A stretch of 64,000 nt of DNA from Streptomyces sp. NBC_00483 (lineage in GTDB: Bacteria; Actinomycetota; Actinomycetes; Streptomycetales; Streptomycetaceae): assembly GCF_036013745.1 (NCBI RefSeq), contig NZ_CP107880.1, positions 4,464,001 through 4,528,000 of the forward strand. Reading direction: 5' to 3'. A program made the translations under genes and the position numbers. Shown here in pieces: positions 1-64,000 of the stretch; the stretch's first letter is position 1; the number at the start of each line of letters is the position of its first letter. A model generated the notes under the pieces. The model saw nothing but the letters and a program-made list of their open reading frames with translations. It did no database searches and was not told the origin of the DNA.

Positions 1-547
1 GCAGGAAGACGATCGCGACGCGCTTCGGGGCCTCGCCCGCGTTCTCCATGCCGAGGCCGTAGAGGTTGGCCTGGATGCGGTACTGGTCGCCGGGCCCGTG
101 CCGCCGGTACTTGGCGAGCGAGGTGGGGCTGACGCACTTCCAGTCGTAGACCGTGCCGGTGAGCCGGTCGTAAAGGTCTGCGCTGCCCGCGATCGTGGCG
201 TCCTCGGTGTAGCCCTGGTGCACGGTGACGCGCTGCTCGACGAGGTAGCGCTCCCCGTTGGGGTCGCGCTGCTCGAACAGCTCGGCGAGCCACGTGTGGA
301 GGGCGGTGCCTTGAACGGATGCCCACGGTTCGCGGTCGGCGCCGGGTGCCTTGGGCCAGTCCATGGACTTGTAGGCGAGGGCGCGGTCGCAGGGGTTGCC
401 GACCTCGGACGGGCCGATGCGGCGCTGCCGGGAGCGGGGCGCGTTGTTCGCGGTGTCGTTGATGAGCTGGCGGATTTGCCGGGCGATGACGTCGCCGGGT
501 GTGGGCTCGGCGACGGGCTTGCCGTGGGCGGTGGGTTGGGCGAACAT
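1..547 (-). CDS. Phage-type PD-(D/E)XK exonuclease (RecB/Cas4-like), 3' end cut by window edge
   Basis: The first 182 residues of a leftward gene are visible; the C-terminus lies off the left edge. The reading reads RIGPSEVGNPCDRALAY near residues 37-53, then GTALHTWLAEL, then GSADLYD and VYDWKC around residues 130-147. The Asp of GSAD and the D-x-K of YDWKC match the PD-(D/E)XK nuclease core found in phage RecB/Cas4-type exonucleases. The ATG at 547 is preceded by AGGAAGGAG at good spacing, which fixes the start. A role in processing or recombining element DNA is known for such phage genes and is inferred here. It lies downstream of the small-gene train 634-2150. The active-site fit is good; the exact subfamily is uncertain. 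Confidence 0.7.
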   Translation of the reverse strand, partial: MFAQPTAHGKPVAEPTPGDVIARQIRQLINDTANNAPRSRQRRIGPSEVGNPCDRALAYKSMDWPKAPGADREPWASVQGTALHTWLAELFEQRDPNGERYLVEQRVTVHQGYTEDATIAGSADLYDRLTGTVYDWKCVSPTSLAKYRRHGPGDQYRIQANLYGLGMENAGEAPKRVAIVFL

Positions 548-633
548 CGCGCTCCTTCCTGCTGGTTGGTGGGGGTGGCCGGGCCCGCTCGGGGGTGGTC
601 GCGGGCCCGGCCGGTCGGTTGGCTACTCGGTGG

Positions 634-897
634 CTACTCGGCGAATGCCTCGTCGGCTTCGCGCTCCTCGCAGTCGACGCAGCCGCAGTCGGTCCACGAA
701 CCGTCGATGAACTCGGCCATGCACTCGCCGTCGTCCTCGGCGGGGTGGTGCTCGGCGGCGCGGGCCTGCTCCTCGGTGAGGGCGCGCTCCTCGTCGGCGG
801 CGTCGAGGCGCAGCTCGGCGTCGCGGTCGTCCGCTTCCATCTCGGCGTAGCTCATGACGTCGGCGTTGGTGAGGTCGTCGTAGTCGGACAAGGTCAC
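634..897 (-). CDS. Small acidic cysteine-containing protein (87 aa)
   Basis: This is a very acidic 87-residue protein, rich in Asp and Glu, ending with a C-x-C-x2-C cluster (CGCVDCE) plus an earlier Cys, which could bind a metal. No family is recognised. The GTG at 897 overlaps the stop of the 35-aa gene upstream (GTGA overlap), so translation is probably coupled. It belongs to the leftward train of element genes. A start at the internal ATG, giving about 73 residues, is possible but lacks the coupling. Confidence 0.55.
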   Translation of the reverse strand: MTLSDYDDLTNADVMSYAEMEADDRDAELRLDAADEERALTEEQARAAEHHPAEDDGECMAEFIDGSWTDCGCVDCEEREADEAFAE

Positions 898-1001
898 TGC
901 TCCTCGGGGGTGTCGAAGGCGCGGTCGACGGCCCAGCACACGAGCAGGCAGCCGAGCCCGAACAGGGCCAGGAAAGCGAGGGCGATGGGCACGATCAGCA
1001 C
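894..1001 (-). CDS. Micro membrane protein (35 aa)
   Basis: Thirty-five residues with one strong membrane segment (PIALAFLALFGLGCLLVCW) followed by a short charged tail ending DTPEEQ. The GTG at 1001 overlaps the stop of the coiled-coil gene upstream, and its own stop overlaps the GTG of the acidic gene downstream. Both overlaps support real, coupled translation despite the small size. Small single-span proteins of this kind are common in actinobacterial mobile elements. No function can be assigned. Confidence 0.5.
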   Translation of the reverse strand: MLIVPIALAFLALFGLGCLLVCWAVDRAFDTPEEQ

Positions 1002-1468
1002 GGGGCACCGCCCGCCTGCTGCTGTCCGGCGAGCAGCGCGCGCAGCTTGCGCACCTGCGGCGCCACGTCGTCGGCCCGCACGTGCTCGGCCTCGGCCGTG
1101 AGCGCGTAGCCGATCGGGTCCTCGTCGACGGGCCGGGTCTCGGCCCGCTCGTCCTCGAGCTCGGCGAGGCGCTCGCGCAGCGCGCGGTTGGCGTGCGTGA
1201 GTTTCCGGGCCTCGTTCTCGGCATTGAGGCGGGCCAGGCCCAACTCCTCGACACGAGCGAGCAGTTCCGCGTTGGTCGCGAACACGGCGTTGCGCTGGTC
1301 CCGGAACGCATCCCGCTGCCTGCGCAGTTCCGCGTGCTCGGCGGCATGCTCCGGGGAGTTGAGGAGTCCGGCGGCGTCGAGGGCGAGCGCGATGCCGGCG
1401 GCGAGGCGGCCCTGCTGCTGCGCGGCGAGGATGACCCCGGACGCAGCGTTGATGGCGCGCGTGTTCAC
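995..1468 (-). CDS. Coiled-coil element protein (157 aa)
   Basis: A soluble protein whose middle, about residues 40-120, is a long charged helix with heptad-like Leu/Ala spacing (EELGLARLNAENEARKL, RALRERLAELEDE), so a coiled coil is likely. It starts at GTG 1468, overlapping the stop of the upstream gene by 4 nt (GTGA). No family is recognised. Its place in the coupled train suggests an accessory element function. Comparable coiled-coil proteins in Streptomyces phages and elements are mostly uncharacterised. Confidence 0.55.
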   Translation of the reverse strand: MNTRAINAASGVILAAQQQGRLAAGIALALDAAGLLNSPEHAAEHAELRRQRDAFRDQRNAVFATNAELLARVEELGLARLNAENEARKLTHANRALRERLAELEDERAETRPVDEDPIGYALTAEAEHVRADDVAPQVRKLRALLAGQQQAGGAPC

Positions 1469-1770
1469 TCGTCGTCACCGTCCTCGCGCTCCGCCTTGAG
1501 GCGGGCGATCTCGGCGCGGGCCTCCGCCAGTTCGTCGGCGGCGGTGCGCTGCCGGTCGGCGACCTCAGCGAGGTTGTCGCGCCAGCGCTGCACACCGGCG
1601 AGGACCCGGTCGGCAACGGCGAGTTGCTGCTCGATCGGCATCCCCGACCGGAACATCACCTGCAGCTCGTTGCCCCTGTGCTCGCCGTCCGGCTGCAACT
1701 CGAGGGACGCGATGGGGTACGGGCCGGACGTCGCGGTGCCGGCCTCGGTCCAGAAGTCGTAGGCGCGCAT
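1465..1770 (-). CDS. Small element protein with C-terminal helix (101 aa)
   Basis: The first half (MRAYDFWTEAGTATSGPYP onward) looks like a small beta-rich domain. The second half is a charged helix (ADELAEARAEIARLKAERE) likely to form a coiled coil. The ATG at 1770 shares bases with the stop of the upstream gene (TGATG), so coupled translation is expected. A longer in-frame reading begins upstream but would run through the neighbouring gene, so the short start is preferred. Function unknown. Confidence 0.55.
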   Translation of the reverse strand: MRAYDFWTEAGTATSGPYPIASLELQPDGEHRGNELQVMFRSGMPIEQQLAVADRVLAGVQRWRDNLAEVADRQRTAADELAEARAEIARLKAEREDGDDE

Positions 1771-2150
1771 CAGGCGGTCACCGCAGCCCGGTCGCGCAGC
1801 TCGGCGGCCTGCTCGTCGGTGAGCGGCAGGTGGTGGCCGGTCATGTGGACCGGGATGCCGGCGAACTCGCCGTCGGCGGCGAGCCAACCGCGGGAGTCGG
1901 ACCGGTGCAGGGTGACGGTGGCCGGGTCGATCTGCAGGGCGACGCGCCACTGCTCGAATGCCTGCCCCGTGTCCATCTGCAGGTTGATGCGGGCGTAGGG
2001 CGTCAGCGAGGTGGCCGAGTGCACGGTGATGTATCCGCCGGGCAGGTTCGCGAACATCGTCGCCATGACGGCGAGGGCCTCGAACGCGGCGCGCTGCTTG
2101 CTGATCTCCAAGTCCGAGATCTGATCGATTTCGGTAAGCTGTGTGGTCAC
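1770..2150 (-). CDS. Hypothetical element protein (126 aa)
   Basis: A 126-residue soluble protein from GTG 2150, preceded by AGAGAGG at 5-nt spacing, which is the best ribosome site in the train. It contains a region with ITVHSATS, INLQMDTGQAFEQW and a C-terminal helix LTDEQAAELRDRAA. I do not recognise the family. It is the first gene of the coupled train 634-2150 and is separated by about 86 nt from the XRE/excisionase-like gene at 2237, from whose promoter it is probably expressed. Confidence 0.55.
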   Translation of the reverse strand: MTTQLTEIDQISDLEISKQRAAFEALAVMATMFANLPGGYITVHSATSLTPYARINLQMDTGQAFEQWRVALQIDPATVTLHRSDSRGWLAADGEFAGIPVHMTGHHLPLTDEQAAELRDRAAVTA

Positions 2151-2236
2151 GGTGACCTCTCTCTGGTGGGGTTGCCGGTCGTGGTCGCTCGGGCCGGGAA
2201 AGTCACGGGCGGCCATCGGCGTTTGTGGGGCCTGTG

Positions 2237-2677
2237 TCAGGCCGCGATCGGGGCGACCGCCGCCTGCTCCGCGTTGCGGCGCAGGTCCTCGGCGGTGAAC
2301 GTGACCCGTCCGCCGTCGCGGTGGTGCCACAGCTCGCGGCGGTAGCACTTCTGCTTGAGCACGCGGGCGCTGGTGTACGGCAGCAGCTGCAGGTCGATGA
2401 CCTCCTGCGGCGTCCAGCGGCGCAGCTCGGCCTGCTCCTTGACCCGGTCCGTCGTGTCCTTCGTGGGCACGTCGTCTCCTTGGTGGGTGATGGCGTCGGT
2501 GCCGACGCCGAGGGCGAGGGCGACCGCACGGAGGCGCTCCGGATCGGGGTGCTGGATCTGACCGGTTTCCAGCCGCGAGAGGTAGCTGCGGTGAATGCCG
2601 GTCCGCGCCTCTAGTGCGCGAAGGCTCAGATCACACTCAGTTCTGCGTGCCCGGATGCGGGTCCCGTTCGGTCTCAC
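2237..2677 (-). CDS. XRE helix-turn-helix protein with excisionase-like second domain
   Basis: Two DNA-binding modules lie in 146 residues. The first, about 5-60, is an XRE fold (LSLRALEARTGIHRSYLSRL with a following ETG). The second, about 85-135, reads RRWTPQEVIDLQLLPYTSAR then CYRRELWHHRDGGRVTF, the winged-helix pattern of MerR/excisionase-type proteins. It could act both as regulator and as recombination directionality factor, but that is inference. It starts at GTG 2677, placed about where transcription should begin, so the mRNA is probably leaderless. It faces the XRE repressor at 2894 across a 216-bp control region and heads the leftward gene train. Confidence 0.7.
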   Translation of the reverse strand: MRPNGTRIRARRTECDLSLRALEARTGIHRSYLSRLETGQIQHPDPERLRAVALALGVGTDAITHQGDDVPTKDTTDRVKEQAELRRWTPQEVIDLQLLPYTSARVLKQKCYRRELWHHRDGGRVTFTAEDLRRNAEQAAVAPIAA

Positions 2678-2684
2678 ACTCGGA

Positions 2685-2724
2685 ATCTAAGGCTGTTCTG
2701 AGGGTGTAGTCAAGGTGTTCTGAG
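2685..2724 (-). promoter_or_regulatory. Leaderless promoter with two TGTTCTGAG operator copies
   Basis: On the minus strand TTGACT (2708-2713) and TTAGAT (2685-2690) are separated by exactly 17 bp, a near-consensus vegetative promoter. The -10 box ends 7 nt before the GTG at 2677, which predicts a leaderless transcript. Two identical 9-bp copies of TGTTCTGAG (plus strand 2694-2702 and 2716-2724) start 22 bp apart. They lie inside the spacer and just upstream of the -35, as expected for a repressor binding two turns of one DNA face. Confidence 0.65.
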
Positions 2725-2893
2725 AGTGGAGGCCTCAGAAGTGAGGGTGAGGCGAGGGTGTGAGGGTGTGGTCAAAGCGCATATGCGGGGCGCATGGTGC
2801 AACCATGGGGCGTAGAAAGATGCACCTAATGCGCAGGTCAAAGGCTCAGAAGCGCTGTCCCCTGGGCTCAGTTGTGAGGCATGATGGGGAACC

Positions 2894-3418
2894 ATGGACC
2901 GTGATTGGAAGCGACTCGGCAAAGCCCTGAAGGCTGACCGCGAGTCCCAAGGCCTCACACAGCCGGACGTCGTCGACGCCCTGGAGTCGAGCCTGTCCAC
3001 GATCCAGGCCATCGAGCGCGGCCAGGAATACGGCAAGCCGACGCGCGCGATCCGTTCCTACGCGAGGCTGCTCAACTGGACTGACGGCTCGGTCGAGCAG
3101 GTGCTGTCCGGCGGCGACCCGAACCACGTCGTCTACGCCACGGCCAGCCTCGGCGGCGGCAAGGCGCCGGCCGATGTCGACCTCGACGACAAGCGCCTGC
3201 CGCTGCGCATCGTGCACGAGCTGAAGGACGACGGCGCGCTGCTCGACACGACCGTCATCAAGGTGGGCGACCACGCGCGTGCCGTCATCGTCGTGAAGGG
3301 TGACCTCGACGCCACGGCCGAGGAGATTGAGGCGGCGCTGAAGGCGTGGCGGGCGACTCAGTCACAGCTGCAGTCGCCGGCCGATGGTGAGTCGCCGTCC
3401 GCGGCCGACGGTTCATAG
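2894..3418 (+). CDS. XRE-family repressor of the element
   Basis: A 174-residue protein with an N-terminal helix-turn-helix (residues about 7-60: LGKALKADRESQGLTQPDVV, then STIQAIERGQEYG) and a C-terminal region of about 80 residues that ends in low-complexity Gln/Ser/Ala. The ATG at 2894 follows GGGGAACC. It diverges from the XRE/excisionase-like gene at 2677. It is the likely maintenance repressor acting on the TGTTCTGAG repeats, which is inferred from position. A second intergenic promoter for this gene was not clear. Confidence 0.7.
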   Translation: MDRDWKRLGKALKADRESQGLTQPDVVDALESSLSTIQAIERGQEYGKPTRAIRSYARLLNWTDGSVEQVLSGGDPNHVVYATASLGGGKAPADVDLDDKRLPLRIVHELKDDGALLDTTVIKVGDHARAVIVVKGDLDATAEEIEAALKAWRATQSQLQSPADGESPSAADGS

Positions 3419-3567
3419 CAGCACTCACGCCCCATTGGGTTGAGACAGGCACAACTGCCCCGAAAGTGTGGAACCATGGCCTGAGCTGACCAGGGGGCCA
3501 CCAAGTCAGACAGGGGTGGTCCTTGGTGTGCGTTCGTTTCTGCGTACGTTTGATCAGAGTGGTGGGT

Positions 3568-3777
3568 ATGCCCCACCAGACGCTCGTGTGGGTAGACCGC
3601 GAGCCATCCCCTGATCATCTCGAAGTCCTCGCCGATGACAGCTTGTTCCGGCGTAGCGTGCTGACGAGCGAGGGCGCGCAGGCTGTCGACGAGGCGCTCG
3701 CCGCGATCCATCCGCAGCTGAATCTGCAGACGGCACGAGTGTGCGCTGCGCATGCGGGCCACGCGGTCGCGGTCTGA
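3568..3777 (+). CDS. Small hypothetical protein before the integrase (69 aa)
   Basis: Sixty-nine residues from ATG 3568, preceded by GGTGGG. A GTG start at 3523 would add 15 residues. It contains the helical stretch DHLEVLADDSLFRRSVLTSE and no recognisable domain. It ends 39 nt before the integrase start, so the two are probably co-transcribed. A reading frame on the other strand overlaps it and cannot be fully excluded, hence moderate confidence. Confidence 0.4.
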   Translation: MPHQTLVWVDREPSPDHLEVLADDSLFRRSVLTSEGAQAVDEALAAIHPQLNLQTARVCAAHAGHAVAV

Positions 3778-3816
3778 AGTCGGCAGTCACAGCGGGAAGT
3801 TCGAGGGGCGGGCGCC

Positions 3817-5187
3817 GTGGCGTATGCAGAGAAGGTCTACAAGGTCAGGGCCGGGAAGGCCACGAAGAAGTTCACGTGGCGGTCCCGGTACCGCAAACCC
3901 GACGGGACGTACGGCAGCGAGCCGGGGTTCCCGACGAAGAACACAGCCGAGTCGTGGGGCGAGGACCAGGAACGAAAGATCAAAGAGGGCACGTGGATCG
4001 ATCCCGATCTCTACCGTGCCGGGTTCGGCAAGTTCGCCCGCAAGTACATGGCCGAACGGCCCAAGCGCGGCCGCACCGTGGGCACCCGGTGGGACCTGCT
4101 CGACAAGCACATCCTGCCCAAGTGGGAGCACGCGCCGCTGATCAGCTTGAACTGGTTCGACGTCGACTCGTGGCAGATGACGCTGCCGTGCGACGACGTG
4201 ACCAAGGGGCACTGCGTGTCGCTGATGTCGACGATCCTCACGGGCGCGGTCGATGCCCGGTGGCTGCCCGTGAATCCGATCCAGGGGCGTCGGCGCACCA
4301 AAGCTGTGTCGACGACGCCCGCGATCGCACCGGCCGGGAGCGACGACGAGAAGGTGTTCACCCCGGAGTCGGTGCTGCAGGTCGCCGAGCGGCTCGGCCC
4401 GGCGAAGGGGCTGCACGTCATCACGACCGCGTGGACCGGGGTCAACTGGGGTGAGGGGCTCGGGCTGCAGCGGGCGAACTGTCTGCGCGTGCGGCGCCAG
4501 CCGTGGGGCAACGGCACGTGGCAGTGCTTCGTGCTGCGCATCGTGCAGGAGGTCGCCGAGTACGAGCAGCGCGACGAGGCCGGCCGGAAGACGGGGACCG
4601 TCCAGAAGATCGAGCCGACGAAGAACGAGTGGCGCACGCGCGATCTGGACCTGCCCCCGTTCCTGGCCCGGTTGTGGTTCCACCACCTTCAGGACTGGCC
4701 GTTCGATTGGATGCTGTGCACGCCGACCGGGAAGTGGTGGCGGCGTTCGAACTGGCTCAAGCAGTTGCGGCCCGCGGCGGATGGGCGCGAGGAGCGTGCC
4801 AAGCGGCAGGGCGCGGCGTATCGCGAGGCGTGGGCGCCGATCGCGCCGGGCATGACGATGCGCTCGCTGCGGCACACGCACGATTCGTGGCAGGACCAGA
4901 TCGGGGTGCGGGCGGCGCTCTCGTTCGAGCAGGCGGGCCACAAGCGGCCGGGCATCAAGGGCGTGTACCAGCACCCGACGCCGGACATGCGGCAGCACCG
5001 GCTCGACGGCATGGAGGAACTGTTCTGGACGGCGATGGGCAACCTTGGGTGGCCGGCGCTGTGGGGCCGGGTGAGTCTCGTGAAGCCGCCCACCGGGGAT
5101 GATCTCCCGAATCTCTCCCAAACGATCTCCATGGAGGATTACCGCCGTGATCGGCGCGGGTACCGCAGCAGGTCAGAAGCCATGTGA
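3817..5187 (+). CDS. Tyrosine recombinase/integrase with atypical catalytic residues
   Basis: 456 residues; size and layout match Streptomyces element integrases, with an SAM-like N-terminal core-binding domain (about 60-170) and a C-terminal catalytic domain (about 190-410). The box II region reads TMRSLRHTHDSW and the end of the domain reads QAGHKRPGIKGVYQHPT, giving the Arg II, His and nucleophile Tyr positions. Two residues are odd: in box I TGVNWGEGLGL the usual catalytic Arg is Asn, and the His of H-x-x-R is Arg. GTG 3817 follows GAGGGG. The gene ends 30 bp before the tRNA fragment at 5218, the usual position of int beside its attachment site. No traSA/traB, rep or prim gene is visible in the window. 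Confidence 0.85.
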   Translation: MAYAEKVYKVRAGKATKKFTWRSRYRKPDGTYGSEPGFPTKNTAESWGEDQERKIKEGTWIDPDLYRAGFGKFARKYMAERPKRGRTVGTRWDLLDKHILPKWEHAPLISLNWFDVDSWQMTLPCDDVTKGHCVSLMSTILTGAVDARWLPVNPIQGRRRTKAVSTTPAIAPAGSDDEKVFTPESVLQVAERLGPAKGLHVITTAWTGVNWGEGLGLQRANCLRVRRQPWGNGTWQCFVLRIVQEVAEYEQRDEAGRKTGTVQKIEPTKNEWRTRDLDLPPFLARLWFHHLQDWPFDWMLCTPTGKWWRRSNWLKQLRPAADGREERAKRQGAAYREAWAPIAPGMTMRSLRHTHDSWQDQIGVRAALSFEQAGHKRPGIKGVYQHPTPDMRQHRLDGMEELFWTAMGNLGWPALWGRVSLVKPPTGDDLPNLSQTISMEDYRRDRRGYRSRSEAM

Positions 5188-5217
5188 TCTAGGGATCCTG
5201 GGGTTTGGTAAGCCAGT

Positions 5218-5262
5218 CTCCTAAAGCGGGTGTCGCAGGTTCGAATCCTGCCGGGGGCACCA
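5218..5262 (+). other. Attachment site: 3' fragment of a tRNA-Arg(CCT) gene
   Basis: The 45 nt run from the anticodon loop (CTCCTAA) through the T-arm (TTCGAAT) to an encoded CCA end. The T-stem pairs (GCAGG/CCTGC), but there is no matching 5' half: upstream sequence belongs to the element. This is the junction left when an element inserts into a tRNA 3' end; the intact tRNA would then lie beyond the left window edge. Bases 5218-5253 are identical to 12236-12271. The amino-acid assignment rests only on the loop sequence. Confidence 0.8.
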
Positions 5263-5266
5263 GTCC

Positions 5267-5308
5267 AGAAGGGGCCCACCTCCGAATTTTCGGAGGTGGG
5301 CCCCTTCT
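5267..5308 (+). terminator. Perfect hairpin terminator after the tRNA fragment
   Basis: Twenty bases (5267-5286) are exactly complementary to 5289-5308 with a two-base centre, giving one of the strongest hairpins in the window. It directly follows the tRNA CCA end and has no T-run, as is usual in Streptomyces. It probably ended the tRNA transcript and now also stops integrase transcription. Confidence 0.75.
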
Positions 5309-5327
5309 GACATCCAGACCTGACATC
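5308..5327 (+). repeat. Attachment-arm repeat, copy 1 (TGACATC x2)
   Basis: TGACATCCAGACCTGACATC holds two TGACATC heptamers 13 bp apart. A near-identical 20-mer lies at 12129-12148, beside the second tRNA core. If the 7-kb island circularised through the 36-bp cores, both copies would flank its joined site, so they could be integrase arm-binding sites. This is inference. Confidence 0.4.
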
Positions 5328-5628
5328 GTCGGCCTCAGTCACCGAAGGTCACCACACCCCTCCCTGAGCAGGACAGTCGTATGTCAGCCGAGGAGTGACT
5401 GTCGCCTGACGAGGTGTACGAGTACATGACCGAGGTCGAGACGACCGGCCCCTGGGATCGGGCAAGCCCTTGCGTGCGGAGCAACAACGGCAAGCGGCTG
5501 ACGCCAGCGCGATAGAACTTTCCCTACTTCATCAAGGCTCGCTCCGCTCGCGGCACGGGGCGCCCCGTGCCGTCGATCATTGCCAACCCAACCGCCAAAG
5601 GGCGCTGTCGCGGATCAACGGCCGCTCT

Positions 5629-5976
5629 GGCCCGCCGGTTGTCGCCACCATGATCCGACCTTGTGGGGAGAACCCTTCAACACCCGTAAGCCCACGAGGC
5701 GCACGCACAAGAACACCCCATCAACCACCATCCGGCCCGAGCCATCACGATCAACCAGAAGGATCGAAGGCCCCACCACGGGGCGGCGCCAGCCGGCCGC
5801 CGCCCCGCCGCCTCCATGCCTCCGTCACCGGCTGCGCGTCGCCGACCGCCCGGCGCTCCCCAAAAGGGCCACAACCAGCAACGAGCCGTAGGAAACAAGG
5901 GGACTTACGCACCACAGGCCAACGACGCTTTGGGTCACCGATCAGGCCGGATCATGGTGGCGACAACCGGCGGGCC
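5629..5976. repeat. 29-bp perfect inverted repeat, arms 290 bp apart
   Basis: Bases 5629-5657 and 5948-5976 are exact reverse complements over 29 bp. The left arm begins GGCCCGCCGGTTGTCGCC. Similarity outside the arms is weak. Between them lies a shorter GC hairpin (5780-5806). Nothing in the arms resembles an insertion-sequence end with a transposase, and none is present. Confidence 0.75.
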
Positions 5977-6128
5977 CACGCTGCCTGATCCACAACCGCC
6001 CTGTGGCCCGCTGATCACACAGGCCACCAGCCGCGATCAAAGACGATGCCTCCGGCGGGGGATCGGCCGACACCGGGGGCCAGGGGAAACGCCGCCGGGT
6101 GCGGGTCCGCGGGTGGTTGCGTGAAGGG

Positions 6129-6277
6129 CTTCCATCCCGTCCGCCGTCGACCCAGGCAAAGCCGAGCAGACGTGGCCCATGGCGTCCAGGTCGTTCGTAC
6201 AGTGGCGCGCTCCACCTGGACGCCATGAACCACGCCCGCACCACATACGTGTGGGTCGACGGCGGACGGGATGGAAG
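6129..6277. repeat. Double inverted repeat forming a long cruciform
   Basis: An outer pair of 26 bp (6129-6154 with 6252-6277, left arm starting CTTCCATCCCGTCCGCC) is exact. An inner pair (6179-6191 with 6213-6225, ATGGCGTCCAGGT and its complement) is exact over 13 bp and extends to about 21 bp with two mismatches. The two pairs are concentric, so the strand could fold into one long interrupted stem with a loop around TCGTTCGTACAG. Confidence 0.75.
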
Positions 6278-6555
6278 CTGGGTTGAGCGGTGGGCTGAGT
6301 ATGAGTGGGAATCGCGCGCAGAACCGGCGAGAGGGCCTCGGTGGGTGACGTGCTGCGGCGGGCCTGTACGCGAGCGAACGGCCAAGTACTGGGCATGTAG
6401 CAAATATGAAGACTCAGCATGCGCTCCGCCGGGTCATGCTCGGCATCCACGCACGCCACTTCCAGGCACGTTACGGCGTCCCGTGGAATAACCTGCCTCG
6501 CCTTCAGCAACGGCGAATCAGGCTCAATCAGAGATCTCACAGTCGCCGTCGGGTC

Positions 6556-7452
6556 ATGCGCACGCTCACCGTGATTTGTGTGGCAGCCGTACTCATCGGC
6601 CTACCGTGGCTGGTGTGGCGAGGCCCCTACGTCATCGACGGCGAGTATCTGGACCGCAGCGAGCTGGCGAAGGGGTCGGCCGCTCTGGTGACTGGTCTGC
6701 GTACCGCACTAGTCGCTGGCACTGCCGCCCTCGGTGCAGGCATGGCCCTGTTCTACACCGCCCGCACATACCACCTCACTCGGCGGGGGCAAATCACGGA
6801 TCGCTTCACCAAGGCTCTGGAGCGCCTCGGCTCGGAGCAGCAGTACGTACGTATCGGCGGCATTCTCGCCATGGAACAAATCTTTCAAGATGCACCAGAG
6901 CAAGCCGCCTCCGATGCCGCCACGGTTCTGCGTCAATTCATTCGCGACCGCACCTCCAAGACAGCCACCACCTCAGAACTGCCCCAAGCTCCAGACGCCG
7001 ACATCCAGATAGCTCTGAACTTTCTGACAGATGTAGACCTGCGCCCGTACGTATCCATTCGCGCAGGTCTAACTCTCCACGAGCTGCACCTCGCTGGTGC
7101 AGTTCTAAGCTACGCCGACCTCACCAGCGCTTTTCTGAAAGACGCGACACTCACCAACGCCAACCTGGAGGGAGCAACGCTCACAGACGCCTTTCTGATC
7201 GACGCGAACCTTGCTGGCGCCAACCTCACCGGGGCCGACCTACGCGGCGCGAGTCTTGTTGGCGCCAACCTCACCGGGGCCGACTTACGCGGCGCAGTAC
7301 TTACCAACGCCAACCTCGCCAACACCGACCTCACGCGAGCCGACCTACGCGGCACGGACCTGTCGGATGTTCGCTGTTTCACTCAACTACTCACGGAAGT
7401 GCACACAGACGAGAAGACCATCCTTCCGTCCGATCCACAGGGCGCCAGATGA
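6556..7452 (+). CDS. Membrane pentapeptide-repeat protein
   Basis: From the ATG at 6556 the protein has two membrane segments (LTVICVAAVLIGLPWLVW and LRTALVAGTAALGAGMAL). A linker with RGQITDRFTKALERLGSEQQ and VRIGGILAME follows, a stretch typical of streptomycete membrane pentapeptide proteins. The last third is about 18 consecutive A(D/N)LxG-type repeats (ANLTGADLRGASLVGANL), which fold as a right-handed quadrilateral beta-helix. Its role is unknown; the family includes proteins that mimic DNA and many without assigned function. An upstream ATG at 6406 would add 50 basic residues; I prefer 6556 because the first membrane helix follows at once. Confidence 0.75.
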   Translation: MRTLTVICVAAVLIGLPWLVWRGPYVIDGEYLDRSELAKGSAALVTGLRTALVAGTAALGAGMALFYTARTYHLTRRGQITDRFTKALERLGSEQQYVRIGGILAMEQIFQDAPEQAASDAATVLRQFIRDRTSKTATTSELPQAPDADIQIALNFLTDVDLRPYVSIRAGLTLHELHLAGAVLSYADLTSAFLKDATLTNANLEGATLTDAFLIDANLAGANLTGADLRGASLVGANLTGADLRGAVLTNANLANTDLTRADLRGTDLSDVRCFTQLLTEVHTDEKTILPSDPQGAR

Positions 7453-7628
7453 AGTGCGACAAGGGTCAGACGCCTCACCACTCAAGGCCGTGCCAGACCC
7501 GTGCCAGATCGGCCGGGGAACCACGGAGAACGGCAGGCATGAGATAGGCCGAACCGCGGGGCCGTTAGGGCGCTCCCCCACACGGCAGGGCCAAACATTG
7601 AGCCACCAAGTTGACGCGGACAGGAAGC

Positions 7629-8120
7629 CTAAGACCTGCGGGAGGATCTCGGTTGCAGATCGTCTCGCATCGCCCTCTGCAGAGTCTCCAAGTCCCGGAA
7701 AAATGGCTGCCTCACGGCTTCGTATTCCGCTGATTCTGGCCGAAGAGGCCTGGAAGCGAGGAGTTCTCGAATAGCGCGAAGTTGGCGATAAACCGGCAGA
7801 GCCTCTTGGTAAATCCGATCCGGAGCGACAATGCCCAACTCCCGCAACACAGACTTGGCGTCACTGTTTTGAGGATCATTGTGGAAGGCGCCGTGAACCC
7901 CATTTCGGCGGGCATCATCCAACTGGTCATTAAACGCAGCGCCTATCATGCGGCTATGCGCCTGCGCCAGGGACGTCAAGAAGCGCGCATACACAATTCG
8001 CTTCGTCTCACTCCAGTACCGATCTTGTTCTCTGCGCGACCGCACGAGATCGGCAACAAGGGTCGTCCCGACGCCGAAGATCGCTCCGATGGCTGCAACC
8101 GCGAGAGTCCCCAACTCCAT
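7629..8120 (-). CDS. Single-span membrane protein of unknown function
   Basis: From ATG 8120 the protein is 163 residues, with an N-terminal membrane segment (LAVAAIGAIFGVGTTLVADL). A basic soluble part follows with RSRREQDRYWSETKRIVYAR, then helices ending QRAMRDDLQPRSS. An RYW-x-x-R/K-R-x-V-Y pattern after one helix recurs in small actinobacterial membrane proteins of unknown function. An in-frame ATG at 8156 would add 12 residues, and neither start has a strong ribosome site. It points away from the repeat copy at 8321. Confidence 0.5.
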   Translation of the reverse strand: MELGTLAVAAIGAIFGVGTTLVADLVRSRREQDRYWSETKRIVYARFLTSLAQAHSRMIGAAFNDQLDDARRNGVHGAFHNDPQNSDAKSVLRELGIVAPDRIYQEALPVYRQLRAIRELLASRPLRPESAEYEAVRQPFFRDLETLQRAMRDDLQPRSSRRS

Positions 8121-8320
8121 GTACTCATAGTAGGTTTCCCGCCACTTGAGAGCCATACCAAGTCTTTGACCACAGCCACAGGTGAGTAGCCGCAAGGCAG
8201 CGCACCACGGACAGCTAGCTACTGTGCAGCAACTGCGACATGCTCTGTCTGTCATGACCCTTACTTCAGTCGCCGCGATCGCTGATGGCCGAGCCACATA
8301 GAGCTACGGATCAGATCGCA

Positions 8321-8420
8321 GCTCGTGGACTATTCGTGGACGAACAGCCGCCAGCCGACCCATTTGAAGCCCGTGACCTGCGTACTCGTCTGGGACTCAA
8401 GGGGCCTCCGGAGCTGTGTG
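8321..8420 (+). repeat. Island repeat copy A (100 bp)
   Basis: One of three stretches (also 9871-9970 and 11685-11784) sharing a GTGGAC box near the left end, a second GTGGAC 11 bp later, and GGGCCTCCGG near the right end. In copy A the second GTGGAC starts at 8336 and GGGCCTCCGG at 8402, a distance of 66 bp that is the same in all three copies, although the middle has diverged. It lies 75 bp upstream of the gene at 8495. Confidence 0.6.
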
Positions 8421-8494
8421 CAATCGAATCCGCCCACACCGTGTCAGCCAGATCGGCATACTTGATGACTGGACCGCGAGTGCAGGGGGTGGCG

Positions 8495-8896
8495 ATGTAC
8501 GGCCGAAGCGACGTGGTATGGGAACAGCTGACTGACGCCGGCTTGAAGTTCCTCGTTGAGCGAGCACAGCTCCGCAAGGTCACGACCTACACAGAGATGA
8601 ACTCTGTGCTGGCCCGGCGGACTGGGCTTCCCGGCTTCGACTTCGAACAGGCGGACGAGCGTGCCGCCATGGGCTACCTGCTTGGACTGATCGTGGAACG
8701 GGACTACCCGAAGAGCGGGCTCATGATCTCTGCACTGGTTCACTACCTCGGGGCGAACGACGCTGGGCCTGGTTTCTACGCCCTCGCGCAGCAGCTCAGC
8801 ATGCTCCCCAAGAGCTCCTCTGCAACAACGAGACTTGAGTTCTGGATTGGGCAGGTCAACTCGCTCCACGAGCTTCACTCGGCTCCTGGCCGGTAG
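8495..8896 (+). CDS. Small helical protein common in actinobacterial accessory DNA (133 aa)
   Basis: The ATG at 8495 follows AGGGGG, which selects it over upstream in-frame starts. The protein is soluble and mostly helical, with TTYTEMNSVLARRTGLPGF, ERAAMGYLLGLIVERDYP and SGLMISALVHYLGANDAGPG followed by FYALAQQL. I recall this pattern as a frequent uncharacterised family in Streptomyces genomic islands. The domain has no visible catalytic motif. Repeat copy A lies just upstream and may contain its promoter. Confidence 0.55.
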   Translation: MYGRSDVVWEQLTDAGLKFLVERAQLRKVTTYTEMNSVLARRTGLPGFDFEQADERAAMGYLLGLIVERDYPKSGLMISALVHYLGANDAGPGFYALAQQLSMLPKSSSATTRLEFWIGQVNSLHELHSAPGR

Positions 8897-9111
8897 GCGT
8901 GCGGAACCTGCTCTGTCGAATGCGTGTCGAAGACGCTGATTTCTTGCACATAGTCACCCAGCAACACCAGGTCAAGGGTGATGTGGCAACGATCGTGCCA
9001 GCCGCCTTCTAAGCGCTTGGCATTTGAAGTGGGACTCACCCACAGCTCGCGGCCGCCACGCAGGGATTACCTCAACAACACCAACAGCCGTAGCAGGGAT
9101 CCCGCGCCCAG

Positions 9112-9651
9112 TCACTCTCCACACCAGAAGCAGACTTCGGCTCCGGGATGGCCGTACTTCTGCGTGCCGCATCGGGTGCAACTGGGTCGACGTGGGCGGG
9201 CCGTGGGTGCGTAGGGTCCAGGTCTGCCATCGGGTGTCTGCCACAGCAGCCATTCATTGACTCGATCCGCGTAGGGGTTCGGTGCCAAGTTCCCTTCGGC
9301 GGGCGGGGCCTCACGCCGCTGGCGCTCGTCATCCAGTGCCAGCTGAAGCTCTCGACGCATGCGGGCTACTTCCTGCGCGCGCTGGAGCCGCCACCTTCTG
9401 CGCAGCATGAGAACGCAGCCAGCATCCGCAGTAGCGCAGAACCATGCTCCACCGAAGTAGTCGACGTCTGCGGCCCATCCGAGCCCTACGCACAGCAGGG
9501 TAAGCGGGGTAAGGCAGATGATCAGGAAGAGAAGGACCGTGGCCCCATTGATCTCTAGATCAAGATCTCCATAGTCGGCAGACGGGCCCTCGCGCCAATG
9601 AGGGGTCACCCAGGTGCCATCGGCGCGGTAATAGCCGCGAACGTGCGGCAC
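9112..9651 (-). CDS. Two-span membrane protein with C-terminal zinc ribbon
   Basis: 179 residues from GTG 9651, next to AGGGGGAG. The order is a short soluble start, two membrane segments (VLLFLIICLTPLTLLCVGLG and a second about 75-95), a charged helix (RAQEVARMRRELQLALDDER), and a C-terminal C-x2-C ... C-x2-C ribbon (CTRCG and CFWCGE) likely to bind zinc. The family is not recognised. The neighbouring gene at 9991-10521 also ends in a C-x2-C/C-x2-C pair and has the same orientation, but repeat copy B separates the two. Confidence 0.5.
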   Translation of the reverse strand: MPHVRGYYRADGTWVTPHWREGPSADYGDLDLEINGATVLLFLIICLTPLTLLCVGLGWAADVDYFGGAWFCATADAGCVLMLRRRWRLQRAQEVARMRRELQLALDDERQRREAPPAEGNLAPNPYADRVNEWLLWQTPDGRPGPYAPTARPRRPSCTRCGTQKYGHPGAEVCFWCGE

Positions 9652-9870
9652 TACTCCCCCTTGCTTGTCATGTTGCACCAATCACGACACGCTACTGCTA
9701 CCCATGATGCGCCAAGTTGCTGTCGACAGAGGTTCGATCGGTGTGGTCCTACGTACAGCCCACCATCGCGGCAGCGCAGTGTGGGAAGAGTTCACGCCGC
9801 CTTGTGCCGAGGAGGCACTGCCCACCGAAGCGCACCTCCGCTAGCTGACAGGTCGCGCAGTGGCGCCTCC

Positions 9871-9970
9871 TACGTCTGGACCACCTGTGGACAGAACCCT
9901 GGACTGTCGTGTTGATCATGGCGCTGACCAGCACGCTACCCACCGCACAAAAGGGCCTCCGGAGCCGTCT
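9871..9970 (+). repeat. Island repeat copy B (100 bp)
   Basis: The second copy of the island repeat. The first box is degenerate (GTCTGGAC), the second TGTGGACAG is intact, and AAGGGCCTCCGGAGC marks the right end. The distance from the second GTGGAC (9887) to GGGCCTCCGG (9953) is again 66 bp. TGTGGACAG also fits a DnaA box in reverse, which may be chance. It sits just past the 3' end of the gene 9991-10521, so here the neighbouring gene reads towards it. Confidence 0.6.
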
Positions 9971-9990
9971 GCGTAGGTTGAACAAGGTCT

Positions 9991-10521
9991 CTATCCACAG
10001 GAGTCGCAGATGCCCGTCACTGGCAACTGCATGAAGCAACCGTCACAAAAGGCTGGCGGCTGCACGGTACGGGCCCGCTGACGCTCAATGGCAGCCTGAT
10101 GCCTGGGAGCAAGGGCAGGAACTCCTCCTCCCGGAGGCAACGTGGCACCGAATCTCCGGTAGCAAGCGAGCCGCGCTTCGGCCGCATGGCGTTCGCGCTC
10201 TAGCACACCAGGTACAGGCGGCTGTCCCGCAACCGCCAACACTTCCTTGTAGCCCTCACCCACCATGCCGTCGTCGCTGTGCACGACCAGCGCGGTCAAG
10301 GGCGGATCTCCTCTTCGGTGGGCTTCACGAACCACGCGCCCGAGGACTGAGCCGATCCAGTTGTGCAGCAGAGCACGGGTGTGAATGCCAGACCGCTCCT
10401 GAACCTCCCGTCCCAACTCTTTGTAGGTGATGACAGCGTGATACGTACGCGCCACCTCGACCAGTACCGCGTAGGCAGTCTGTCCCCACGTTTCGCGAGG
10501 GTCTTGCACGTCGATGCCCAT
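9991..10521 (-). CDS. Unrecognised soluble protein with C-terminal zinc ribbon (176 aa)
   Basis: The ATG at 10521 (or the GTG just before it) follows GGGGGAG. The N-terminal half (ETWGQTAYAVLVEVARTYHA, then ITYKELGREVQERSG) looks like a helical winged-helix-type fold, followed by LTALVVHSDDGMVGEGY. The C-terminus ends CDGCFMQLPVTGICDSCG, a compact C-x2-C pair and C-x2-C pair likely to hold zinc. A nucleic-acid role is plausible but unproven. It diverges from the gene at 10711. Confidence 0.5.
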   Translation of the reverse strand: MGIDVQDPRETWGQTAYAVLVEVARTYHAVITYKELGREVQERSGIHTRALLHNWIGSVLGRVVREAHRRGDPPLTALVVHSDDGMVGEGYKEVLAVAGQPPVPGVLERERHAAEARLACYRRFGATLPPGGGVPALAPRHQAAIERQRARTVQPPAFCDGCFMQLPVTGICDSCG

Positions 10522-10710
10522 CACTGCTCTCCCCCGACGCTGCTTCTCGCTCGATACCGTCCCGCAACGTCCAGCCAATCGTGCCTGCCTGCGGCTCAAA
10601 GTGTCAGTGGAACGGGTGCGTTGAAGCGACCGGACTGGCGGGCCGTTCACCGGCGATGTGGTTCGGGTTCACAGAAGTTGTGACGCTCTTGAGTGAGGGC
10701 TTGGGGCACC

Positions 10711-11544
10711 ATGCCCGATATGACTTACAGTGGCGACCCGTCGGCCGGAAGAATGGCCGTGAGCCCCAAGGAGCTGGCGGAGTGGGGCGATCAATGGGAC
10801 AGGTACGACGCCAGTGTTGATGGCCCTCAACCAGTCCCACACCTCTACACCTGGGTCCGGCAGCGGAACTGGTGGGGCTCCGGTGCGACCCTAAGTCAGC
10901 TTCACTCACTCGCCAGGAACCATGGCATCCCCGTCGCGTGGATACCGCCCGCCGACGTCATCCGTGAACTCGTCCAGGCTGATGACCACCACGCCGCGAA
11001 GCTCGATGTCCTCGTAAGCCACCAAGCGAAGCTACGCACCGCGTGTCGCCGCACGGTTCCGGAAGACTCCGACGGCTGGCATACCGACTACCCCGAAACC
11101 GCCCGGCGTGTACTCGCCGCATGGGAGGACGGTCACCTGCTCGCTGCTGGATGCCTCGCTCTGGCAGCGGCGGAGGACATCATGTTCCTCGTAGCCCGCG
11201 TGGAGCGAACCCGGTACAAGATGTACGACGAGCTGAAGAAGGCAGCGGGTATGGAGCCGCACCCGCAATGGTGGCCGCAGGACCAGGTCGTCCTCACGCC
11301 GATCGAGCCACTGTTCAGTCAGTACTTCCCGGAGAGGCAAGATCCACTCCCACAGAACCTGTCCCGACACGCGGTAATGCATCGCCTGCCGCTGGAGCAC
11401 ATGAACGACGGTCATTGCATCATCGCGATCATGCTTATGCTGTCGCTGCTCGCTGAACTTGAGTGGCACATGATCCAAGAGCGGGCCGAAACGTTCTATG
11501 AGGCCGGGAGCACTGAGGAGGACAGCAAAGGAGTCGATCCCTAA
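10711..11544 (+). CDS. Large helical protein with HEPN-like R-x4-H motif
   Basis: 277 residues from ATG 10711, 5 nt after GGGG; nearby in-frame ATG codons at 10693 and 10720 are alternatives. The first third contains a serine-aromatic region (VPHLYTWVRQRNWWGSG) and the rest is helical. Near residues 219-224 it reads RHAVMH, followed by a hydrophobic helix (CIIAIMLMLSLLAELEW). Many HEPN ribonuclease-type domains have R-x4-6-H at this place before a hydrophobic helix, so a toxin or defence role is possible. The match is to a motif only. Its promoter region is shared with the divergent gene at 10521. Confidence 0.5.
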   Translation: MPDMTYSGDPSAGRMAVSPKELAEWGDQWDRYDASVDGPQPVPHLYTWVRQRNWWGSGATLSQLHSLARNHGIPVAWIPPADVIRELVQADDHHAAKLDVLVSHQAKLRTACRRTVPEDSDGWHTDYPETARRVLAAWEDGHLLAAGCLALAAAEDIMFLVARVERTRYKMYDELKKAAGMEPHPQWWPQDQVVLTPIEPLFSQYFPERQDPLPQNLSRHAVMHRLPLEHMNDGHCIIAIMLMLSLLAELEWHMIQERAETFYEAGSTEEDSKGVDP

Positions 11545-11684
11545 GCGGCGTCTCCATCGTTGCCGACATCATCAGGTGTACTCAGCACGCCGAACGAGAC
11601 GACGTCCGGGTGTGCAGTACAGCAGGGAAGTACCGCAACCCACGCCACCGAAGCCAGGCGTCATCGACTAAGCCGTGGCCACGG

Positions 11685-11784
11685 AACCGTGGACTATCTG
11701 TGGACGGATCCCAGCCGATCGAGCGCCCGTAAGGCGCCTACCAGCGACTTCCTCTGAGAGCCAAAGGGCCTCCGGGGTCGTGTG
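11685..11784 (+). repeat. Island repeat copy C (100 bp)
   Basis: The third copy. It keeps both GTGGAC boxes (11689 and 11700), the 66-bp step to GGGCCTCCGG (11766), and the closing GTGTG. Copies A and C share a 77-bp distance from the first GTGGAC to GGGCCTCCGG. It lies 56 bp upstream of the small gene at 11841, the same arrangement as copy A before 8495. Confidence 0.6.
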
Positions 11785-11840
11785 CGGCCCAGCCAAGGAA
11801 GGCACTCCCCCTCGTTCCGGAGGTGCGCTACGGTCCCCGC

Positions 11841-12131
11841 ATGGCCGAAAACGACGGCGGACGCGCAGCCTGGTTGGAGTCGAAGCGCCGGCTGGTCAAC
11901 CCCGAGCGACACATCGCGGCTCTGCGAGAGCTCATTGCAGAAGACGACAATGAACTTCTTCTCTACGACTACGACCTCGTCAGCGACCCGCGGGACGCAA
12001 GGATGGTAAGAGCTCAGCAGCGAGCAGCCGGGCAGAGAAACCGTCGACTCAAGCGCTTGGCGGCTCGGGAGCGCCACGCGGCACAGCAGCAATGTGCAGC
12101 GAACACAGTGCCCGATGACGTGAGTTCCTGA
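11841..12131 (+). CDS. Small charged protein at the island end (96 aa)
   Basis: Ninety-six residues from ATG 11841, rich in Arg, Ala and Gln, with an acidic middle (ELIAEDDNELLLYDYD) and a basic helical end (RNRRLKRLAARERHAAQQQ). A start at 11823 would add six residues. No family is recognised. Its stop lies in the TGACATC arm repeat just before the second tRNA core, making it the last gene of the 7-kb island. Confidence 0.45.
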   Translation: MAENDGGRAAWLESKRRLVNPERHIAALRELIAEDDNELLLYDYDLVSDPRDARMVRAQQRAAGQRNRRLKRLAARERHAAQQQCAANTVPDDVSS

Positions 12132-12148
12132 CATCCAAGACTGACATC
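12129..12148 (+). repeat. Attachment-arm repeat, copy 2 (TGACATC x2)
   Basis: TGACATCCAAGACTGACATC differs from 5308-5327 only in the spacer. It lies 87 bp to the left of the second tRNA core, whereas copy 1 lies 54 bp to the right of the first core. That is the layout expected for two arms of one circular attachment site. Confidence 0.4.
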
Positions 12149-12235
12149 AACGGCGCCGGACAGTGGTGTTCATCAGCACCACTCTCTGGCCTTCGCGTCC
12201 ATGGCCGACAGTTGCACAACGCCGCCTAGTTCGAG

Positions 12236-12271
12236 CTCCTAAAGCGGGTGTCGCAGGTTCGAATCCTGCCG
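12236..12271 (+). repeat. Second copy of the 36-bp tRNA-Arg core
   Basis: Identical over 36 bp to 5218-5253, from the anticodon loop to the last T-stem base plus one. The next base differs, and the acceptor end (GGGGCACCA) and terminator present at copy 1 are absent. Both sides are non-tRNA sequence, so this is a recombination scar or attachment core and not a gene. It defines the right edge of the 7-kb island 5254-12235. Confidence 0.8.
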
Positions 12272-12350
12272 AGAAAGCGCGCACACGCAGCCCGCGGGCG
12301 AACCTCTCTCGGTGCAACTCCCGCACAGTCCGAAACGAGGCCCACGCCCG

Positions 12351-12857
12351 CTACTGAATTGCGGGGTCGACGTCGTCAGCGTCACTCGCCGGCCTCGGGC
12401 GTGCACGCGAGGCCCCGGTGGCCAACAGGATGCCCGTCAATACGGCGGCAGAGGCCGCCGATCCCGCTGCCGTCGCCCGAACGCCCTGCGGCACGTCATC
12501 CACTGCTCTCCGCGTTCCGTCGTCCATCACGCATACGGTGCGCAGGGTGAGGAACTGGACGTCATAGTCCACCGCCCCTTTCAACTGCTCCCTGCATGGA
12601 TGGTCGTACGGAAACGGCGCCGAGTCCGCCCCGCCGTCCTGCGCCACCGCCACGGTCGACAACAGCCCCATGGCTCCCCATGAGTAGGCGGCCGTGGCCG
12701 TGGCCGCGCAGGCAAAGGCGGCGGCCACGACTGGACGGCGCCAGCCCTGTCCGGACCAACGCGCGTCCCCTGGCAGGGCAACCCCGAGGCCCCGGAGCAG
12801 GAAGAACATGACCAATGCGACGGTAGCGAGAAACACCACCGGTATGAGGAGGATCAA
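12351..12857 (-). CDS. Three-span membrane protein of unknown function
   Basis: 168 residues from TTG 12857, which follows AAAGGG at 5-nt spacing. Membrane segments lie at about residues 2-22, 44-66 and 133-148. The loop between the second and third contains two Cys (HPCREQ and RTVCVMDDG) that could form a disulphide outside the cell. I do not recognise the family. It is the first gene right of the second tRNA core and may belong to a further accessory segment. Confidence 0.5.
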   Translation of the reverse strand: MILLIPVVFLATVALVMFFLLRGLGVALPGDARWSGQGWRRPVVAAAFACAATATAAYSWGAMGLLSTVAVAQDGGADSAPFPYDHPCREQLKGAVDYDVQFLTLRTVCVMDDGTRRAVDDVPQGVRATAAGSAASAAVLTGILLATGASRARPRPASDADDVDPAIQ

Positions 12858-13076
12858 GACGACCCTTTCTCCAGGGCACCGCGATCACGATGATCAGCGT
12901 CGGCACACGAGGATGCCGCCCAGACAGTAGACCTCGAACGCCCCTGCCGGGAGCACCCGTCTCCTGCGACCGTGATGCGCATGCTGCGCGAGCACGACGA
13001 GCAAGCCGCCGCATGAGCCGCGAGGCCAGTCGACGCCACGACGCGGCACCGGCGTCCCGAGTGGTGCGGGCGGGGC

Positions 13077-13859
13077 CTACTCCGGGGCGCGGGAGTAGCG
13101 CTCCACGGTGGCCTTGGACGTCGACGTGTCGAGGAGCCGCAGTTCCCACGGTCCCGTGTTCACGTCGAAGTCCTTGCCGAAGCCGACCCACTTGCCGGCC
13201 ATCCGGCGCCCGGTCGGCTCGATCAGCATCTGGATCGCCCCGTGGTAGCGGGCGCCCCGGTAGTAGCCATCCGAAGCGGTTTGCTCGATCCAGGACCCGG
13301 TGACGATGTTCCGGTCCGTCGTGAGGTCGAGGTGCAGGGGGCTGTCGGGGTTGCTGGACGCGCCCGGCAGGGACTCGGCCGTGAGCCGGTTGTCCCGGTG
13401 CACGACGAGGACATGATGCTTGCCCTCGTACGTGGTGTCGCGGCCGGAGGAGTAGAACTCGTAGCGGCTCAGCCAGATACCCGAGTAGTCCACCGCCTGC
13501 GCTTCCGGCGCCGTCTCGGGTGCCTCGGCCGCCTCCGCGACACCGGTTGCCCCGGCGTCCATGTCGTGGCCGCCTGCGCCGTCCTCGTGGACGCGGGAGG
13601 CTGACACGGCGAGCGCGAACCCGAGTGCTTCGATCGGGCGGCCCGTGAACCGCTGCAATGCGCGGGCGTACAGCGGGCGGCATGTGCGGGTCTGGCCCGA
13701 CTCCCACCGCTGTACGAGGCGCTTGCTGGCATCGTTGGGTTCGCCCAGCTCCTTGCCGGTCTTGCGGAGTCCGTTCGCGAACTCGTCCTGCGAGAGCTGC
13801 ATGCCGATACGCACGGCACGCAGGACGTCGTTCGTCTGTACCTGTGCTGTGGTGGTCAT
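13077..13859 (-). CDS. XRE-family regulator with C-terminal sensory-type domain
   Basis: 260 residues. An N-terminal helix-turn-helix (about 10-60, with LVQRWESGQTRTCRP) precedes an acidic Ala-rich linker (about 90-120). A beta-rich C-terminal domain follows (about 122-255) with GIWLSRYEFYSSGR, GKHHVLVVHRDNRLTAESL and a matching end GKWVGFGKDFDVN. This is an architecture I know from streptomycete XRE regulators, with an unknown ligand. It diverges from the coupled pair 13989/14186 across about 130 bp and may regulate it. Confidence 0.65.
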   Translation of the reverse strand: MTTTAQVQTNDVLRAVRIGMQLSQDEFANGLRKTGKELGEPNDASKRLVQRWESGQTRTCRPLYARALQRFTGRPIEALGFALAVSASRVHEDGAGGHDMDAGATGVAEAAEAPETAPEAQAVDYSGIWLSRYEFYSSGRDTTYEGKHHVLVVHRDNRLTAESLPGASSNPDSPLHLDLTTDRNIVTGSWIEQTASDGYYRGARYHGAIQMLIEPTGRRMAGKWVGFGKDFDVNTGPWELRLLDTSTSKATVERYSRAPE

Positions 13860-13988
13860 GGTCCGAGGCTAGCTACGCGCCTCGTCCAATGACACCGGTT
13901 TGACGCCTTCGTGTGACGCCGACATACCGCCTCTCGGACGCCAGATGTGTCGCCGCGATGGTCGCCCCGCGTCCACAGGATGGGAGCC

Positions 13989-14189
13989 ATGTCCATCCGC
14001 ATCAGCGCGTACACGGTCAGAGCAGACGGCACGCAGACCACCTCACGGACCCTCTACGAGGGCGAGGGCGGAGAGCCCATGGCGACTGGTGTGATGCCGC
14101 CCTGCATCTGCCCGCGATGCCGCCGAGGCGGAGGACGCTCCCCAGGCACCACCACGAATCCCCCATCGCGTGGAGGCACACCAGCATGA
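13989..14189 (+). CDS. Small protein translationally coupled to 14186
   Basis: Sixty-six residues from ATG 13989, preceded by GGGAG. It begins SIRISAYTVRADGTQTTSR and has a C-x-C-x2-C cluster (CICPRC) that could bind metal. Its TGA overlaps the next gene's ATG by ATGA, a strong sign of coupled translation. Function unknown; see 14186. Confidence 0.55.
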   Translation: MSIRISAYTVRADGTQTTSRTLYEGEGGEPMATGVMPPCICPRCRRGGGRSPGTTTNPPSRGGTPA

Positions 14190-14731
14190 GCACCGCCGTG
14201 AAGATCCGCGACCCTAAGACGTTCGTTCCCCAGGACGTGTGGGCGCGGCAAGTGAAGCTGATCATGCGGGATCCCGAGATCGGCCAGGACAAGGCAGAGC
14301 GCATCTTCGGCCAGACGATCGCGTACTTCGTGGCCGCCGGAGAGAACCCCGACCTCCTCGTGGGCCCGTCCCCCGAGGTGGACCAGGGCGTTCACTCGTT
14401 CATGCTCGACACCATCCCGTACCACCAGTTCACCTACGGGCACTTCGGCCGGTACGTCCACCACGTACCCGAACTCGAAACCGATCTGTGCGTCCAGTGC
14501 ACCAACGACGGCGGTGGCGAAGGCAAGAATCACGGCGACGTCGCCTGCGTCAGCGACGACGACAAGGTGAAGGCCGAAGCCGACGGCCGGCCGATGGTCC
14601 TGGAGGCCACCGTCGCGGCGATCGAGGCCGCGGGCTTCGTCATCGACCGCGAGCTTTGGAACATGGGCGTGAAGTGCACACAGTGCCACGCCGGGTGCAC
14701 CGACTCGCCCAACACGGGCAAGAGCAAGTAG
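14186..14731 (+). CDS. Soluble protein with C-x2-C and C-x2-C-H motifs (181 aa)
   Basis: 181 residues, coupled to the gene before it by a 4-nt overlap. It has an N-terminal helical part (DVWARQVKLIMRDPEIGQD), a middle part with Tyr/His-rich YHQFTYGHFGRYVHH, then LCVQCTND and near the C-terminus CTQCHAGC. C-x2-C-H resembles a haem c motif, but there is no signal peptide, so metal binding in the cytosol is more likely. No catalytic family is recognised. A strong terminator follows at 14751. Confidence 0.55.
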   Translation: MSTAVKIRDPKTFVPQDVWARQVKLIMRDPEIGQDKAERIFGQTIAYFVAAGENPDLLVGPSPEVDQGVHSFMLDTIPYHQFTYGHFGRYVHHVPELETDLCVQCTNDGGGEGKNHGDVACVSDDDKVKAEADGRPMVLEATVAAIEAAGFVIDRELWNMGVKCTQCHAGCTDSPNTGKSK

Positions 14732-14750
14732 GCTACAAAGACAGAGAGTT

Positions 14751-14783
14751 GGGGCCCACCCCTCTACATTCGGGGCGGGCCCC
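14751..14783 (+). terminator. GC hairpin terminator after 14731
   Basis: GGGGCCCACCCC (14751-14762) pairs with GGGGCGGGCCCC (14772-14783) with one mismatch and a 9-base loop. It ends the 13989-14731 operon and lies just before the methyltransferase. Confidence 0.65.
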
Positions 14784-14808
14784 TTCCCCTGTGAGAGGAA
14801 CCATCTGC

Positions 14809-15438
14809 ATGTCGCTCGCCGAGACCTGGGACCGCTTCGCCAAGGAGCGCACACTTCGCCGTGCAGTGAACGCACGGGGCCAGTCGACGTGGCTCAACTG
14901 GACCCAGTACCCGGACCACGGCCCCGACGAGGGCGTTCTCGGCACGCCGTTGGCCGGCCTGAAGGTGTTGGAGCTGGGCTCCGGAAACGGCGACAACCTC
15001 GCCCACCTGGCCACGCTCGGCGCCACCTGCACGGGCGTGGACGTCGCCCCAAGCCGCGAGGCCGCCGCACGCGAGCGCTGGGGACACTTGCCCGGCCTGG
15101 ACTTCCGCACGGCCGAGGCCGTCGACTACCTGACCACCGAGGCCGCCACCTTCGATGTGGTGCTGTCCATCTTCGGCGCAGTCTGGTTCGTCGACCCCGA
15201 CGAGCTACTGCCCCTCGTACGGGCCCGCATGAACGACGGCGGTGTCCTCGCGTTCTCCCACCTCCCGGCCGACAGCCAGGAACTCAAGCCGGGCAGGGCC
15301 GGCATGCGTCACGACCACACACCCGACGAGTGGACCGAGTTCCTGCACCGCCACGGATTCACCGACGTCCGCACCGAGATCATCGAACCGCCGGCGGGCC
15401 AGAGCGCGGCAACGATGCTGATCCGGGCAACTGTGTAG
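14809..15438 (+). CDS. SAM-dependent methyltransferase
   Basis: 209 residues of a class I methyltransferase. The SAM-binding motif VLELGSGNGDNLAHLA lies at about residues 50-65, the acidic motif II CTGVDVAPS at about 75, and motif IV FDVVLSIFGAVWF at about 116. The fold is complete and of normal length. The start is placed at ATG 14809 after GAGAGG. The substrate is unknown; the small size and FGAVWF signature fit UbiE/type-11-like enzymes acting on small molecules. It ends at a terminator shared with the convergent membrane-gene run. Confidence 0.75.
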   Translation: MSLAETWDRFAKERTLRRAVNARGQSTWLNWTQYPDHGPDEGVLGTPLAGLKVLELGSGNGDNLAHLATLGATCTGVDVAPSREAAARERWGHLPGLDFRTAEAVDYLTTEAATFDVVLSIFGAVWFVDPDELLPLVRARMNDGGVLAFSHLPADSQELKPGRAGMRHDHTPDEWTEFLHRHGFTDVRTEIIEPPAGQSAATMLIRATV

Positions 15439-15534
15439 GCGGCCGCTAGCCCTTCACCTACTCGTCGTGGCATGCGCCACCACTGCGCCCGACGGTGCGC
15501 CGTTGCGCAGGCATGAGTGAAGACAAACCAGCAA

Positions 15535-15563
15535 GGCCCCGGTCGCTCACCCCGGTCGGGGCT
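15535..15563. terminator. Hairpin between convergent genes
   Basis: AGGCCCCG and CGGGGCT pair around a 15-base loop and are followed on the plus strand by TCTTT. The hairpin lies between the methyltransferase and the leftward membrane-gene run, so it probably serves both directions. Confidence 0.55.
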
Positions 15564-15576
15564 CTTTGCTGTGCGG

Positions 15577-15912
15577 CTACCAGTTCATGTGGCTGGGCAC
15601 ATCGCACGTCGTGGGGCCGGGCGATGGAGGGCAGTCGCCCAGGCCGAGCCAGACCAGCACCCCGGCGAGCGCCACCACGGCCAGACCGATCACCAGGCCG
15701 GTAGGGGTGATCAGGAACCTGCCGACGGGGCCGAGCTGCCGGTCGCGGGGCACTGTGGCCCGGCGCAGGTTCCAGAGGCCGAAGACGGCGACGGTGGCGA
15801 CCCCGAAGGCTGCCGACACCCAGCCGTCGCGGAAGAGGCCCTGGGCGACGTAGGCGATCACGCCGCCGAAGATCAGCGCGTACATGATCCGGACGAGCAC
15901 CTTATTGATCAT
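15577..15912 (-). CDS. Small membrane protein, gene 6 of the spd-like run (111 aa)
   Basis: Three predicted membrane segments (about 8-28, 32-50, 68-92), a short periplasmic or external tail with two Cys, and no known domain. Its ATG at 15912 lies 11 nt inside the preceding gene, so coupled translation is likely. It is last in the run and ends just before the shared terminator at 15535-15563. Confidence 0.55.
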   Translation of the reverse strand: MINKVLVRIMYALIFGGVIAYVAQGLFRDGWVSAAFGVATVAVFGLWNLRRATVPRDRQLGPVGRFLITPTGLVIGLAVVALAGVLVWLGLGDCPPSPGPTTCDVPSHMNW

Positions 15913-16072
15913 CGTCGTCCCCCTTGTCCACGTACCGCTGGAGGGCCATGAACCCGGCGTAGAAGACGCCGAAGGCCAGCGGCGAGCCCCACTGTGGCGA
16001 CAGGCCGCCGACGATGACCACGGCCATGACGACAGCCGTAGCGAGGGCGAGGGGGCGCAGGTATCTACTCAT
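15902..16072 (-). CDS. Small membrane protein, gene 5 of the spd-like run (56 aa)
   Basis: Two membrane segments (PLALATAVVMAVVIVGG and a second about 33-48) and an acidic end (KGDDDDQ). The ATG at 16072 overlaps the stop of gene 4 by 8 nt. Longer in-frame starts would run into that gene. Confidence 0.5.
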   Translation of the reverse strand: MSRYLRPLALATAVVMAVVIVGGLSPQWGSPLAFGVFYAGFMALQRYVDKGDDDDQ

Positions 16073-16265
16073 CGTCCCCCCTCTTGTCGGAGTGACGGCG
16101 CCGCCAGAGGCCGAAGCCGAGGGCGTCGAGCAGGGCCTTGACGACGAGATACAGCGCCCCACCGCCGAGCGTGAGACCCCAGCCGCCGCCAATGACGATG
16201 CCGACCGCGCCGACGACGACGGCGAGGACGACCGGCACCGCGAACTCCAGGACGGGCGGCTTCAT
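16065..16265 (-). CDS. Small membrane protein, gene 4 of the spd-like run (66 aa)
   Basis: Two Gly/Val-rich membrane segments (FAVPVVLAVVVGAVGIVIGG and GLTLGGGALYLVVKALL) followed by a basic-acidic tail (WRRRHSDKRGDDE). ATG 16265 overlaps the stop of gene 3 by ATGA. Confidence 0.5.
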   Translation of the reverse strand: MKPPVLEFAVPVVLAVVVGAVGIVIGGGWGLTLGGGALYLVVKALLDALGFGLWRRRHSDKRGDDE

Positions 16266-16498
16266 CGGCGGAAACCTTCCGGCTGGGCGGCCTTGACGCG
16301 ACGGCAGAACAACTCGAAGGGCACGGCGGCCACGACGGAGCCGCCGAGTACCCACCAAGCCTGGGGCGTGAAACCCTGTGCGATGCCGATGGTGCCGAGG
16401 ACGAACCCGGCGCCCGCGAAGATGTGGGCCTTGCGGCGGGCGTGCTGGAAGCGGACCCACACCTCGACATTCATGGGCTGGGGCTTGATCAGCGGCAT
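16262..16498 (-). CDS. Small membrane protein, gene 3 of the spd-like run (78 aa)
   Basis: A short soluble start (MNVEVWVRFQHARRKAH) then two membrane segments (IFAGAGFVLGTIGIAQGF and WWVLGGSVVAAVPFELF) and a basic end. ATG 16498 lies 10 nt inside gene 2. Confidence 0.5.
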   Translation of the reverse strand: MPLIKPQPMNVEVWVRFQHARRKAHIFAGAGFVLGTIGIAQGFTPQAWWVLGGSVVAAVPFELFCRRVKAAQPEGFRR

Positions 16499-16743
16499 CG
16501 GCGCTTCACCTCGTCGCGCATGAGGCGGTCGAAGTGCGTCAGCCAGGCCCGGCGCAGGTCGCGGCGCTTGCGGCGCTTGCGGCGCTTCACGCGGATTTCC
16601 CGGCACCAGGCGCTGATGCCGAAGAGGCCGAGGACCAGGCAGAACACGCGGGCCCAGCCGGTGTACGTGGTGACGAGGTCGATGGTGGACAGGGTCCCCC
16701 CGGCGAGGGCGATGACCTCCCACTTGTCTTCGCGCAGGTTCAC
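16489..16743 (-). CDS. Small membrane protein with basic tail, gene 2 of the run (84 aa)
   Basis: Two weak-to-strong membrane segments (VIALAGGTLSTIDLV and ARVFCLVLGLFGISAW) precede a strongly basic cytoplasmic tail (VKRRKRRKRRDLRRAW) that could contact nucleic acid or phospholipid. GTG 16743 overlaps the stop of gene 1 by GTGA. Confidence 0.5.
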   Translation of the reverse strand: MNLREDKWEVIALAGGTLSTIDLVTTYTGWARVFCLVLGLFGISAWCREIRVKRRKRRKRRDLRRAWLTHFDRLMRDEVKRRCR

Positions 16744-17090
16744 TTGCGCTGCTCCCCCGCCTTGAGCGCCGAGCGGAGCAGGAAGACGCCGAGGACGCAC
16801 CAGGCGGCGGGTGCGACGCCTGCCCACCACGGCCACCCGAAGGCGAAGATCCCGATCACGCCGAGAATCTCCAAGAGGGCGGACGAGCAGACCGTTAGGA
16901 GTGCCGCGCCCTTGCGTATCGCGATGTTCTCGGGGCGGTTCGCGGGGGACCCATTGCGGATTCGCTGGATGACGCCGTAGATGATCAACCCGGCGAAGAT
17001 GGCCCCGGCGATCGGCAGCTCCAGCCAGTCGGGCAGCAGCTCGCCTATGAGTCTCCCGGCACCTGTGCCGCTGTATGCCAGGTGGGCCAC
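16740..17090 (-). CDS. Small membrane protein, first gene of the spd-like run (116 aa)
   Basis: Three membrane segments (about 26-44, 64-88, 92-106) with the sequence LPIAGAIFAGLIIYGVI in the first. It starts at GTG 17090 and leads six leftward genes that all overlap by 4-11 nt. In Streptomyces conjugative plasmids, runs of small hydrophobic, overlapping genes encode Spd proteins needed for spreading of the plasmid within the mycelium. The resemblance here is in size, topology and layout, not in a sequence match I can confirm. No TraB-type translocase is nearby. Confidence 0.5.
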   Translation of the reverse strand: MAHLAYSGTGAGRLIGELLPDWLELPIAGAIFAGLIIYGVIQRIRNGSPANRPENIAIRKGAALLTVCSSALLEILGVIGIFAFGWPWWAGVAPAAWCVLGVFLLRSALKAGEQRK

Positions 17091-17373
17091 TGTGTTGCTC
17101 CGCTCGAAATAGCCCCCCGGCTGTCGATGTGTCCGGGGGACGCTAGGCGGCGGGCCAGGCGCGATGGAAATTGATCACGGGGATTCGTTACGGGTCTCAC
17201 ACAGGCTGGACGAGGTCAGCGCGCGGCCGGTGAGGCGGGCCGCAAGGCTGATGCCATGGTGACGTCCGAGAGACCGATAGTGATCTACCCGCCTGACGCT
17301 CGACGAGGTGTCGACGGGCCGGACATGTAGCGGCAGGATTTGCTTCCTTGCCGTCCGACTACGCCGCCCTTAG

Positions 17374-18021
17374 TCACTCGGCCCGTCGAGCGCCGAAGGA
17401 GACTGGGCTCACGGGCCCGGTCTCCAGATGCGCGGCAATGCGCGTGACCGTCCGTGCGTTGTCCTCGAACAGGTGCGCCTGCATGCCCGCCGTCCGGGCC
17501 GCCTCGACGTTGACTGGGACATCGTCGATGAACAGGCAGTTCTCCGGTCGCACGGCCAAGGCGGCGCACGCGGCATCGAACGCGCGCTGGTCGGGCTTCT
17601 CGATGCCGAGCTCATGCGAGTAGACGATCTGCTCCACCAGTTCGTCGAAGTGGTACAGCGTCGTCTCGCGCTCGCGGGCGCCGACAAAGCTGTTGCTCAG
17701 GATGCCCAGCCTGCAGGTTCCCCGCAGCCCTCGTACGTAGTCGATGAGCTCCTCGTTCGGCGTCCCCAGGTACTCCGCCCAGAGATCCGCCATGAAGGCT
17801 TCGGCCAGGGAGCCATCGAGGCCCAAGCGGGTCGATACCTGCTCCTGTACCTCTCGCTCGCTGATGCTCCCGACGCTCCCGGCCCGCCATACGTCGTGCA
17901 TCCGCTCGTCGACGGTGCCCAGTGGCAGGTCCAGCCGCTCTTCCCACCGTCGCACCCACCCGGTTTCCGGCGTGATCTCCAGAACGCCGCCGATATCGAG
18001 GATGACGCAAGAAATGGTCAC
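17374..18021 (-). CDS. HAD-superfamily hydrolase
   Basis: 215 residues with the four HAD motifs: VILDIGGVLE at residues 6-15 (nucleophile Asp9), ILSNSF near 106, the Lys in IEKPDQRAF near 143, and FIDDVPVNVEAA near 164. The D-x-G-G-V form of motif I is usual in the epoxide-hydrolase-N/YihX-like branch. A small-molecule phosphatase is expected; the substrate cannot be told. GTG 18021 follows GAGGAG at 7 nt. It lies 16 bp downstream of the GNAT gene in the same direction, so the two are probably co-transcribed. Confidence 0.75.
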   Translation of the reverse strand: MTISCVILDIGGVLEITPETGWVRRWEERLDLPLGTVDERMHDVWRAGSVGSISEREVQEQVSTRLGLDGSLAEAFMADLWAEYLGTPNEELIDYVRGLRGTCRLGILSNSFVGARERETTLYHFDELVEQIVYSHELGIEKPDQRAFDAACAALAVRPENCLFIDDVPVNVEAARTAGMQAHLFEDNARTVTRIAAHLETGPVSPVSFGARRAE

Positions 18022-18037
18022 TCAAGTTCTCCTCTGG

Positions 18038-18520
18038 CTAGAGCTGCCGGAAGTAGACAGCCACCGGGTTCTGGGTGCAACCGAGTTGCTCGTATAGAGC
18101 CCTGGCGGGTGCGTGGAAGGGGTCTCCTCCTGTGCCGATTTCGACGATCTCCGCTCCGCGCAGGCGCATCTGCTCGAAGGCGTGCTCACACAGGGCCGTA
18201 CCCACGGCGTGGCGGCGGTGCTCGGACGAGACCGCGAGGATCACGACTTCGCCGTGTCTGCGGTCCGGGTCGACGGCCCACGCCACGTAGCCGGCGATCA
18301 CGCCTGCCACCTCCGCGACGGCGACGTAGGAGTGGCGCTCGGGGGCGTGGAGTCCCGCGACCTGTCGTCGGTAGTCGTCGCGCCAATTGCCGTGCTGGAC
18401 CGTGAAGATGACCTCGCCCATCAAGGGGCGGAAGACCTCCTCGAAGAACGGCCGGAACGTCTCGATGGTCAGGTCGGTGAGTGGAGCCACGTCGTCGTGG
18501 GCGAATGCGCGGATACGCAT
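18038..18520 (-). CDS. GNAT-family N-acetyltransferase
   Basis: 160 residues. The acetyl-CoA loop lies in VSSEHRRHAVGTALCEHAF (about 97-115; the classical pattern is R/Q-x-x-G-x-G/A) after the beta-strand motif VVILAV. The C-terminal LYEQLGC matches motif B. It probably acetylates an amine of a small molecule or a protein terminus. The start ATG 18520 gives a standard length. The gene precedes the HAD hydrolase. Confidence 0.7.
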   Translation of the reverse strand: MRIRAFAHDDVAPLTDLTIETFRPFFEEVFRPLMGEVIFTVQHGNWRDDYRRQVAGLHAPERHSYVAVAEVAGVIAGYVAWAVDPDRRHGEVVILAVSSEHRRHAVGTALCEHAFEQMRLRGAEIVEIGTGGDPFHAPARALYEQLGCTQNPVAVYFRQL

Positions 18521-18718
18521 CGAAGAGTGCCTTTCGGGCTGAGGGCTGAGGGCTTGGGACCCAGGGGAAACTGGGCATGGGTCGGCCCGCTCCCGCCCCG
18601 AACGAGGGGCGGCGAGTCGGGGCCCTCAGACCCGCGTGCGCCAAGCGGCAAAGCACTCCATGGACCGGATCGTAGTGCCGACGAGTGCTTGTGTGGATCG
18701 TCCCCCTGTTGAGGTTGA

Positions 18719-18748
18719 GGGCGGCCCTCCACGAAAGGCGGGCCGCCC
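18719..18748 (-). terminator. Hairpin terminator of the CelD-like gene
   Basis: GGGCGGCC (18719-18726) pairs with GGCCGCCC (18741-18748) around 14 bases, just beyond the 3' end of the leftward gene at 18757. The remaining gap 18521-18718 shows no gene. Confidence 0.55.
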
Positions 18749-18756
18749 CCCACCAG

Positions 18757-19839
18757 CTAAGACCGTTGCCGCATCGATCCCACCGTCCGCAGCACACGGT
18801 CCGCCCGCTCCCGCAGCTCCGGATGCGCAAGCACCGTGTTGCGCAGGCCGCGGACCGGGCGGCGCCAGAGGCGGTGGGCGGCTGCGGCGGGGTGGGGGCG
18901 GGTCGCGAAGCCCTCGGCCACCCGGAGTTCGCGGGTCTTGAGCCAGTCCTTGTACTCCTTCTCACCGCGACCCCAGTCCATGAGGCGGATGCCCTCGCGG
19001 CCCGCGGCCTCGACCATCCGCAGGTGCATGAGGAGGCCCGGGGAGTAGTAGCTGAACTCCGGGTCGTACGCGGTGAACCAGGCCGCGAAGACCGTCTTCG
19101 ACGTCGGGCCGAAGTGGGCTGCGACCGGGCGGTCGCCCGCGTAGATGACCGAGAGGACTCCCGTGAAGTGGTCCTCGCGGACCTGGAAGAGATGGTCCGT
19201 CAGGTGCACGATCCACGGGCGGGCGAAGCGGTCCATGCGGCCGGTACGGCGGTACTGGGCCGACTTCCAGCGCATCAGCTGGTGCAGGACCTTGGGGTCG
19301 CGCTCGTCGTATACGAAGCGCATCTCCCCCACGTTGCGGGTCAGGCGGCGCTCCTTCTTGAGCGTCGTCTTGGCCTGACCGGGGTACGTCGCCCTCAGCC
19401 ACTCCTCGTACGTCTCATGGCTGCCGTCCTTCAGGTCGAGGACGGGTGAGGCGAAGGTTCCGGTGACGTAGCGGCCGAAGGGTCTCTGTTCCTCGACGAG
19501 GTGGTCGAACTCGAAGACCGACAGGCCGCAGGCGCGCAGGAGTTGGCGGGTGTCCCAGGTGACTCCTGGCCGGTGCACCAAGGCCTGGCAGTCGGACAGG
19601 CCCATGCCGATGGCGCGGCCGATGCCCGCGGGCCCCTTCTCGTACGGGAAGAATCCGACGGGTTCGGCCCCCTCCCGCAGCACCGCCACGTGCGCGCGGC
19701 CCTTGAACCTGGCGACCCCCTCCGCGAACTCCGGTGCCAGGAACGGGTTCTGGAAGTCCGGAGACTGCTCCATCGTTTCGTGCCAGGCGGAACGCAAGGA
19801 CGCGCTGAGCTCATCGGCTCTGTACGTCGTGATGTTCAA
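18757..19839 (-). CDS. CelD/BcsL-like GNAT acyltransferase
   Basis: 360 residues, with a C-terminal acyltransferase domain that contains GLLMHLRMVEAAGREGIRLM followed by DWGRGEKEYKDW, the signature of the CelD-like FemAB/GNAT group. Members are associated with polysaccharide or cell-envelope modification, often without proven substrate. The N-terminal half (about 20-140) is the first lobe of the tandem GNAT fold. The start is TTG 19839. It stands alone, with its own terminator and 193 bp of intergenic DNA upstream. Confidence 0.7.
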   Translation of the reverse strand: MNITTYRADELSASLRSAWHETMEQSPDFQNPFLAPEFAEGVARFKGRAHVAVLREGAEPVGFFPYEKGPAGIGRAIGMGLSDCQALVHRPGVTWDTRQLLRACGLSVFEFDHLVEEQRPFGRYVTGTFASPVLDLKDGSHETYEEWLRATYPGQAKTTLKKERRLTRNVGEMRFVYDERDPKVLHQLMRWKSAQYRRTGRMDRFARPWIVHLTDHLFQVREDHFTGVLSVIYAGDRPVAAHFGPTSKTVFAAWFTAYDPEFSYYSPGLLMHLRMVEAAGREGIRLMDWGRGEKEYKDWLKTRELRVAEGFATRPHPAAAAHRLWRRPVRGLRNTVLAHPELRERADRVLRTVGSMRQRS

Positions 19840-20033
19840 CGTCGGTTCGACCGCCCTTCACCGCGGGTGCATGGGCCGGCGTTCGGACCGGTAACCGGAC
19901 AGGTGCGTTGATACGCGAGCATGCTGCTCATGGGCCCCCCTCTTCCCCCCATGGGGCTCAAAGGTCGCGAAACAGTACGCACGCTGTCAAGAGCCCATCG
20001 GGGCAAGTAGAGCACTCAACGCCTGGATTTGGT

Positions 20034-20636
20034 CTACGAGTTGATGCAGGCGTTGATACGGGCGTGGACGTGCATGTCGTGCCAGCCGTCCGTGTGCAGC
20101 GCCGAGCTGCGGCGTGTGCCCTCCAGCGGGTAGTCGGCCTTGAGCGCCACCTTGCACGAGGGCTCGTTGCGGGTGGAGTGCAGGAGGTCGATGCGATGGA
20201 AGCCGACATCGAGGGCCCAGTCGGTCATCGCCGCCAGCGCCCTGGGGGCCACGCCCAGGCCGCGGGCGGCCGGCAGCACCCAGTAGCCGACCTCGGCGAC
20301 GCCCTCCATGAGGTTCATCTGGCGCAGCGCCATCCTGCCGAGCGGCGCCCCGTCGGCCGCCCCGGCCACGAACCACTGGGCGGCCGTCTCCTCCCGCCAT
20401 CCCTCGTGCGTCGACGTCACCCAGTCGCGGGCCTCGTCCACGGACTCCATGCCGCGAATGTGCCAGTAGCGCAGGGCCGGGTCCTGGAAGGCGTCGTGGA
20501 TCGCGGGGGCGTCGGTGAACTCAGGTGTGCGGAGGACGAGTTCACCGTCGGTCGAGTGGAGGGTCGGTTGTGGGCCCGACGCCAGGGTGCCGGGCTTGAT
20601 GATGTGCGGGATGTCGATCGGCATGATCCGCATCAT
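20034..20636 (-). CDS. RimJ/RimL-like N-acetyltransferase
   Basis: About 200 residues of a GNAT fold: LRTPEFTDAPAIHDAF at the start, EVGYWVLPAARGLGVAPRAL with the acetyl-CoA loop R-G-L-G-V-A at about 130-140, and ALDVGFHRIDLLHSTRNEPS (about 150-170) typical of the RimJ/RimL branch. It might acetylate a protein N-terminus, an antibiotic or another amine. Two adjacent ATG codons (20636 and 20633) are possible starts. Confidence 0.7.
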   Translation of the reverse strand: MMRIMPIDIPHIIKPGTLASGPQPTLHSTDGELVLRTPEFTDAPAIHDAFQDPALRYWHIRGMESVDEARDWVTSTHEGWREETAAQWFVAGAADGAPLGRMALRQMNLMEGVAEVGYWVLPAARGLGVAPRALAAMTDWALDVGFHRIDLLHSTRNEPSCKVALKADYPLEGTRRSSALHTDGWHDMHVHARINACINS

Positions 20637-20721
20637 GGCGGGATGCGGTCGCGGCGCGCATCCGGATTCCGGCGCGCCCCGTGGCGGCCGACGCCTCGGG
20701 GCTCCGCCCCGGCCCGCGGCG

Positions 20722-22065
20722 TCAGCCCTCGGTACGGACCGGCGCCGTCTCCGGGAGGCGCCATATGCACAGCGCGCTCGCGAGGCCCGCCAGCGCCATG
20801 TACCCGGCCAGGTACCAGGGGCGGTCGCCACCCGCGTCGACGAGAAGCGTCGCCACGAAGGGCGAAGTCCCCGCGAAGATAACGCCGTTGATCTCGCGGA
20901 CGAAGACCAGACCGCTGTAGCGGACCTCGGTCGGCAGCGACTCCGCGTAGAACGTGCCGGTGACCGCGAAGATCGAGTTCAGCATCAGCGCGAAGGCGAC
21001 GGTGATCGCCAGGTAGATCAGCCACGGCTCGCGCGTGTCCACCAGCCAGAAGAAGGGGTACGCGAAGAGCGTGATGGCCACCGCGCCGCCGATCATCACC
21101 GGCTTGCGCCCGACCCGGTCGGAGAGCGCGCCCGCCAGGGGGATCGTGAGGATCGAGACCGCCGAGGCGATCGTGATGCCGAGGACGGAGGTGCCGGAGG
21201 AGAGGCCCAGCTGGTTGGTGAGGTAGCTGGGCAGATAGCCCTGGATCGCGTACGAGGCGATGGCGGTGGCGCAGCCGGAGCCGATGAGCAGGGCGATCGC
21301 CTTGGGGCGGGTCTTGATCGCGGCCAGGACCGGGAGCTTCTCGCGCTTTCCGCTGTCGCGGGCCTGCTCGAACTGCTCGGTCTCGGGCGCGGCGTTGCGG
21401 ATCAGCAGGGCGATCACGACCACGAAGGCGCTGGCCAGGAACGGGATGCGCCAGCCCCAGCTCAGGAAGTCGTCCTCGGGCAGCGTCGAGACGGCGGCCA
21501 CCGCGCCGGAGGCGATGACGACGCCGATGAACTCGCCCGCGCCGGGCAGCGAACCGTAGAACCCGCGCTTGCCCTCCTCGGCCGCCTCCGTCGACATGAC
21601 GTACGCGCCGCCGAGCTCGGCGCCGACGCCGAAGCCCTGCATCATCCGGCAGAGCACGAGAAGGATCGGGGCCCAGATGCCGATCGCGTGGTACGTCGGC
21701 AGGAAGCCGATGGCGAGGGTGCCGACGCCCATCAGGATCACGGTGAGGATCAGCACCGGTCGGCGGCCGATGCGGTCGCCGAGGTGGGCCAGGACGAGGC
21801 CGCCGATGGGGCGCACGGCGAAGCCGAGCCCGAAGGTCGCGAACGAGGCGAGGGTCGCCGCGAACGGCGAGACGTCCGGGAAGAAGACCTTGTTGAAGAC
21901 GAGCGCGGCCGACGCGCCGAAGAGGAAGAAGTCGTACCACTCGAGGATCGAGCCGACGACGCTCGCGGCGGCTGTGCGGCGCTGGCGGGTGCGCGCGCTC
22001 ATCACCTTCGCGTCTCTCGGAGCGGACGGCTCCTTGTGGGTGGATGTGCTCGTCGTCGGGCTCAT
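20722..22065 (-). CDS. MHS-family MFS metabolite:H+ symporter, likely sugar-acid uptake
   Basis: 447 residues with twelve membrane segments. The first reads GSILEWYDFFLFG, the hallmark of the metabolite:H+ symporter (MHS) branch, and the cytoplasmic loop GDRIGRRPVLIL is the MFS signature. It diverges from the sugar-acid kinase at 22201 across 135 bp, so it may supply the galactonate pathway. That substrate is inferred from context only, as E. coli uses a different MFS branch (DgoT). Confidence 0.75.
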   Translation of the reverse strand: MSPTTSTSTHKEPSAPRDAKVMSARTRQRRTAAASVVGSILEWYDFFLFGASAALVFNKVFFPDVSPFAATLASFATFGLGFAVRPIGGLVLAHLGDRIGRRPVLILTVILMGVGTLAIGFLPTYHAIGIWAPILLVLCRMMQGFGVGAELGGAYVMSTEAAEEGKRGFYGSLPGAGEFIGVVIASGAVAAVSTLPEDDFLSWGWRIPFLASAFVVVIALLIRNAAPETEQFEQARDSGKREKLPVLAAIKTRPKAIALLIGSGCATAIASYAIQGYLPSYLTNQLGLSSGTSVLGITIASAVSILTIPLAGALSDRVGRKPVMIGGAVAITLFAYPFFWLVDTREPWLIYLAITVAFALMLNSIFAVTGTFYAESLPTEVRYSGLVFVREINGVIFAGTSPFVATLLVDAGGDRPWYLAGYMALAGLASALCIWRLPETAPVRTEG

Positions 22066-22200
22066 CTCACTCTCTTTCCGGGCTCGGTGGGCCGACTGAC
22101 GACCCGATGTTGCAACATATGCACGCCTGTTGCGTGAAGGCTGCTAATGTTCTTCATGGGCCCATCGGGATGTCAATGGGATGTCATTGGAGGACGGCGA

Positions 22201-23118
22201 ATGTCCGGTACGGCGGTCTGCCTCGGCGAGACGATGGCGCAGGTCACCCCCGCCGACGGCGAGGGGCTCGAGCGGAGCCGGGAGCTGCGGCTCGCGGTCG
22301 CCGGTGCCGAGTCGACCGTGGCGCAGTACCTCGCGGACCTCGGGCACGAGGCCGCGTGGGTGAGCCGGGTCGGGGACGATCCGTTCGGGCGGCGGATCGT
22401 CGCGGCGGTCGCCTCGCGCGGCGTGCGCGTGGACGGGGTGCTCGCCGATCCGGCCGCCCCCACCGGCGTGTACTTCAAGGACCCGGGCCCCGACGGCACC
22501 CGCGTGCACTACTACCGGGCGGGCTCGGCCGCGTCCCGGATGACGCCGGCCGACGCGGACCGCGTCGACCTGACGGACGTACGGCTGCTGCACCTCACCG
22601 GGATCACACCGGCCCTGTCGGACGGCTGCGCCGAGCTCGTGGACACCCTCATGGAGCGGGCGGCGGACAGCGGGACGCAGGTGTCGTTCGACGTCAACTA
22701 CCGTCCGGCGCTGTGGAGTTCACGGGAGGCGGCGGCAGATGCGCTGCGTGCACTCGCCCGCCGCGCCGACGTCGTACTCGTCGGGCGCGACGAGGCCGAG
22801 ACCTTGTGGGGCACCGCCACCGCCGAGGACGTACGGGAACACCTCGCGCCGCGCGGCATCCTCGTGGTGAAGGACGGGGATGTGGGGGCGACCGAATTCG
22901 CCGGCGAGGGAGCCGACGGGGAAAGCGAGTTCGTGGCGGCGCCCGTCGTCGATGTCGTCGAGGCCGTGGGTGCCGGGGATGCCTTTGCTGCCGGGTATCT
23001 GAGCGGGCTGCTGGGCGGTTCCACGCCCGCCGAGCGGCTCGCGCTCGGGCACCGGCTGGCCGGGCGGACGCTGCGCAGCATCGAGGATTACGTTCCCGCC
23101 ACCACACAGGAGCGCTGA
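22201..23118 (+). CDS. PfkB-type sugar-acid kinase (2-keto-3-deoxygalactonate/gluconate kinase)
   Basis: 305 residues of a ribokinase/PfkB kinase. It begins AVCLGETMAQVTP and ends with the catalytic signature VEAVGAGDAFAAGYL (about residues 251-265; Asp is the base). ATG 22201 follows GGAGG, so the longer upstream reading is dropped. It is expected to phosphorylate 2-keto-3-deoxygalactonate to the 6-phosphate for the aldolase at 23857. E. coli uses the unrelated DgoK, so this would be a non-orthologous replacement. It ends 4 bp before the regulator. Confidence 0.75.
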   Translation: MSGTAVCLGETMAQVTPADGEGLERSRELRLAVAGAESTVAQYLADLGHEAAWVSRVGDDPFGRRIVAAVASRGVRVDGVLADPAAPTGVYFKDPGPDGTRVHYYRAGSAASRMTPADADRVDLTDVRLLHLTGITPALSDGCAELVDTLMERAADSGTQVSFDVNYRPALWSSREAAADALRALARRADVVLVGRDEAETLWGTATAEDVREHLAPRGILVVKDGDVGATEFAGEGADGESEFVAAPVVDVVEAVGAGDAFAAGYLSGLLGGSTPAERLALGHRLAGRTLRSIEDYVPATTQER

Positions 23119-23122
23119 CCCC

Positions 23123-23869
23123 ATGTCACAGACCGTCCGTCGCGCCATCGACATCCTCGAGTTCATCGCCCGCCGCCCGCGCACCCAGACCGAGGTCGGC
23201 GAGCACCTCGGCGTGCACCGCTCGACCGCGCTGCGCATCCTGGAGTCCCTCACCGAGGGCGGCCTCGCGCGCCGGCTCCCCGACGGCCGTTACGCGGTCG
23301 GGCACCGGCTCGCCGGGCTCGCCCACCTCGCCCTGGAACAGTTCGGGCTGAAGGACGTCGCGGGCGAACACCTGCGGCTGCTCGGCGAGCGCTGCGGGCA
23401 CACCGTGCACCTCGCCGCCCTGGAGGGCGAGCGGATCGTGTACGTCGACAAGGTCGATCCCGTCGACGGGGTGCGCCTCTACTCGCAGATCGGCCGCCCG
23501 GTCACCCTGCACACCGCCGGAGTCGCCAAGGCGATCCTGGCGCACATCCCCAGGGAACGGGCCGACGCGCTGCTCGCCGACTGCGACTTCGCGCCGCACA
23601 CCGGCACGACGATCACCTCCCCCGACGCCTACCGCAAGGCCCTCTCCGAGGCCAGGGCCCGCGGCTGGGCCGTCGACGACGGCGAGTACGAGGATTTCGT
23701 GAACTGCGTCGCGGTACCCGTACGGGACAGCAGCGGCGAGGTCGTCGCCGCCGCGTCCGTGACCGCGCTCAAGGCCAAGGCCGACCTGGGCGCGCTCGAA
23801 TCCGAAGTACTGCCCGACCTCATGACCACCGCCGACACGATCTCCAAGGAGCTGGGATGGCGTCCGTAG
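23123..23869 (+). CDS. IclR-family regulator of the sugar-acid cluster
   Basis: 248 residues: winged-helix at about 6-58 (TEVGEHLGVHRSTALRILES) and an IclR effector domain at about 75-245 (GHTVHLAALEGERIVYVDKV). It starts 4 bp after the kinase and overlaps the aldolase start by 13 nt. It probably senses galactonate or a ketodeoxy intermediate and controls the divergent promoter region 22066-22200, but the operator was not identified. Confidence 0.8.
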   Translation: MSQTVRRAIDILEFIARRPRTQTEVGEHLGVHRSTALRILESLTEGGLARRLPDGRYAVGHRLAGLAHLALEQFGLKDVAGEHLRLLGERCGHTVHLAALEGERIVYVDKVDPVDGVRLYSQIGRPVTLHTAGVAKAILAHIPRERADALLADCDFAPHTGTTITSPDAYRKALSEARARGWAVDDGEYEDFVNCVAVPVRDSSGEVVAAASVTALKAKADLGALESEVLPDLMTTADTISKELGWRP

Positions 23870-24471
23870 CCACAACGTTCGATGAGCTGTTCGCCGGAGT
23901 GCCGGTGATGGCGATCCTGCGCGGCATGCCCGCAGACAAGTCCGTCGAACTCGCCGTACGCGCATGGGAACTCGGCATCGAGTGCGTCGAGGTGCCCGTG
24001 CAGACCGAGGAGGCGGCGGGAGTGCTGGCCGCCGTGGTCGCCGCGGGCCGGGAGCGCGGGAAGCCGGTCGGCGCGGGGACCGTCACCACGACCGAACGGC
24101 TCGGGTGGGCGGTGGACGCGGGCGCCGCGTTCACGGTGGCCCCTGGGTTGAACGCGGAGGTGGCGCGGGCCAGTGTCACGGCCGCGCTGCCGCATCTGCC
24201 CGGCGTGGCCACCGCCACGGATGTGCAGGCCGCACGGGGGATCGGGTGCACGTGGCTGAAGGCGTTCCCGGCGAGTGTGCTCGGGACGGAGTGGTTCCGG
24301 GCGATGCGGGGGCCGTTCCCGGAGGTGCCGTTCGTTGCCACGGGGGGGATGGATGCGGGGAACGCGTCCGCTTATTTGGCGGCGGGGGCGAAGGTCGTCG
24401 CCGTTGGTTCGGCGTTGGAGGATCCGGCGCAACTTCCTTTGTTGGCGGAACTGTTGCGGCCACAGGGGTGA
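23857..24471 (+). CDS. KDPG/KDPGal-type aldolase
   Basis: 204 residues of the short class I aldolase family. AILRGM at about 20, VEVPVQT near 46 (Glu45-type base), GAGTVT near 73, and the Schiff-base Lys in TWLKAFPAS near 134 are all present, as is the closing VATGGM. With galactonate dehydratase beside it, the expected reaction is cleavage of 2-keto-3-deoxy-6-phosphogalactonate to pyruvate and glyceraldehyde 3-phosphate. The start overlaps the IclR gene by 13 nt. Confidence 0.85.
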   Translation: MASVATTFDELFAGVPVMAILRGMPADKSVELAVRAWELGIECVEVPVQTEEAAGVLAAVVAAGRERGKPVGAGTVTTTERLGWAVDAGAAFTVAPGLNAEVARASVTAALPHLPGVATATDVQAARGIGCTWLKAFPASVLGTEWFRAMRGPFPEVPFVATGGMDAGNASAYLAAGAKVVAVGSALEDPAQLPLLAELLRPQG

Positions 24472-24476
24472 ACGTC

Positions 24477-24530
24477 GCGGGGCTCTGCCCCGGACCCCGC
24501 GCCTCAAGCGCCGGCGGGGCTGCATTGGGC
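24477..24530. repeat. Intergenic palindromic repeat (GGGGC...GCCCC family)
   Basis: A copy of the streptomycete intergenic repeat: GCGGGGCTCTGCCCCG, then CGCGCCTCAAGCGCCGGCG and GGGGCT. It forms a hairpin between the aldolase and dehydratase genes. Related copies lie at 25735-25796, 52140-52255, 55489-55758 and 61165-61216. Confidence 0.65.
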
Positions 24531-24566
24531 TCAATCGCCGCCGAAGCCTATTCGTAAGGATGCGTC

Positions 24567-25718
24567 ATGAAGATCACCTCGCTTACCACTTACCTTGTTG
24601 CTCCCCGTTGGCTGTTTTTGAAGGTTGAGACCGATGAAGGGGTCACCGGGTGGGGAGAGCCCGTTGTCGAGGGGCGGGCGCACACTGTCGCCGCTGCCGT
24701 CGACGAGCTGAGTGACTACCTCGTCGGGCAGGATCCGCTGCGGATCGAGGACCACTGGCAGGTCATGACGAAGGGCGGGTTCTACCGCGGCGGGCCCGTG
24801 CTGTCGTCCGCCGTGTCCGGGATCGACCAGGCCCTGTGGGACATCAAGGGCAAGTTCCACGGCGTCCCGGTGCACGATCTGCTGGGCGGCGCCGTCCGGG
24901 ACCGGATGCGGATGTACTCGTGGATCGGCGGCGACGACCCGAGCGAGGCCGCCGAGCACGCGGCGCAGCGCCTCGAACAGGGCTACCGCGCCGTGAAGAT
25001 GAACGTCGGCGGCCGGATGCGGCACCTCGAGACCTCGCGCGAGATCGACGCGGTCGTCGAGCGCGTCGCCTCCGTGCGGGACGTGCTGGGGCCGGACGGA
25101 GGCGTCGCCGTCGACTTCCACGGTCGTACGTCCCCGGCGCTGGCCAAGCAGCTCGCCCGCGCCCTCGAACCGCTGCGCCCGATGTTCATCGAGGAGCCGC
25201 TGCTCCCTGAACTGACATCGCAGTACGGCGAGTTCACCGCGTCCACGTCCATTCCGGTCGCCACCGGTGAACGGCTCTACTCCCGCTGGGACTTCGACCC
25301 GGTGCTGCGTTCCGGCATCGCGCTCGCGCAGCCCGACCTGAGCCACGCGGGCGGCATCTCGGAGACCCGGCGGATCGCCGCGCAGGCCGAGGTGCACGGT
25401 GTGGGCCTGGCCCCGCACTGTCCGCTCGGGCCGATCGCGCTCGCGGCGTGCCTCCAGGTCGACTTCGCGTCGCCGAACGCGTTCATCCAGGAGACCAGCC
25501 TCGGCATCCACTACAACGTGGGCTCCGACCTCGGCGACTACCTCGTCGACCCGTCCGTCTTCGCCTTCGACTCCACGGACGGGCACATGGCCCGGTTGAC
25601 CGGGCCCGGGCTCGGCATCGAGATCGACGAGCAGGCTGTGATCAAGGCGGCTGCCTCCGGCCATCGCTGGCACAACCCGGTGTGGCGCCACGCGGACGGC
25701 TCTTTCGCGGAATGGTGA
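24567..25718 (+). CDS. dgoD: D-galactonate dehydratase
   Basis: 383 residues, matching E. coli DgoD end to end: MKITSLTTYLV, FYRGGPVLSSAVSGIDQALW, APHCPLGPIALAACLQ and the terminal NPVWRHADGSFAEW. The enolase-superfamily metal ligands and bases are visible: Asp and His in VAVDFHGR, Glu in FIEEPLL, Glu in TGERLYSR and His in APHCPLG. It removes water from D-galactonate to form 2-keto-3-deoxygalactonate. It is the last gene of the kinase-regulator-aldolase-dehydratase group, set off from the aldolase by a repeat hairpin, so it may be expressed at a different level. Confidence 0.9.
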   Translation: MKITSLTTYLVAPRWLFLKVETDEGVTGWGEPVVEGRAHTVAAAVDELSDYLVGQDPLRIEDHWQVMTKGGFYRGGPVLSSAVSGIDQALWDIKGKFHGVPVHDLLGGAVRDRMRMYSWIGGDDPSEAAEHAAQRLEQGYRAVKMNVGGRMRHLETSREIDAVVERVASVRDVLGPDGGVAVDFHGRTSPALAKQLARALEPLRPMFIEEPLLPELTSQYGEFTASTSIPVATGERLYSRWDFDPVLRSGIALAQPDLSHAGGISETRRIAAQAEVHGVGLAPHCPLGPIALAACLQVDFASPNAFIQETSLGIHYNVGSDLGDYLVDPSVFAFDSTDGHMARLTGPGLGIEIDEQAVIKAAASGHRWHNPVWRHADGSFAEW

Positions 25719-25734
25719 TCACGCCTCGGGGGTG

Positions 25735-25796
25735 AGCCCAATTAAGCCCCGCCGGCGATTGAGGCGCGGGGGCCGGGGCAGAGCCCCGCGGCGTCA
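25735..25796. repeat. Intergenic palindromic repeat copy
   Basis: AAGCCCCGCCGGCGATTGAGG then CGCGGGGGCCGGGGCAGAGCCCCG: one unit of the same repeat family as 24477 in the opposite sense. It lies between the convergent dgoD and the membrane-protein gene and probably acts as a bidirectional terminator. Confidence 0.65.
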
Positions 25797-25804
25797 ACCG
25801 CGGG

Positions 25805-27661
25805 TCACCGCAACTCCTCCGGGCACGGCGTCCCCCGGGGCAACTGGTACGGCGCCGCGAGGCGATACGTGCCGGGCTTCGGGGCCAACAGCTCCGTCCA
25901 CGCGTCACCCGCCTCATCCTTCTCGGTCTCCACCAGGCACCCGTGCACGTTCGCATACCGCTTCGGGAGGGAGTCGTTCGCCTCCCGCGCCCGCTTCGAC
26001 GCCTCCGTCTCCTTCGGCGCCCCCAGGCTCTTGCCCTCGGCGTCGACGACCGACAGCCACGGCGAGTACGGGACGCGGATGTGTACGCGCCCCGGCCGGG
26101 TCACCTCGATGGTCAGCTCGCCCTGCTCCGCCGCGTCGACGACCGCGTGCGGCTCGGCGAGCGGCGTCGGGTCGGTGACGGCGAACAGCTGCCAGTTGGC
26201 GTCGCCCCACACCTGCTTCAGGTACGGCAGGCCCCGCCGCACCAACTGCCGCTCGCGCTCCGCGCCCTTGCCGTCCGGCTCGTCCTTGGGCAGCACCACA
26301 TAGTGCACGGCCCAACGCCGCAGCCACTCGCGGTAGTTCGCAGAGTTGAGGGTGTCGTCGTAGAAGAGCGGGTTGCGCTCCATGTCGGCCTGCCGGTTCC
26401 AGCCGCGCGCCAGGTTCACGTACGGGGCGAGCGCGGAGGCCTCGCGGTGCGAGCGGGCGGGCACCACCTCGACGCGGCCGTGCTCGGCCCGGACCTCCTG
26501 CAACTCGTTGACGAGCGGCGCCAGTTCACGGGCCCAGGAGGCGGCCGGGGTCGTGCGCACGACGTCGTCGACCGACTTGAAGCCGATCCACGCGTTGAAG
26601 GCGACGAACGTGACCACGAGGACGTACCACTTGCGCGAGCGCTTCTGCGTGAACGGCAGCGCGGCGAGCAACGCGACGCCCGCGAACAGCATCGGGAGCC
26701 GGGTGATGTTGGAGCCGATCTGCGAACTGATCAGCCACACCAGGAGGGTCGCCAGGGTGTAGACGGCGGACGTGATCCGGACCGTCACCCACTCCTTGGG
26801 CACGAGGACGTACACGAGGACGCCGTACACCATCGGCAGCAGCGCCGACCAGAACGACATCGGCTGCGTACCGGAGAACGGGAACAGCCACGCCGAGAGC
26901 ACGACGACGGCGGTCGGCGCGAGCCCGAGCGCGTACGCTCCTGGCCGCCGCTTCTGAAGGAAAAGCGCCACGGCGACGAGTCCGACGAAGAGCCCCGCCA
27001 CCGGCGAGCAGGCGGTCGCGATGCCCGCGAGCGGCGCCGCCACGGCCGCCTTCGCCCAGCGCTTGTAGCGCCAGCGGTACGGCCAGCAGAACACCGCGGC
27101 CGTCGCCGCGAGCCCGAACATCATGCCGAGGCCGAAGGTGACGCGCCCCGACGCGGCGTTGCACAGGAGCGCGAAGACGCCGGCGAGCGCGGGCCACAGG
27201 GGCTTCGCCACCACCCGCGTACGGATGAGGATCATGGTCAGCAGCGTCGCCGAGAGCGTGCCTGCGCCCATCATCGTCGTGCGCACGCCGAACACCGACA
27301 TCAGATACGGCGAGACCACGCTGTACGACACCGGGTGCATGCCGCCGTACCAGGCGAGGTTGTACGCGGAGTCGGGGTGCCGACCGACGAACTCGGCCCA
27401 GGCGTCCTGCGCCGCGAGGTCCCCGCCGCTGTTCGCGAACGTGAAGAACCAGATGAGATGGAGGAGTGCGGCGACCGCTGTGGCGAGGGTGACGGGGTGC
27501 CGGACGAAACGCGCCAGGCGCGTGCCGACGTCCGGTTCGCCGGTGGCCGCATTCGCTGTGTTCGCATGCCCTTTGGGCTGCTCGGGGACTTGTGTCCGGG
27601 GGCGGCTCCCGCCCGTCCCGGGCTTCGCGTCGTCGGCGCGCGTCGGCCTCGCTGTGGCCAC
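25805..27661 (-). CDS. Large polytopic membrane protein with C-terminal extracytoplasmic domain
   Basis: 618 residues. A disordered charged N-terminus (about 1-55) precedes some eleven membrane segments between 58 and 370, then a soluble domain (about 375-618) with ARSHREASALAPYVNLARGW, NSANYREWLRRWAVHYVV and a beta-rich end. The shape resembles GT-C-type glycosyltransferases or mannosyltransferase-like proteins. No clear acidic catalytic motif was identified, so the assignment is tentative. It lies downstream of the D,D-carboxypeptidase, separated by a strong terminator. Confidence 0.6.
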   Translation of the reverse strand: MATARPTRADDAKPGTGGSRPRTQVPEQPKGHANTANAATGEPDVGTRLARFVRHPVTLATAVAALLHLIWFFTFANSGGDLAAQDAWAEFVGRHPDSAYNLAWYGGMHPVSYSVVSPYLMSVFGVRTTMMGAGTLSATLLTMILIRTRVVAKPLWPALAGVFALLCNAASGRVTFGLGMMFGLAATAAVFCWPYRWRYKRWAKAAVAAPLAGIATACSPVAGLFVGLVAVALFLQKRRPGAYALGLAPTAVVVLSAWLFPFSGTQPMSFWSALLPMVYGVLVYVLVPKEWVTVRITSAVYTLATLLVWLISSQIGSNITRLPMLFAGVALLAALPFTQKRSRKWYVLVVTFVAFNAWIGFKSVDDVVRTTPAASWARELAPLVNELQEVRAEHGRVEVVPARSHREASALAPYVNLARGWNRQADMERNPLFYDDTLNSANYREWLRRWAVHYVVLPKDEPDGKGAERERQLVRRGLPYLKQVWGDANWQLFAVTDPTPLAEPHAVVDAAEQGELTIEVTRPGRVHIRVPYSPWLSVVDAEGKSLGAPKETEASKRAREANDSLPKRYANVHGCLVETEKDEAGDAWTELLAPKPGTYRLAAPYQLPRGTPCPEELR

Positions 27662-27763
27662 TCCCTACACTCCCGTTTACCCGTGTGCCGTTGTGAATGA
27701 ACGGGTGGGCGTCCCCCGCCTGCCCGGTCTCGCGACGCTAGCACGGGGTCCGCGAACGGGCGC

Positions 27764-27795
27764 CGTGGGAGGCCGAAGGGCTTCGGCCTCCCACG
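27764..27795 (-). terminator. Strong hairpin terminator between the carboxypeptidase and membrane protein genes
   Basis: The arms at 27764-27778 and 27781-27795 pair perfectly over 15 bp around GG. The hairpin lies 30 bp beyond the 3' end of the leftward carboxypeptidase gene. Confidence 0.75.
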
Positions 27796-27824
27796 AGCGG
27801 ACCGGGGGGCGGTCCTTGGGGCGA

Positions 27825-30809
27825 TCAGCCGACGCGGGTCAGCTTCGCGCCGAATCCGGGCTCGGTGAGGCCCTTCTGGAGGGCCACCGGCACCTCCACG
27901 GCGCCGCCCTCACCGTCGCCGACCTCGAGCACGCCGACCGTCTCCCCCGACTTGCCGGTGTGCGGCACGGACTTGCCGTCCTGGTCGGCGAGTTGCAGGT
28001 GCACGGTCTTGCCGGCCCAGCCGACGGCCTTGACGTCCTTCGTGACCGTGACCGGGGTGTGCCCGCCGAGCTGGTCGTCGACGTAACCGACGACGTCGCC
28101 CTTCTTCAAGACCGTGGACGAGGTGACGGCGTCCTGGGCAGCGAGCATCGCGGTCTTGCTGACCGCGTTGACCGTGTCGATGATCGGCGCCTTGTGCTGG
28201 CCGAGGATCGCGCCGACGACCGTGACGGTCGAGCCGCCGGCGTCCTTGGTGGCGGCGAAGAGCAGGTTGCCGCCGGCCTTGGTCGTCGTGCCGGTCTTGA
28301 TGCCGATGGCGCCGTCGTAGGGCACCAGGCGGTTGTAGTTGGTCCACTTCTTGCCGGACGGGTCGGTCCAGGTGGGCAACTTGGTGATGTCCGTCAGCGC
28401 CGGAATCTGCACCAGCTCGTTGCCGAGCTTCACCTGGTCCTCGGCGGTGGAGACGGTGCTCTCCTTGAGGCCGGAGGGGTCGGTGTAGGTGGTGTTCTTC
28501 ATCCCCAGCTTCTTGGCGGTGGCGTTCATCTTCTTGACGAACGCCTCCTCGGAGCCGGCGTCCCAACGGGCCAGCAGACGCGCGATGTTGTTCGCGGACG
28601 GGATCATGACCGCCGCGAGCGCGTCCTTCTGGGAGATCTTGTCGCCCTCCTTGACGGTGTTGAGCGTCGACTCGTTCTGCCCGTCGGCGTCGTAGCCGCC
28701 CTCCTTCTCGGCGGTGGCGTCGACGGTGATCGACGGACCGTCGGCGCCCGCCTTCAGCGGGTGGTCCTTGAGCACGATGTACGCGGTCATGGACTTGGCG
28801 ACGGAACCGATCGGCACGGGCGTCTGCTTGCCGAAGTTGTCCATCGTGCCGATGCCCTGGACGTCCATCCAGCCCTGGCCCTCGCCCGGCCACGGCAGCG
28901 ACGCCTTGTCGCCGTCGAAGCTGTACGTGGCGTCGCTGGTGAGCGTGAGGGACGGCGTCGGCAGCGGACGGACGGCCTGCACGACCCCGAACACGATGAT
29001 CAACAGGATGACGAGCGGCGTCCACACCTTGACCCGGCGCACCGCGGTACGGACCCGGGTCTCCGCGGGCGGCGGGGTGTTGGTCAGCTCGGCGAGCAGG
29101 TCGAGCGGCGGCTTCGGCGGCAACGGCTGCTGGGTCGTCCGCTCGGCCGGCTCGACGGTGGGCTGCTCGGCCTCCGGCGGCAACTCCTTGCCCGTGGCCT
29201 TGCCCTCATCAAGCCCCTTGAGCGGCACGAACTTACTGCTCTTCGCGGTCCCGGCCGCCTTGAGCGTGGTGGTCGGCTGATCCACGGGCTGCGGGACGGC
29301 CTTGAAGACGGCGGTGGGCTGGTCGACGGGCTGGTCGGCCTTGTCGGCCGCCTTGCCCTTGGCCTGGTCGGCCGCTTTCCCGTCGGCCTTGGCACCGGCC
29401 TTGTCGGCCGGCTTCCCATCGGCCTTGGCGTCGGACTTGGCGTCCGGCTTGGCGTCGGACTTGGCGTCCGCGGTGCTGGCGGCCTCGGCGACCGGCTTCC
29501 CGCCGGCCTTGGCGGCCGCCTTGCTGTCGGCCTTGTCGGCCGGCTGGACGTCGGCCTCGGCGTCCGGCTGGGCGCCGGATGTAGCGGCTGACTCGCTGTC
29601 GGCCTTGTCGACCGGCTTCCCGTCGCCCTTGGCGCCCGGCTTCGCGTCGTCCTGAGTACCGGTCTTGGCGTCCGGCTTCGCGCGGCCCTGAGCACCGGAC
29701 TTGGCGTCCGGCTGGGCGCTGGACGTGGCGTCCGTCTTGGCGGCCGGTAGGGCGCCGGACTTAGCGGCCGCCTTACCGTCGGCCGACTTCCCGTCGCCCT
29801 TGGGACCGGACTTGGCGTCCGGCTTCGCGCCGCCCTGAGCGGCGGACGTGGCGTCCGCCTTGCCAGCTGACTTCCCGGCGCCACGGGCGTCGGACTTGGC
29901 GGCCGGCATGGGGCCGGGCTTGCTGTCGCCCTCAGCGACCGGCTTGGCGCCGGACTTGGCACCGTCCCGGCCGTCGCTCCGGGCATCGCCCTTGGCATCC
30001 GCCTGGGCGTCCGTCTTGCCGTCGCCCTTGGCGTCGGACTCGCTGTCGCCCTCAGCGGCCAGCGTGGCATCAGCCTTGGCCGCCGCCTTGCCGTCGCCCT
30101 CAGCGACCGGCTTTGCGTCGGCCTTGGCGCCGCCCCAGGCATCGCCCCGAGGATCCGTCTGGGCCTCGCCCTGGGGATCCGCCTGCGCGTCGCCCTCAGC
30201 GGTCGGCTTGGCGCCCTCCCCGGCCGTGGACTTGCCGTCACCCTTGGCGGCCAGCCTGCCGTCGGCCTTGGCGCCGCCCCGGGCATCCGCCTTGGCGGCG
30301 GGCTTGTCGGTCGGCTTGTTGTCGCTCGTGGCGTCCGCCTTGTCGTCGTTCTCAGCGGCCGCCTTCGCGCCGGAGGGCTTGTCGGCGTCGGTCGTGGTGT
30401 CGTCCGCGTCGGAGTCGGCGTCACCAGCGGAACCGGTGGCCGAGTTGGTGGGCTTGGAGCCCGCGCCCGCACCCGCACCCGCGGCAGCCGCGGACGCCGA
30501 TTCCGTCTCCCCGTCACCATCGCTCGAATTTGCAACTGCAGACGCGTCGGTGGGGCTCTCGTCGCCCGCCACCCAGGCCGCCACGGCCGCCCGCAGGCGG
30601 TCGTCGCCGGCGTCCGGATCGGGGGCCGAGGCGCCCGTATCCGGGTCCTCGCCCGCCGCGTCGCGGACCGAGAACACCGCCGTCTCCTGGTCCACGCCCC
30701 GCGACACCGCGAGACGCGGGTCCTCCGGAGCCGGGCCTCCCGACGCCTTGTGCTCTCCCGACTTGTCGGGGGTCCCCGCCACCGATGCCTCCTCGACCGA
30801 ATGAACCAC
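27825..30809 (-). CDS. D-alanyl-D-alanine carboxypeptidase (S11) with very long low-complexity N-terminus
   Basis: 994 residues. Residues about 100-500 are a repetitive Ala/Lys/Asp/Gly tract built on AKxDA and AKGDGK units, predicted to be disordered and cytoplasmic. One membrane segment follows at about 594-612 (LVILLIIVFGVVQAV), then the penicillin-binding-type domain with SVAK near 668 (nucleophile Ser), SANN near 740 and KTGT near 837. It trims the terminal D-Ala of peptidoglycan stem peptides outside the membrane. S11 enzymes are normally about 300-450 residues, so the N-terminal tract is an exceptional extension. GTG 30809 is the start. Confidence 0.85.
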   Translation of the reverse strand: MVHSVEEASVAGTPDKSGEHKASGGPAPEDPRLAVSRGVDQETAVFSVRDAAGEDPDTGASAPDPDAGDDRLRAAVAAWVAGDESPTDASAVANSSDGDGETESASAAAAGAGAGAGSKPTNSATGSAGDADSDADDTTTDADKPSGAKAAAENDDKADATSDNKPTDKPAAKADARGGAKADGRLAAKGDGKSTAGEGAKPTAEGDAQADPQGEAQTDPRGDAWGGAKADAKPVAEGDGKAAAKADATLAAEGDSESDAKGDGKTDAQADAKGDARSDGRDGAKSGAKPVAEGDSKPGPMPAAKSDARGAGKSAGKADATSAAQGGAKPDAKSGPKGDGKSADGKAAAKSGALPAAKTDATSSAQPDAKSGAQGRAKPDAKTGTQDDAKPGAKGDGKPVDKADSESAATSGAQPDAEADVQPADKADSKAAAKAGGKPVAEAASTADAKSDAKPDAKSDAKADGKPADKAGAKADGKAADQAKGKAADKADQPVDQPTAVFKAVPQPVDQPTTTLKAAGTAKSSKFVPLKGLDEGKATGKELPPEAEQPTVEPAERTTQQPLPPKPPLDLLAELTNTPPPAETRVRTAVRRVKVWTPLVILLIIVFGVVQAVRPLPTPSLTLTSDATYSFDGDKASLPWPGEGQGWMDVQGIGTMDNFGKQTPVPIGSVAKSMTAYIVLKDHPLKAGADGPSITVDATAEKEGGYDADGQNESTLNTVKEGDKISQKDALAAVMIPSANNIARLLARWDAGSEEAFVKKMNATAKKLGMKNTTYTDPSGLKESTVSTAEDQVKLGNELVQIPALTDITKLPTWTDPSGKKWTNYNRLVPYDGAIGIKTGTTTKAGGNLLFAATKDAGGSTVTVVGAILGQHKAPIIDTVNAVSKTAMLAAQDAVTSSTVLKKGDVVGYVDDQLGGHTPVTVTKDVKAVGWAGKTVHLQLADQDGKSVPHTGKSGETVGVLEVGDGEGGAVEVPVALQKGLTEPGFGAKLTRVG

Positions 30810-30995
30810 TCAACCACTTGTCGCCGGACAGACCAGCCCTGTCCGAACCATGTACCAGTGTCCTGTGTGGGGGCTTAACCCACGTGGTAGACGAGAACGA
30901 CATACCTACAGGTTCCCGTCCAAACCCCCCACGCACTCTCGACAGACCAATGTGAGAGGGGTCACCCTGTCATTCATCCACGCGGGGAGGCATGG

Positions 30996-31733
30996 ATGGG
31001 CAGGAGCCGCAGAACACTTCCGGAGGAGCTTCTGCTGCTCGCTCTGGACCCGGCCACGGGTACCACAGCGCAGCCGCAGTCGCTCGACCTAGGTCTGGCC
31101 GGAGCACAGCTAGTAGAGCTGGCGCTGGCCGGACGGATAGCCCCAGACGGGGATCGTATCGCCGTGGTGGCACCACGGCCGACCGGAGATCCGACTCTGG
31201 ACTGCGCGTTGGAGTTGCTGCGAAGGCGTGGCGCTCCCGTACGGGCCGTCCACTGGATAGGCGGGCCACGACTTGGCCTGCGACAGACCTACCTCTCGCA
31301 CCTGGAGCGGTGCGGCATGGTGCATGCCGTGGCCGGACAGATGTGCGGGGTACTGCCGACGACTCGCTACCAAGCGACGGAGTCGGCGGTCAGCCGGGAG
31401 ATCAGAGCCCGGCTGGACAGCGCGATCCGCACCGGGGTCCCACCGGACCCACGGACCGCGGCGCTCGCCGCACTGGCCCATGCGGTCGGACTCGGCAAGC
31501 ACCTGTATCCGGGCAACGAGGGCAGGTCCTCACGCTCCCGGCTGCGGGACCTGATCAGGCACGACCCGATGGGCGGCCTCGTGGCGCACGCCGTGATGGA
31601 CGTCCAGAACGGTGTGGCGGTACAGCCACGCCGCTCACCGGCCCCCTCGGCCGGTCGGGGCGCACCGGAGCCCGCTCGCGGCGTTCCGATGCAGCCACGC
31701 CGCGGTTCCATGGCTCGGGCCGTGGCCCACTAG
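30996..31733 (+). CDS. GPP34 (GOLPH3/VPS74-type) phosphoprotein
   Basis: 245 residues of the GPP34 fold: LPEELLLLALDPATGT at the start, LVELALAGRIAPDGDRI near 48-65, and LAALAHAVGLGKHLYPGNEG near 162-180. In eukaryotes the family binds phosphoinositide and glycosyltransferases at the Golgi. Bacterial members are mainly in actinomycetes and lack a settled function. The C-terminus is Pro/Arg-rich. It diverges from the carboxypeptidase across 186 bp. Confidence 0.8.
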   Translation: MGRSRRTLPEELLLLALDPATGTTAQPQSLDLGLAGAQLVELALAGRIAPDGDRIAVVAPRPTGDPTLDCALELLRRRGAPVRAVHWIGGPRLGLRQTYLSHLERCGMVHAVAGQMCGVLPTTRYQATESAVSREIRARLDSAIRTGVPPDPRTAALAALAHAVGLGKHLYPGNEGRSSRSRLRDLIRHDPMGGLVAHAVMDVQNGVAVQPRRSPAPSAGRGAPEPARGVPMQPRRGSMARAVAH

Positions 31734-31739
31734 GCGAAC

Positions 31740-31798
31740 CGCAGCACCAGCACCACCCGCAGCACCACAAGCACCACCCGTAGCACCACAGCGCCGCA
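31740..31798 (+). repeat. Imperfect AGCACCAC repeats downstream of GPP34
   Basis: About 60 bp of imperfect repeats with units like AGCACCACCCGC and AGCACCACAAGCACCAC, roughly 18-21 bp each, starting just after the GPP34 stop. No coding role is apparent. Confidence 0.55.
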
Positions 31799-31833
31799 CC
31801 GTAGTCCCCAAGAACCGGTCCGGGAGCCGCTGT

Positions 31834-31893
31834 ACCGCGCGGGGTGATGCGCCGGGCGTGAGGACGACGCCCCGGCACGTCACCCCGCGCGGT
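31834..31893. terminator. Long two-part hairpin between GPP34 and the XRE gene
   Basis: ACCGCGCGGGGTGA (31834-31847) is the exact complement of 31880-31893. Inside it CCGGGCG pairs with CGCCCCGG with a bulge. This gives a very stable stem of about 21 bp. It lies 100 bp after GPP34 and 160 bp before the XRE gene, so it could be a terminator or part of the XRE leader. Confidence 0.6.
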
Positions 31894-32054
31894 CGCGTTT
31901 GTGCTGCGTAGGAGGCACGTGCAACCCGCATGTGCGTTCCCGTGCACATCCGCCGTTTCCCAGCGCAGAGCCGCCCCGGGGTGGCAATCTGCTGAGCAAT
32001 AGACACGCAACGTATGCAGAACAAAGAAATGCACGTAGCCGGAGGTGCACGTCC

Positions 32055-32912
32055 GTGGCGTCCAACGTCAATCCCACCGTCAGGCGACGCCGGTTGGGCC
32101 AGGAGCTGCGCCGGCTCCGCGAACTCAAGGGCATGACCGCCGAAGAGGTCGCCGAGCGCCTGCTGGTGTCGCAGTCGAAGATCAGCCGCCTGGAGAACGG
32201 GCGGCGCAGCATCAGCCAGCGCGACGTACGCGATCTGTGCGGCGTGTACGAGGTCGAGGACCACCGGGTCATCGACTCGCTGATGCAAATGGCCAAGGAT
32301 TCGCGCCAGCAAGGCTGGTGGCACTCCTTCGGCGACATTCCCTACAGCGTCTACATCGGCCTGGAGACCGACGCCGCTTCCTTGCGCGTGTACGAGTCGC
32401 AGTGCATCCCCGGTCTGCTGCAGACCCGCGGCTACGCGGAGGCGCTGATCCAGGGCGCGATGCCCGAGGCCTCGCTCACGGACGTCGAGAAGCGCGTCCA
32501 GGTCCGTATCCGCCGCCAGGAGCGGATCGACGACGAGGCCAACTCGCTGCGCCTGTGGGTGGTCCTGGACGAGGCGGCGCTGCGCCGCGCCGTCGGCGGG
32601 TCCGTGGTGATGCGCGAGCAGCTTGAGCACCTCGCGGAGGTGTCCGGGCTCCCCCATGTCACCGTGCAGGTGCTGCCCTTCGAGATGGGCGCGCATCCGG
32701 GGATCACGGGGCAGTACGCGATTCTCGAGTTCCCCGACGCGGCGGACTCCAGCGTCGTCTACATCGAGGGCGTCACCAGCGACCTCTACCTGGAGAAGAC
32801 GCAGGACGTGCAGAAGTACAGCGTCATGTACGAGCATCTGCGCGCCCAGGCGCTGAACGTGGAGCAGTCCCGGCAGTTCATCCTGGAAGCCGCGAAGCGC
32901 CACACGCGCTGA
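32055..32912 (+). CDS. XRE helix-turn-helix regulator with DUF5753
   Basis: 285 residues. The helix-turn-helix at about 8-60 reads MTAEEVAERLLVSQSKISRL, followed by the DUF5753 domain (about 85-275) with VYESQCIPGLLQTRGYAEAL and LPHVTVQVLPFEMGAHPG. These are standard features of the abundant WhiJ-like Streptomyces regulators of development and antibiotics. GTG 32055 follows GGAGG. It is paired with the DUF397 gene at 33180, the usual partner. Confidence 0.85.
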   Translation: MASNVNPTVRRRRLGQELRRLRELKGMTAEEVAERLLVSQSKISRLENGRRSISQRDVRDLCGVYEVEDHRVIDSLMQMAKDSRQQGWWHSFGDIPYSVYIGLETDAASLRVYESQCIPGLLQTRGYAEALIQGAMPEASLTDVEKRVQVRIRRQERIDDEANSLRLWVVLDEAALRRAVGGSVVMREQLEHLAEVSGLPHVTVQVLPFEMGAHPGITGQYAILEFPDAADSSVVYIEGVTSDLYLEKTQDVQKYSVMYEHLRAQALNVEQSRQFILEAAKRHTR

Positions 32913-33179
32913 AGTCCGACACACTCACTGAAGGTCGAAGAAGTCCAACTCGCGTAACGGACCGCAGAGTTCAGGCCTCCGATCCGGGCCCGGCCCGTGG
33001 GAAAGCGCCGCACGGTACACCTTTCCCACGGGCTCATGGAAGACCCACCTGGAATATGCCATCCGGTCGAGTGAATGGCCCCACCGCCGCCCCCGGTCGG
33101 CGAGTAGCGTCGATCACGCCACCAACCGACATGGTGTTGGCGCAAAGCCGCAGCAAGTCCGCGGCTCAGCAAGGGATCA

Positions 33180-33401
33180 ATGGCCAGACCGGAGCAGATC
33201 ATGGCAATCACCAAGGGCGCACAGCCCACCTGGATCAAGTCCTCGTACTCCGCAGGGAACGGCGCGTGCGTGGAGATCAAGTCTCCCGCCGCCCACGCGG
33301 TGGACGTACGCGACTCCAAGGACCCGCAGGGCCCGAACCTGGCGTTCGCGCCGGCTTCATGGAGCGCCTTCGTCACGGAGATGAGCCGGGTCGCCAGCTG
33401 A
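33180..33401 (+). CDS. DUF397 partner protein
   Basis: 73 residues (or 66 from ATG 33201, which has GGAG at 6 nt). The signature WIKSSYSAGNGACVEIKSP and the later VRDSKDP and W-x2-F define DUF397, the small protein encoded beside XRE-DUF5753 regulators. It is thought to modulate the partner regulator, as in the WhiJ systems. The 267-bp space after the regulator suggests its own promoter. Confidence 0.8.
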   Translation: MARPEQIMAITKGAQPTWIKSSYSAGNGACVEIKSPAAHAVDVRDSKDPQGPNLAFAPASWSAFVTEMSRVAS

Positions 33402-33464
33402 CCCCCCAGCCAACTCCGTGAGACAACCGAACACGCAAGAAAGCACTGCGCAAGACCGCAACAT

Positions 33465-33509
33465 GCAAAACAGCACCACGCAAAACAGCACCACGCAACA
33501 TCGCACCAC
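33465..33509 (+). repeat. 15-bp tandem repeat
   Basis: GCAAAACAGCACCAC occurs twice in tandem (33465-33479, 33480-33494), then a third degenerate unit GCAACATCGCACCAC (33495-33509). The surrounding sequence is unusually A-rich for this chromosome. The gap 33402-33583 holds nothing else I can support. Confidence 0.7.
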
Positions 33510-33583
33510 TGACAGAGCCCTCTCGACTGGTCCGCCGTCCTGGCCGAGGGGGCTCGGCGCTGTCCGGAGCAGGACAGCCCGGG

Positions 33584-34420
33584 TCAGCGCAGCTGATCCA
33601 CGTACTGATCCGTGCCCGGCACCGTCGGGATGAACGGGGCGACCAGTTCCACCCGGCCGAGGCCCGACGCCGCCACCGCCTCGCCCAGGCCCGTGAAATG
33701 GTCCTGCCAGCACTCGCGCGGGTCGGCCTGGAGGAACCAGAGCAGGGTGAGCCGGGTGTCGACGCCCTCGACCTGCTTCACGTACGTCATCTTGTCCCCC
33801 GGCAGCGGTGTCGGGCGGAAGACCGTGACCATCGCGGCGGGCGATCCTGCCACCCGCTCCGGCAGATGCTCGGTGCGCAGCCACTCCAGCAACTCGGCGC
33901 GCTGCTCGGGACCTTCGGCGTCGATCACCTCGACGACGAGCCCCTGGTAGGGATGGTCGAGCGCGTGGAAGTCGCGCGGCCCCTCGTCCCCGTCCCGGTA
34001 CACCGTCGCCTCGTGGTCCTGGAACGCCGTGAAGACGTGCGTGCGGTCCTGGTGGACGCGGTCGTCCCGGTTGAGCCGCTTGTTGATGCCGACGGTCCAC
34101 TTCATGTGGTCGGCGTAACGGCCCTCGGTGATCCAGTACGTGGAGATGTAGCAGCCCGCCGTGACCGGCTCGGCGACCGCGGACTTCTCGGGGTAGCGCA
34201 GGAGTTGGAGGTCGCGGGTGGCGACCCAGCGGCGCCCGGAGTACATCCACGGCATGGCCATGGCGCCGGCGTAGTAGTGGTCGTCCTCGTACCAGCGGTT
34301 GTACGCGTGTTCATGGCCCGGGTGCGGTTCGACCATGGTGATCAGGGCGTGCCCCGGGCGCACCCCGTACGGCCCGACGGCCGCCAGTTCCGCGTACGTC
34401 TCGCTGTGCGTGTCCTCCAT
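33584..34420 (-). CDS. Dimeric alpha/beta-barrel-type protein (EthD/NIPSNAP-like)
   Basis: 278 residues from ATG 34420, with GGGGAG upstream. Two similar halves can be seen, each with a ferredoxin-like pattern: LITMVEPHPGHEHAYNRWYE at about 27-46, and GLVVEVIDAEGPEQRAELLE with LRTEHLPERVAG near 160-190. The N-x-W-Y-E-D-D-H-Y pattern is common in proteins associated with aromatic or terpenoid breakdown. It diverges from the SDR at 34533, and an operator lies between them. Enzymatic activity cannot be inferred with confidence. Confidence 0.6.
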   Translation of the reverse strand: MEDTHSETYAELAAVGPYGVRPGHALITMVEPHPGHEHAYNRWYEDDHYYAGAMAMPWMYSGRRWVATRDLQLLRYPEKSAVAEPVTAGCYISTYWITEGRYADHMKWTVGINKRLNRDDRVHQDRTHVFTAFQDHEATVYRDGDEGPRDFHALDHPYQGLVVEVIDAEGPEQRAELLEWLRTEHLPERVAGSPAAMVTVFRPTPLPGDKMTYVKQVEGVDTRLTLLWFLQADPRECWQDHFTGLGEAVAASGLGRVELVAPFIPTVPGTDQYVDQLR

Positions 34421-34487
34421 GCCGCTCCCCTTCCGGCCTCTCGCGCCCTCTCGCGCAGGCCTTCCATCTCCCGTTGGACGCCCATAC

Positions 34488-34504
34488 TCTGACGCCCCGT
34501 CAGA
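34488..34504. promoter_or_regulatory. Palindromic operator TCTGACG-CCC-CGTCAGA (site 1)
   Basis: A perfect 7+3+7 palindrome between the divergent genes 34420 and 34533. It matches six other sites upstream of the 52-57 kb genes (see 53463, 53524, 55403, 55444, 57131, 57213). It has the form of a TetR-family operator; no TetR gene is in the window. Confidence 0.7.
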
Positions 34505-34532
34505 CATAACGCCAGAGCCGGGAGGCGAACCG

Positions 34533-35327
34533 ATGGTGAATGCGGAACTGCTTGCGGGGAAGACCGTGATCGTCTCCGGGGTGGGCGCGGGGCTCGGCCG
34601 CCAGGTGGTGGAGGCCGTGCTGCGCGACGGCGGGAACGCGGTGCTCGGGGCGCGCACCGAGGCCCATCTCGCTGCATGCGCAAAGGAGTTGGACCCGGAG
34701 GGCAAGCGGACCGCGTTCCGCTCGACCGACATCGCCGACGAGGCGCAGTGCGAGGCACTCGCGGATCTGGCGCGCGAGCGGTTCGGTGGCGTGGACGCGG
34801 TCGTCCACGTCGCGGCCTGGGACAGCTACTTCGGCGGCCTGGAGGATGCCGACTTCGAGACCTGGAGCAAGGTCGTCGACGTGAATCTGTTCGGCACGCT
34901 GCGGATGACCCGCGCGTGCCTGCCGGCCCTCAAGGAGCGCGGCGGCTCGGTCGTCTTCATCGGGACGCAGTCGGCGATCGCGGCGCCCTCCCAGGTCCGG
35001 CAGGCGGCGTACGCGGCGTCCAAGGGCGCCCTGACGAGCGCCATGTACTCGCTGGCGCGGGAGGTCGGGCCGCACCGGGTCCGGGTGAACACCGTGCTGC
35101 CCGGCTGGATGTGGGGCCCGCCCGTGCAGGCCTACGTACAGATCACCGCGCAGACCGAGGGCGTGCCCGAGGACGAGGTGCTCGGGCGGCTCACCGAGCG
35201 GATGGCGCTGCCGGACCTCGCGACGGACGGGGACGTGGCGGACGCGGCGGTGTTCCTCGCCTCCGACCGGGCGCGCGCGATCACCGGCCAGCAGCTCCTG
35301 GTGAACGCCGGAGAACTCATGCGGTAG
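34533..35327 (+). CDS. Short-chain dehydrogenase/reductase
   Basis: 264 residues of a classical SDR. The NAD(P) loop is VSGVGAGLGRQV (about residues 14-25), followed by the catalytic Ser region IGTQSAI and the active-site YAASK (near 165). ATG 34533 follows GGGAGG. Its divergent neighbour and shared operator tie it to the catabolic group at 52-57 kb. The substrate, probably an alcohol or a CoA-linked hydroxy group, is unknown. Confidence 0.8.
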   Translation: MVNAELLAGKTVIVSGVGAGLGRQVVEAVLRDGGNAVLGARTEAHLAACAKELDPEGKRTAFRSTDIADEAQCEALADLARERFGGVDAVVHVAAWDSYFGGLEDADFETWSKVVDVNLFGTLRMTRACLPALKERGGSVVFIGTQSAIAAPSQVRQAAYAASKGALTSAMYSLAREVGPHRVRVNTVLPGWMWGPPVQAYVQITAQTEGVPEDEVLGRLTERMALPDLATDGDVADAAVFLASDRARAITGQQLLVNAGELMR

Positions 35328-35538
35328 CCGACCGGCTCGGGGCACCTGCCGATACCGCAGGTCAGCCAGGGTGAATGCCTTCCTCCCCGAGTTTCGCCAC
35401 GTTCTGAATTCTGTCCGGGGTTCATATCCATGACTGCAGAACCCTTGACCGGCCCCAAGCACGGAGGTTCAATCCCCCACGTCCCCAACACCCTTACCGG
35501 GGGCAACCGTTGTGCAGCGGAACCCCTGGAGGGGGCAC

Positions 35539-37113
35539 ATGAACAGTCTCGACTGGGTCGTGCTCATCGCCTACTTCGGCGTGATGGTCGCGATCGGCGT
35601 CTGGTCCCACAAGCGCGTCGACAACGTTTCCGACTTCTTCACCGCGGGCGGCAAGATGCCGTGGTGGCTGTCCGGCATCTCGCACCACATGTCCGGCTAC
35701 AGCGCGGTGATGTTCACCGGGTACGCCGGTATCGCGTACACCTACGGCGTGACGTCCTTCGTCACCTGGTCCTTCCCGATCGCGCTCGGCATCGCCATCG
35801 GCGCCCGGCTGTTCGCGCCGCGCATCAACCGGCTGCGCTCCAAGCTCCATGTGGCCTCCCCGCTGGAGTACTTGAAGAACCGCTACAACCTGGGCACCCA
35901 GCAGGCGCTCGCCTGGTCCGGGATGCTGCTGAAGATCGTCGACGTGGCCGCGAAGTGGGCGGCCATCGCCACGCTGCTGTCCGTGTTCACGGGTGTGTCC
36001 CTGAACCAGGGCATCCTCATCACCGGTGCCATCACCGCGGTCTACTGCACGATCGGCGGCCTGTGGGCGGACGCGCTCACCGAACTCGGCCAGTTCATCA
36101 TCCAGTTGCTGGCCGGGGTCTCGATGTTCATCGCGGTCGTCCTCAAGCTCAGCGACAAGCACATCGGCTTCTTCGAGGCCTGGAGCCGGCCCGAGCTGCA
36201 GGGCCACGACAAGCCGCTGGTCGGCCCGTACGGCACGGTCTTCCTGCTCGCGTTCCTCTTCATCAAGCTCTTCGAATACAACGGCGGCATGCTCAACCAG
36301 GCCCAGCGCTACATGGCGACGAGCAGCGGGCGCGAGGCCAAGCGGTCCGCCTACCTGTCGGCCTCGCTCTGGCTGATCTGGCCGGTCGTCCTCTTCTTCC
36401 CGATGTGGATGTCGCCGCTGCTCGTGCAGGCGCAGAAGCCGGACGGCTCCGACTCGTACGGCCTGATGACCGAACAGCTGCTGCCGCACGGCCTGTTGGG
36501 CCTGGTGATCGTCGGCTTCTTCTCGCACACGATGGCCATGTGCTCCTCCGACGCCAACGCGATCGCGGCCGTCTTCACGCGGGACGTGGCGCCCGCGCTC
36601 TCCTCGAAGGCGCGGCAGTGGGGCCCGCGCACGGGCCTGCTCGCGGCCCGCCTGACGACGGTGATCTTCCTGGGCCTGTCCATGGCGGTCGCCACGCAGG
36701 TCAACTCGCCCACGTTCAAGGACATCATCACGGTGGTCATCAAGTGGGTGGCCGGTCTGATGGGACCGATCGCGATCCCGATGATGCTTGGCCTGCTGCG
36801 CCAGTTCCGCCGCTCCGGGCCGACCGCCGCGCTCACCAGCTGGGGCATGGGCCTGCTCGCGTTCTGGCTGGTGAACTACCCGATCAGCTGGAACATCGAG
36901 GGCGGCGTGCCGCTCCAGTACCAGGTGTCGATCCCGCTCGCCGTCTCCCTGGTCCTCTACATCCTCATCGGCTACATCAAGCCCGAGGACACCCCGGAGC
37001 GCGACGCGATCATCGCGACCATCAACTCCGACGACGACGGCGCTGCTGCGGCGGCGGTACCGGCACCGGCCGGCGCGAGCGACAACGTACTCGGATCACG
37101 GGTGAAGGACTGA
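35539..37113 (+). CDS. Sodium:solute symporter (SSS family)
   Basis: 524 residues with about thirteen membrane segments. The start MNSLDWVVLIAYFGVMVAIG, the conserved DFFTAGGKMPWW loop and HTMAMCSSDANAIAAVF near 340 fit the SSS family, which includes sugar and sugar-acid transporters. ATG 35539 follows GGAGGGGG. The substrate is unknown. It converges on the ARH-like gene, with a hairpin between them. The gap 35328-35538 shows no gene. Confidence 0.8.
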   Translation: MNSLDWVVLIAYFGVMVAIGVWSHKRVDNVSDFFTAGGKMPWWLSGISHHMSGYSAVMFTGYAGIAYTYGVTSFVTWSFPIALGIAIGARLFAPRINRLRSKLHVASPLEYLKNRYNLGTQQALAWSGMLLKIVDVAAKWAAIATLLSVFTGVSLNQGILITGAITAVYCTIGGLWADALTELGQFIIQLLAGVSMFIAVVLKLSDKHIGFFEAWSRPELQGHDKPLVGPYGTVFLLAFLFIKLFEYNGGMLNQAQRYMATSSGREAKRSAYLSASLWLIWPVVLFFPMWMSPLLVQAQKPDGSDSYGLMTEQLLPHGLLGLVIVGFFSHTMAMCSSDANAIAAVFTRDVAPALSSKARQWGPRTGLLAARLTTVIFLGLSMAVATQVNSPTFKDIITVVIKWVAGLMGPIAIPMMLGLLRQFRRSGPTAALTSWGMGLLAFWLVNYPISWNIEGGVPLQYQVSIPLAVSLVLYILIGYIKPEDTPERDAIIATINSDDDGAAAAAVPAPAGASDNVLGSRVKD

Positions 37114-37134
37114 CCGAAGGACCAACCACCACTG

Positions 37135-37158
37135 GGCCGCACCTTCCGGGGTGCGGCC
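37135..37158. terminator. Hairpin between convergent genes
   Basis: GGCCGCACC (37135-37143) pairs with GGTGCGGCC (37150-37158) between the symporter and the ARH-like gene; it ends at that gene's stop codon. Confidence 0.65.
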
Positions 37159-38279
37159 TACGCCCGCGGGTACCGCGCCAACCACCCCGCCGAAGCCGAC
37201 CCCGGCCCATGCAGCGCAGCGCCTTGCGTCATCTCCATCGCGAAGTCGTCCGCAAGCTCCAGGATCGTGGGCCGACCCTCCACCTCCGCCACCCACGCGG
37301 GCGGCAACGCCGTCTCCCCGTGCAGCGCCCCGAGCAGGCTCCCGCACAACGCGCCGACCTGCGCGGAGGGCCCGTCGTGGTGCACGGCAAGGCCGAGGCC
37401 GTGCCGGATGTCGTCGCTGACGAGCGCGCAGTACACGGCGGCCGCGAGCACCCCGGTCGCGTCCCCGTCGCCCACCAGCTCCCCGACCCGCGCCGCGGTC
37501 GGCATGCCCTGCCGTACGGCGCCGAGCGCGTGCTTGAGCGCGTCCGCGACGGGCGGGTGCCCGGGGCGCGCGGCGAGCAGGGCAAGCGCGCGCTGCACGG
37601 CGGCGTCGAGGGAGTCGCCGCGCGCGAGGGCGTGCACGAGGACCGCGTACGCGCCCGCCGCCAGGTAGGCCTCCGCGGCGCCGTGGGTGTGCACGGCGCA
37701 CTCGACGGAGAGCTGGAACACGAGCTGCGGCTCCCAGCCGACGAGGAGCCCGAACGGCGCGGAGCGGGTCGCCGCCTCGGCGCCGTCCGCGTCCAGGTTC
37801 TTGGGTCGGTCGAGCGTCCCCATGACGTCGTTGCCGAGCCCCAGCAGGCACGCCTGCGCGGCACCCCGCCGCGAGTACAGCCACTCCTCGCGGGCCAGCC
37901 AGCCGTCCTCCTTGCGGCGCAGGTCGGGACCCCAGTCGCGCTGGGTCGCCGCCCACCGCAGATAGGCGCGGTGCACATCGGTCGGCGGGTGCCAGGCGCC
38001 GGTGTCGCGGCGGACCTGGGCGCGGATGAGCCCGTCGACGGTGAACAGGGTCAACTGGGTGGCGGCCGTGATGGCGCCGGTCCGCCCGTACACGGGCACC
38101 AGCTGCTTGAGCCCCTCGTCCCCGTGCTCGGCGTGGATCCCGTCGAGCGTGAGGCCGTCGAGCGGGGCGCCGAGGGTGTCACCGAGTGCGCCACCGAGCA
38201 GGGTCCCGCGCACTCTGCTGCGGAAGTCCTGCTGTTCGGTGCGGCCCCAGACGGCCGCCGCGTTGGGCGCTGCGCCCAT
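37158..38279 (-). CDS. ADP-ribosylglycohydrolase homologue lacking metal ligands
   Basis: 373 residues over the full ARH/DraG fold. The GTLLGGALGDTLGAPLDG start motif is intact. The next metal motif, normally T-D-D-T, reads TAATQL (near residue 73), and the C-terminal metal motif, normally G-D-x-D, reads HDGPSAQVG (near 310). Four Mg-binding Asp positions are therefore lost, so hydrolysis of ADP-ribose bonds is unlikely. It may bind ADP-ribosylated protein or act as a regulator. The length is normal and there is no frameshift. Confidence 0.75.
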   Translation of the reverse strand: MGAAPNAAAVWGRTEQQDFRSRVRGTLLGGALGDTLGAPLDGLTLDGIHAEHGDEGLKQLVPVYGRTGAITAATQLTLFTVDGLIRAQVRRDTGAWHPPTDVHRAYLRWAATQRDWGPDLRRKEDGWLAREEWLYSRRGAAQACLLGLGNDVMGTLDRPKNLDADGAEAATRSAPFGLLVGWEPQLVFQLSVECAVHTHGAAEAYLAAGAYAVLVHALARGDSLDAAVQRALALLAARPGHPPVADALKHALGAVRQGMPTAARVGELVGDGDATGVLAAAVYCALVSDDIRHGLGLAVHHDGPSAQVGALCGSLLGALHGETALPPAWVAEVEGRPTILELADDFAMEMTQGAALHGPGSASAGWLARYPRA

Positions 38280-38386
38280 GGGGGACTCCTCCTGTCACGA
38301 CCCTCGACCCTTCGGCTTCGAGCACTGTAATCGACCGACGTCGACCAGGAATGTTCACGAAGTGATGGGATCGTGGACGCCTGCGC

Positions 38387-38608
38387 TCACGCGGAGCACG
38401 GGCGGTTGTTCGTGGGTCCCGCCTCGCCCAGATCGATGGTCTGCTCATCGGCGATGAAGGGCTCGTCCCAGACACGGCAGGCCATCGCGATGCGATGGAT
38501 TCCCTCTCTGATCAGCTCGTCCTCGGACACTCCCAGGCGTCCTGACGCTTCTTTGATCAGCGCGATGTCCGCTTCGTCCGCGTGGACACGTACAAGTTTC
38601 AGCCCCAT
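38387..38608 (-). CDS. Ribbon-helix-helix antitoxin-like protein
   Basis: 73 residues. LVRVHADEADIALIKEASGR then LGVSEDELIREGIHRIAM is the beta-strand plus two helices of a CopG/RHH-type DNA-binding protein. It lies 6 bp after a broken small gene that looks like its former partner (38615-38760), so it may be an orphan antitoxin. It may still repress its own promoter. Confidence 0.6.
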   Translation of the reverse strand: MGLKLVRVHADEADIALIKEASGRLGVSEDELIREGIHRIAMACRVWDEPFIADEQTIDLGEAGPTNNRPCSA

Positions 38609-38614
38609 GGCAAC

Positions 38615-38760
38615 TCAGCCGTACCAGGTCACATTGCAGATGTAGACACAGGCGTGCCGGGGAATCGCGAGGAAGCTGATGAATCCGCCACCACTCCCGG
38701 CGGAAGCCCTTCCATGACGTACTCGGCGCTCGGGTTGTAGTCCCAGGTCCAGTCGGTCAC
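38615..38760 (-). pseudogene. Relic toxin-like gene with internal deletion
   Basis: Read leftward from GTG 38760, the first frame gives VTDWTWDYNPSAEYVMEGLP, and the end, in a different frame, gives FLAIPRHACVYICNVTWYG before the stop at 38615. Both ends look like one small streptomycete protein family (start DWTWxxxP, end W-Y-G), but the middle is missing and the frames do not match. A 29-residue reading frame (38757-38846, ending EIRAIRETAEAEAGL) overlaps its start by GTGA. I read the locus as a decayed toxin-antitoxin pair. Confidence 0.5.
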
Positions 38761-39350
38761 AACCCGGCCTCTGCCTCAGCCGTCTCCCGGATCGCCCGGA
38801 TCTCGGCCATGGGGGCGCGCAGGTCTCCCTCTCCCGCATCGACCATGATGCCCGACGACGGTGAACTCGGACATGTGGCGCTCCCGGGAGCGGTGAAGGC
38901 CGCGTGGCGGTGTGGCCGAACGGCCGGAATGGGCGCGCGAAGGCGCGCTAATCTGTTGCCCAGACATCGGGAAGCCTCTTTCTTCCTTGGTGGTTAGGCC
39001 CTCGTCCGGGATGCCAGTCCCGGCGGGGGCCGCTTTGCATATGCGGCAGAGAGTGCACCACGAACTCGCGTGTTCGCCAGTCGAGTTGGCGATCGTCACT
39101 CTCGCGAGTGATGCCCCTCCGGTGGCTTACGTCCGGAGGTGAGGTGGGTGGGTTTGGTTTTTCCCAACCCTTTCTTTGGGGGGTGGCGTACCGGATCACC
39201 GGATCTCGCCAACTCGGGTTCCGGAGCGCCATCCACATCCGCGAACCCCGGAAACATTGCCCCGAAAACCGCCCCACCGCCCCTCCCGACGGAGGACCCT
39301 GGAAGCACACGTCTTCTGGTGCTGAGGGGCACCGGAAAGGGTGGGACGCC

Positions 39351-40361
39351 ATGGACGCGGACAAGGGGCAGGGTCCTGCGAGCGCGGCCAACCGCTTCAC
39401 CACGCGTTCCGTGGACGAGGCGCGCGCCGTGCTGTCGCAGCAGTTCTACGACATGAAGCTGGACACGCCCTCGGCACAGGACTTCGAGCTCGACGCCGAC
39501 GTCGTGGTGCTGGGTGGCGTGACGATCGGGCGCATGTCGTTCGGCGCCTCCATCCGGGTCTACGTCCCCGACCTGGAGGGCTACCACGTCGTGGCGCCGA
39601 CGACCGGCTCCTTCAGCATCGGTCAGGGCCGGGCGCCCGACACCCCCGTGTCGGCCCGCACGGGCGGCATGATGAATCCCCCGAAGAGCTTCCGGGTCGG
39701 CGACTTCTCGCCCGACTGCGACACCCTCACCATCAAGATCGACAAGGCGGCGGTGCACCGACAGCTGGAGGTACTGCTGGGCAGGCCCGCGCACCGCAAT
39801 GCCGACTTCAGCCCGTCGTTCGACATCTCCCGGGGAGCCGGACGCAGTTGGGCGGGTCTGGCGCGCTGGGCCGCGCTCGACGCGAACAGCCCGGGCGGTC
39901 TGCTGCAGAGCCCCATGGTCCGAGGCCGGATCGAACAGACCTTGCTGGAAGGCCTGTTGCTCGCCACCGACCACCGCTACCGCGACGCCCTCGACGCGCC
40001 TCCGCTCTCCATGCCCGCCGTCGCTGTGAAGCGCGTCATGGACGCGGTGCGCGACAACCCGGCCGAGCCCTGGGACGCGAACCGGCTCGCCGCCGTCGCC
40101 CAGGTCGGCCTGCGCACGCTGCAGGAGGCGTTCCGGTCACAGGCGCGCATGACGCCCATGGGGTACGTGCACGAGGTGCGGATGCAGCACGTGCGGATGG
40201 CGCTGCGCGTCGCCGCGCCCGGCGAGACCACGGTCACCGAGGTCGCCTACCGCTGGGGCTTCGCCCACCTGGGCCGGTTCTCCCGGCGCTACCGGGACCG
40301 GTTCGGCGAGCCCCCTTCCCGTACGCTCGCCGCCTCGCGAAGCCTCGCGCGAACCGGATAG
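39351..40361 (+). CDS. AraC-family transcriptional regulator
   Basis: 336 residues with an N-terminal AraC-binding-type domain (about 30-190: LDADVVVLGGVTIGRMSFGA) and a C-terminal double helix-turn-helix (about 230-330: LAAVAQVGLRTLQEAFRSQ and GFAHLGRFSRRYRDRFGE). The ligand and targets are unknown. The 230-bp leader contains a T-rich tract near 39150-39180 that is unusual here. It is followed by the convergent fbiC gene. Confidence 0.8.
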   Translation: MDADKGQGPASAANRFTTRSVDEARAVLSQQFYDMKLDTPSAQDFELDADVVVLGGVTIGRMSFGASIRVYVPDLEGYHVVAPTTGSFSIGQGRAPDTPVSARTGGMMNPPKSFRVGDFSPDCDTLTIKIDKAAVHRQLEVLLGRPAHRNADFSPSFDISRGAGRSWAGLARWAALDANSPGGLLQSPMVRGRIEQTLLEGLLLATDHRYRDALDAPPLSMPAVAVKRVMDAVRDNPAEPWDANRLAAVAQVGLRTLQEAFRSQARMTPMGYVHEVRMQHVRMALRVAAPGETTVTEVAYRWGFAHLGRFSRRYRDRFGEPPSRTLAASRSLARTG

Positions 40362-40607
40362 CGGCCCCGCGCAAAACGGCGAGACCGGCCCCGGGAGCGG
40401 GCCGTACCTTCCTGATACCGCCCCGCTCACGGGATGTCGCGGAAGATGGACGGCGTCGGCGCCGCCCACCCGCCGCTCCCCTCCATCCCACGTACGGCGG
40501 CGGACTGTGGCGCAGGCAGAGCGGGAGAGCCTGCGCGCTCGGGCCCGGCCGCCCACCCTGTCAGCGGCGGCGGGCCCGGGACCCGACCGTTCTGTGGCGC
40601 CCCGCCT

Positions 40608-43208
40608 CTACGGCTCCAACACCGGCAGCAGCTCCGGCAGATGGCCGTCCGACGCCTGGGCAGCGCCCACCCGCTCCTCGGGCACCTCCCCGTACAAGGT
40701 GGTCCGCGGCTTCGACGGGCGGCCCGCCGCGTCCGCGACCGCGATCAGGTCCTTGACCGACTTGTACGAGCCGTAGGACGAGCCCGCCATCCGGGAGATG
40801 GTCTCCTCCATGAGCGTGCCGCCCAGGTCGTTGGCGCCCGAGCGCAGCATCTCGGCCGCGCCCTCCGTCCCCAACTTCACCCAGCTGGTCTGGATGTTGG
40901 GGATGTGCGGGTGCAGGAGGACGCGGGCCATCGCCGTGACCGCCCGGTTGTCGCGGGTGGTCGGGCCGGGGCGCGCGATGCCCGCCAGGTAGACCGGCGC
41001 GTTGGTGTGGATGAAGGGGAGCGTCACGAACTCCGTGAAGCCGCCTGTCTCCTGCTGGATGGACGCCAGAGTGCGGAGGTGGCCGAGCCAGTGGCGGGGC
41101 TGGTCCACGTGCCCGTACATCATCGTCGAGGACGAGCGGATGCCCAGCTCGTGGGCGGTCTTGATGACCTCGATCCACGTCGCCGCCGGCAGCTTGCCCT
41201 TCGTGAGGATCCAGCGGACCTCGTCGTCGAGGATCTCGGCCGCCGTGCCGGGGATGGAGTCGAGGCCCGCCTCGCGCGCGGCGGTCAGCCACTCGCGGAT
41301 GGACATGCCGGTGCGGGTCGCGCCGTTGACGACCTCCATCGGCGAGAAGGCGTGGACGTGCATGCCGGGCACGCGCTCCTTGACCGCCTTCGCGATGTCG
41401 AAGTACGCCGTACCGGGCAGGTCCGGGTGGATGCCGCCCTGCATGCAGACCTCAACAGCCCCTACGTCCCAGGCCTGTTGGGCCCGGTCCGCGACCTGGT
41501 CCAGGGACAGGGTGTACGCGTCGGCGTCCGTGCGGCGCTGCGCGAACGCGCAGAAGCGGCAGCCGGTGTAGCAGACGTTCGTGAAGTTGATGTTCCGCGT
41601 GACGATGTACGTGACGTCGTCGCCGACCACCGACTTACGGATGTCGTCCGCGATGCCGCAGAGGGCGTCGAGGGCGGGGCCGTCCGCGTGCAGCAGGGCG
41701 AGGGCCTCGTCGTCGGTGAGCTTCGTCGGGTCGTCGGCCGCCTGCTTGAGCGCCTGGCGTACGTCGCCGTCGATACGCGAAGGCACCATGCCGGGGGCCG
41801 CCTGCTCGCGCAGCGCCTCCCAGTCGCCGTACACGACGTCGAAGTCGTCGCGACGGTCCTTCGTACGGCCCTCGGTGTCGATGGTGCGGTGCAGATCGGT
41901 GCGGCCGCTGGCGGTGAACTCCTCGTCGGGCTCCTGCCAGGGGCGGCCGACGACGGGCGCGTCGGCCACGGCCAGACCGTCGGCGTCGGACAGGGCGTTG
42001 ACGTGCGGGAGCAGACGCGGGTCCAGCCACGGCTCGCCGCGCGTCACGAACTCCGGGTAGACACACAGCCGTTCACGCAGCTCGAAGCCGACCTCCGCCG
42101 ACTGCGCCGCCAGCTCCTCCAGCTTCGGCCACGGCTTCTCGGGGTTCACGTGGTCGATGGTCACCGGGGAGACGCCGCCCCAGTCGTCGATCCCGGCGTC
42201 GATGAGGCGCGCGTACTCGCCGTCGACGAGGTTCGGCGGGGCCTGGAGGTTCCCCGACGGGCCCATGATGTGGCGGGCCACGGCGACCGTCGCGACGAGG
42301 TCGTCGAGTTCGGCGTCCGGCATGCCGCGCATCGCCGTGTCCGGCTTGGCGCGGAAGTTCTGGATGATCAGCTCTTGGATGCCGTGGTACGAGCGGGCGA
42401 CGCGGCGCAGCGCGAACAGCGAGTCGGCGCGCTCCTCGTACGTCTCCCCGATCCCGATGAGCAGCCCGCTGGTGAACGGCACGGACGAGCGGCCCGCGTC
42501 CTCCAACACCCGCAGCCGGACGGCCGGTTCCTTGTCGGGCGAGCCGTAGTGCGGCATCCCCGGCTCGGACCACAGCCGCTCGGCGGTCGTCTCCAGCATC
42601 ATGCCCATGGAGGGCGCGACGGGCTTGAGCCGCTGGAAGTCCGTCCAGGACATCACCCCGGGGTTGAGGTGCGGCAGCAGCCCGGTCTCCTCCAGGATGC
42701 GAATGGATATGGCACGCACGTACGCGATGGTGTCGTCGTACCCGTGCGCGTCCAGCCATTCCCGCGCCTCGGGCCACCGGTCCTCCGGCTTGTCGCCGAG
42801 GGTGATCAGCGCTTCCTTGCAGCCGAGTTCGGCACCCTTGCGCGCGATGTCGAGGACCTCGTCGGGCGACATGAACATTCCGTGACCCTCGCGGCGCAGT
42901 TTGCCGGGGACGGTCACGAACGTGCAGTAGTGGCACTTGTCACGGCACAGCCGGGTGAGCGGGATGAACACGCTCTTGCTGTACGTGATGACACCCGGCC
43001 GGCCCGCCGCCTCCAGGCCCGCGTCGCGCACGCGGGCGGCGGACGTGGTGAGGTCGGCCAGGTCGTCGCCGCGCGCCTGAAGCAGCACGGCGGCCTCCGT
43101 GACATCGAGCGCCACACCGTCTCTGGCCCTTTTCAGTGCGCGGCGCATCGCGTTGGCGGTGGGACGGTCTGCCTCGGGGGGCTGCGGTACGGCGTCCTGA
43201 TCACTCAT
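40608..43208 (-). CDS. fbiC: Bifunctional F0 synthase (CofG/CofH fusion)
   Basis: 866 residues with two radical-SAM halves. The CofG half has CRDKCHYC near 87-94; the CofH half has CYTGCRFC near 545-552, each a C-x3-C-x2-C iron-sulphur site. Together they join tyrosine and 5-amino-6-ribitylamino-uracil to make the deazaflavin F0, the chromophore of coenzyme F420. Length and fusion are standard for actinobacteria. ATG 43208 is chosen over an upstream start. It is relevant to the luciferase-like enzymes at 52-55 kb, which may use F420. Confidence 0.93.
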
Positions 43209-43296
43209 GAACCGAGCATACGAGCGCCATCCGGACACTACGAGGGCGCCCGCCTGTGCCCTTCCCGACGCCCCCGTCCTCCCCTACGCTCCCGGC

Positions 43297-43647
43297 ATGC
43301 TTCTGCGCGCACGACCCACGACCGTACTGATGCTGCTGGGCGGGCTGCTGCTCGGCGGTGTTCCGGCGACCGCATCCGCGTCCGCCCCCACAACCGGGAC
43401 GACTTCGACAGCTGCTGCCGCGAACAGTCCAGCGACGAAGTCCGCCTCCAAGACGAGCCCACAGGCCACCAACAGGACGGTCATCACGAAGGTCGGCAAG
43501 ACCGTCAACAAATCGTTCGGCAAGAAGAGCAAGAAGAAAAAGAAGAAGAAGAGCTCATTCGGGGTGATCGGCCTGATCCTGCTCGTGCTGGTCGTCATCG
43601 TCGTGCTGCTCGTCCTGACCCGGTTCCTGCGCGGCCGGAAGTCGTAG
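43297..43647 (+). CDS. Lys-rich exported or anchored small protein
   Basis: 116 residues. A signal-type N-terminus (about 1-28, TTVLMLLGGLLLGGVPATASA) precedes a Ser/Thr/Ala-rich segment and a poly-lysine run near 75-85 (KKSKKKKKKKSS). A C-terminal membrane helix (LILLVLVVIVVLLVLTRFL) and a basic end (RGRKS) follow. The two hydrophobic ends suggest a small membrane-anchored protein with a positive patch. No ribosome site is visible before ATG 43297. It diverges from fbiC. Confidence 0.5.
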   Translation: MLLRARPTTVLMLLGGLLLGGVPATASASAPTTGTTSTAAAANSPATKSASKTSPQATNRTVITKVGKTVNKSFGKKSKKKKKKKSSFGVIGLILLVLVVIVVLLVLTRFLRGRKS

Positions 43648-43762
43648 CCACAGCCGTAGTCGTAGCCGTACGCAATCTGCCGCTCCCCTTCCCTTCGAGG
43701 GGAGTTCACGGCTCAATGCCAGGGTCACCCACGTCACATCCGACACCCTGGGGAGCCGCACC

Positions 43763-45295
43763 ATGTGCACCGACGAGACGCCCGGCGACGAACACGGCAT
43801 CGGCAGACGCGCGCTGCTCACGACGGGGGCCGCGGGGGCGCTTACCCTCACCGGCATGAGCTTCGCCAGCGCAGCCGATGCCGCCGATGCCGCCGAGGGC
43901 TCGCAGTCCACCAAGACGCTCAAGGGCACCCTGCCGCCGGGCGCGCCCGACTACGTGTACCTCCCGGTCGAGGTGCCCTCAGGGGTACGCGAGATCAAGG
44001 TCTCCTACACGTACGAGAAAGCCACCGGGCTCCCGGCCGGCACCCAGAACAACGCCCTCGACATCGGTGTCTTCGACGAGCGCGGCACGGAGCTCGGCGG
44101 CAAGGGCTTCCGCGGCTGGTCCGGCGGCGCCCGCACCGAGTTCTTCGTCCGCGCCGACGACGCGACGCCCGGCTACATCCCTGGCCCGGTCCGCCCCGGC
44201 ACCTGGAACATCGCGCTCGGCCCGTACACGGTGGCGCCGGAGGGCCTGCCGTACGAGGTGACGGTGACGCTGACGCACGGCGCGCCCGGCAAGACACCCC
44301 GCCCGACGTACCCGCCGGAGCGCGCCCGCGGCCGGGGCCGCGCCTGGTACCGCGGCGACTGCCACATCCACACCTGGTACTCGGACGGCCGCCGCACGCC
44401 GCAGGAGATCGGCGAACTGGCCCGCGCCGCAGGCCTGGACTTCATCAACACGTCCGACCACAACACGTATTCGTCCCACGCCCACTGGTCGGACGTGGCG
44501 GGCGACGACCTCCTCGTGCTGATCGGCGAGGAGATCACCACCCGCAACGGCCACGTGGTCGCCCTCGGCACCGACCCCGGCACGTTCATCGACTGGCGCT
44601 ACCGGGCCCGCGACAACCGCTGGGCGAAGTACGCGCAGCAGGTCCGCCGCGCGGGCGGCCTGGTCGTCCCCGCCCACCCGCACGCGACGTGCATCGGCTG
44701 CGGCTGGAAGTTCGGCTTCGGCGAGGCGGACGCGGTCGAGGTGTGGAACGGCCCGTACACGCCGGACGACGAGGTGTCCCTGGCGGACTGGGACAACACC
44801 CTGGTCGCGTACGCCCGTTCAAAGGGCCGCACGGGCTGGATCCCCGCGATGGGCAACAGCGACGCCCACCGCGACCCGGACCGCGTCGGCGGCCCCCAGA
44901 CCGTGGTCCTGGCCGACGACCTGACCCGCGAGGCCATCCAGGCAGGCATCAAGGCGGGCCACTCGTACGTTGCCGAGTCCTCGTCGGTCGACCTCACCTT
45001 CACGGCGACCGGCGGCAAGGGCGAGGTGGCGGGCATCGGCGACCGCCTGACCGTCGCCCCCGACACCCCGGTCACGGTGCACCTGAAGGCCAAGGCAGCC
45101 CCCGACTGCACCCTCCACATCGTCACGGACCAGGGCACCCTGTTCACGTCGGCGGCGGGCGCGACCTCGGCGACCTGGACGACGACCGCGTCCTACGCGG
45201 CGTACGCACGAGCGGAAATCCGCCACACCCCCACGACACAGGGCCTCCCCGGCCCCCTGGCAGCCTTCACGAACCCGATCTTCCTGGGGGACTGA
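43763..45295 (+). CDS. Tat-exported PHP/CehA-McbA-like metallohydrolase
   Basis: 510 residues. The N-terminus GIGRRALLTTGAAGALTLTG has a twin-Arg Tat pattern. A beta-rich domain (about 50-180) precedes the PHP domain with DCHIHTWYSDGRRT near 205-218, NTSDHNTYSS near 231, a Glu in IGEEITTRNGH, and GNSDAHRDPD near 366: a complete set of His/Asp metal ligands. Relatives include CehA/McbA-type phosphoesterases and hydrolases of carbamate pesticides. The natural substrate is unknown. Confidence 0.7.
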   Translation: MCTDETPGDEHGIGRRALLTTGAAGALTLTGMSFASAADAADAAEGSQSTKTLKGTLPPGAPDYVYLPVEVPSGVREIKVSYTYEKATGLPAGTQNNALDIGVFDERGTELGGKGFRGWSGGARTEFFVRADDATPGYIPGPVRPGTWNIALGPYTVAPEGLPYEVTVTLTHGAPGKTPRPTYPPERARGRGRAWYRGDCHIHTWYSDGRRTPQEIGELARAAGLDFINTSDHNTYSSHAHWSDVAGDDLLVLIGEEITTRNGHVVALGTDPGTFIDWRYRARDNRWAKYAQQVRRAGGLVVPAHPHATCIGCGWKFGFGEADAVEVWNGPYTPDDEVSLADWDNTLVAYARSKGRTGWIPAMGNSDAHRDPDRVGGPQTVVLADDLTREAIQAGIKAGHSYVAESSSVDLTFTATGGKGEVAGIGDRLTVAPDTPVTVHLKAKAAPDCTLHIVTDQGTLFTSAAGATSATWTTTASYAAYARAEIRHTPTTQGLPGPLAAFTNPIFLGD

Positions 45296-45301
45296 GGCGC
45301 C

Positions 45302-46861
45302 CTAGGGCTCCTCCACCACCAGCACCGGCGTCTCCCGGTTCAGGATCTCGCCGCGGAAGAACGCCGGGCTGCGGCGGCCCATCACCAGCATGATGACCAC
45401 GCCGACGAGCAGCAGGCCCACGCCGATCACGAAGACCGAGCCGATGCCGAGGACCGAGGAGCCGCTGCCGTACGCCGGGTTCCACATGTCGACGAGGGTC
45501 TTGATGAAGACCGCCGACAGGAGGACGCCGCCGAGCAGGGGGAAGAGGCCCTTGAAGGTGAAGTCGCGGACCGAGCGGCGCAGTTCCGCCTTGAAGTACC
45601 AGGCGCAGGCGAAGGCCGTCAGGGCGTAGTAGAAGCAGATCATGAGGCCGAGCGCGTAGATCGTGTCGACGAGGACGTGCTCGGAGACCAGCGTCATGAC
45701 CGTGTAGAAGACGGCCGTGGCGACGCCCGCCGTGATCGTCGCGCGGCCCGGCGTGCGGAACTTCGGGTGCACGCGCGCGTACGACGCCGGCAGCGCCTCG
45801 TACGTCGACATGGCGAGGACCGTGCGGGCGACCGGGATGAACGTCGTCTGGAGGCTGGCCGCGGCCGAGGCGAGGACGGCGAGGAAGAGAAGGATGCCGA
45901 GTGTCGGGCCCATCACCGGGCCCGCGAGCGCCGCGAAGACGTTGTCGGACGTTTCCGGGTTGGCGAGTCCGAGGCCCTTGTCGCCCGAGCCGACGATCAT
46001 CTGCGCCGCGACGCCCGTCGCCAGGTACGAGCCGACCAGGACGACCATCGCGATGAGCGCGGCGCGCCCCGGCGTCTTGTCGCTGCCGATCGTCTCCTCG
46101 TTGGCGGTGAGGCAGGTGTCCCAGCCCCAGTACATGAAGATCGAGAGGGACAGGCCCGCCGTGAACGCGCCGAAGGACTGCACCGAGAACGGGTTCAGCC
46201 ACGACCACGAGAAGTCCACCGCGGTCCCGGCGAAGTCCGCGGAGCCCGCCTTGGCCACCGCCATCACGACGAAGACGGCGAGCACCACCAGCTGGAGCCC
46301 GACCAGCGTGTACTGCACGCCCTTCGTCGCGGTCATGCCGCGATAGCTGATCGCCGTCGCCGCGGCGATCAGGGCCAGGCACGTGAGGATGTGGACGGCC
46401 TTGTTGTCGTCGAGCGCCGCCACCGAGGCGTTGTTGCTGATCTCGCTCGCGAGCAGCCAGAAGTACGAGGTCGCGACCCCGGCGAGGTTCGACAGGACGA
46501 TGATCGTCGCGATCACCAGGCCCCAGCCGCACATCCACCCGACGCGCGGCCCGAACGCCTTCACGGTCCAGGTGAAGGACGTGCCGCAGTCCGGCATGAC
46601 CTTGTTGAGCTCCCGGTACGCGAACGCCACGAGCAGCATCGGCAGAAAGCCCGCGAGGAACACCGCGGGCATCTGGAGGCCGACTTCGCCGGCCGTGGAG
46701 CCGAGCGTGGAGGTCAGGCAGTAGACCGGCGCGACCGTGGAGACGCCGATGACGGCGCTGCCGAGCAGCCCGACGGAGTTCCCGCCGAGGCCCTTGCCCC
46801 CGCCGCCCCCGGTGGTGTCTGCGGCCCGCCCCGTCGAGGGCCCTGCGTCCAACTGAGTCAT
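45302..46861 (-). CDS. APC-superfamily amino-acid/amine permease
   Basis: 519 residues with about twelve to thirteen membrane segments (first VGLLGSAVIGVSTVAPVY). The region LSLSIFMYWGWDTCLTANEE matches the amino-acid-polyamine-organocation family's conserved loop. The N-terminus is a Gly-rich linker (TTGGGGGKGLGG). ATG 46861 is the most sensible start, though a 16-bp palindrome (CAGGAC...GTCCTG) lies just upstream and no strong ribosome site is visible. The substrate is unknown. The gap 46892-47090 holds nothing I can support. Confidence 0.75.
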   Translation of the reverse strand: MTQLDAGPSTGRAADTTGGGGGKGLGGNSVGLLGSAVIGVSTVAPVYCLTSTLGSTAGEVGLQMPAVFLAGFLPMLLVAFAYRELNKVMPDCGTSFTWTVKAFGPRVGWMCGWGLVIATIIVLSNLAGVATSYFWLLASEISNNASVAALDDNKAVHILTCLALIAAATAISYRGMTATKGVQYTLVGLQLVVLAVFVVMAVAKAGSADFAGTAVDFSWSWLNPFSVQSFGAFTAGLSLSIFMYWGWDTCLTANEETIGSDKTPGRAALIAMVVLVGSYLATGVAAQMIVGSGDKGLGLANPETSDNVFAALAGPVMGPTLGILLFLAVLASAAASLQTTFIPVARTVLAMSTYEALPASYARVHPKFRTPGRATITAGVATAVFYTVMTLVSEHVLVDTIYALGLMICFYYALTAFACAWYFKAELRRSVRDFTFKGLFPLLGGVLLSAVFIKTLVDMWNPAYGSGSSVLGIGSVFVIGVGLLLVGVVIMLVMGRRSPAFFRGEILNRETPVLVVEEP

Positions 46862-47090
46862 GAACAGGACGTTAAGTCCTGCGGTTTCCACATCTAGTTG
46901 GATCTGGCGGGAATTGTCACAGCCGCGACGGCTGGTTATCCATGGGCAATTCGGGCGTGCGACCCATCATTTCCAGGCGCACGACTCACCCTACCGGCAG
47001 ATAGCAAGGCTGCGGGCCCGGCGTTCGATATTCGGTAATCGAAGCCGGGCCCGATTTCGCCCGATTCAAAATTTTCCCGTGCCGATTGCG

Positions 47091-48668
47091 TCACGCGCGC
47101 CCCGCCGGGCGGCCCCCGCCACGGAACCGGCTGACGGCGGTGGGCACCGCGTAGATCAGGGCGAGCGTCAGGAGCGCGAGGATCGCCATCAGCGCGGGCG
47201 TCCCGGGCGAGATGCAGAGGGCGAGCACGACCGCGGCCCCCAGACCGGCCCAGAACGCCAAGTACTCGCGGTCGTTGCCACCCCGCCGGTACAACAGGAC
47301 CGCCCTGGAGATCAGCACGACGACGGCGGCGCCGACGATCAGCGCCGACACGTTGGGGAACTTCACCAGCGCGGCGAACCCCGCGGGCACCAGCCACAAG
47401 AGACCGAGCAACGGACGCCCCGGCAGCCCGGGACCCCCGTCGTGCCGCTCGGCGGTACCGCGCGGGGGCGGCCCCGACACCGGCCGCGCCCCGTACGCCG
47501 CGGGCTGCTGCCGCCCGTACGAGGAGGACCAGGCATCGACCGTCGACTGCTGAGCGTCGCCGTGGAACCCGGCGTGGCCCCCGTAGGGCGCACCGCCCGG
47601 CGGGGTCGAGTACGGCGTCGAGGGCTGGGCCGGGAACGGTGCCGGGGGCGGTGTCGAAGGCGGCGGCGGGGACGCGGGGCCGACTCCCGGCCCCCGCGTG
47701 GCCGCGTCGTGGAAGTCCCCGCCGCTCGGCCCGAACACGCCGCCCGCGTCCGGCTGCGTGGACCCGGGGCCGGCCTCGGCCCCGTGCATCACCGTGTCGG
47801 CCCGCGCCTCCAGGTTCAGGAGCTGCCCCGACGTGCGGGCGATCAGCGAGACGACCTGCGCGGGCAGCCACGTGTCGCTCGTGGCGTCGCGGGTGCGTGC
47901 CTGGGCGACGAGCTGCCCCGCGTCCGGCCGCCGCTCCGGCTCCGGGTCGAGGCAGTGCCGGATGAGGTTGCGCAACTCCTCGACCACGCCCGGGAGCTGC
48001 GGGTCGAGGCTGCCCCGGTGCGGCTGGACGCCGGTGGCGGCGAAGGCGAGCGTGAGCCCGTAGCTGTAGACGTCGGTCGCGGCGGTCACCTTCTCGCCGT
48101 ACGCCTGCTCGGGCGACATGTAGGCCGGGGTGCCGATCCGCGCCCCGGTCGAGGTGAGGCCCGCCGCGCTGAGACCCGCGTCGAGCGCGGCGTGCACGAT
48201 CCCGAAGTCGATGAGGCGCGGCCCGTCGGCCGACAGCAGCACGTTGGACGGCTTGAGGTCGCGGTGCACGAGCCGGTCGCCGTGCACATGCTCCAGGGTC
48301 TGCGCGAGATCGGCCGCGAGCCGCCACAACGATTCTGCGGGCAGCGGTCCGAACCGGTCGACCGAGTCCTGGAGGGAGGGCCCCGACACGTACTCCGACG
48401 CGTACCAGGGATGCCGTTCCTCCAGACCGGTGTCGACGACCGGCACCGTCCCCGGCGCCCCGACCCGCCGCACGACGTCCGCCTCGCGCCGGAAGCGCTC
48501 ACGGAAGCCCGGTTGCGCCGCCATGTCGGCGTGGATGAACTTCAGCGCGACGGAGCGGCCTCCCGCGTTACGGGCGAGATAGACCCGCCCCATACCGCCC
48601 TCACCGATCCGGCCGAGCACCCGGTACGCACCGACCGTGCGCGGATCCTGCGCCTCCAGCGCCTGCAT
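47091..48668 (-). CDS. Ser/Thr protein kinase with C-terminal membrane domain
   Basis: 525 residues. The kinase domain (about 14-280) has IGEGGMGRVYLAR (glycine loop), Lys in VALKF, HRDLKPSN near 130 and DFG near 150. A Pro/Gly-rich linker (about 310-415) leads to four or five membrane segments near the C-terminus (LIVGAAVVVLISRAVLL). The linker plus membrane part separates it from AfsK, whose C-terminus is a beta-propeller. ATG 48668 follows GGGGGTTCC. Its targets are unknown. Confidence 0.85.
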   Translation of the reverse strand: MQALEAQDPRTVGAYRVLGRIGEGGMGRVYLARNAGGRSVALKFIHADMAAQPGFRERFRREADVVRRVGAPGTVPVVDTGLEERHPWYASEYVSGPSLQDSVDRFGPLPAESLWRLAADLAQTLEHVHGDRLVHRDLKPSNVLLSADGPRLIDFGIVHAALDAGLSAAGLTSTGARIGTPAYMSPEQAYGEKVTAATDVYSYGLTLAFAATGVQPHRGSLDPQLPGVVEELRNLIRHCLDPEPERRPDAGQLVAQARTRDATSDTWLPAQVVSLIARTSGQLLNLEARADTVMHGAEAGPGSTQPDAGGVFGPSGGDFHDAATRGPGVGPASPPPPSTPPPAPFPAQPSTPYSTPPGGAPYGGHAGFHGDAQQSTVDAWSSSYGRQQPAAYGARPVSGPPPRGTAERHDGGPGLPGRPLLGLLWLVPAGFAALVKFPNVSALIVGAAVVVLISRAVLLYRRGGNDREYLAFWAGLGAAVVLALCISPGTPALMAILALLTLALIYAVPTAVSRFRGGGRPAGRA

Positions 48669-48840
48669 GGAACCCCCGGTTCCGCCGTAGTGACCATCTA
48701 CAATTGCGCATTTTCACATGCTCAGTTGTAGACACGCAGTAGAGCGGTCCGAGGGTTCCGTGGGGCTGGTGGTGCTGTTGCGGCCAGTGGTGTTCTCCCT
48801 GCCGATGGCGACGGCGACGGTGGCCGACGGTGATGGTGCG

Positions 48841-50304
48841 CTATCCCGGCCAGACGATCGACTGCCACTCGCTGTACGCGTGCAGGGCGTACGAGCCGAC
48901 GTCCCGGCCCACCCCACTCTTCTTGAAGCCGCCGAACGGGGCCTCCATGTTCCGGCCGATGGTGTTCACGCCGACCCCGCCGGCCCGCAACCGCCGCGCG
49001 ACCCGGAAGGCCCGCGCGACATCGCCCGACCACACGTAGTCGATGAGGCCGTAGTCGGAGTCGTTCGCGAGCGCGATCGCCTCGTCCTCGTCGCCGTCGA
49101 ACGGGACCACGGCGACGACGGGCCCGAAGATCTCCTCGCGCACCACCCGCATGTCGTTGGTGCAGTCGGCGAGCAGAGTGGGAGCGACGTAGAACCCCTC
49201 GTCGAGACCGGCCGGACGCTCGCCGCCCGCGACGACCGTCGCACCCTCCTTGCGCCCCAACTCGACGTAGGACTCGACCCGTTCCCGATGTGCCGCCGAG
49301 ATGACGGGCCCGACGACGGTCCCCTTCGCGCGCGGGTCACCGACCTTCATATAGCCGATGTACGCGGTGAGCTTGGCGACGAACTCGTCGTACACGGACC
49401 GGTGCACGATCGCCCGCGTCGGGGCCGTGCAGATCTGTCCGCTGTAGAAGGCGTACGTGGTGCCGATGCCGGCCACCGCCGAGTCCAGGTCCGCGTCGTC
49501 GAGGACGACCGCGGCGCCCTTGCCGCCCAGCTCCATCAACTGCCGCTTCATGGACCGGCCGCAGACCTCGCCGATGCGCTGTCCGACGGCGGTGGAGCCG
49601 GTGAAGGACACCATGTCGACGTCCGGGGAGTCGACGGCGGCCTCGCCGACGCCGACCTCGGTCCCGCTGACGACGTTCACGACACCCGCCGGGACGCCCG
49701 CCTCCTCAAGGGCCGCCGCCATCCGGAACACGGACAGCGGATCCTGCGGCGCGGGCTTCACGACGACCGTGTTGCCCATGGCGAGCGCGGGGGCGACCTT
49801 GCCCGCCGGGTTGGCCCACGGGTTGTTGTAGGAAGTGATGCAGGTGACGACGCCGACCGGCTGACGCACGGCGAGCGCGCCCGTCACGCCCGCCTTCCCC
49901 ATCGGCCCGGCCTCGTTGATCTGCGGCGTCATCGCCTCCTCGACCGGTTCCAGGGCCCCCTTCGCGTACCGCCGGAACCGCGAGACGCCCACGCCGACCT
50001 GCATGCCGCGCGCGGTCCCGGTCGTCGCCCCGCTCTCCGCCTGCGCCAACTCGGCGTTGGCGACGAAGTCCCGCTGCATGAGGTCGGCGGCCCGGCCCAG
50101 AATCGCGGCCCGCTCCTCCGGCTTCGTACGCGACCAGGACCCGAAGGCGTCGCGGGCCGCGCGCGCGGCGTCGTACACCTGCTGCCGCGAGGCCTCGGGG
50201 GCGTGCCCGACGACGGACTCGCGCGCCGGATCGACGACGTCGTAGTGCCCGGCCTCGGGCTCGACCCACTCGCCGCCGATGAACAGCCGCTGGGATTCGC
50301 TCAC
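48841..50304 (-). CDS. NAD(P)-dependent aldehyde dehydrogenase
   Basis: 487 residues of the ALDH superfamily. The Rossmann loop FTGSTAVGQRI is near 228, the active Glu in MELGGK near 260 and the catalytic Cys in GQICTAPTR near 293. GTG 50304 overlaps the stop of the D-aminoacylase-like gene by GTGA, so the two are co-translated. It oxidises an aldehyde formed in the same pathway, whose identity is unknown. Confidence 0.85.
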   Translation of the reverse strand: MSESQRLFIGGEWVEPEAGHYDVVDPARESVVGHAPEASRQQVYDAARAARDAFGSWSRTKPEERAAILGRAADLMQRDFVANAELAQAESGATTGTARGMQVGVGVSRFRRYAKGALEPVEEAMTPQINEAGPMGKAGVTGALAVRQPVGVVTCITSYNNPWANPAGKVAPALAMGNTVVVKPAPQDPLSVFRMAAALEEAGVPAGVVNVVSGTEVGVGEAAVDSPDVDMVSFTGSTAVGQRIGEVCGRSMKRQLMELGGKGAAVVLDDADLDSAVAGIGTTYAFYSGQICTAPTRAIVHRSVYDEFVAKLTAYIGYMKVGDPRAKGTVVGPVISAAHRERVESYVELGRKEGATVVAGGERPAGLDEGFYVAPTLLADCTNDMRVVREEIFGPVVAVVPFDGDEDEAIALANDSDYGLIDYVWSGDVARAFRVARRLRAGGVGVNTIGRNMEAPFGGFKKSGVGRDVGSYALHAYSEWQSIVWPG

Positions 50305-52040
50305 TTGGTGCTCACCGTCCGCGTATCGGCGCCCGACCGCAGCACCTTCCCGGGCACCGCACCACTCACGACGTCCCCACGCATGGCCTCAACCCCGTTG
50401 ACCCACACGGCAGTTATGCCGATGGCCTTGGAGTCGAGCCGCGGGCTGTCGCCCGGCAGATCGTGCAGGAGAGTCGCCTTGCCGGCATCGATGGTCTCGG
50501 GATCGAACAGTACGAGGTCGGCGTGCCAGCCCTCCTGGATCCGCCCGCGCTCCCGCAGTCCGAAGAGCTGCGCGGGATCGTCGGTGAGCATCTTCACCGC
50601 CTCCTCCAGCCCCAGCAGCTTCCGTCCCCGCAGGCAGTCCCCGATGAACCGGGTCGTGTACGGCGCCCCGCACATCCGGTCCAGGTGCGCGCCCGCGTCG
50701 GACCCGCCGAGCATGACGTCCTCGTGGTTCCAGGTCTCGGCCCGCAGCGCCCACGAGTCGGGGTCGTTGTCGGTCGGCATCGGCCACAGCACGGTCCTCA
50801 GCCCGTCGTTGGCGCAAATCTCGACGAGACACTCGAAGGGCTCCTGCCCCCGCTCGGCGGCGATGTCGTTGACGACCCGCCCGCTCAGACCCTCGTTGGC
50901 CTCGGAGTAGGTGTCCCCGATGACGTAGCGCCCGAAGTTCGCGAGCCGCCTGAAGACGCCGGCCTCCTTGCTGTCGGCGCGCCGCAGCATCTCGCCGCGC
51001 ACGTCGGGGTCGCGGAGCTTGGCGATCCGCTCATCGACGGGCAACGCGAGGATCTCGCCCCACCCGGGTATCAGATTGAGCGCACAGAACGTCCCGAGGG
51101 ACATGTTCATCGGCGTCAGGATCGGCATGGTCAGCGCGACGATCCGCCCACCCGACTTCCGGGCCCGCTCGCTCGCCTCCAGCTGCCGCGGCACCCGCTC
51201 GGGCACGGAGGCATCGATGGTGAGCACGTTCCAGTTGAGCGGCCGGCCGGCAGCAGCGCTCATGTCCACGAACAACTCGATCTCATCATCACTGAACTGA
51301 TCGAGACACCCGGCCACGATGGCCTCGATCTGCGTCCCCTCGTACTCACCGACCGCCTTGCTCAGCGCGATCAGCTCGGCCGGCTTCGCGTGCCGGGAGG
51401 CGACGGGCTCGCCGTCCCCGTCGGAGTGCGAGGACGACTGGGTGGTGGAGAGCCCCCAGGCCCCGGCGTCCATCGCGTCCTTCAACAGCCCGATCATCCG
51501 GTCGAGTTGCTCAGGAGTCGGCTGCCCGCCGACGGCCTCGGCCCCCATCACGTACCGCCGCAGGGCGCAGTGCCCCACCATGAACCCGGCGTTGACGGCG
51601 ATCCGCCCGTCGAGGGCGCCCAGATAGTCCCCGAACGAATTCCACGTCCACGGCGCACCCTCTTCGAGGGCGACCAGCGACATCCCCTCCACGCGGGACA
51701 TCATCCGCCGCGTGTAGTCGGCGTCACCGGGCTGCTCCGGATTCAACGGGGCAAGCGTGAAACCGCAGTTGCCACCGGCGACCGTCGTCACCCCATGGTT
51801 CAACGAGGGCGTGGCGTACGGGTCCCAGAACAACTGGGCGTCGTAATGCGTATGCGGATCGACGAACCCGGGCGCGAGCACGAGCCCCGAGGCATCCTCG
51901 GCACTCCGCGCCTCCTCGGCGACCTTTCCGGACTCGGCGACAACGGCAATCCGCCCGTCCCGAATCCCGACATCAGCAACAAACCCGGGCGCCCCGGTCC
52001 CGTCGACAACGGTGGCGCCCTTGATGAGGTGGTCGAGCAT
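50301..52040 (-). CDS. D-aminoacylase-type amidohydrolase
   Basis: 579 residues of the amidohydrolase fold: LIKGATVVDGTG at the start, the H-x-H metal motif PGFVDPHTHYD near 60, and GHCALRRYVMG near 155. The end, GIQEGWHADLVLFDPE-like (RIQEGWHADLVLFDP), is the small beta domain. N-acyl-D-amino-acid deacylases and related hydantoin/lactam amidohydrolases are the closest match. It is transcribed ahead of the aldehyde dehydrogenase with overlapping codons. No TGACG operator was found before it. Confidence 0.75.
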   Translation of the reverse strand: MLDHLIKGATVVDGTGAPGFVADVGIRDGRIAVVAESGKVAEEARSAEDASGLVLAPGFVDPHTHYDAQLFWDPYATPSLNHGVTTVAGGNCGFTLAPLNPEQPGDADYTRRMMSRVEGMSLVALEEGAPWTWNSFGDYLGALDGRIAVNAGFMVGHCALRRYVMGAEAVGGQPTPEQLDRMIGLLKDAMDAGAWGLSTTQSSSHSDGDGEPVASRHAKPAELIALSKAVGEYEGTQIEAIVAGCLDQFSDDEIELFVDMSAAAGRPLNWNVLTIDASVPERVPRQLEASERARKSGGRIVALTMPILTPMNMSLGTFCALNLIPGWGEILALPVDERIAKLRDPDVRGEMLRRADSKEAGVFRRLANFGRYVIGDTYSEANEGLSGRVVNDIAAERGQEPFECLVEICANDGLRTVLWPMPTDNDPDSWALRAETWNHEDVMLGGSDAGAHLDRMCGAPYTTRFIGDCLRGRKLLGLEEAVKMLTDDPAQLFGLRERGRIQEGWHADLVLFDPETIDAGKATLLHDLPGDSPRLDSKAIGITAVWVNGVEAMRGDVVSGAVPGKVLRSGADTRTVSTK

Positions 52041-52069
52041 ACGACGACGTCTCCTTCCGGGATTCGGAA

Positions 52070-52255
52070 CACTTCAAGCCCAGCGACGGGCCATCTCACG
52101 CCCGCATGACGGGCGCATCTCAAGCCCGGCGACGGGCGCATTTCAAGCCCCTGCGGCGTTTGAGCAGCGGGGTCCGGGGCGGAGCCCCGATCTTTCAAGC
52201 CCCGCTCTGGTGACGAGAGCCCGCGGGGCCCGGGGCAGAGCCCCCGCGACGTCAA
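52070..52255. repeat. Tandem and palindromic repeats before the luciferase-like gene
   Basis: Three to four imperfect units of about 23 bp (TCAAGCCC ... GACGGGC ... CATC) at 52070-52140 are followed by two units of the intergenic palindromic repeat (GCGGCGTTTGAGCAGCGGGG and GCGGGGCCCGGGGCAGAGCC). The 279-bp gap 52041-52319 contains nothing else apparent. Confidence 0.6.
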
Positions 52256-52319
52256 CCACGGCAAGGCCGAGGACCCCGACCTCCGTCCGGGAGGGGAAGC
52301 CGGGGCCGGTCCGAGAGGA

Positions 52320-53438
52320 CTACGCAGCCGACCTGAACCTGGTCGTCCGATGCACCGGATCCGTGTCGATCTTCGGAATCACGTGCTCCCCGATCAGCTT
52401 GATCGAGTTGAGCGTGTCCTCATGCGACACCCCGATCGGCAACCCGAACGACAGCTGGTCGGCCCCCGCCTGCTCCCACCGCTTGCACTGCTGCAGCACC
52501 TCGTCCGGGTCCCCGCAGATCATCAGCTCCTCGGCGATGAGCAGCTCGATGATCTCCTCGGAGTAGTCCGGAAGCAGCTCGGGCCACTCCGGTATCCCCT
52601 CCGGCCGCGGGAACGTGTCGTGGTACCGGAACAGCAGCGACTGCAGGTAGTTGAGCCCGCCGCCCACGGCGATCTGCACCGCCTTCTCGTGCGTCTCGGC
52701 ACAGATCGCCGTGGACGTCACCATGACGTTGTCGTTGACGAAGTCACCGATGGGGTCCGGGTCCTGGATGGCGGTCTTGTACTGCTCGAGCACCCACTCC
52801 ATGTCGGAGACCTTCTGCACGCTGAAGCCCAGCACGCCGAGCCCCTTCTTGGCCGCCATGGCGTACGACGGCGGCGACCCGGCGGCGTACCACATGGCGG
52901 GGTGCGACTTCCCGTACGGCTTGGGCAGGATCTTGCGGGGCGGCAGCTCCCAGTGCTTGCCCTTGAACCCGACGTACTCGTCCTGGAGCCACATCTTCGG
53001 GAACTCGCGGATGGTCTCTTCCCAGATCTCCTTGGTGTAGTTCATGTCGGTCACACCCGGCATGAACCCGAGGATCTCGTGGGAGCCGGCGCCGCGCCCG
53101 CTGCCGAACTCGAACCGCCCCTCGCTGAGGTGGTCGAGCATGGCCACCTTCTCGGCGACCTTCACCGGGTGGTTGACCGGCGCGAGCGGATTGAAGATGC
53201 CGGAGCCCAAGTGAATGCGCTCGGTCGCATGGGCCAGGTACCCGAGGAACACATCGTTCGCGGAAAGGTGCGAGTACTCCTCCAGGAAGTGGTGCTCGGA
53301 CGCCCAGGCGTACTTGAAGCCGGACTTGTCCGCCTGGATGACGTACTCGGTCTCGTTCATGAGCGCGCGGTGCTCGGCCGTCGGGTCGGTCAGCGCCTGC
53401 TTGCCCAAGTATCCCTGTACAAAGAGCCCGAATTCCAA
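52320..53438 (-). CDS. Luciferase-like (LLM) flavin/F420-dependent oxidoreductase
   Basis: 372 residues of the bacterial-luciferase fold (TIM barrel). MEFGLFVQGYLGKQ, GFKYAWASEHHFLEEY (cofactor pocket), IHLGSGIFNPLAPVNHPVKV and FGSGRGAGSHE are characteristic. Substrates are usually aldehydes, terpenoids or long-chain ketones. It starts at TTG 53438, because an in-frame stop lies just upstream. Two TGACG-N3-CGTCA operators lie 25 and 86 bp upstream, suggesting repression. It may use F420, for which fbiC is at 40.6 kb. Confidence 0.8.
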   Translation of the reverse strand: MEFGLFVQGYLGKQALTDPTAEHRALMNETEYVIQADKSGFKYAWASEHHFLEEYSHLSANDVFLGYLAHATERIHLGSGIFNPLAPVNHPVKVAEKVAMLDHLSEGRFEFGSGRGAGSHEILGFMPGVTDMNYTKEIWEETIREFPKMWLQDEYVGFKGKHWELPPRKILPKPYGKSHPAMWYAAGSPPSYAMAAKKGLGVLGFSVQKVSDMEWVLEQYKTAIQDPDPIGDFVNDNVMVTSTAICAETHEKAVQIAVGGGLNYLQSLLFRYHDTFPRPEGIPEWPELLPDYSEEIIELLIAEELMICGDPDEVLQQCKRWEQAGADQLSFGLPIGVSHEDTLNSIKLIGEHVIPKIDTDPVHRTTRFRSAA

Positions 53439-53462
53439 GGAGGTTCACCGTCCTCGTCAGTT

Positions 53463-53479
53463 TCTGACGCATCGTCAGA
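53463..53479. promoter_or_regulatory. Palindromic operator TCTGACG-CAT-CGTCAGA (site 2)
   Basis: A perfect 17-bp palindrome, 25 bp upstream of the luciferase-like start at 53438. With site 3, 60 bp away centre to centre, it forms a tandem operator. Confidence 0.7.
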
Positions 53480-53523
53480 TTGGTTGGATCGACTGTTCCA
53501 CCGGACCCGCCCACCGTCAATAC

Positions 53524-53538
53524 CTGACGCATCGTCAG
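53524..53538. promoter_or_regulatory. Palindromic operator CTGACG-CAT-CGTCAG (site 3)
   Basis: A perfect 15-bp palindrome with the same CAT centre as site 2, upstream of the luciferase-like gene. Confidence 0.7.
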
Positions 53539-53601
53539 CTACTGCTGGAGAGTTGGCCCGAAGGGTTCAAGCGAGAGTTCGATTCGAAAGGGAACGGGCG
53601 G

Positions 53602-54390
53602 TCACAGCACGCTGACGCCCGCCAGCCACCCGCCGTCCACGACGAACGGCTGCCCGGTGATGTACGCCGAGTCCTCCTCGGAGCTGAGGAAGAGCGCGAG
53701 CCGCGCGACCTCCTCCGGCTTCCCGACCCGGCCGAGCGGCACGAGCTTGCGGTACAGGTCGTCGAGCGCCTGGGCCGCCTCCTCGGTGTTGGCCTCGGGG
53801 TCGAGCTGGGAGGGGTTGCTCATGGCGGTGTCGATGGCGCCGGGGCAGACGGCGTTGACGCGGATCTTCTGCGCGGCCAGCTCCAGCGCGGCGACCCGCG
53901 TGAGCCCCACGATGGCGTGCTTGGTGGCGGTGTACGCGCCGACGTACGCCATGCCCGTCACCCCCGTGTACGAGGAGGTGTTGACGATGGACCCGCCGCC
54001 CGCGGCACCGATCTCGGGCGCGACGGTCTTGATCCCCAGAAACGCCCCCACCTGATTGACCTGAATGATCTGCTGAAACTCATCCAGAGGCGTCGAAACC
54101 AGCTCGTTGAACCGCAGAATCCCCGCGTTGTTGACGAGCCCGTCGATCTTCCCGAAGGCGGCCTTCGCGGAGCCGACGGCGGCGACCCAGTCCTCCTCCT
54201 TGCTCACGTCCAGGTGTACGTAGACGGCGTTGCCGTTGCCGATGTCCTTGGCGACGGCCTCACCCTGATCGTCGAGCACATCGGCGACGACGATCTTCGC
54301 CCCCTCCGAGGCGAAGAGCCGTGCCTCCTGCTCCCCCTGTCCGCGCGCCGCACCGGTGATGAGGACCACGCGTCCGTCGAGCTTGCCCAT
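53602..54390 (-). CDS. Short-chain dehydrogenase/reductase
   Basis: 262 residues of a classical SDR: VLITGAARGQGEQEARLF (about 9-26) for NAD(P), NNAGIL near 88, Ser in VNTSSYTGV near 138 and the active YTATK near 153. It is close to 3-alpha/7-alpha/20-beta-hydroxysteroid-type dehydrogenases. It stands between two luciferase-like genes in the same direction, 52 bp upstream of the next and preceded by three 14-bp direct repeats (54420-54461). Confidence 0.8.
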   Translation of the reverse strand: MGKLDGRVVLITGAARGQGEQEARLFASEGAKIVVADVLDDQGEAVAKDIGNGNAVYVHLDVSKEEDWVAAVGSAKAAFGKIDGLVNNAGILRFNELVSTPLDEFQQIIQVNQVGAFLGIKTVAPEIGAAGGGSIVNTSSYTGVTGMAYVGAYTATKHAIVGLTRVAALELAAQKIRVNAVCPGAIDTAMSNPSQLDPEANTEEAAQALDDLYRKLVPLGRVGKPEEVARLALFLSSEEDSAYITGQPFVVDGGWLAGVSVL

Positions 54391-54419
54391 GCGTCAAACC
54401 CCTTAACTTGTCGGTCAGT

Positions 54420-54461
54420 TGACGTCGATCGGATGACGTCGATCAGGTGACGTCGTTCAGG
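54420..54461 (+). repeat. Three 14-bp direct repeats (TGACGTCGATC)
   Basis: TGACGTCGATCGGA, TGACGTCGATCAGG and TGACGTCGTTCAGG follow without gaps from 54420. They straddle the stop of the luciferase-like gene at 54443 and lie just upstream of the SDR start. TGACGTC resembles half of the operator motif, so they may add to regulation or be slippage products. Confidence 0.6.
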
Positions 54462-55378
54462 TGCGGAGCGGTATCGGTGGCGAAGGCCGCCATCTGATCG
54501 GTGAGTTCCTCGCGCGTCCGGCTGCGGAAGCGGATCTGGATCTGCCGGACGCCCATCGCGGCGTAGGCCCGCAGCGACTCGGCGATCGCCTCGCCCGACC
54601 CGGACAGGGTGCGCCGCCCGACGTCCCACGTCGGCTCGCCCATGTACAGCGGCTCGGTGATCGCGCCCACGGTGAGCGGCGCCTCGATCCCGGCCTCGGC
54701 GCGCAGCCGCCGCAGCTTTTCGATCTGCTGCGGGAGCCGGTCCCGCGGGTCGCCCTGCGGCAGCCACCCGTCGCCCTTGAGCGCGGCCCGGCGCACGGCG
54801 GGGGCGGAGGAGCCGCCGACCCAGATCGGCACGCGCGCCTGGGCGGGCCTCGGCCGCTGCCCAAGCCCCTCGAACCGAAACAACTCCCCCTTGTGCACGG
54901 GGAATTCCTCGGGCCCGAGCGCGGCCTTCAACGCGTCCACGCTCTCGTCGAGCACGGCGCCGCGCCGCGCGAAGTCGACGCCGAGCGCCTCGAACTCCTC
55001 CTGTACGTGCCCGGCCCCGACGCCCAGGACGAGCCGCCCGCCACTGAGGTGGTCGAGGGTCGCGTACTGCTTGGCCGAGACGAGCGGATGCCGCAGGCCG
55101 ACGACCGCGACGTGGCTGAGCAGCCGCACGCGTTCGGTGACACCGGCCAGGAAGGCGAGCGTGGCGACGGGGTCGTACCAGGTCGTCGACATGGCGTCGG
55201 CGAGCCGGCGCGGGATGGCGACGTGGTCGCAGCTCGCGATGTAGTCGAACCCGCTCCGGTCGGCGGTGCGGGCGACCTCTGCGAGATCCTCCACACCGGC
55301 GCCGGCCTCCCAGGGTTCGGCGTAGATGGCGCTCTGGGACTGAATCGGGAGCTGCATCCCGTAGGCGAGCGAAGCCAT
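54443..55378 (-). CDS. Luciferase-like (LLM) oxidoreductase
   Basis: 311 residues of the F420-type LLM branch: GFDYIASCDHVAIPRR near 44, VRLLSHVAVVGLRHPLVSAK, GGRLVLGVGAGHVQEEFEAL near 107 and PIWVGGSSAPAVRRAA near 170. ATG 55378 is used because the longer reading runs across the operator. The F420-binding type of substrate pocket is inferred from the family. Two operators lie 24 and 65 bp upstream. Confidence 0.8.
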   Translation of the reverse strand: MASLAYGMQLPIQSQSAIYAEPWEAGAGVEDLAEVARTADRSGFDYIASCDHVAIPRRLADAMSTTWYDPVATLAFLAGVTERVRLLSHVAVVGLRHPLVSAKQYATLDHLSGGRLVLGVGAGHVQEEFEALGVDFARRGAVLDESVDALKAALGPEEFPVHKGELFRFEGLGQRPRPAQARVPIWVGGSSAPAVRRAALKGDGWLPQGDPRDRLPQQIEKLRRLRAEAGIEAPLTVGAITEPLYMGEPTWDVGRRTLSGSGEAIAESLRAYAAMGVRQIQIRFRSRTREELTDQMAAFATDTAPHLNDVT

Positions 55379-55402
55379 GAGAACCCCTGCCACTAGGTTT
55401 CC

Positions 55403-55415
55403 TGACGGTCCGTCA
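55403..55415. promoter_or_regulatory. Palindromic operator TGACG-GTC-CGTCA (site 4)
   Basis: A perfect 13-bp core, 25 bp upstream of the luciferase-like start at 55378. Confidence 0.65.
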
Positions 55416-55443
55416 CATTCGGCGGATGCGCAACATCCTGAGG

Positions 55444-55459
55444 TCTGACGGTGCGTCAG
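55444..55459. promoter_or_regulatory. Palindromic operator TCTGACG-GTG-CGTCAG (site 5)
   Basis: Palindromic over 6+3+6 with one extra base on the left. It lies 43 bp from site 4 centre to centre and acts on the same gene if functional. Confidence 0.65.
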
Positions 55460-55488
55460 GCAAGAGTTCTCGCACGGTCCCACGCCAC

Positions 55489-55758
55489 GGGGCTCCGCCC
55501 CGGCCCCCCGGGGCGGAGCCCCAAATCAATCCCCGCTCTGGTGACGAGAGCCCGCGGGGCCCCAAATAGAGCCCCTGCGGCGATTGAGCAGCGGGGTATG
55601 GGGCAGAGCCCCAAATAAAGCCCCGCCGGCGATTGAGGCGCGGGGTCCGGGGCAGAGCCCCGATCTTTCAAGCCCGGCCGGCGATCGAGGCGCGGGGCCC
55701 AAATAAAGCCCCTGCGGCGATTGAGCAGCGGGGCCCGGGGCAGAGCCCCGCGACCGCA
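55489..55758. repeat. Array of intergenic palindromic repeats
   Basis: A 13-bp perfect hairpin (55489-55501 with 55510-55522, GGGGCTCCGCCCC) starts an array. At least four units follow at about 55560, 55613, 55666 and 55701, each with AAAGCCCC, a GCGATTGAG-type centre, CGGGG and GGGGCAGAGCCCC. They share the family seen at 24477 and 61165, but here they are stacked in tandem. The region 55379-55842 contains no gene. Confidence 0.7.
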
Positions 55759-55842
55759 ACCCCGCCTCCGGGCACCGAGCACCGAGCACCGAGCCCCCGG
55801 CCCCCGCCACCCGGCCCCCGCCACCCCACACCCGCCCCCCGA

Positions 55843-57111
55843 TCAGGGCCTCCAGCACCCATCCCGATCCAGACCGAGCAGGTCAATCGCATTGCCCCGC
55901 ACCAGCCGGTCCACCACATCCGGCGCCAGGTGCCCCATCTGCGCCTCACCGACCTCCTTCGACTTGGGCCACGTCGAGTCCGAGTGCGGATAGTCCGTCT
56001 CGTACAGAACATTCCCGACCCCGATCGAGTCGAGGTTCTTCAGCCCGAACGCGTCGTCGAAGAAACAGCCGAAGACGTGCTCGGCGAAGTACTCCGACGG
56101 CGGCTTGCGCACCTTGTCGGCGACGCCGCCCCAGCCCCGGTTCTCCTCCCAGACCACGTCGGCCCGCTCGAGGATGTACGGGATCCACCCGATCTGCCCC
56201 TCCGCGTACATGATCTTCAGGCTCGGGAACCGCTCGAACTTGCCGCTCATCAGCCAGTCCACCATCGAGAAACAGCAGTTGGCGAAGGTGATGGTCGACC
56301 CGACGGCCGGCGGCGCGTCCGGCGACGTCGACGGCATCTTGCTGCTGGACCCGATGTGCATGGCGATGACGGTCCCGGTCTCGGCGCACGCCGCGAGGAA
56401 CGGGTCCCACTCGTCCGTGTGGATGGACGGCAGCCCGAGATGCGGCGGAATCTCCGAGAACGCGACCGCCCGCACCCCGCGCGCGGCATTGCGCCGCACC
56501 TCGGCCGCCGCCAACTCGGGGTCCCACAGCGGTACGAGGGTCAGCGGTATGAGCCGCCCCTGCGCCTCGGGCCCGCACCACTCCTCCACCATCCAGTCGT
56601 TGTACGCCCGGACGCCGAGCAGCCCGAGCTCCCGGTCCTTGGCCTCCGTGAACGTCTGCCCGCAGAAGCGCGGGAACGTGGGGAAGCAGAGCGCGGACTG
56701 GACGTGGTTGACGTCCATGTCGGCGAGCCGCTCAGGAACGCTGAAGGACCCGGGCCGCATCTGCTCGTACGTGATGACTTCCAGCTTGATCTCGTCCCTG
56801 TCGTAGCCCACCGCGGTGTCGAGCCTGGTCAGCGGCCGGTGCAGGTCCTCGTACACCCACCAGTCGCCGATCGGCCCGTCGTCGCCGGGCGCGCCCATGA
56901 CCGGTGCGAACTTCCCGCCCAGGAAGGTCATTTCCTTCAGGGGGGCGCGGACGATACGGGGCCCGGTGTCGCGGAACTTCTTCGGCAGCCGGTCGGACCA
57001 GACGTTCGGCGGCTCCACCGTGTGGTCGTCGACGGAGATGATTCGCGGGAAGTCGGCCGATTCCAGGGGAGTTTGAACGTTTCGGGTGCTTTCTGTCTCC
57101 GTGGTCTCCAT
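55843..57111 (-). CDS. ACMSD-like amidohydrolase
   Basis: 422 residues of the amidohydrolase_2 branch: IISVDDHTVEPPNVW near 24-38 supplies an unusual D-x-H start of the metal site, followed by FPTFPRFCGQTF, AVAFSEIPPHLGLPSIHTDE near 215 and the terminal VLYETDYPHSDSTW with its conserved Asp-Tyr-Pro-His. The family decarboxylates or hydrolyses cyclic compounds. The frame stays open far upstream antisense to afsR, but the ATG at 57111 is the natural start. Two operator sites lie upstream (57131, 57213). Confidence 0.8.
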   Translation of the reverse strand: METTETESTRNVQTPLESADFPRIISVDDHTVEPPNVWSDRLPKKFRDTGPRIVRAPLKEMTFLGGKFAPVMGAPGDDGPIGDWWVYEDLHRPLTRLDTAVGYDRDEIKLEVITYEQMRPGSFSVPERLADMDVNHVQSALCFPTFPRFCGQTFTEAKDRELGLLGVRAYNDWMVEEWCGPEAQGRLIPLTLVPLWDPELAAAEVRRNAARGVRAVAFSEIPPHLGLPSIHTDEWDPFLAACAETGTVIAMHIGSSSKMPSTSPDAPPAVGSTITFANCCFSMVDWLMSGKFERFPSLKIMYAEGQIGWIPYILERADVVWEENRGWGGVADKVRKPPSEYFAEHVFGCFFDDAFGLKNLDSIGVGNVLYETDYPHSDSTWPKSKEVGEAQMGHLAPDVVDRLVRGNAIDLLGLDRDGCWRP

Positions 57112-57130
57112 GCGCTCACGGTAGCGCCGA

Positions 57131-57146
57131 TCTGACGACCCGTCAG
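57131..57146. promoter_or_regulatory. Palindromic operator TCTGACG-ACC-CGTCAG (site 6)
   Basis: Palindrome 20 bp upstream of the amidohydrolase start at 57111, with the same core as sites 1-5. Confidence 0.7.
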
Positions 57147-57212
57147 CTAGTGGGGACCCAGTGGTTCCCGATGGCCCGTGCGTGAGGTCTCTGTGATGGG
57201 TGCCTTCCATGG

Positions 57213-57228
57213 CTGACGTTTCCGTCAG
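57213..57228. promoter_or_regulatory. Operator variant CTGACG-TTTC-CGTCAG (site 7)
   Basis: The same half-sites as sites 1-6, but separated by four bases. It lies between the amidohydrolase and afsR, 109 bp before the chosen afsR start, and could influence either gene. Confidence 0.5.
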
Positions 57229-57336
57229 GAACAAGGCAAACTGACGGGAGTTGTCTTTGATGTGCGCGCGACACGGCGCGCCGGTTGGACGGCGCGGCAG
57301 AATGATGTGCGGACGTGGCAGCAGGGAGCAGTGAAG

Positions 57337-60315
57337 ATGGCCGGTGGACCGCGGGTACCGGAGCAGCGGCGTGCCGCCCCGCCCGAGGACCCCTCGGACG
57401 CGGCCCCGGCCACCGGCGCCGACCTGCGCTTCAGCGTGCTCGGACCGGTGCGGGCCTGGCGCGGCGGAGAGCCCCTGTCCACCGGCTCCCCGCAGCAGCG
57501 CGCCCTCCTCGCCGCCCTCCTGCTGCGCCAGGGGCGCACGGCGACGGCGGCCGAACTCATCGACTCCGTATGGGGCGAGGAGTCCCCGTCGCAGGCGCTG
57601 GCCGCGATCCGCACGTACGCCTCGCGGCTGCGCAAGATCCTCGGCCCCGGCGTCCTGGAGACCGAGGCCGGCGGCTACGCGCTGCGGATGGCGCGGCCCG
57701 ACGCCCTTGACCTCGTGGCGGCCGAGGAGCTGGCGGCGCAGGCCGAGCGGGCGCGGCAGTCCGCCGACCTGTGCCGGGCGCGGACGCTGGTGAACGAGGC
57801 GCTCGACCTCTGGGACGGCGAACCGCTGGCCCACGTACCGGGTCCGCACGCGGAGACGGAGCGCGCCCGCCTCGACGAATGGCGCCTCCAACTCCTGGAA
57901 AACCGCCTCGACATGGACCTGGAGCAGGGCTGCCACGCGGAGGCGGTCTCGGCCCTCACCGCGCTCACCGCGGACCACCCCCTCCGCGAGCGCCTGCGCG
58001 AACTGCTGATGCTCGCCCTCTACCGCTCGGGCCGCCAGGCGGAGGCCCTCGCCGTCTACGCGGACACCCGCCGCCTCCTCGCCGACGAGCTCGGGGTGGA
58101 CCCGCGCGCCGGCCTCTCGGAGCTCCAGCAGCGCATCCTCCAGGCGGACCCGTCCCTGGCGGAGCCCTCGGCGCAGCCGCCGGAGCCCTCGCAGACACCG
58201 CAGCGCCCGGCCCAACTCCCGGCCACAGTCCCGGACTTCACAGGCCGCGCGTCCTTCGTGACGGAACTCAGCGAGACGCTCGCCGCCGCGTCCTCCGAAT
58301 CGGGCACCGGCTCGGTGATGGCGGTCTCGGCGGTGGCGGGCATCGGTGGCGTCGGCAAGACCACCCTCGCCGTGCACGTGGCGCACGCGGCGCGCGCCGC
58401 GTTCCCCGACGGCCAGCTCTACGTGGACCTCCAGGGCACGAGCCCGCGCTGCGCCGAACCCGAGACGGTCCTCGGCTCCTTCCTCCGCGCGCTCGGCGTC
58501 CCGGAGTCGGCGGTCCCCGAGTCCCTGGAGGAGCGCTCGGCCCTGTTCCGCTCGACCCTCGACGGCCGCCGGACCCTGGTCCTCCTCGACAACGCGCGGG
58601 ACGCGGCGCAGGTCAGGCCGCTGCTGCCCGGCACGGCGGGCTGCGCGGCGCTGATCACGGGCCGCGTCCGGATGGTCGACCTGGTGGGCGCGCACCTGGT
58701 GGACCTGGACGTCATGTCCCCCGACGAGGCACTGCTCCTCTTCACCCGCATCGTCGGCGAGGAGCGCGTGACATCGGAGCGCAAGGCGGCGCTCGACGTC
58801 GTCGCGGCCTGCGGCTTCCTCCCCCTGGCAATCCGCATCGCGGCCTCCCGCCTCGCGGCCCGCCGCACGTGGACGGTCTCGGTCCTCGCCGCGAAGCTCG
58901 CGGACGAGCGCCGCCGCCTCGACGAGCTCCAGGCCGGCGACCTCGCGGTCAAGGCCACCTTCGAACTCGGCTACGGCCAACTGGAACCGGCCCAGTCCCG
59001 CGCCTTCCGCCTCCTCGGCCTCGCCGACGGCCCCGACATCTCCCTCGCGGCGGCCTCCGCGGTCCTCGACCTCGACATCGAGTCGACGGAGGACGTCCTG
59101 GAATCCCTGGTCGACACCTCCCTCCTGGAATCCGCCGCCCCGGGCCGCTACCGCTACCACGACCTCGTACGCCTCTACGCGCGTGCGTGCGCGGAACGGG
59201 ACGAGACGAGCACGGACCGGGACGGGGCGCTCTCCCGCCTGCTGGACTTCTATCTGGCGACGGCGACGGGCGTCTACGCGATCGAACGGCCGGGCGACCG
59301 CCTCGTGGACCACGTGGCCCCCACGACCCACCCGGGCCTGTCCTTCGCGGACCAGGCGACAGCTCTGGACTGGCTGTTCGCAGAGGCCGAATGCCTCCTG
59401 GCCTGCCTCCAACAGTCGCTGCGGGCTCCCTTGTTGCGCAGGGCGGCGAGCCTCATTCTCGTGGCCAAGGACCTGTCCGAGTCCGGAGCAAGTTCGCTCC
59501 GGTACGAGCATGCGGCGGTCGCGCTCCGCGACACGGCCCATGACCTGGGCGATGCCGTCGCGGAGGCGCGGGCTCGGACGACGCTGTCCCAGGTGTGGGC
59601 GTTCGCGGGCCGGTTCGACGACGCGGGCCGGGAAGCAGCGGCGGCCATGGACCTCGACGTCGACGCGGACCCCTGGTCGGACGGCCACGCGCCGCACGAG
59701 CGCGGCATCATCGCCTTCTACAGGAACGATCTCGACCAGGCGGAGACGTACCTTCGTACGGCCCTGGAGAACTTCCGGGCGGACAAGAACACTCCCGGTG
59801 AGGCCAGCGCGCTCTGCAATCTCTCGCGCATCCACCTGGCCCAGAACAGAACCGGCAGCGCCATAGAACTCGCCGAGCAGGGAATCCAGATCTACGACCG
59901 CCTCGGCACGGCCCTGCGCCTGGCCAACGGACGGTACGCCCTCGGGCTGGCACTGACCGCGGCGCGCCGATATGGCGAGGCCCTCGACCAACTCACCGCC
60001 GCACTCGGCATCTTCCGCGAGAATCGCCAACCCCTGTGGGAGGGCGTCACACACCTCCGGCTCGCCGAGGTCCATCTCGGGGCCAAGCGGGCCCCGCTCG
60101 CCGCCGCCCACGCCGAGCAGGCCATCGCGCTGCGCGGCATCGGTGGCGAGTGGCGCAGGGGAGGCATACTCACCGTCCTGGGCCGGGCGTTGGCGATGCT
60201 CGGACAGCCGGATCGGGCCCATGCCTGTTGGAGCGAGGCCCTCGCGATCTACGAGCGTCTCGGTTCCCCCGAGGCCGCCGAGGTCCGGGCGCTGATGAAG
60301 CCCGTCGCCGCATAG
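57337..60315 (+). CDS. afsR: AfsR-type pleiotropic regulator (SARP, NB-ARC, TPR)
   Basis: 992 residues from ATG 57337. The N-terminus (GGPRVPEQRRAAPPEDPS) and the OmpR-type wing plus BTAD module (about 30-270, LRFSVLGPVRAWRGGEPLS) match AfsR. NB-ARC ATPase follows, with P-loop GIGGVGKTTLAVH near 334 and VLLDNA near 412. Tetratricopeptide repeats fill the last third. In S. coelicolor AfsR is phosphorylated by AfsK and activates afsS, and so promotes antibiotic production. The length equals the classic protein. Here afsS follows at once. Confidence 0.9.
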   Translation: MAGGPRVPEQRRAAPPEDPSDAAPATGADLRFSVLGPVRAWRGGEPLSTGSPQQRALLAALLLRQGRTATAAELIDSVWGEESPSQALAAIRTYASRLRKILGPGVLETEAGGYALRMARPDALDLVAAEELAAQAERARQSADLCRARTLVNEALDLWDGEPLAHVPGPHAETERARLDEWRLQLLENRLDMDLEQGCHAEAVSALTALTADHPLRERLRELLMLALYRSGRQAEALAVYADTRRLLADELGVDPRAGLSELQQRILQADPSLAEPSAQPPEPSQTPQRPAQLPATVPDFTGRASFVTELSETLAAASSESGTGSVMAVSAVAGIGGVGKTTLAVHVAHAARAAFPDGQLYVDLQGTSPRCAEPETVLGSFLRALGVPESAVPESLEERSALFRSTLDGRRTLVLLDNARDAAQVRPLLPGTAGCAALITGRVRMVDLVGAHLVDLDVMSPDEALLLFTRIVGEERVTSERKAALDVVAACGFLPLAIRIAASRLAARRTWTVSVLAAKLADERRRLDELQAGDLAVKATFELGYGQLEPAQSRAFRLLGLADGPDISLAAASAVLDLDIESTEDVLESLVDTSLLESAAPGRYRYHDLVRLYARACAERDETSTDRDGALSRLLDFYLATATGVYAIERPGDRLVDHVAPTTHPGLSFADQATALDWLFAEAECLLACLQQSLRAPLLRRAASLILVAKDLSESGASSLRYEHAAVALRDTAHDLGDAVAEARARTTLSQVWAFAGRFDDAGREAAAAMDLDVDADPWSDGHAPHERGIIAFYRNDLDQAETYLRTALENFRADKNTPGEASALCNLSRIHLAQNRTGSAIELAEQGIQIYDRLGTALRLANGRYALGLALTAARRYGEALDQLTAALGIFRENRQPLWEGVTHLRLAEVHLGAKRAPLAAAHAEQAIALRGIGGEWRRGGILTVLGRALAMLGQPDRAHACWSEALAIYERLGSPEAAEVRALMKPVAA

Positions 60316-60330
60316 GCCCGTCGGGCGGCC

Positions 60331-60348
60331 GTTCATCATTCGTTTATC
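60331..60348 (+). promoter_or_regulatory. Candidate AfsR operator of afsS: two heptamers 11 bp apart
   Basis: GTTCATC (60331-60337) and GTTTATC (60342-60348) start 11 bp apart, one helical turn, in the region between afsR and afsS. Direct heptamers with an 11-bp period beside the -10 are the known target form of SARP/OmpR-type activators. I could not find a good -10 at the expected distance, so the promoter itself is unsettled. Confidence 0.6.
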
Positions 60349-60444
60349 CCGGAGCGCCACTCTCTTCCTTGCCGACCCGTCGCGTCGGGGGGCAGACGGA
60401 TTGGCGGTGGGGCCGGCCGTTACGGTGACGGCCCCCACGATGGC

Positions 60445-60476
60445 CGCCCGGCAACCCACGGGGGAGTTGCCGGGCG
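60445..60476 (+). terminator. Hairpin in the afsR-afsS interval
   Basis: CGCCCGGCAAC (60445-60455) pairs with GTTGCCGGGCG (60466-60476) around ten bases. It lies 42 bp before the afsS start and could end afsR transcription, regulate the afsS leader, or do both. Confidence 0.6.
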
Positions 60477-60518
60477 GGCGTCTTCCGTACGCACGCCACT
60501 CACAGAGGGACCATCGCC

Positions 60519-60698
60519 ATGAGCGACAAGATCAAGCCGCAGGACAGCCACATCTCGAGCGAAGAACTCGACGAGGTGAAGCCGCTCGACAGTCACATCT
60601 CGAGCGAAGAACTCGACGAGGTGAAGCCGCAGGACAGCCACATCTCCGGCGGCACCGTCACCCCGCAGGACTCGCACATATCGAGCGAGCCGGCCTGA
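60519..60698 (+). CDS. afsS: AfsS-like small regulatory protein with PxDSHIS repeats
   Basis: 59 residues. The motif KPQDSHIS, KPLDSHIS, KPQDSHIS, TPQDSHIS occurs four times. Two of the units are linked by identical SSEELDEVK, so 48 bp are almost perfectly duplicated. Short repeats with a D-[NS]-H core beside afsR are the hallmark of AfsS/AfsR2, a small protein that raises pathway-specific antibiotic regulators by an unsettled route. ATG 60519 follows GAGGGA. The gene is too short for standard gene finders but lies exactly where afsS is expected. Confidence 0.8.
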   Translation: MSDKIKPQDSHISSEELDEVKPLDSHISSEELDEVKPQDSHISGGTVTPQDSHISSEPA

Positions 60699-60883
60699 GA
60701 GCCACCACGGAGACGGGGACCGGCCGCGGCGGCTCGGAGGGGGAACCGCCGCGGCCGAGGCGTACCCAAGGACGAGTTCAGGCCATTCGACGGCCGGAAC
60801 CCTTCGAACACTCGAACATCTCTCCCTCTTGGCACTAGCGTCACTCGCCGACCAGAGTTCGTATCGCGCCCAGAGGAGTAGGT

Positions 60884-61045
60884 ATGACTCGCACCAAGAA
60901 GGCCCTCGTCACCGTCGCCGTCGCGATCGCCGCCGTCGGCGGGGCTGCCGCCTCCGCGTCCGCCAACACGCACGTCACCGTGACGCCGAACAACACCCAC
61001 GTCACGGTGGCGCCGGACAACACCCACGTCACCGGCGCCAATTGA
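60884..61045 (+). CDS. Exported 53-aa peptide with NTHVT repeats
   Basis: A 53-residue reading from ATG 60884, 5 nt after GAGGAG. Residues 1-27 form a classical signal peptide (basic TRTKK, hydrophobic LVTVAVAIAAVGGAA, cleavage expected after ASASA). The predicted mature part is about 26 residues and consists of three units: NTHVTVTPN, NTHVTVAPD, NTHVTGAN. The core P-x-[DN]-T-H-V-T mirrors P-x-D-S-H-I-S of the neighbouring AfsS. No protease or modification gene is nearby. A strong hairpin follows at 61067. Function unknown; a secreted signal or a surface peptide is possible. Confidence 0.75.
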   Translation: MTRTKKALVTVAVAIAAVGGAAASASANTHVTVTPNNTHVTVAPDNTHVTGAN

Positions 61046-61066
61046 TCCACGTCAGGTAACGCGCGC

Positions 61067-61094
61067 GAAGGCCGGGCCCCGAGCCCGGCCCTTC
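61067..61094 (+). terminator. Terminator after the exported peptide
   Basis: GAAGGCCGGGC pairs with GCCCGGCC(C)TTC with one bulged base around CCCGA. It lies 21 bp after the stop codon, ending the afsS-region transcript. Confidence 0.65.
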
Positions 61095-61164
61095 GTCATG
61101 CCGACCGGAACGCGCCCGCCTCCACGCCGCCGATCGAGGAGCAAGGGCCAGGACACGCGCCCCA

Positions 61165-61216
61165 TTCCAGCCCCGCCGGCGCTTGAGGCGCGGGGCCCGG
61201 GGCAGAGCCCCGCGAC
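61165..61216. repeat. Intergenic palindromic repeat copy
   Basis: One unit of the GGGGC/GCCCC family (AGCCCCGCCGGCGCTTGAGG then CGGGGCAGAGCCCCG) between the exported peptide and the convergent hemB. Confidence 0.6.
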
Positions 61217-61240
61217 CGCAACCACGTCGCGCCGGAACCC

Positions 61241-62245
61241 TCAGTCCAGCTTGCGCGCCACTTCCGTGGCCCAGTACGTGAGGATCATGTTCGCGCCGGC
61301 CCGCTTGATACCGAGCAGCGACTCCATGATCGACTTGTCCCGCTCGATCCAGCCCCGCTGCGCCGCCGCCTCGATCATCGCGTACTCGCCACTGATCTGG
61401 TACGCGGCGACCGGCACGTCCGCCTCGTCGGCCACCCGAGCCAGGATGTCGAGGTACGGACCCGCCGGCTTCACCATCACCATGTCGGCGCCCTCTTCGA
61501 GGTCGAGCGCCAACTCCCGCAGGGACTCCCGGATGTTGGCCGGGTCCTGCTGGTACGTCTTGCGGTCACCCTTGAGCGAGGAGCCGACGGCCTCGCGGAA
61601 CGGGCCGTAGAAGGCGGAGGAGTACTTCACCGAGTAGGCGAGCACGGCGACGTCCTCGCGCCCGATCTGGTCCAACGCGTCGCGTACGACGCCGATCTGA
61701 CCGTCCATCATGCCGCTCGGGCCCACGATGTGCGCGCCCGCGTCCGCCTGGACCTGCGCCATCTCCGCGTACCGCTCCAGCGTCGCGTCGTTGTCGATCC
61801 GGCCCTGCTCGTCGAGGACGCCACAGTGGCCGTGGTCCGTGAACTCGTCCAGGCACAGGTCGGACATGACGAGCAGGTCGTCGCCGACCTCGGAGCGGAC
61901 GTCGCGCAGCGCGAGCTGGAGGATGCCGTCGGGGTCGGTGCCGACCGTGCCCCGCCCGTCCTTCTTCTCGTCCAGCGGCACGCCGAACAGCATGATCCCG
62001 GAGACGCCCGCCTCCGCGGCCTCGGCCGCCGCCTTCTTCAGGGAGTCACGGGTGTGCTGGTACACGCCCGGCATGGAGCCGATCTCCACCGGGGCGTCGA
62101 TCCCCTCGCGCACGAACGCGGGGAGGATCAGGTCGGACGGATGCAGCCGCGTCTCGGCGACCATGCGCCGCATGGTGGGAGTCGTCCGCAGCCGCCGCGG
62201 CCGCGAACCGGGGAAAGAACCGTACCGAGTCACTGAACCTGTCAC
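61241..62245 (-). CDS. hemB: Porphobilinogen synthase (delta-aminolevulinate dehydratase)
   Basis: 334 residues. Both active-site lysines are present: [16 protein letters not shown] near 204 and [11 protein letters not shown] near 258 (Schiff base). The metal loop reads [15 protein letters not shown] near 128-142, with Cys and Asp in place of a full three-Cys zinc site, as often in actinobacteria. It condenses two 5-aminolevulinate molecules to porphobilinogen. The next tetrapyrrole gene lies just upstream (62410), separated by 164 bp with no gene. Confidence 0.92.
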
Positions 62246-62409
62246 CTCTACCTACGTGCTGTGTTCTCCCGGGGGACGACCCCCGAACCCCCAGCCGGAC
62301 AAGCAGGCCGACCGGGGCCCAGGTAGGGCCGTGCCCGGAAAACGGAGTAAACCGGAAGGGCGGGCACCCGGACCCGTAAGCCCGGAAAATGCCCGCCCCA
62401 CACTCTTCC

Positions 62410-64000
62410 TTACGGAGCCGCGCGCCTGCGCCGCGACCCGGGTCGCCGCTCGCTGGGCCGGGTGACCGGGTCACCCGCCTCGATCGCGGCAACCCGCCGC
62501 TTGGTGCCGAAGTCGGCAAGCGCGGCCGCCAGCTTGAGCACCGACGGCTCCGGAGCCATCACGTCGACCCGCAGGCCGTGCTCCTCGGCCGTCTTGGCGG
62601 TCGCCGGGCCGATGCAGGCGATCACCGTCACGTTGTGCGGCTTGCCCGCGATGCCGACCAGGTTGCGCACCGTGCTCGACGACGTGAACAGAACGGCGTC
62701 GAAACCGCCGCCCTTGATCGCCTCACGCGTGTCCGCCGGCGGCGGCGACGCGCGCACGGTCCGGTACGCCGTGACGTCGTCGACCTCCCAGCCCAGCTCG
62801 ATGAGCCCGGCGACGAGGGTCTCGGTCGCGATGTCGGCACGCGGCAGGAAGACGCGGTCGATCGGGTCGAAGACCGGGTCGTACGGCGGCCAGTCCTCCA
62901 GGAGACCCGCGGCCGACTGCTCGCCGCTCGGCACCAGGTCCGGCTTCACGCCGAAGGCGATGAGGGCCTGCGCCGTCTGGTCGCCCACCGCCGCGACCTT
63001 GATCCCGGCGAAGGCGCGGGCGTCGAGCCCGTACTCCTCGAACTTCTCGCGGACGGCCTTGACCGCGTTCACCGAGGTGAAGGCGATCCACTCGTAGCGG
63101 CCCGTCACCAGGCCCTTGACCGCGCGCTCCATCTGCTGCGGCGTGCGCGGCGGCTCGACCGCGATGGTCGGCACCTCGTGCGGCACGGCGCCGTAGGAAC
63201 GAAGCTGGTCGGAGAGCGAGACCGCCTGCTCCTTCGTCCGCGGGACGAGCACGCGCCAGCCGAACAGCGGCTTCGACTCGAACCACGACAGCTGGTCGCG
63301 CTGGGCGGCTGCGGAACGCTCGCCGACCACGGCTATCACCGGGCGGTTGCCCTCCGGCGACGGCAGCACCTTGGCCTGCTTCAGCGTCTGCGCGATGGTG
63401 CCGAGCGTCGCCGTCCATGTCTTCTGGCGCGTCGTCGTACCGGCGACCGTCACGGACAGCGGGGTGTCGGGCTTGCGGCCCGCCGCCACCAGCTCACCGG
63501 CCGCGGAGCCCACCGAGTCGAGCGTCGTCGACACGACGACCGTGCCGTCGGACGCGCCGACCTCGGTCCAGCAGCGCTCGGAGGCGGTGGCCGCGTCCAC
63601 GAAGCGGACATCGGCGCCCTGCTGGTCGCGGAGCGGCACTCCGGCGTACGCGGGCACGCCCACGGCCGCCGCGATGCCGGGCACGACCTCGAAGGTGATG
63701 CCGGCGGTCGCGCAGGCCAGCATCTCCTCGGCCGCGTACGTGTCGAGGCCGGGGTCCCCGGTGACCGCACGCACGACCCGCTTGCCGCCCCGTGCGGCCT
63801 CCATGACAAGATTGGCCCAGTCCCTCAGAGCCGGGACCACGACGGCAGTTGACGAGCCGTCAGCGGTCGCCGGGCGCTCCGGGGCACCCGTGGCGTCGAG
63901 GACGGTCACGCCGGCCTTGGCATGCGTCCGCACGACGTCGAGCACTTCGGGCTCGGCGATCAGCACATCCGCTCGGGACAGGGCCTCCACGGCCCTGAGG
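62410..64000 (-). CDS. Uroporphyrinogen-III methyltransferase/synthase fusion, 5' end cut
   Basis: 530 residues are visible; the N-terminus lies beyond the right window edge. The first part (EALSRADVLIAEP, GDPGLDTYAAEE, PGIAAAVGVPAYAGVPLR) is the SUMT/CobA-type methyltransferase. The second (about 240 onward, with LVPRTKEQAVSLSDQLRS, IAFTSVNAVKAV and DAVLFTSSSTVRNL) is uroporphyrinogen-III synthase (HemD). In actinobacteria this fusion closes hydroxymethylbilane into uroporphyrinogen III and can methylate it towards sirohaem or cobalamin. It leads into hemB. Confidence 0.88.
   Translation of the reverse strand, partial: LRAVEALSRADVLIAEPEVLDVVRTHAKAGVTVLDATGAPERPATADGSSTAVVVPALRDWANLVMEAARGGKRVVRAVTGDPGLDTYAAEEMLACATAGITFEVVPGIAAAVGVPAYAGVPLRDQQGADVRFVDAATASERCWTEVGASDGTVVVSTTLDSVGSAAGELVAAGRKPDTPLSVTVAGTTTRQKTWTATLGTIAQTLKQAKVLPSPEGNRPVIAVVGERSAAAQRDQLSWFESKPLFGWRVLVPRTKEQAVSLSDQLRSYGAVPHEVPTIAVEPPRTPQQMERAVKGLVTGRYEWIAFTSVNAVKAVREKFEEYGLDARAFAGIKVAAVGDQTAQALIAFGVKPDLVPSGEQSAAGLLEDWPPYDPVFDPIDRVFLPRADIATETLVAGLIELGWEVDDVTAYRTVRASPPPADTREAIKGGGFDAVLFTSSSTVRNLVGIAGKPHNVTVIACIGPATAKTAEEHGLRVDVMAPEPSVLKLAAALADFGTKRRVAAIEAGDPVTRPSERRPGSRRRRAAP

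Follow-up and report, generated by a model that had tools for sequence, protein, structure and literature searches.

Co-variation of the AfsS repeat motif with the TPR domain of AfsR in Streptomyces, and a predicted exported peptide that carries an AfsS-type motif

Two small genes lie behind afsR in the window, i.e., the whole 64,000-nt stretch of Streptomyces sp. NBC_00483 DNA analyzed here. The features are as follows:

57262..60315, (+) strand: afsR, encoding a SARP + NB-ARC + TPR regulator (NF053617; BTAD, NB-ARC, and TPR Pfam domains)
59329..60312, (+) strand: TPR sensor domain of AfsR, residues 690–1017, hypervariable and co-varying with the AfsS motif; proposed receptor for that motif
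60330..60351, (+) strand: afs-box-like direct repeat CGTTCATCATT / CGTTTATCCCG upstream of afsS, recognized by likeness to the published afs box consensus
60519..60698, (+) strand: afsS-like gene (ORF with repeats), 59 aa, acidic product, four DSHIS motifs
60543–60557, 60588–60602, 60633–60647, and 60669–60683, (+) strand: DSHIS copies of the afsS-like gene
60803..60816, (+) strand: inverted repeat TTCGAACACTCGAA upstream of the peptide gene, from a repeat search across loci
60835..60847, (+) strand: promoter-like element of CTAGCGTCACT type upstream of the peptide gene, from a mismatch search and alignment
60884..60964, (+) strand: predicted signal peptide MTRTKKALVTVAVAIAAVGGAAASASA, with an MTRTKK-type start and an A-x-A site, both seen again in other family members
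60965..61042, (+) strand: predicted mature exported peptide with NTHVT three times; a motif-like word follows A-x-A family-wide
59290..61231, no strand assigned: allelic cassette, window strain versus Streptomyces sp. NBC_01016 (L067), left edge approximate

By its family score, the gene at 57262–60315 is a true AfsR: its product reached 1710 bits against NCBIfam NF053617, above the curated cut-off of 1430, and its NB-ARC domain matched PF00931 with 46.9 bits (cut-off 23.5). The AF2 model of residues 600–1017, our own reading of which supplies the TPR numbering and the A/B helix naming, had a mean pLDDT of 88.4. The 59-aa product scored 23.7 bits against NF053616, below the curated cut-off of 60. 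It is a small repeat protein encoded directly downstream of afsR and behind an afs-box-like repeat, which is the position of AfsS, and the name AfsS-like is taken from this position, the repeats, and the afs-box-like repeat only. The afs box consensus is given as CGTT(T/C)ATCGNN in the accessible text of PMC10972967, and the window repeat is two bases off.

A sequence-only reading had placed both small ORFs here, and we found them at 60519–60698 and 60884–61045. All four P-x-D-S-H-I-S motifs that it described are present, with P-x before every DSHIS. The exported-peptide ORF encodes 53 aa with a KK-hydrophobic-ASA signal, and its mature part is predicted, as that reading had it, to comprise 26 residues with three N-T-H-V-T units. 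The distance between the genes is indeed short, although it measures 185 bp rather than 186 bp. Neither small ORF of the window had a Pfam match at E 1. A search of the strain's own genome returned weak matches to both elsewhere, which were taken as unrelated, the best match of AfsS falling in what is presumably a DyP peroxidase. A scan for RNA families returned none at gathering score, and a pattern scan found no sigma-70 promoter or terminator pattern.

Next, we explored how the AfsS motif varies between strains. AfsR matched in 291 of 295 Streptomyces genomes, and loci were drawn from the best-scoring places listed, so that AfsR with weak scores are underrepresented. The main set comprised the window and 259 loci (L008–L146 and L167–L286; L147–L166 were left out because L037–L066 cover mostly the same genomes), with an AfsR end in 257 loci, an AfsS call in 250, and several genomes represented twice. 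These 250 loci held 63 types of consensus motif, with 2 to 10 copies per protein. Within one AfsS, 96% of motif positions agreed with the protein's own consensus, compared with 49% between different proteins; the caller needs at least two similar words, which inflates within-protein uniformity, yet it still succeeded in 250 of the 257 loci. The codons of the copies were close to independent (agreement of 0.63 versus 0.54 expected, for multi-codon residues in 2,648 comparisons) and differ between the DSHIS copies of the window, so recent repeat duplication was rejected as the cause of uniform motifs, and the sameness appears to be kept by protein-level selection. Even the His of the motif was replaced in 14 of the 250 loci (DNSMP, NNAMP, DNPMP, DNAMP, DNGMP, DTNMP, and DHNMP), among them L210, L245, L253, L256, L265, L273, L274, and L277. 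The 12 His-replaced loci that entered the set of pairs described below have the TPR residues G860, H820, H921, and I785 in common.

The SARP and NB-ARC parts of AfsR were conserved, and the TPR part was hypervariable. Among 211 non-redundant AfsR-AfsS pairs (from 226 with full-length AfsR), AfsS motif distance correlated with TPR distance (r = 0.72) and hardly with distance in the N-terminal part of AfsR (r = 0.07); the partial correlation between motif and TPR was 0.72, and the best of 2000 permutations reached 0.077. At a TPR distance of <0.1, the motif was shared in 116/116 pairs. Where the N-terminal parts were nearly identical (distance <0.03), it was shared in 19/19 pairs at TPR <0.15 and in 0/21 at TPR >0.25. 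Specifically, TPR 813 D/N went with motif N at −1 (60/60 N), 813 E with S at −1 (25/29 S), and 813 A with L/M/I at −1 (35/37 A); TPR 929 M went with motif T at +2 (137/137 T), and 886 K occurred only with motif N at −2 (39/39 K). A residue code built on such positions predicted motif −1 correctly in 0.75 of cases versus a baseline of 0.29, with TPR relatives at distance <0.12 left out and the key residues chosen on all data.

Comparison of close strains revealed how these segments travel. The window and L067 share ~99% DNA identity up to ~59290 and again from 61232; inside this block, identity was 0.52–0.78 in 100-bp bins from 59300 to 61200. The replaced block consists of the TPR segment, afsS, and the peptide gene. 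L067 carries a diverged allele whose AfsS has NTHVT as its motif; an exported peptide was not found in its replaced block. In six pairs of loci, picked for differing TPR parts and with L060 in two of them, the drop in identity fell into one common 200-bp bin that lies ~1 kb upstream of the afsR stop codon, and the right edge varied. At the DNA level, one cassette, comprising the TPR domain, afsS, and the peptide gene if there is one, is passed on and exchanged as a unit. Two further details concern this comparison: L067 has a 391-aa ORF (9590–10765, minus strand) between afsS and hemB, where the window has the exported peptide, and the window segments 55508–55750 and 61122–61226 match several other places near the sister's locus, a pattern expected of a dispersed repeat.

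The gene for the exported peptide belongs to a genuine family of scattered occurrence. It had a match at E 0.01 in 32 of 295 Streptomyces genomes, a lower bound at the sensitivity of the search, and was not found in the other 263 searched. The doubt raised with the first description, that relatives might have no conserved peptide at this locus, is removed by the 26 of 29 fetched loci in which AfsR lies within 1.5 kb of the match; one further match is ~1.6 kb off. For analysis, 49 peptide calls were reduced to 39 without identical ones and to 38 after L199 was dropped as noise; left out were L034 (DTHAS-type peptide, no AfsS call), L027/L306 (no AfsS call), L035 (DDHST peptide 1.6 kb from AfsR), and L029 and L032 (no AfsR nearby). 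In the 80 named loci (L067–L146), some of which are cut by contig ends, nine had a peptide call. The 38 distinct peptides follow one plan, an MTRTKK-type signal and then an A-x-A site, with a motif-like word directly after that site in 34/38 and at the C-terminus in 19/38, as detected by a finder that also catches some signal-peptide words. The gap between afsS and the peptide gene ranged from 62 to 316 bp and was 170–210 bp in 23/38.

Some of these loci share upstream elements. An inverted repeat of the TTCGAACACTCGAA kind occurred in 8/38 exported-peptide loci versus 5/209 other loci, and a CTAGCGTCACT-type element (three mismatches or fewer; shuffle rate of 1.25%) in 14/38 versus 8/209 loci without a kept peptide, seven of these eight being second copies from peptide-bearing genomes. 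In the window, the stretch 60803–60847 before the peptide gene, with the inverted repeat and the CTAGCGTCAC element, is unlike the afs-box-like repeat of afsS.

Motif likeness between the exported peptide and AfsS, first noticed in the window alone, holds across the family of 38 distinct peptides: the best match to the own-locus AfsS averaged 3.68/5 identities versus 2.59 for permuted pairs (sd 0.145; 20,000 permutations, p = 5e-5), by which chance likeness was ruled out. In the window itself, DSHIS and NTHVT have the His alone in common. The D/N, S/T, and I/V swaps were described as conservative, which they are chemically, yet they fall at positions that apparently set specificity. By the residue code, NTHVT scores −5.2 on the window's own AfsR, which it ranks mid-list (0.5), and +3.4 on the sister's, and these scores lend no support to the idea that the two motifs of the window are interchangeable. 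When all AfsR are ranked by the code for each of the 38 exported motifs, the median place of the own AfsR is 0.115 from the top; a fairly good predicted fit between the two is thus the common case, which weighs against a general non-self role.

We then compared each exported motif with the AfsS of close sisters. A case was testable when a peptide-bearing genome had a close sister (N-part distance <0.036) with another TPR allele, and the sister's AfsS motif was matched exactly in 4/8 such genomes (null mean 0.26, p = 2e-4), a small sample in which two of the matched motifs, DNHAT and NTHVT, are common ones. Six distance cut-offs yielded 2/2, 3/4, 3/5, 4/8, 4/12, and 4/18 exact matches (p from 1.5e-4 to 4.5e-4). 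The exact matches are:

window/L067: NTHVT
L172/L068: DTHIS
L200/L058 and others: DNHAT
L207/L051: DTHAT

Given the median rank of 0.115 on the one hand and the exact sister matches on the other, the family may be a mixture of peptides that fit the own AfsR and peptides that fit a foreign one, and we read the exported peptide as a sometimes non-self mimic of AfsS, predicted to be exported. A peptide might instead keep the motif of a resident allele since replaced; this is not favored for L200/L058, because L058 is without the exported gene, and is possible at the other loci.

Several explanations compete with a peptide acting on the AfsR of neighbors. AfsS could be the AfsR ligand while the exported peptide serves another extracellular role (e.g., at the wall or surface), its motif being an inherited resemblance that drifts with AfsS. 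The sporadic occurrence of the gene agrees with this, as do the exact identity with the own AfsS motif in only 1/38 peptides and a predicted fit to the own AfsR better than that of the own AfsS in only 6/38. Such drift sits poorly with the L021/L031 peptides, in which the motif copies change together while the linkers largely stay, with the 26/38 peptides whose motif word is also known from some AfsS, and with L028, where AfsS and the exported peptide alike have His-less motifs. Other genera add to this. In 20 such loci, seven had an AfsS-like repeat ORF (DWHAT, DNWH-type, DNQYQ, and NWQPT), and four (L313, L316, L317, and L318), found with a pattern chosen after a first look at those loci, had a small ORF ending NW-type beside an exported ORF with a related motif: both small ORFs carry DNW-type motifs in L313, L316, and L318 and related motifs in L317. 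Nine of the 20 had neither an AfsS-like repeat ORF nor an NW-type pair. Taken together, we regard a separate extracellular role as rather doubtful. The conserved locus, the signal peptide, the promoter-like element in some loci, and the other-genus pairs (4/20) make plausible the extracellular arm of the AfsR system that the sequence-only reading had imagined.

Alternatively, the peptide could work as a self-directed pheromone of the RRNPP kind, which after export and trimming would return into the cell and inform the strain's own AfsR about density. This idea draws on the signal peptide, the motif at the predicted mature N-terminus in most of the family (34/38), the adjoining TPR receptor with a model similar to Rap and NprR, the correlation of the exported motif with the own AfsS, and the high rank of the own AfsR. 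However, the window motif shares only the His with its own AfsS and scores poorly on its own AfsR, and in four genomes the exact match is to the AfsS of a sister. We consider a self-pheromone unlikely.

A third alternative is that linkage alone accounts for the co-variation, the TPR segment and afsS recombining together so that the correlation records history between proteins that make no contact. Since the two adjoin, part of the correlation does come from linkage; the cassette carries both, with its left breakpoint in the same bin in six pairs, and TPR positions outside the groove also have excess mutual information with the motif. Nevertheless, this excess was 0.38–0.54 of entropy in TPR segments versus 0.13–0.18 in others, motif −1 is linked to individual TPR residues whose chemistry corresponds, and uniform repeats with near-independent codons require a protein-level cause. 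Moreover, when the TPR tree was computed with 21 key residues removed (residue 809 stayed in), changes at 813 coincided with changes at motif −1 in 13/25 cases (1.9 expected, p = 6e-10). After 813, motif −1 tracks TPR 780, 809, 736, and 816. With correction for up to ~2,800 tests (709 variable positions × 4), motif −1 alone survives; the leads for −2, +1, and +2 have few changes and include the N-part residues 54, 52, 170, and 307. Contrasts of related pairs that differ at one motif position pointed partly to the same TPR residues. An 843/−2 charge swap, apparent in the residue table, was rejected, as the tree shows one shared change of 7 and 7. Three tests for enrichment of co-varying positions in the groove had a mixed outcome: weak enrichment in A helices (p = 0.09), enrichment in textbook groove sites for top lists (p = 0.003–0.03), and, by motif position, p = 0.03 for −2, 0.21 for −1, 0.16 for +1, and 0.12 for +2. 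Overall, linkage without contact appears improbable. Finally, that AfsS is sigma-like and acts on RNA polymerase, its likeness to the peptide being incidental, has the published label and mutant phenotype in its favor (accessible text of PMC2267785) but is very hard to sustain, as 63 motif types are difficult to reconcile with a conserved polymerase target and the His itself is replaced in 14/250 loci.

Starting from the observed genes, linkage, cassette exchange, co-variation, and vocabulary common to AfsS and the exported peptide, we propose that AfsR, a STAND regulator, senses peptides. The groove of its C-terminal TPR domain very probably binds the short repeated motif of AfsS, as the co-variation suggests, with AfsS as a multivalent intracellular ligand whose gene is under AfsR control; AfsS would thereby feed back on the regulator that switches afsS on. 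The shared binding surface suggested earlier is well, if indirectly, supported by the co-variation and the vocabulary common to the exported peptide. That peptide, an array of AfsS-type motifs preceded by a signal peptide, would be secreted and probably trimmed, and we see an even chance that it enters neighboring mycelia and engages AfsR TPR domains there. For the window peptide, we tentatively suggest that it would signal between strains or interfere as a ligand, and would not serve its producer as a self-signal, because NTHVT would fit the AfsR of NTHVT-allele sisters and not that of its own strain. Binding, export, processing, uptake, and direction of effect are the steps that we infer from sequence; the explanation as a whole, an AfsS-sensing AfsR with cassette exchange and an exported AfsS-type peptide acting on neighbors, seems to us somewhat probable.

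The proposed arrangement resembles the RRNPP systems (Rap-Phr, NprR-NprX, PlcR-PapR, and ComR-ComS) in that a TPR receptor is encoded beside a small peptide gene and the exported peptide beside AfsR has a signal sequence. The RRNPP hallmarks seen at the AfsR locus are a TPR superhelical receptor and an adjacent gene with an export signal, the latter sporadic in the genus. In a structural comparison, the TPR model resembles solved TPR-peptide complexes, including Rap and NprR with their pheromones, but many TPR proteins outside RRNPP also match it, several of them better. As for kinship of the receptor to Rap, Rgg, NprR, PlcR, and PrgX, NCBIfam gives AfsR, and the similarity observed is one of fold, to Rap/NprR only. 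In contrast to RRNPP, the receptor is a SARP-NB-ARC-TPR STAND protein, the main candidate ligand, AfsS, is without a signal peptide and carries 2–10 motif copies, and the exported peptide is optional, with a motif that is usually not identical to that of AfsS. Pheromone-sensor coevolution is described for ComR/ComS in the accessible part of PMC8605241.

Compared with AfsR-AfsS of S. coelicolor, the gene pair, the afs-box-like repeat, and the AfsR family match are the same, but the published AfsS, with three 12-residue repeats, is termed sigma-like (PMC2267785, accessible text), with no mention in the text available of motif variation, co-variation, or an exported relative. Likewise, we found no description of AfsS motif variation, AfsR-AfsS co-variation, or the exported peptide in the open-access literature as far as its text was available. 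There, inducer binding at the AfsR sensor domain is called elusive (PMC10936776) and the mode of AfsS action as yet unknown (PMC10972967); co-variation would offer one testable answer to both. The residue code predicts which AfsS pairs with which AfsR, and the co-variation suggests why AfsS may fail across species when used to wake silent antibiotic genes. AfsR is like such NLR/STAND nonself-recognition receptors in having an NB-ARC core with a variable repeat sensor and differs in that its variable ligand is encoded beside the receptor and exchanged with it; we know of no immune role of AfsR-AfsS. Fungal NLR-like genes are linked to nonself recognition in the available text of PMC4986451. AfsR-AfsS could possibly be a polymorphic recognition system, in which close strains swap dozens of receptor-ligand types as cassettes and some cassettes also export a rival allele's motif; strains would then be able to sense, or interfere with, the antibiotic master switch of others. 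Should the exported peptide act on the AfsR of other strains, related strains would control one another's antibiotic production by peptide.

Two loci show other arrangements of these genes. In L303, a DDHST-repeat exported peptide (5000–5320) lies ~1.6 kb after AfsR, with no AfsS-like repeat ORF between them under the filter used. In L306, two convergent AfsR-like genes (3–2108 and 3047–5536) occur in one genome, and between them lie an ERHQT-type AfsS-like ORF and an exported peptide ending ERHQS.
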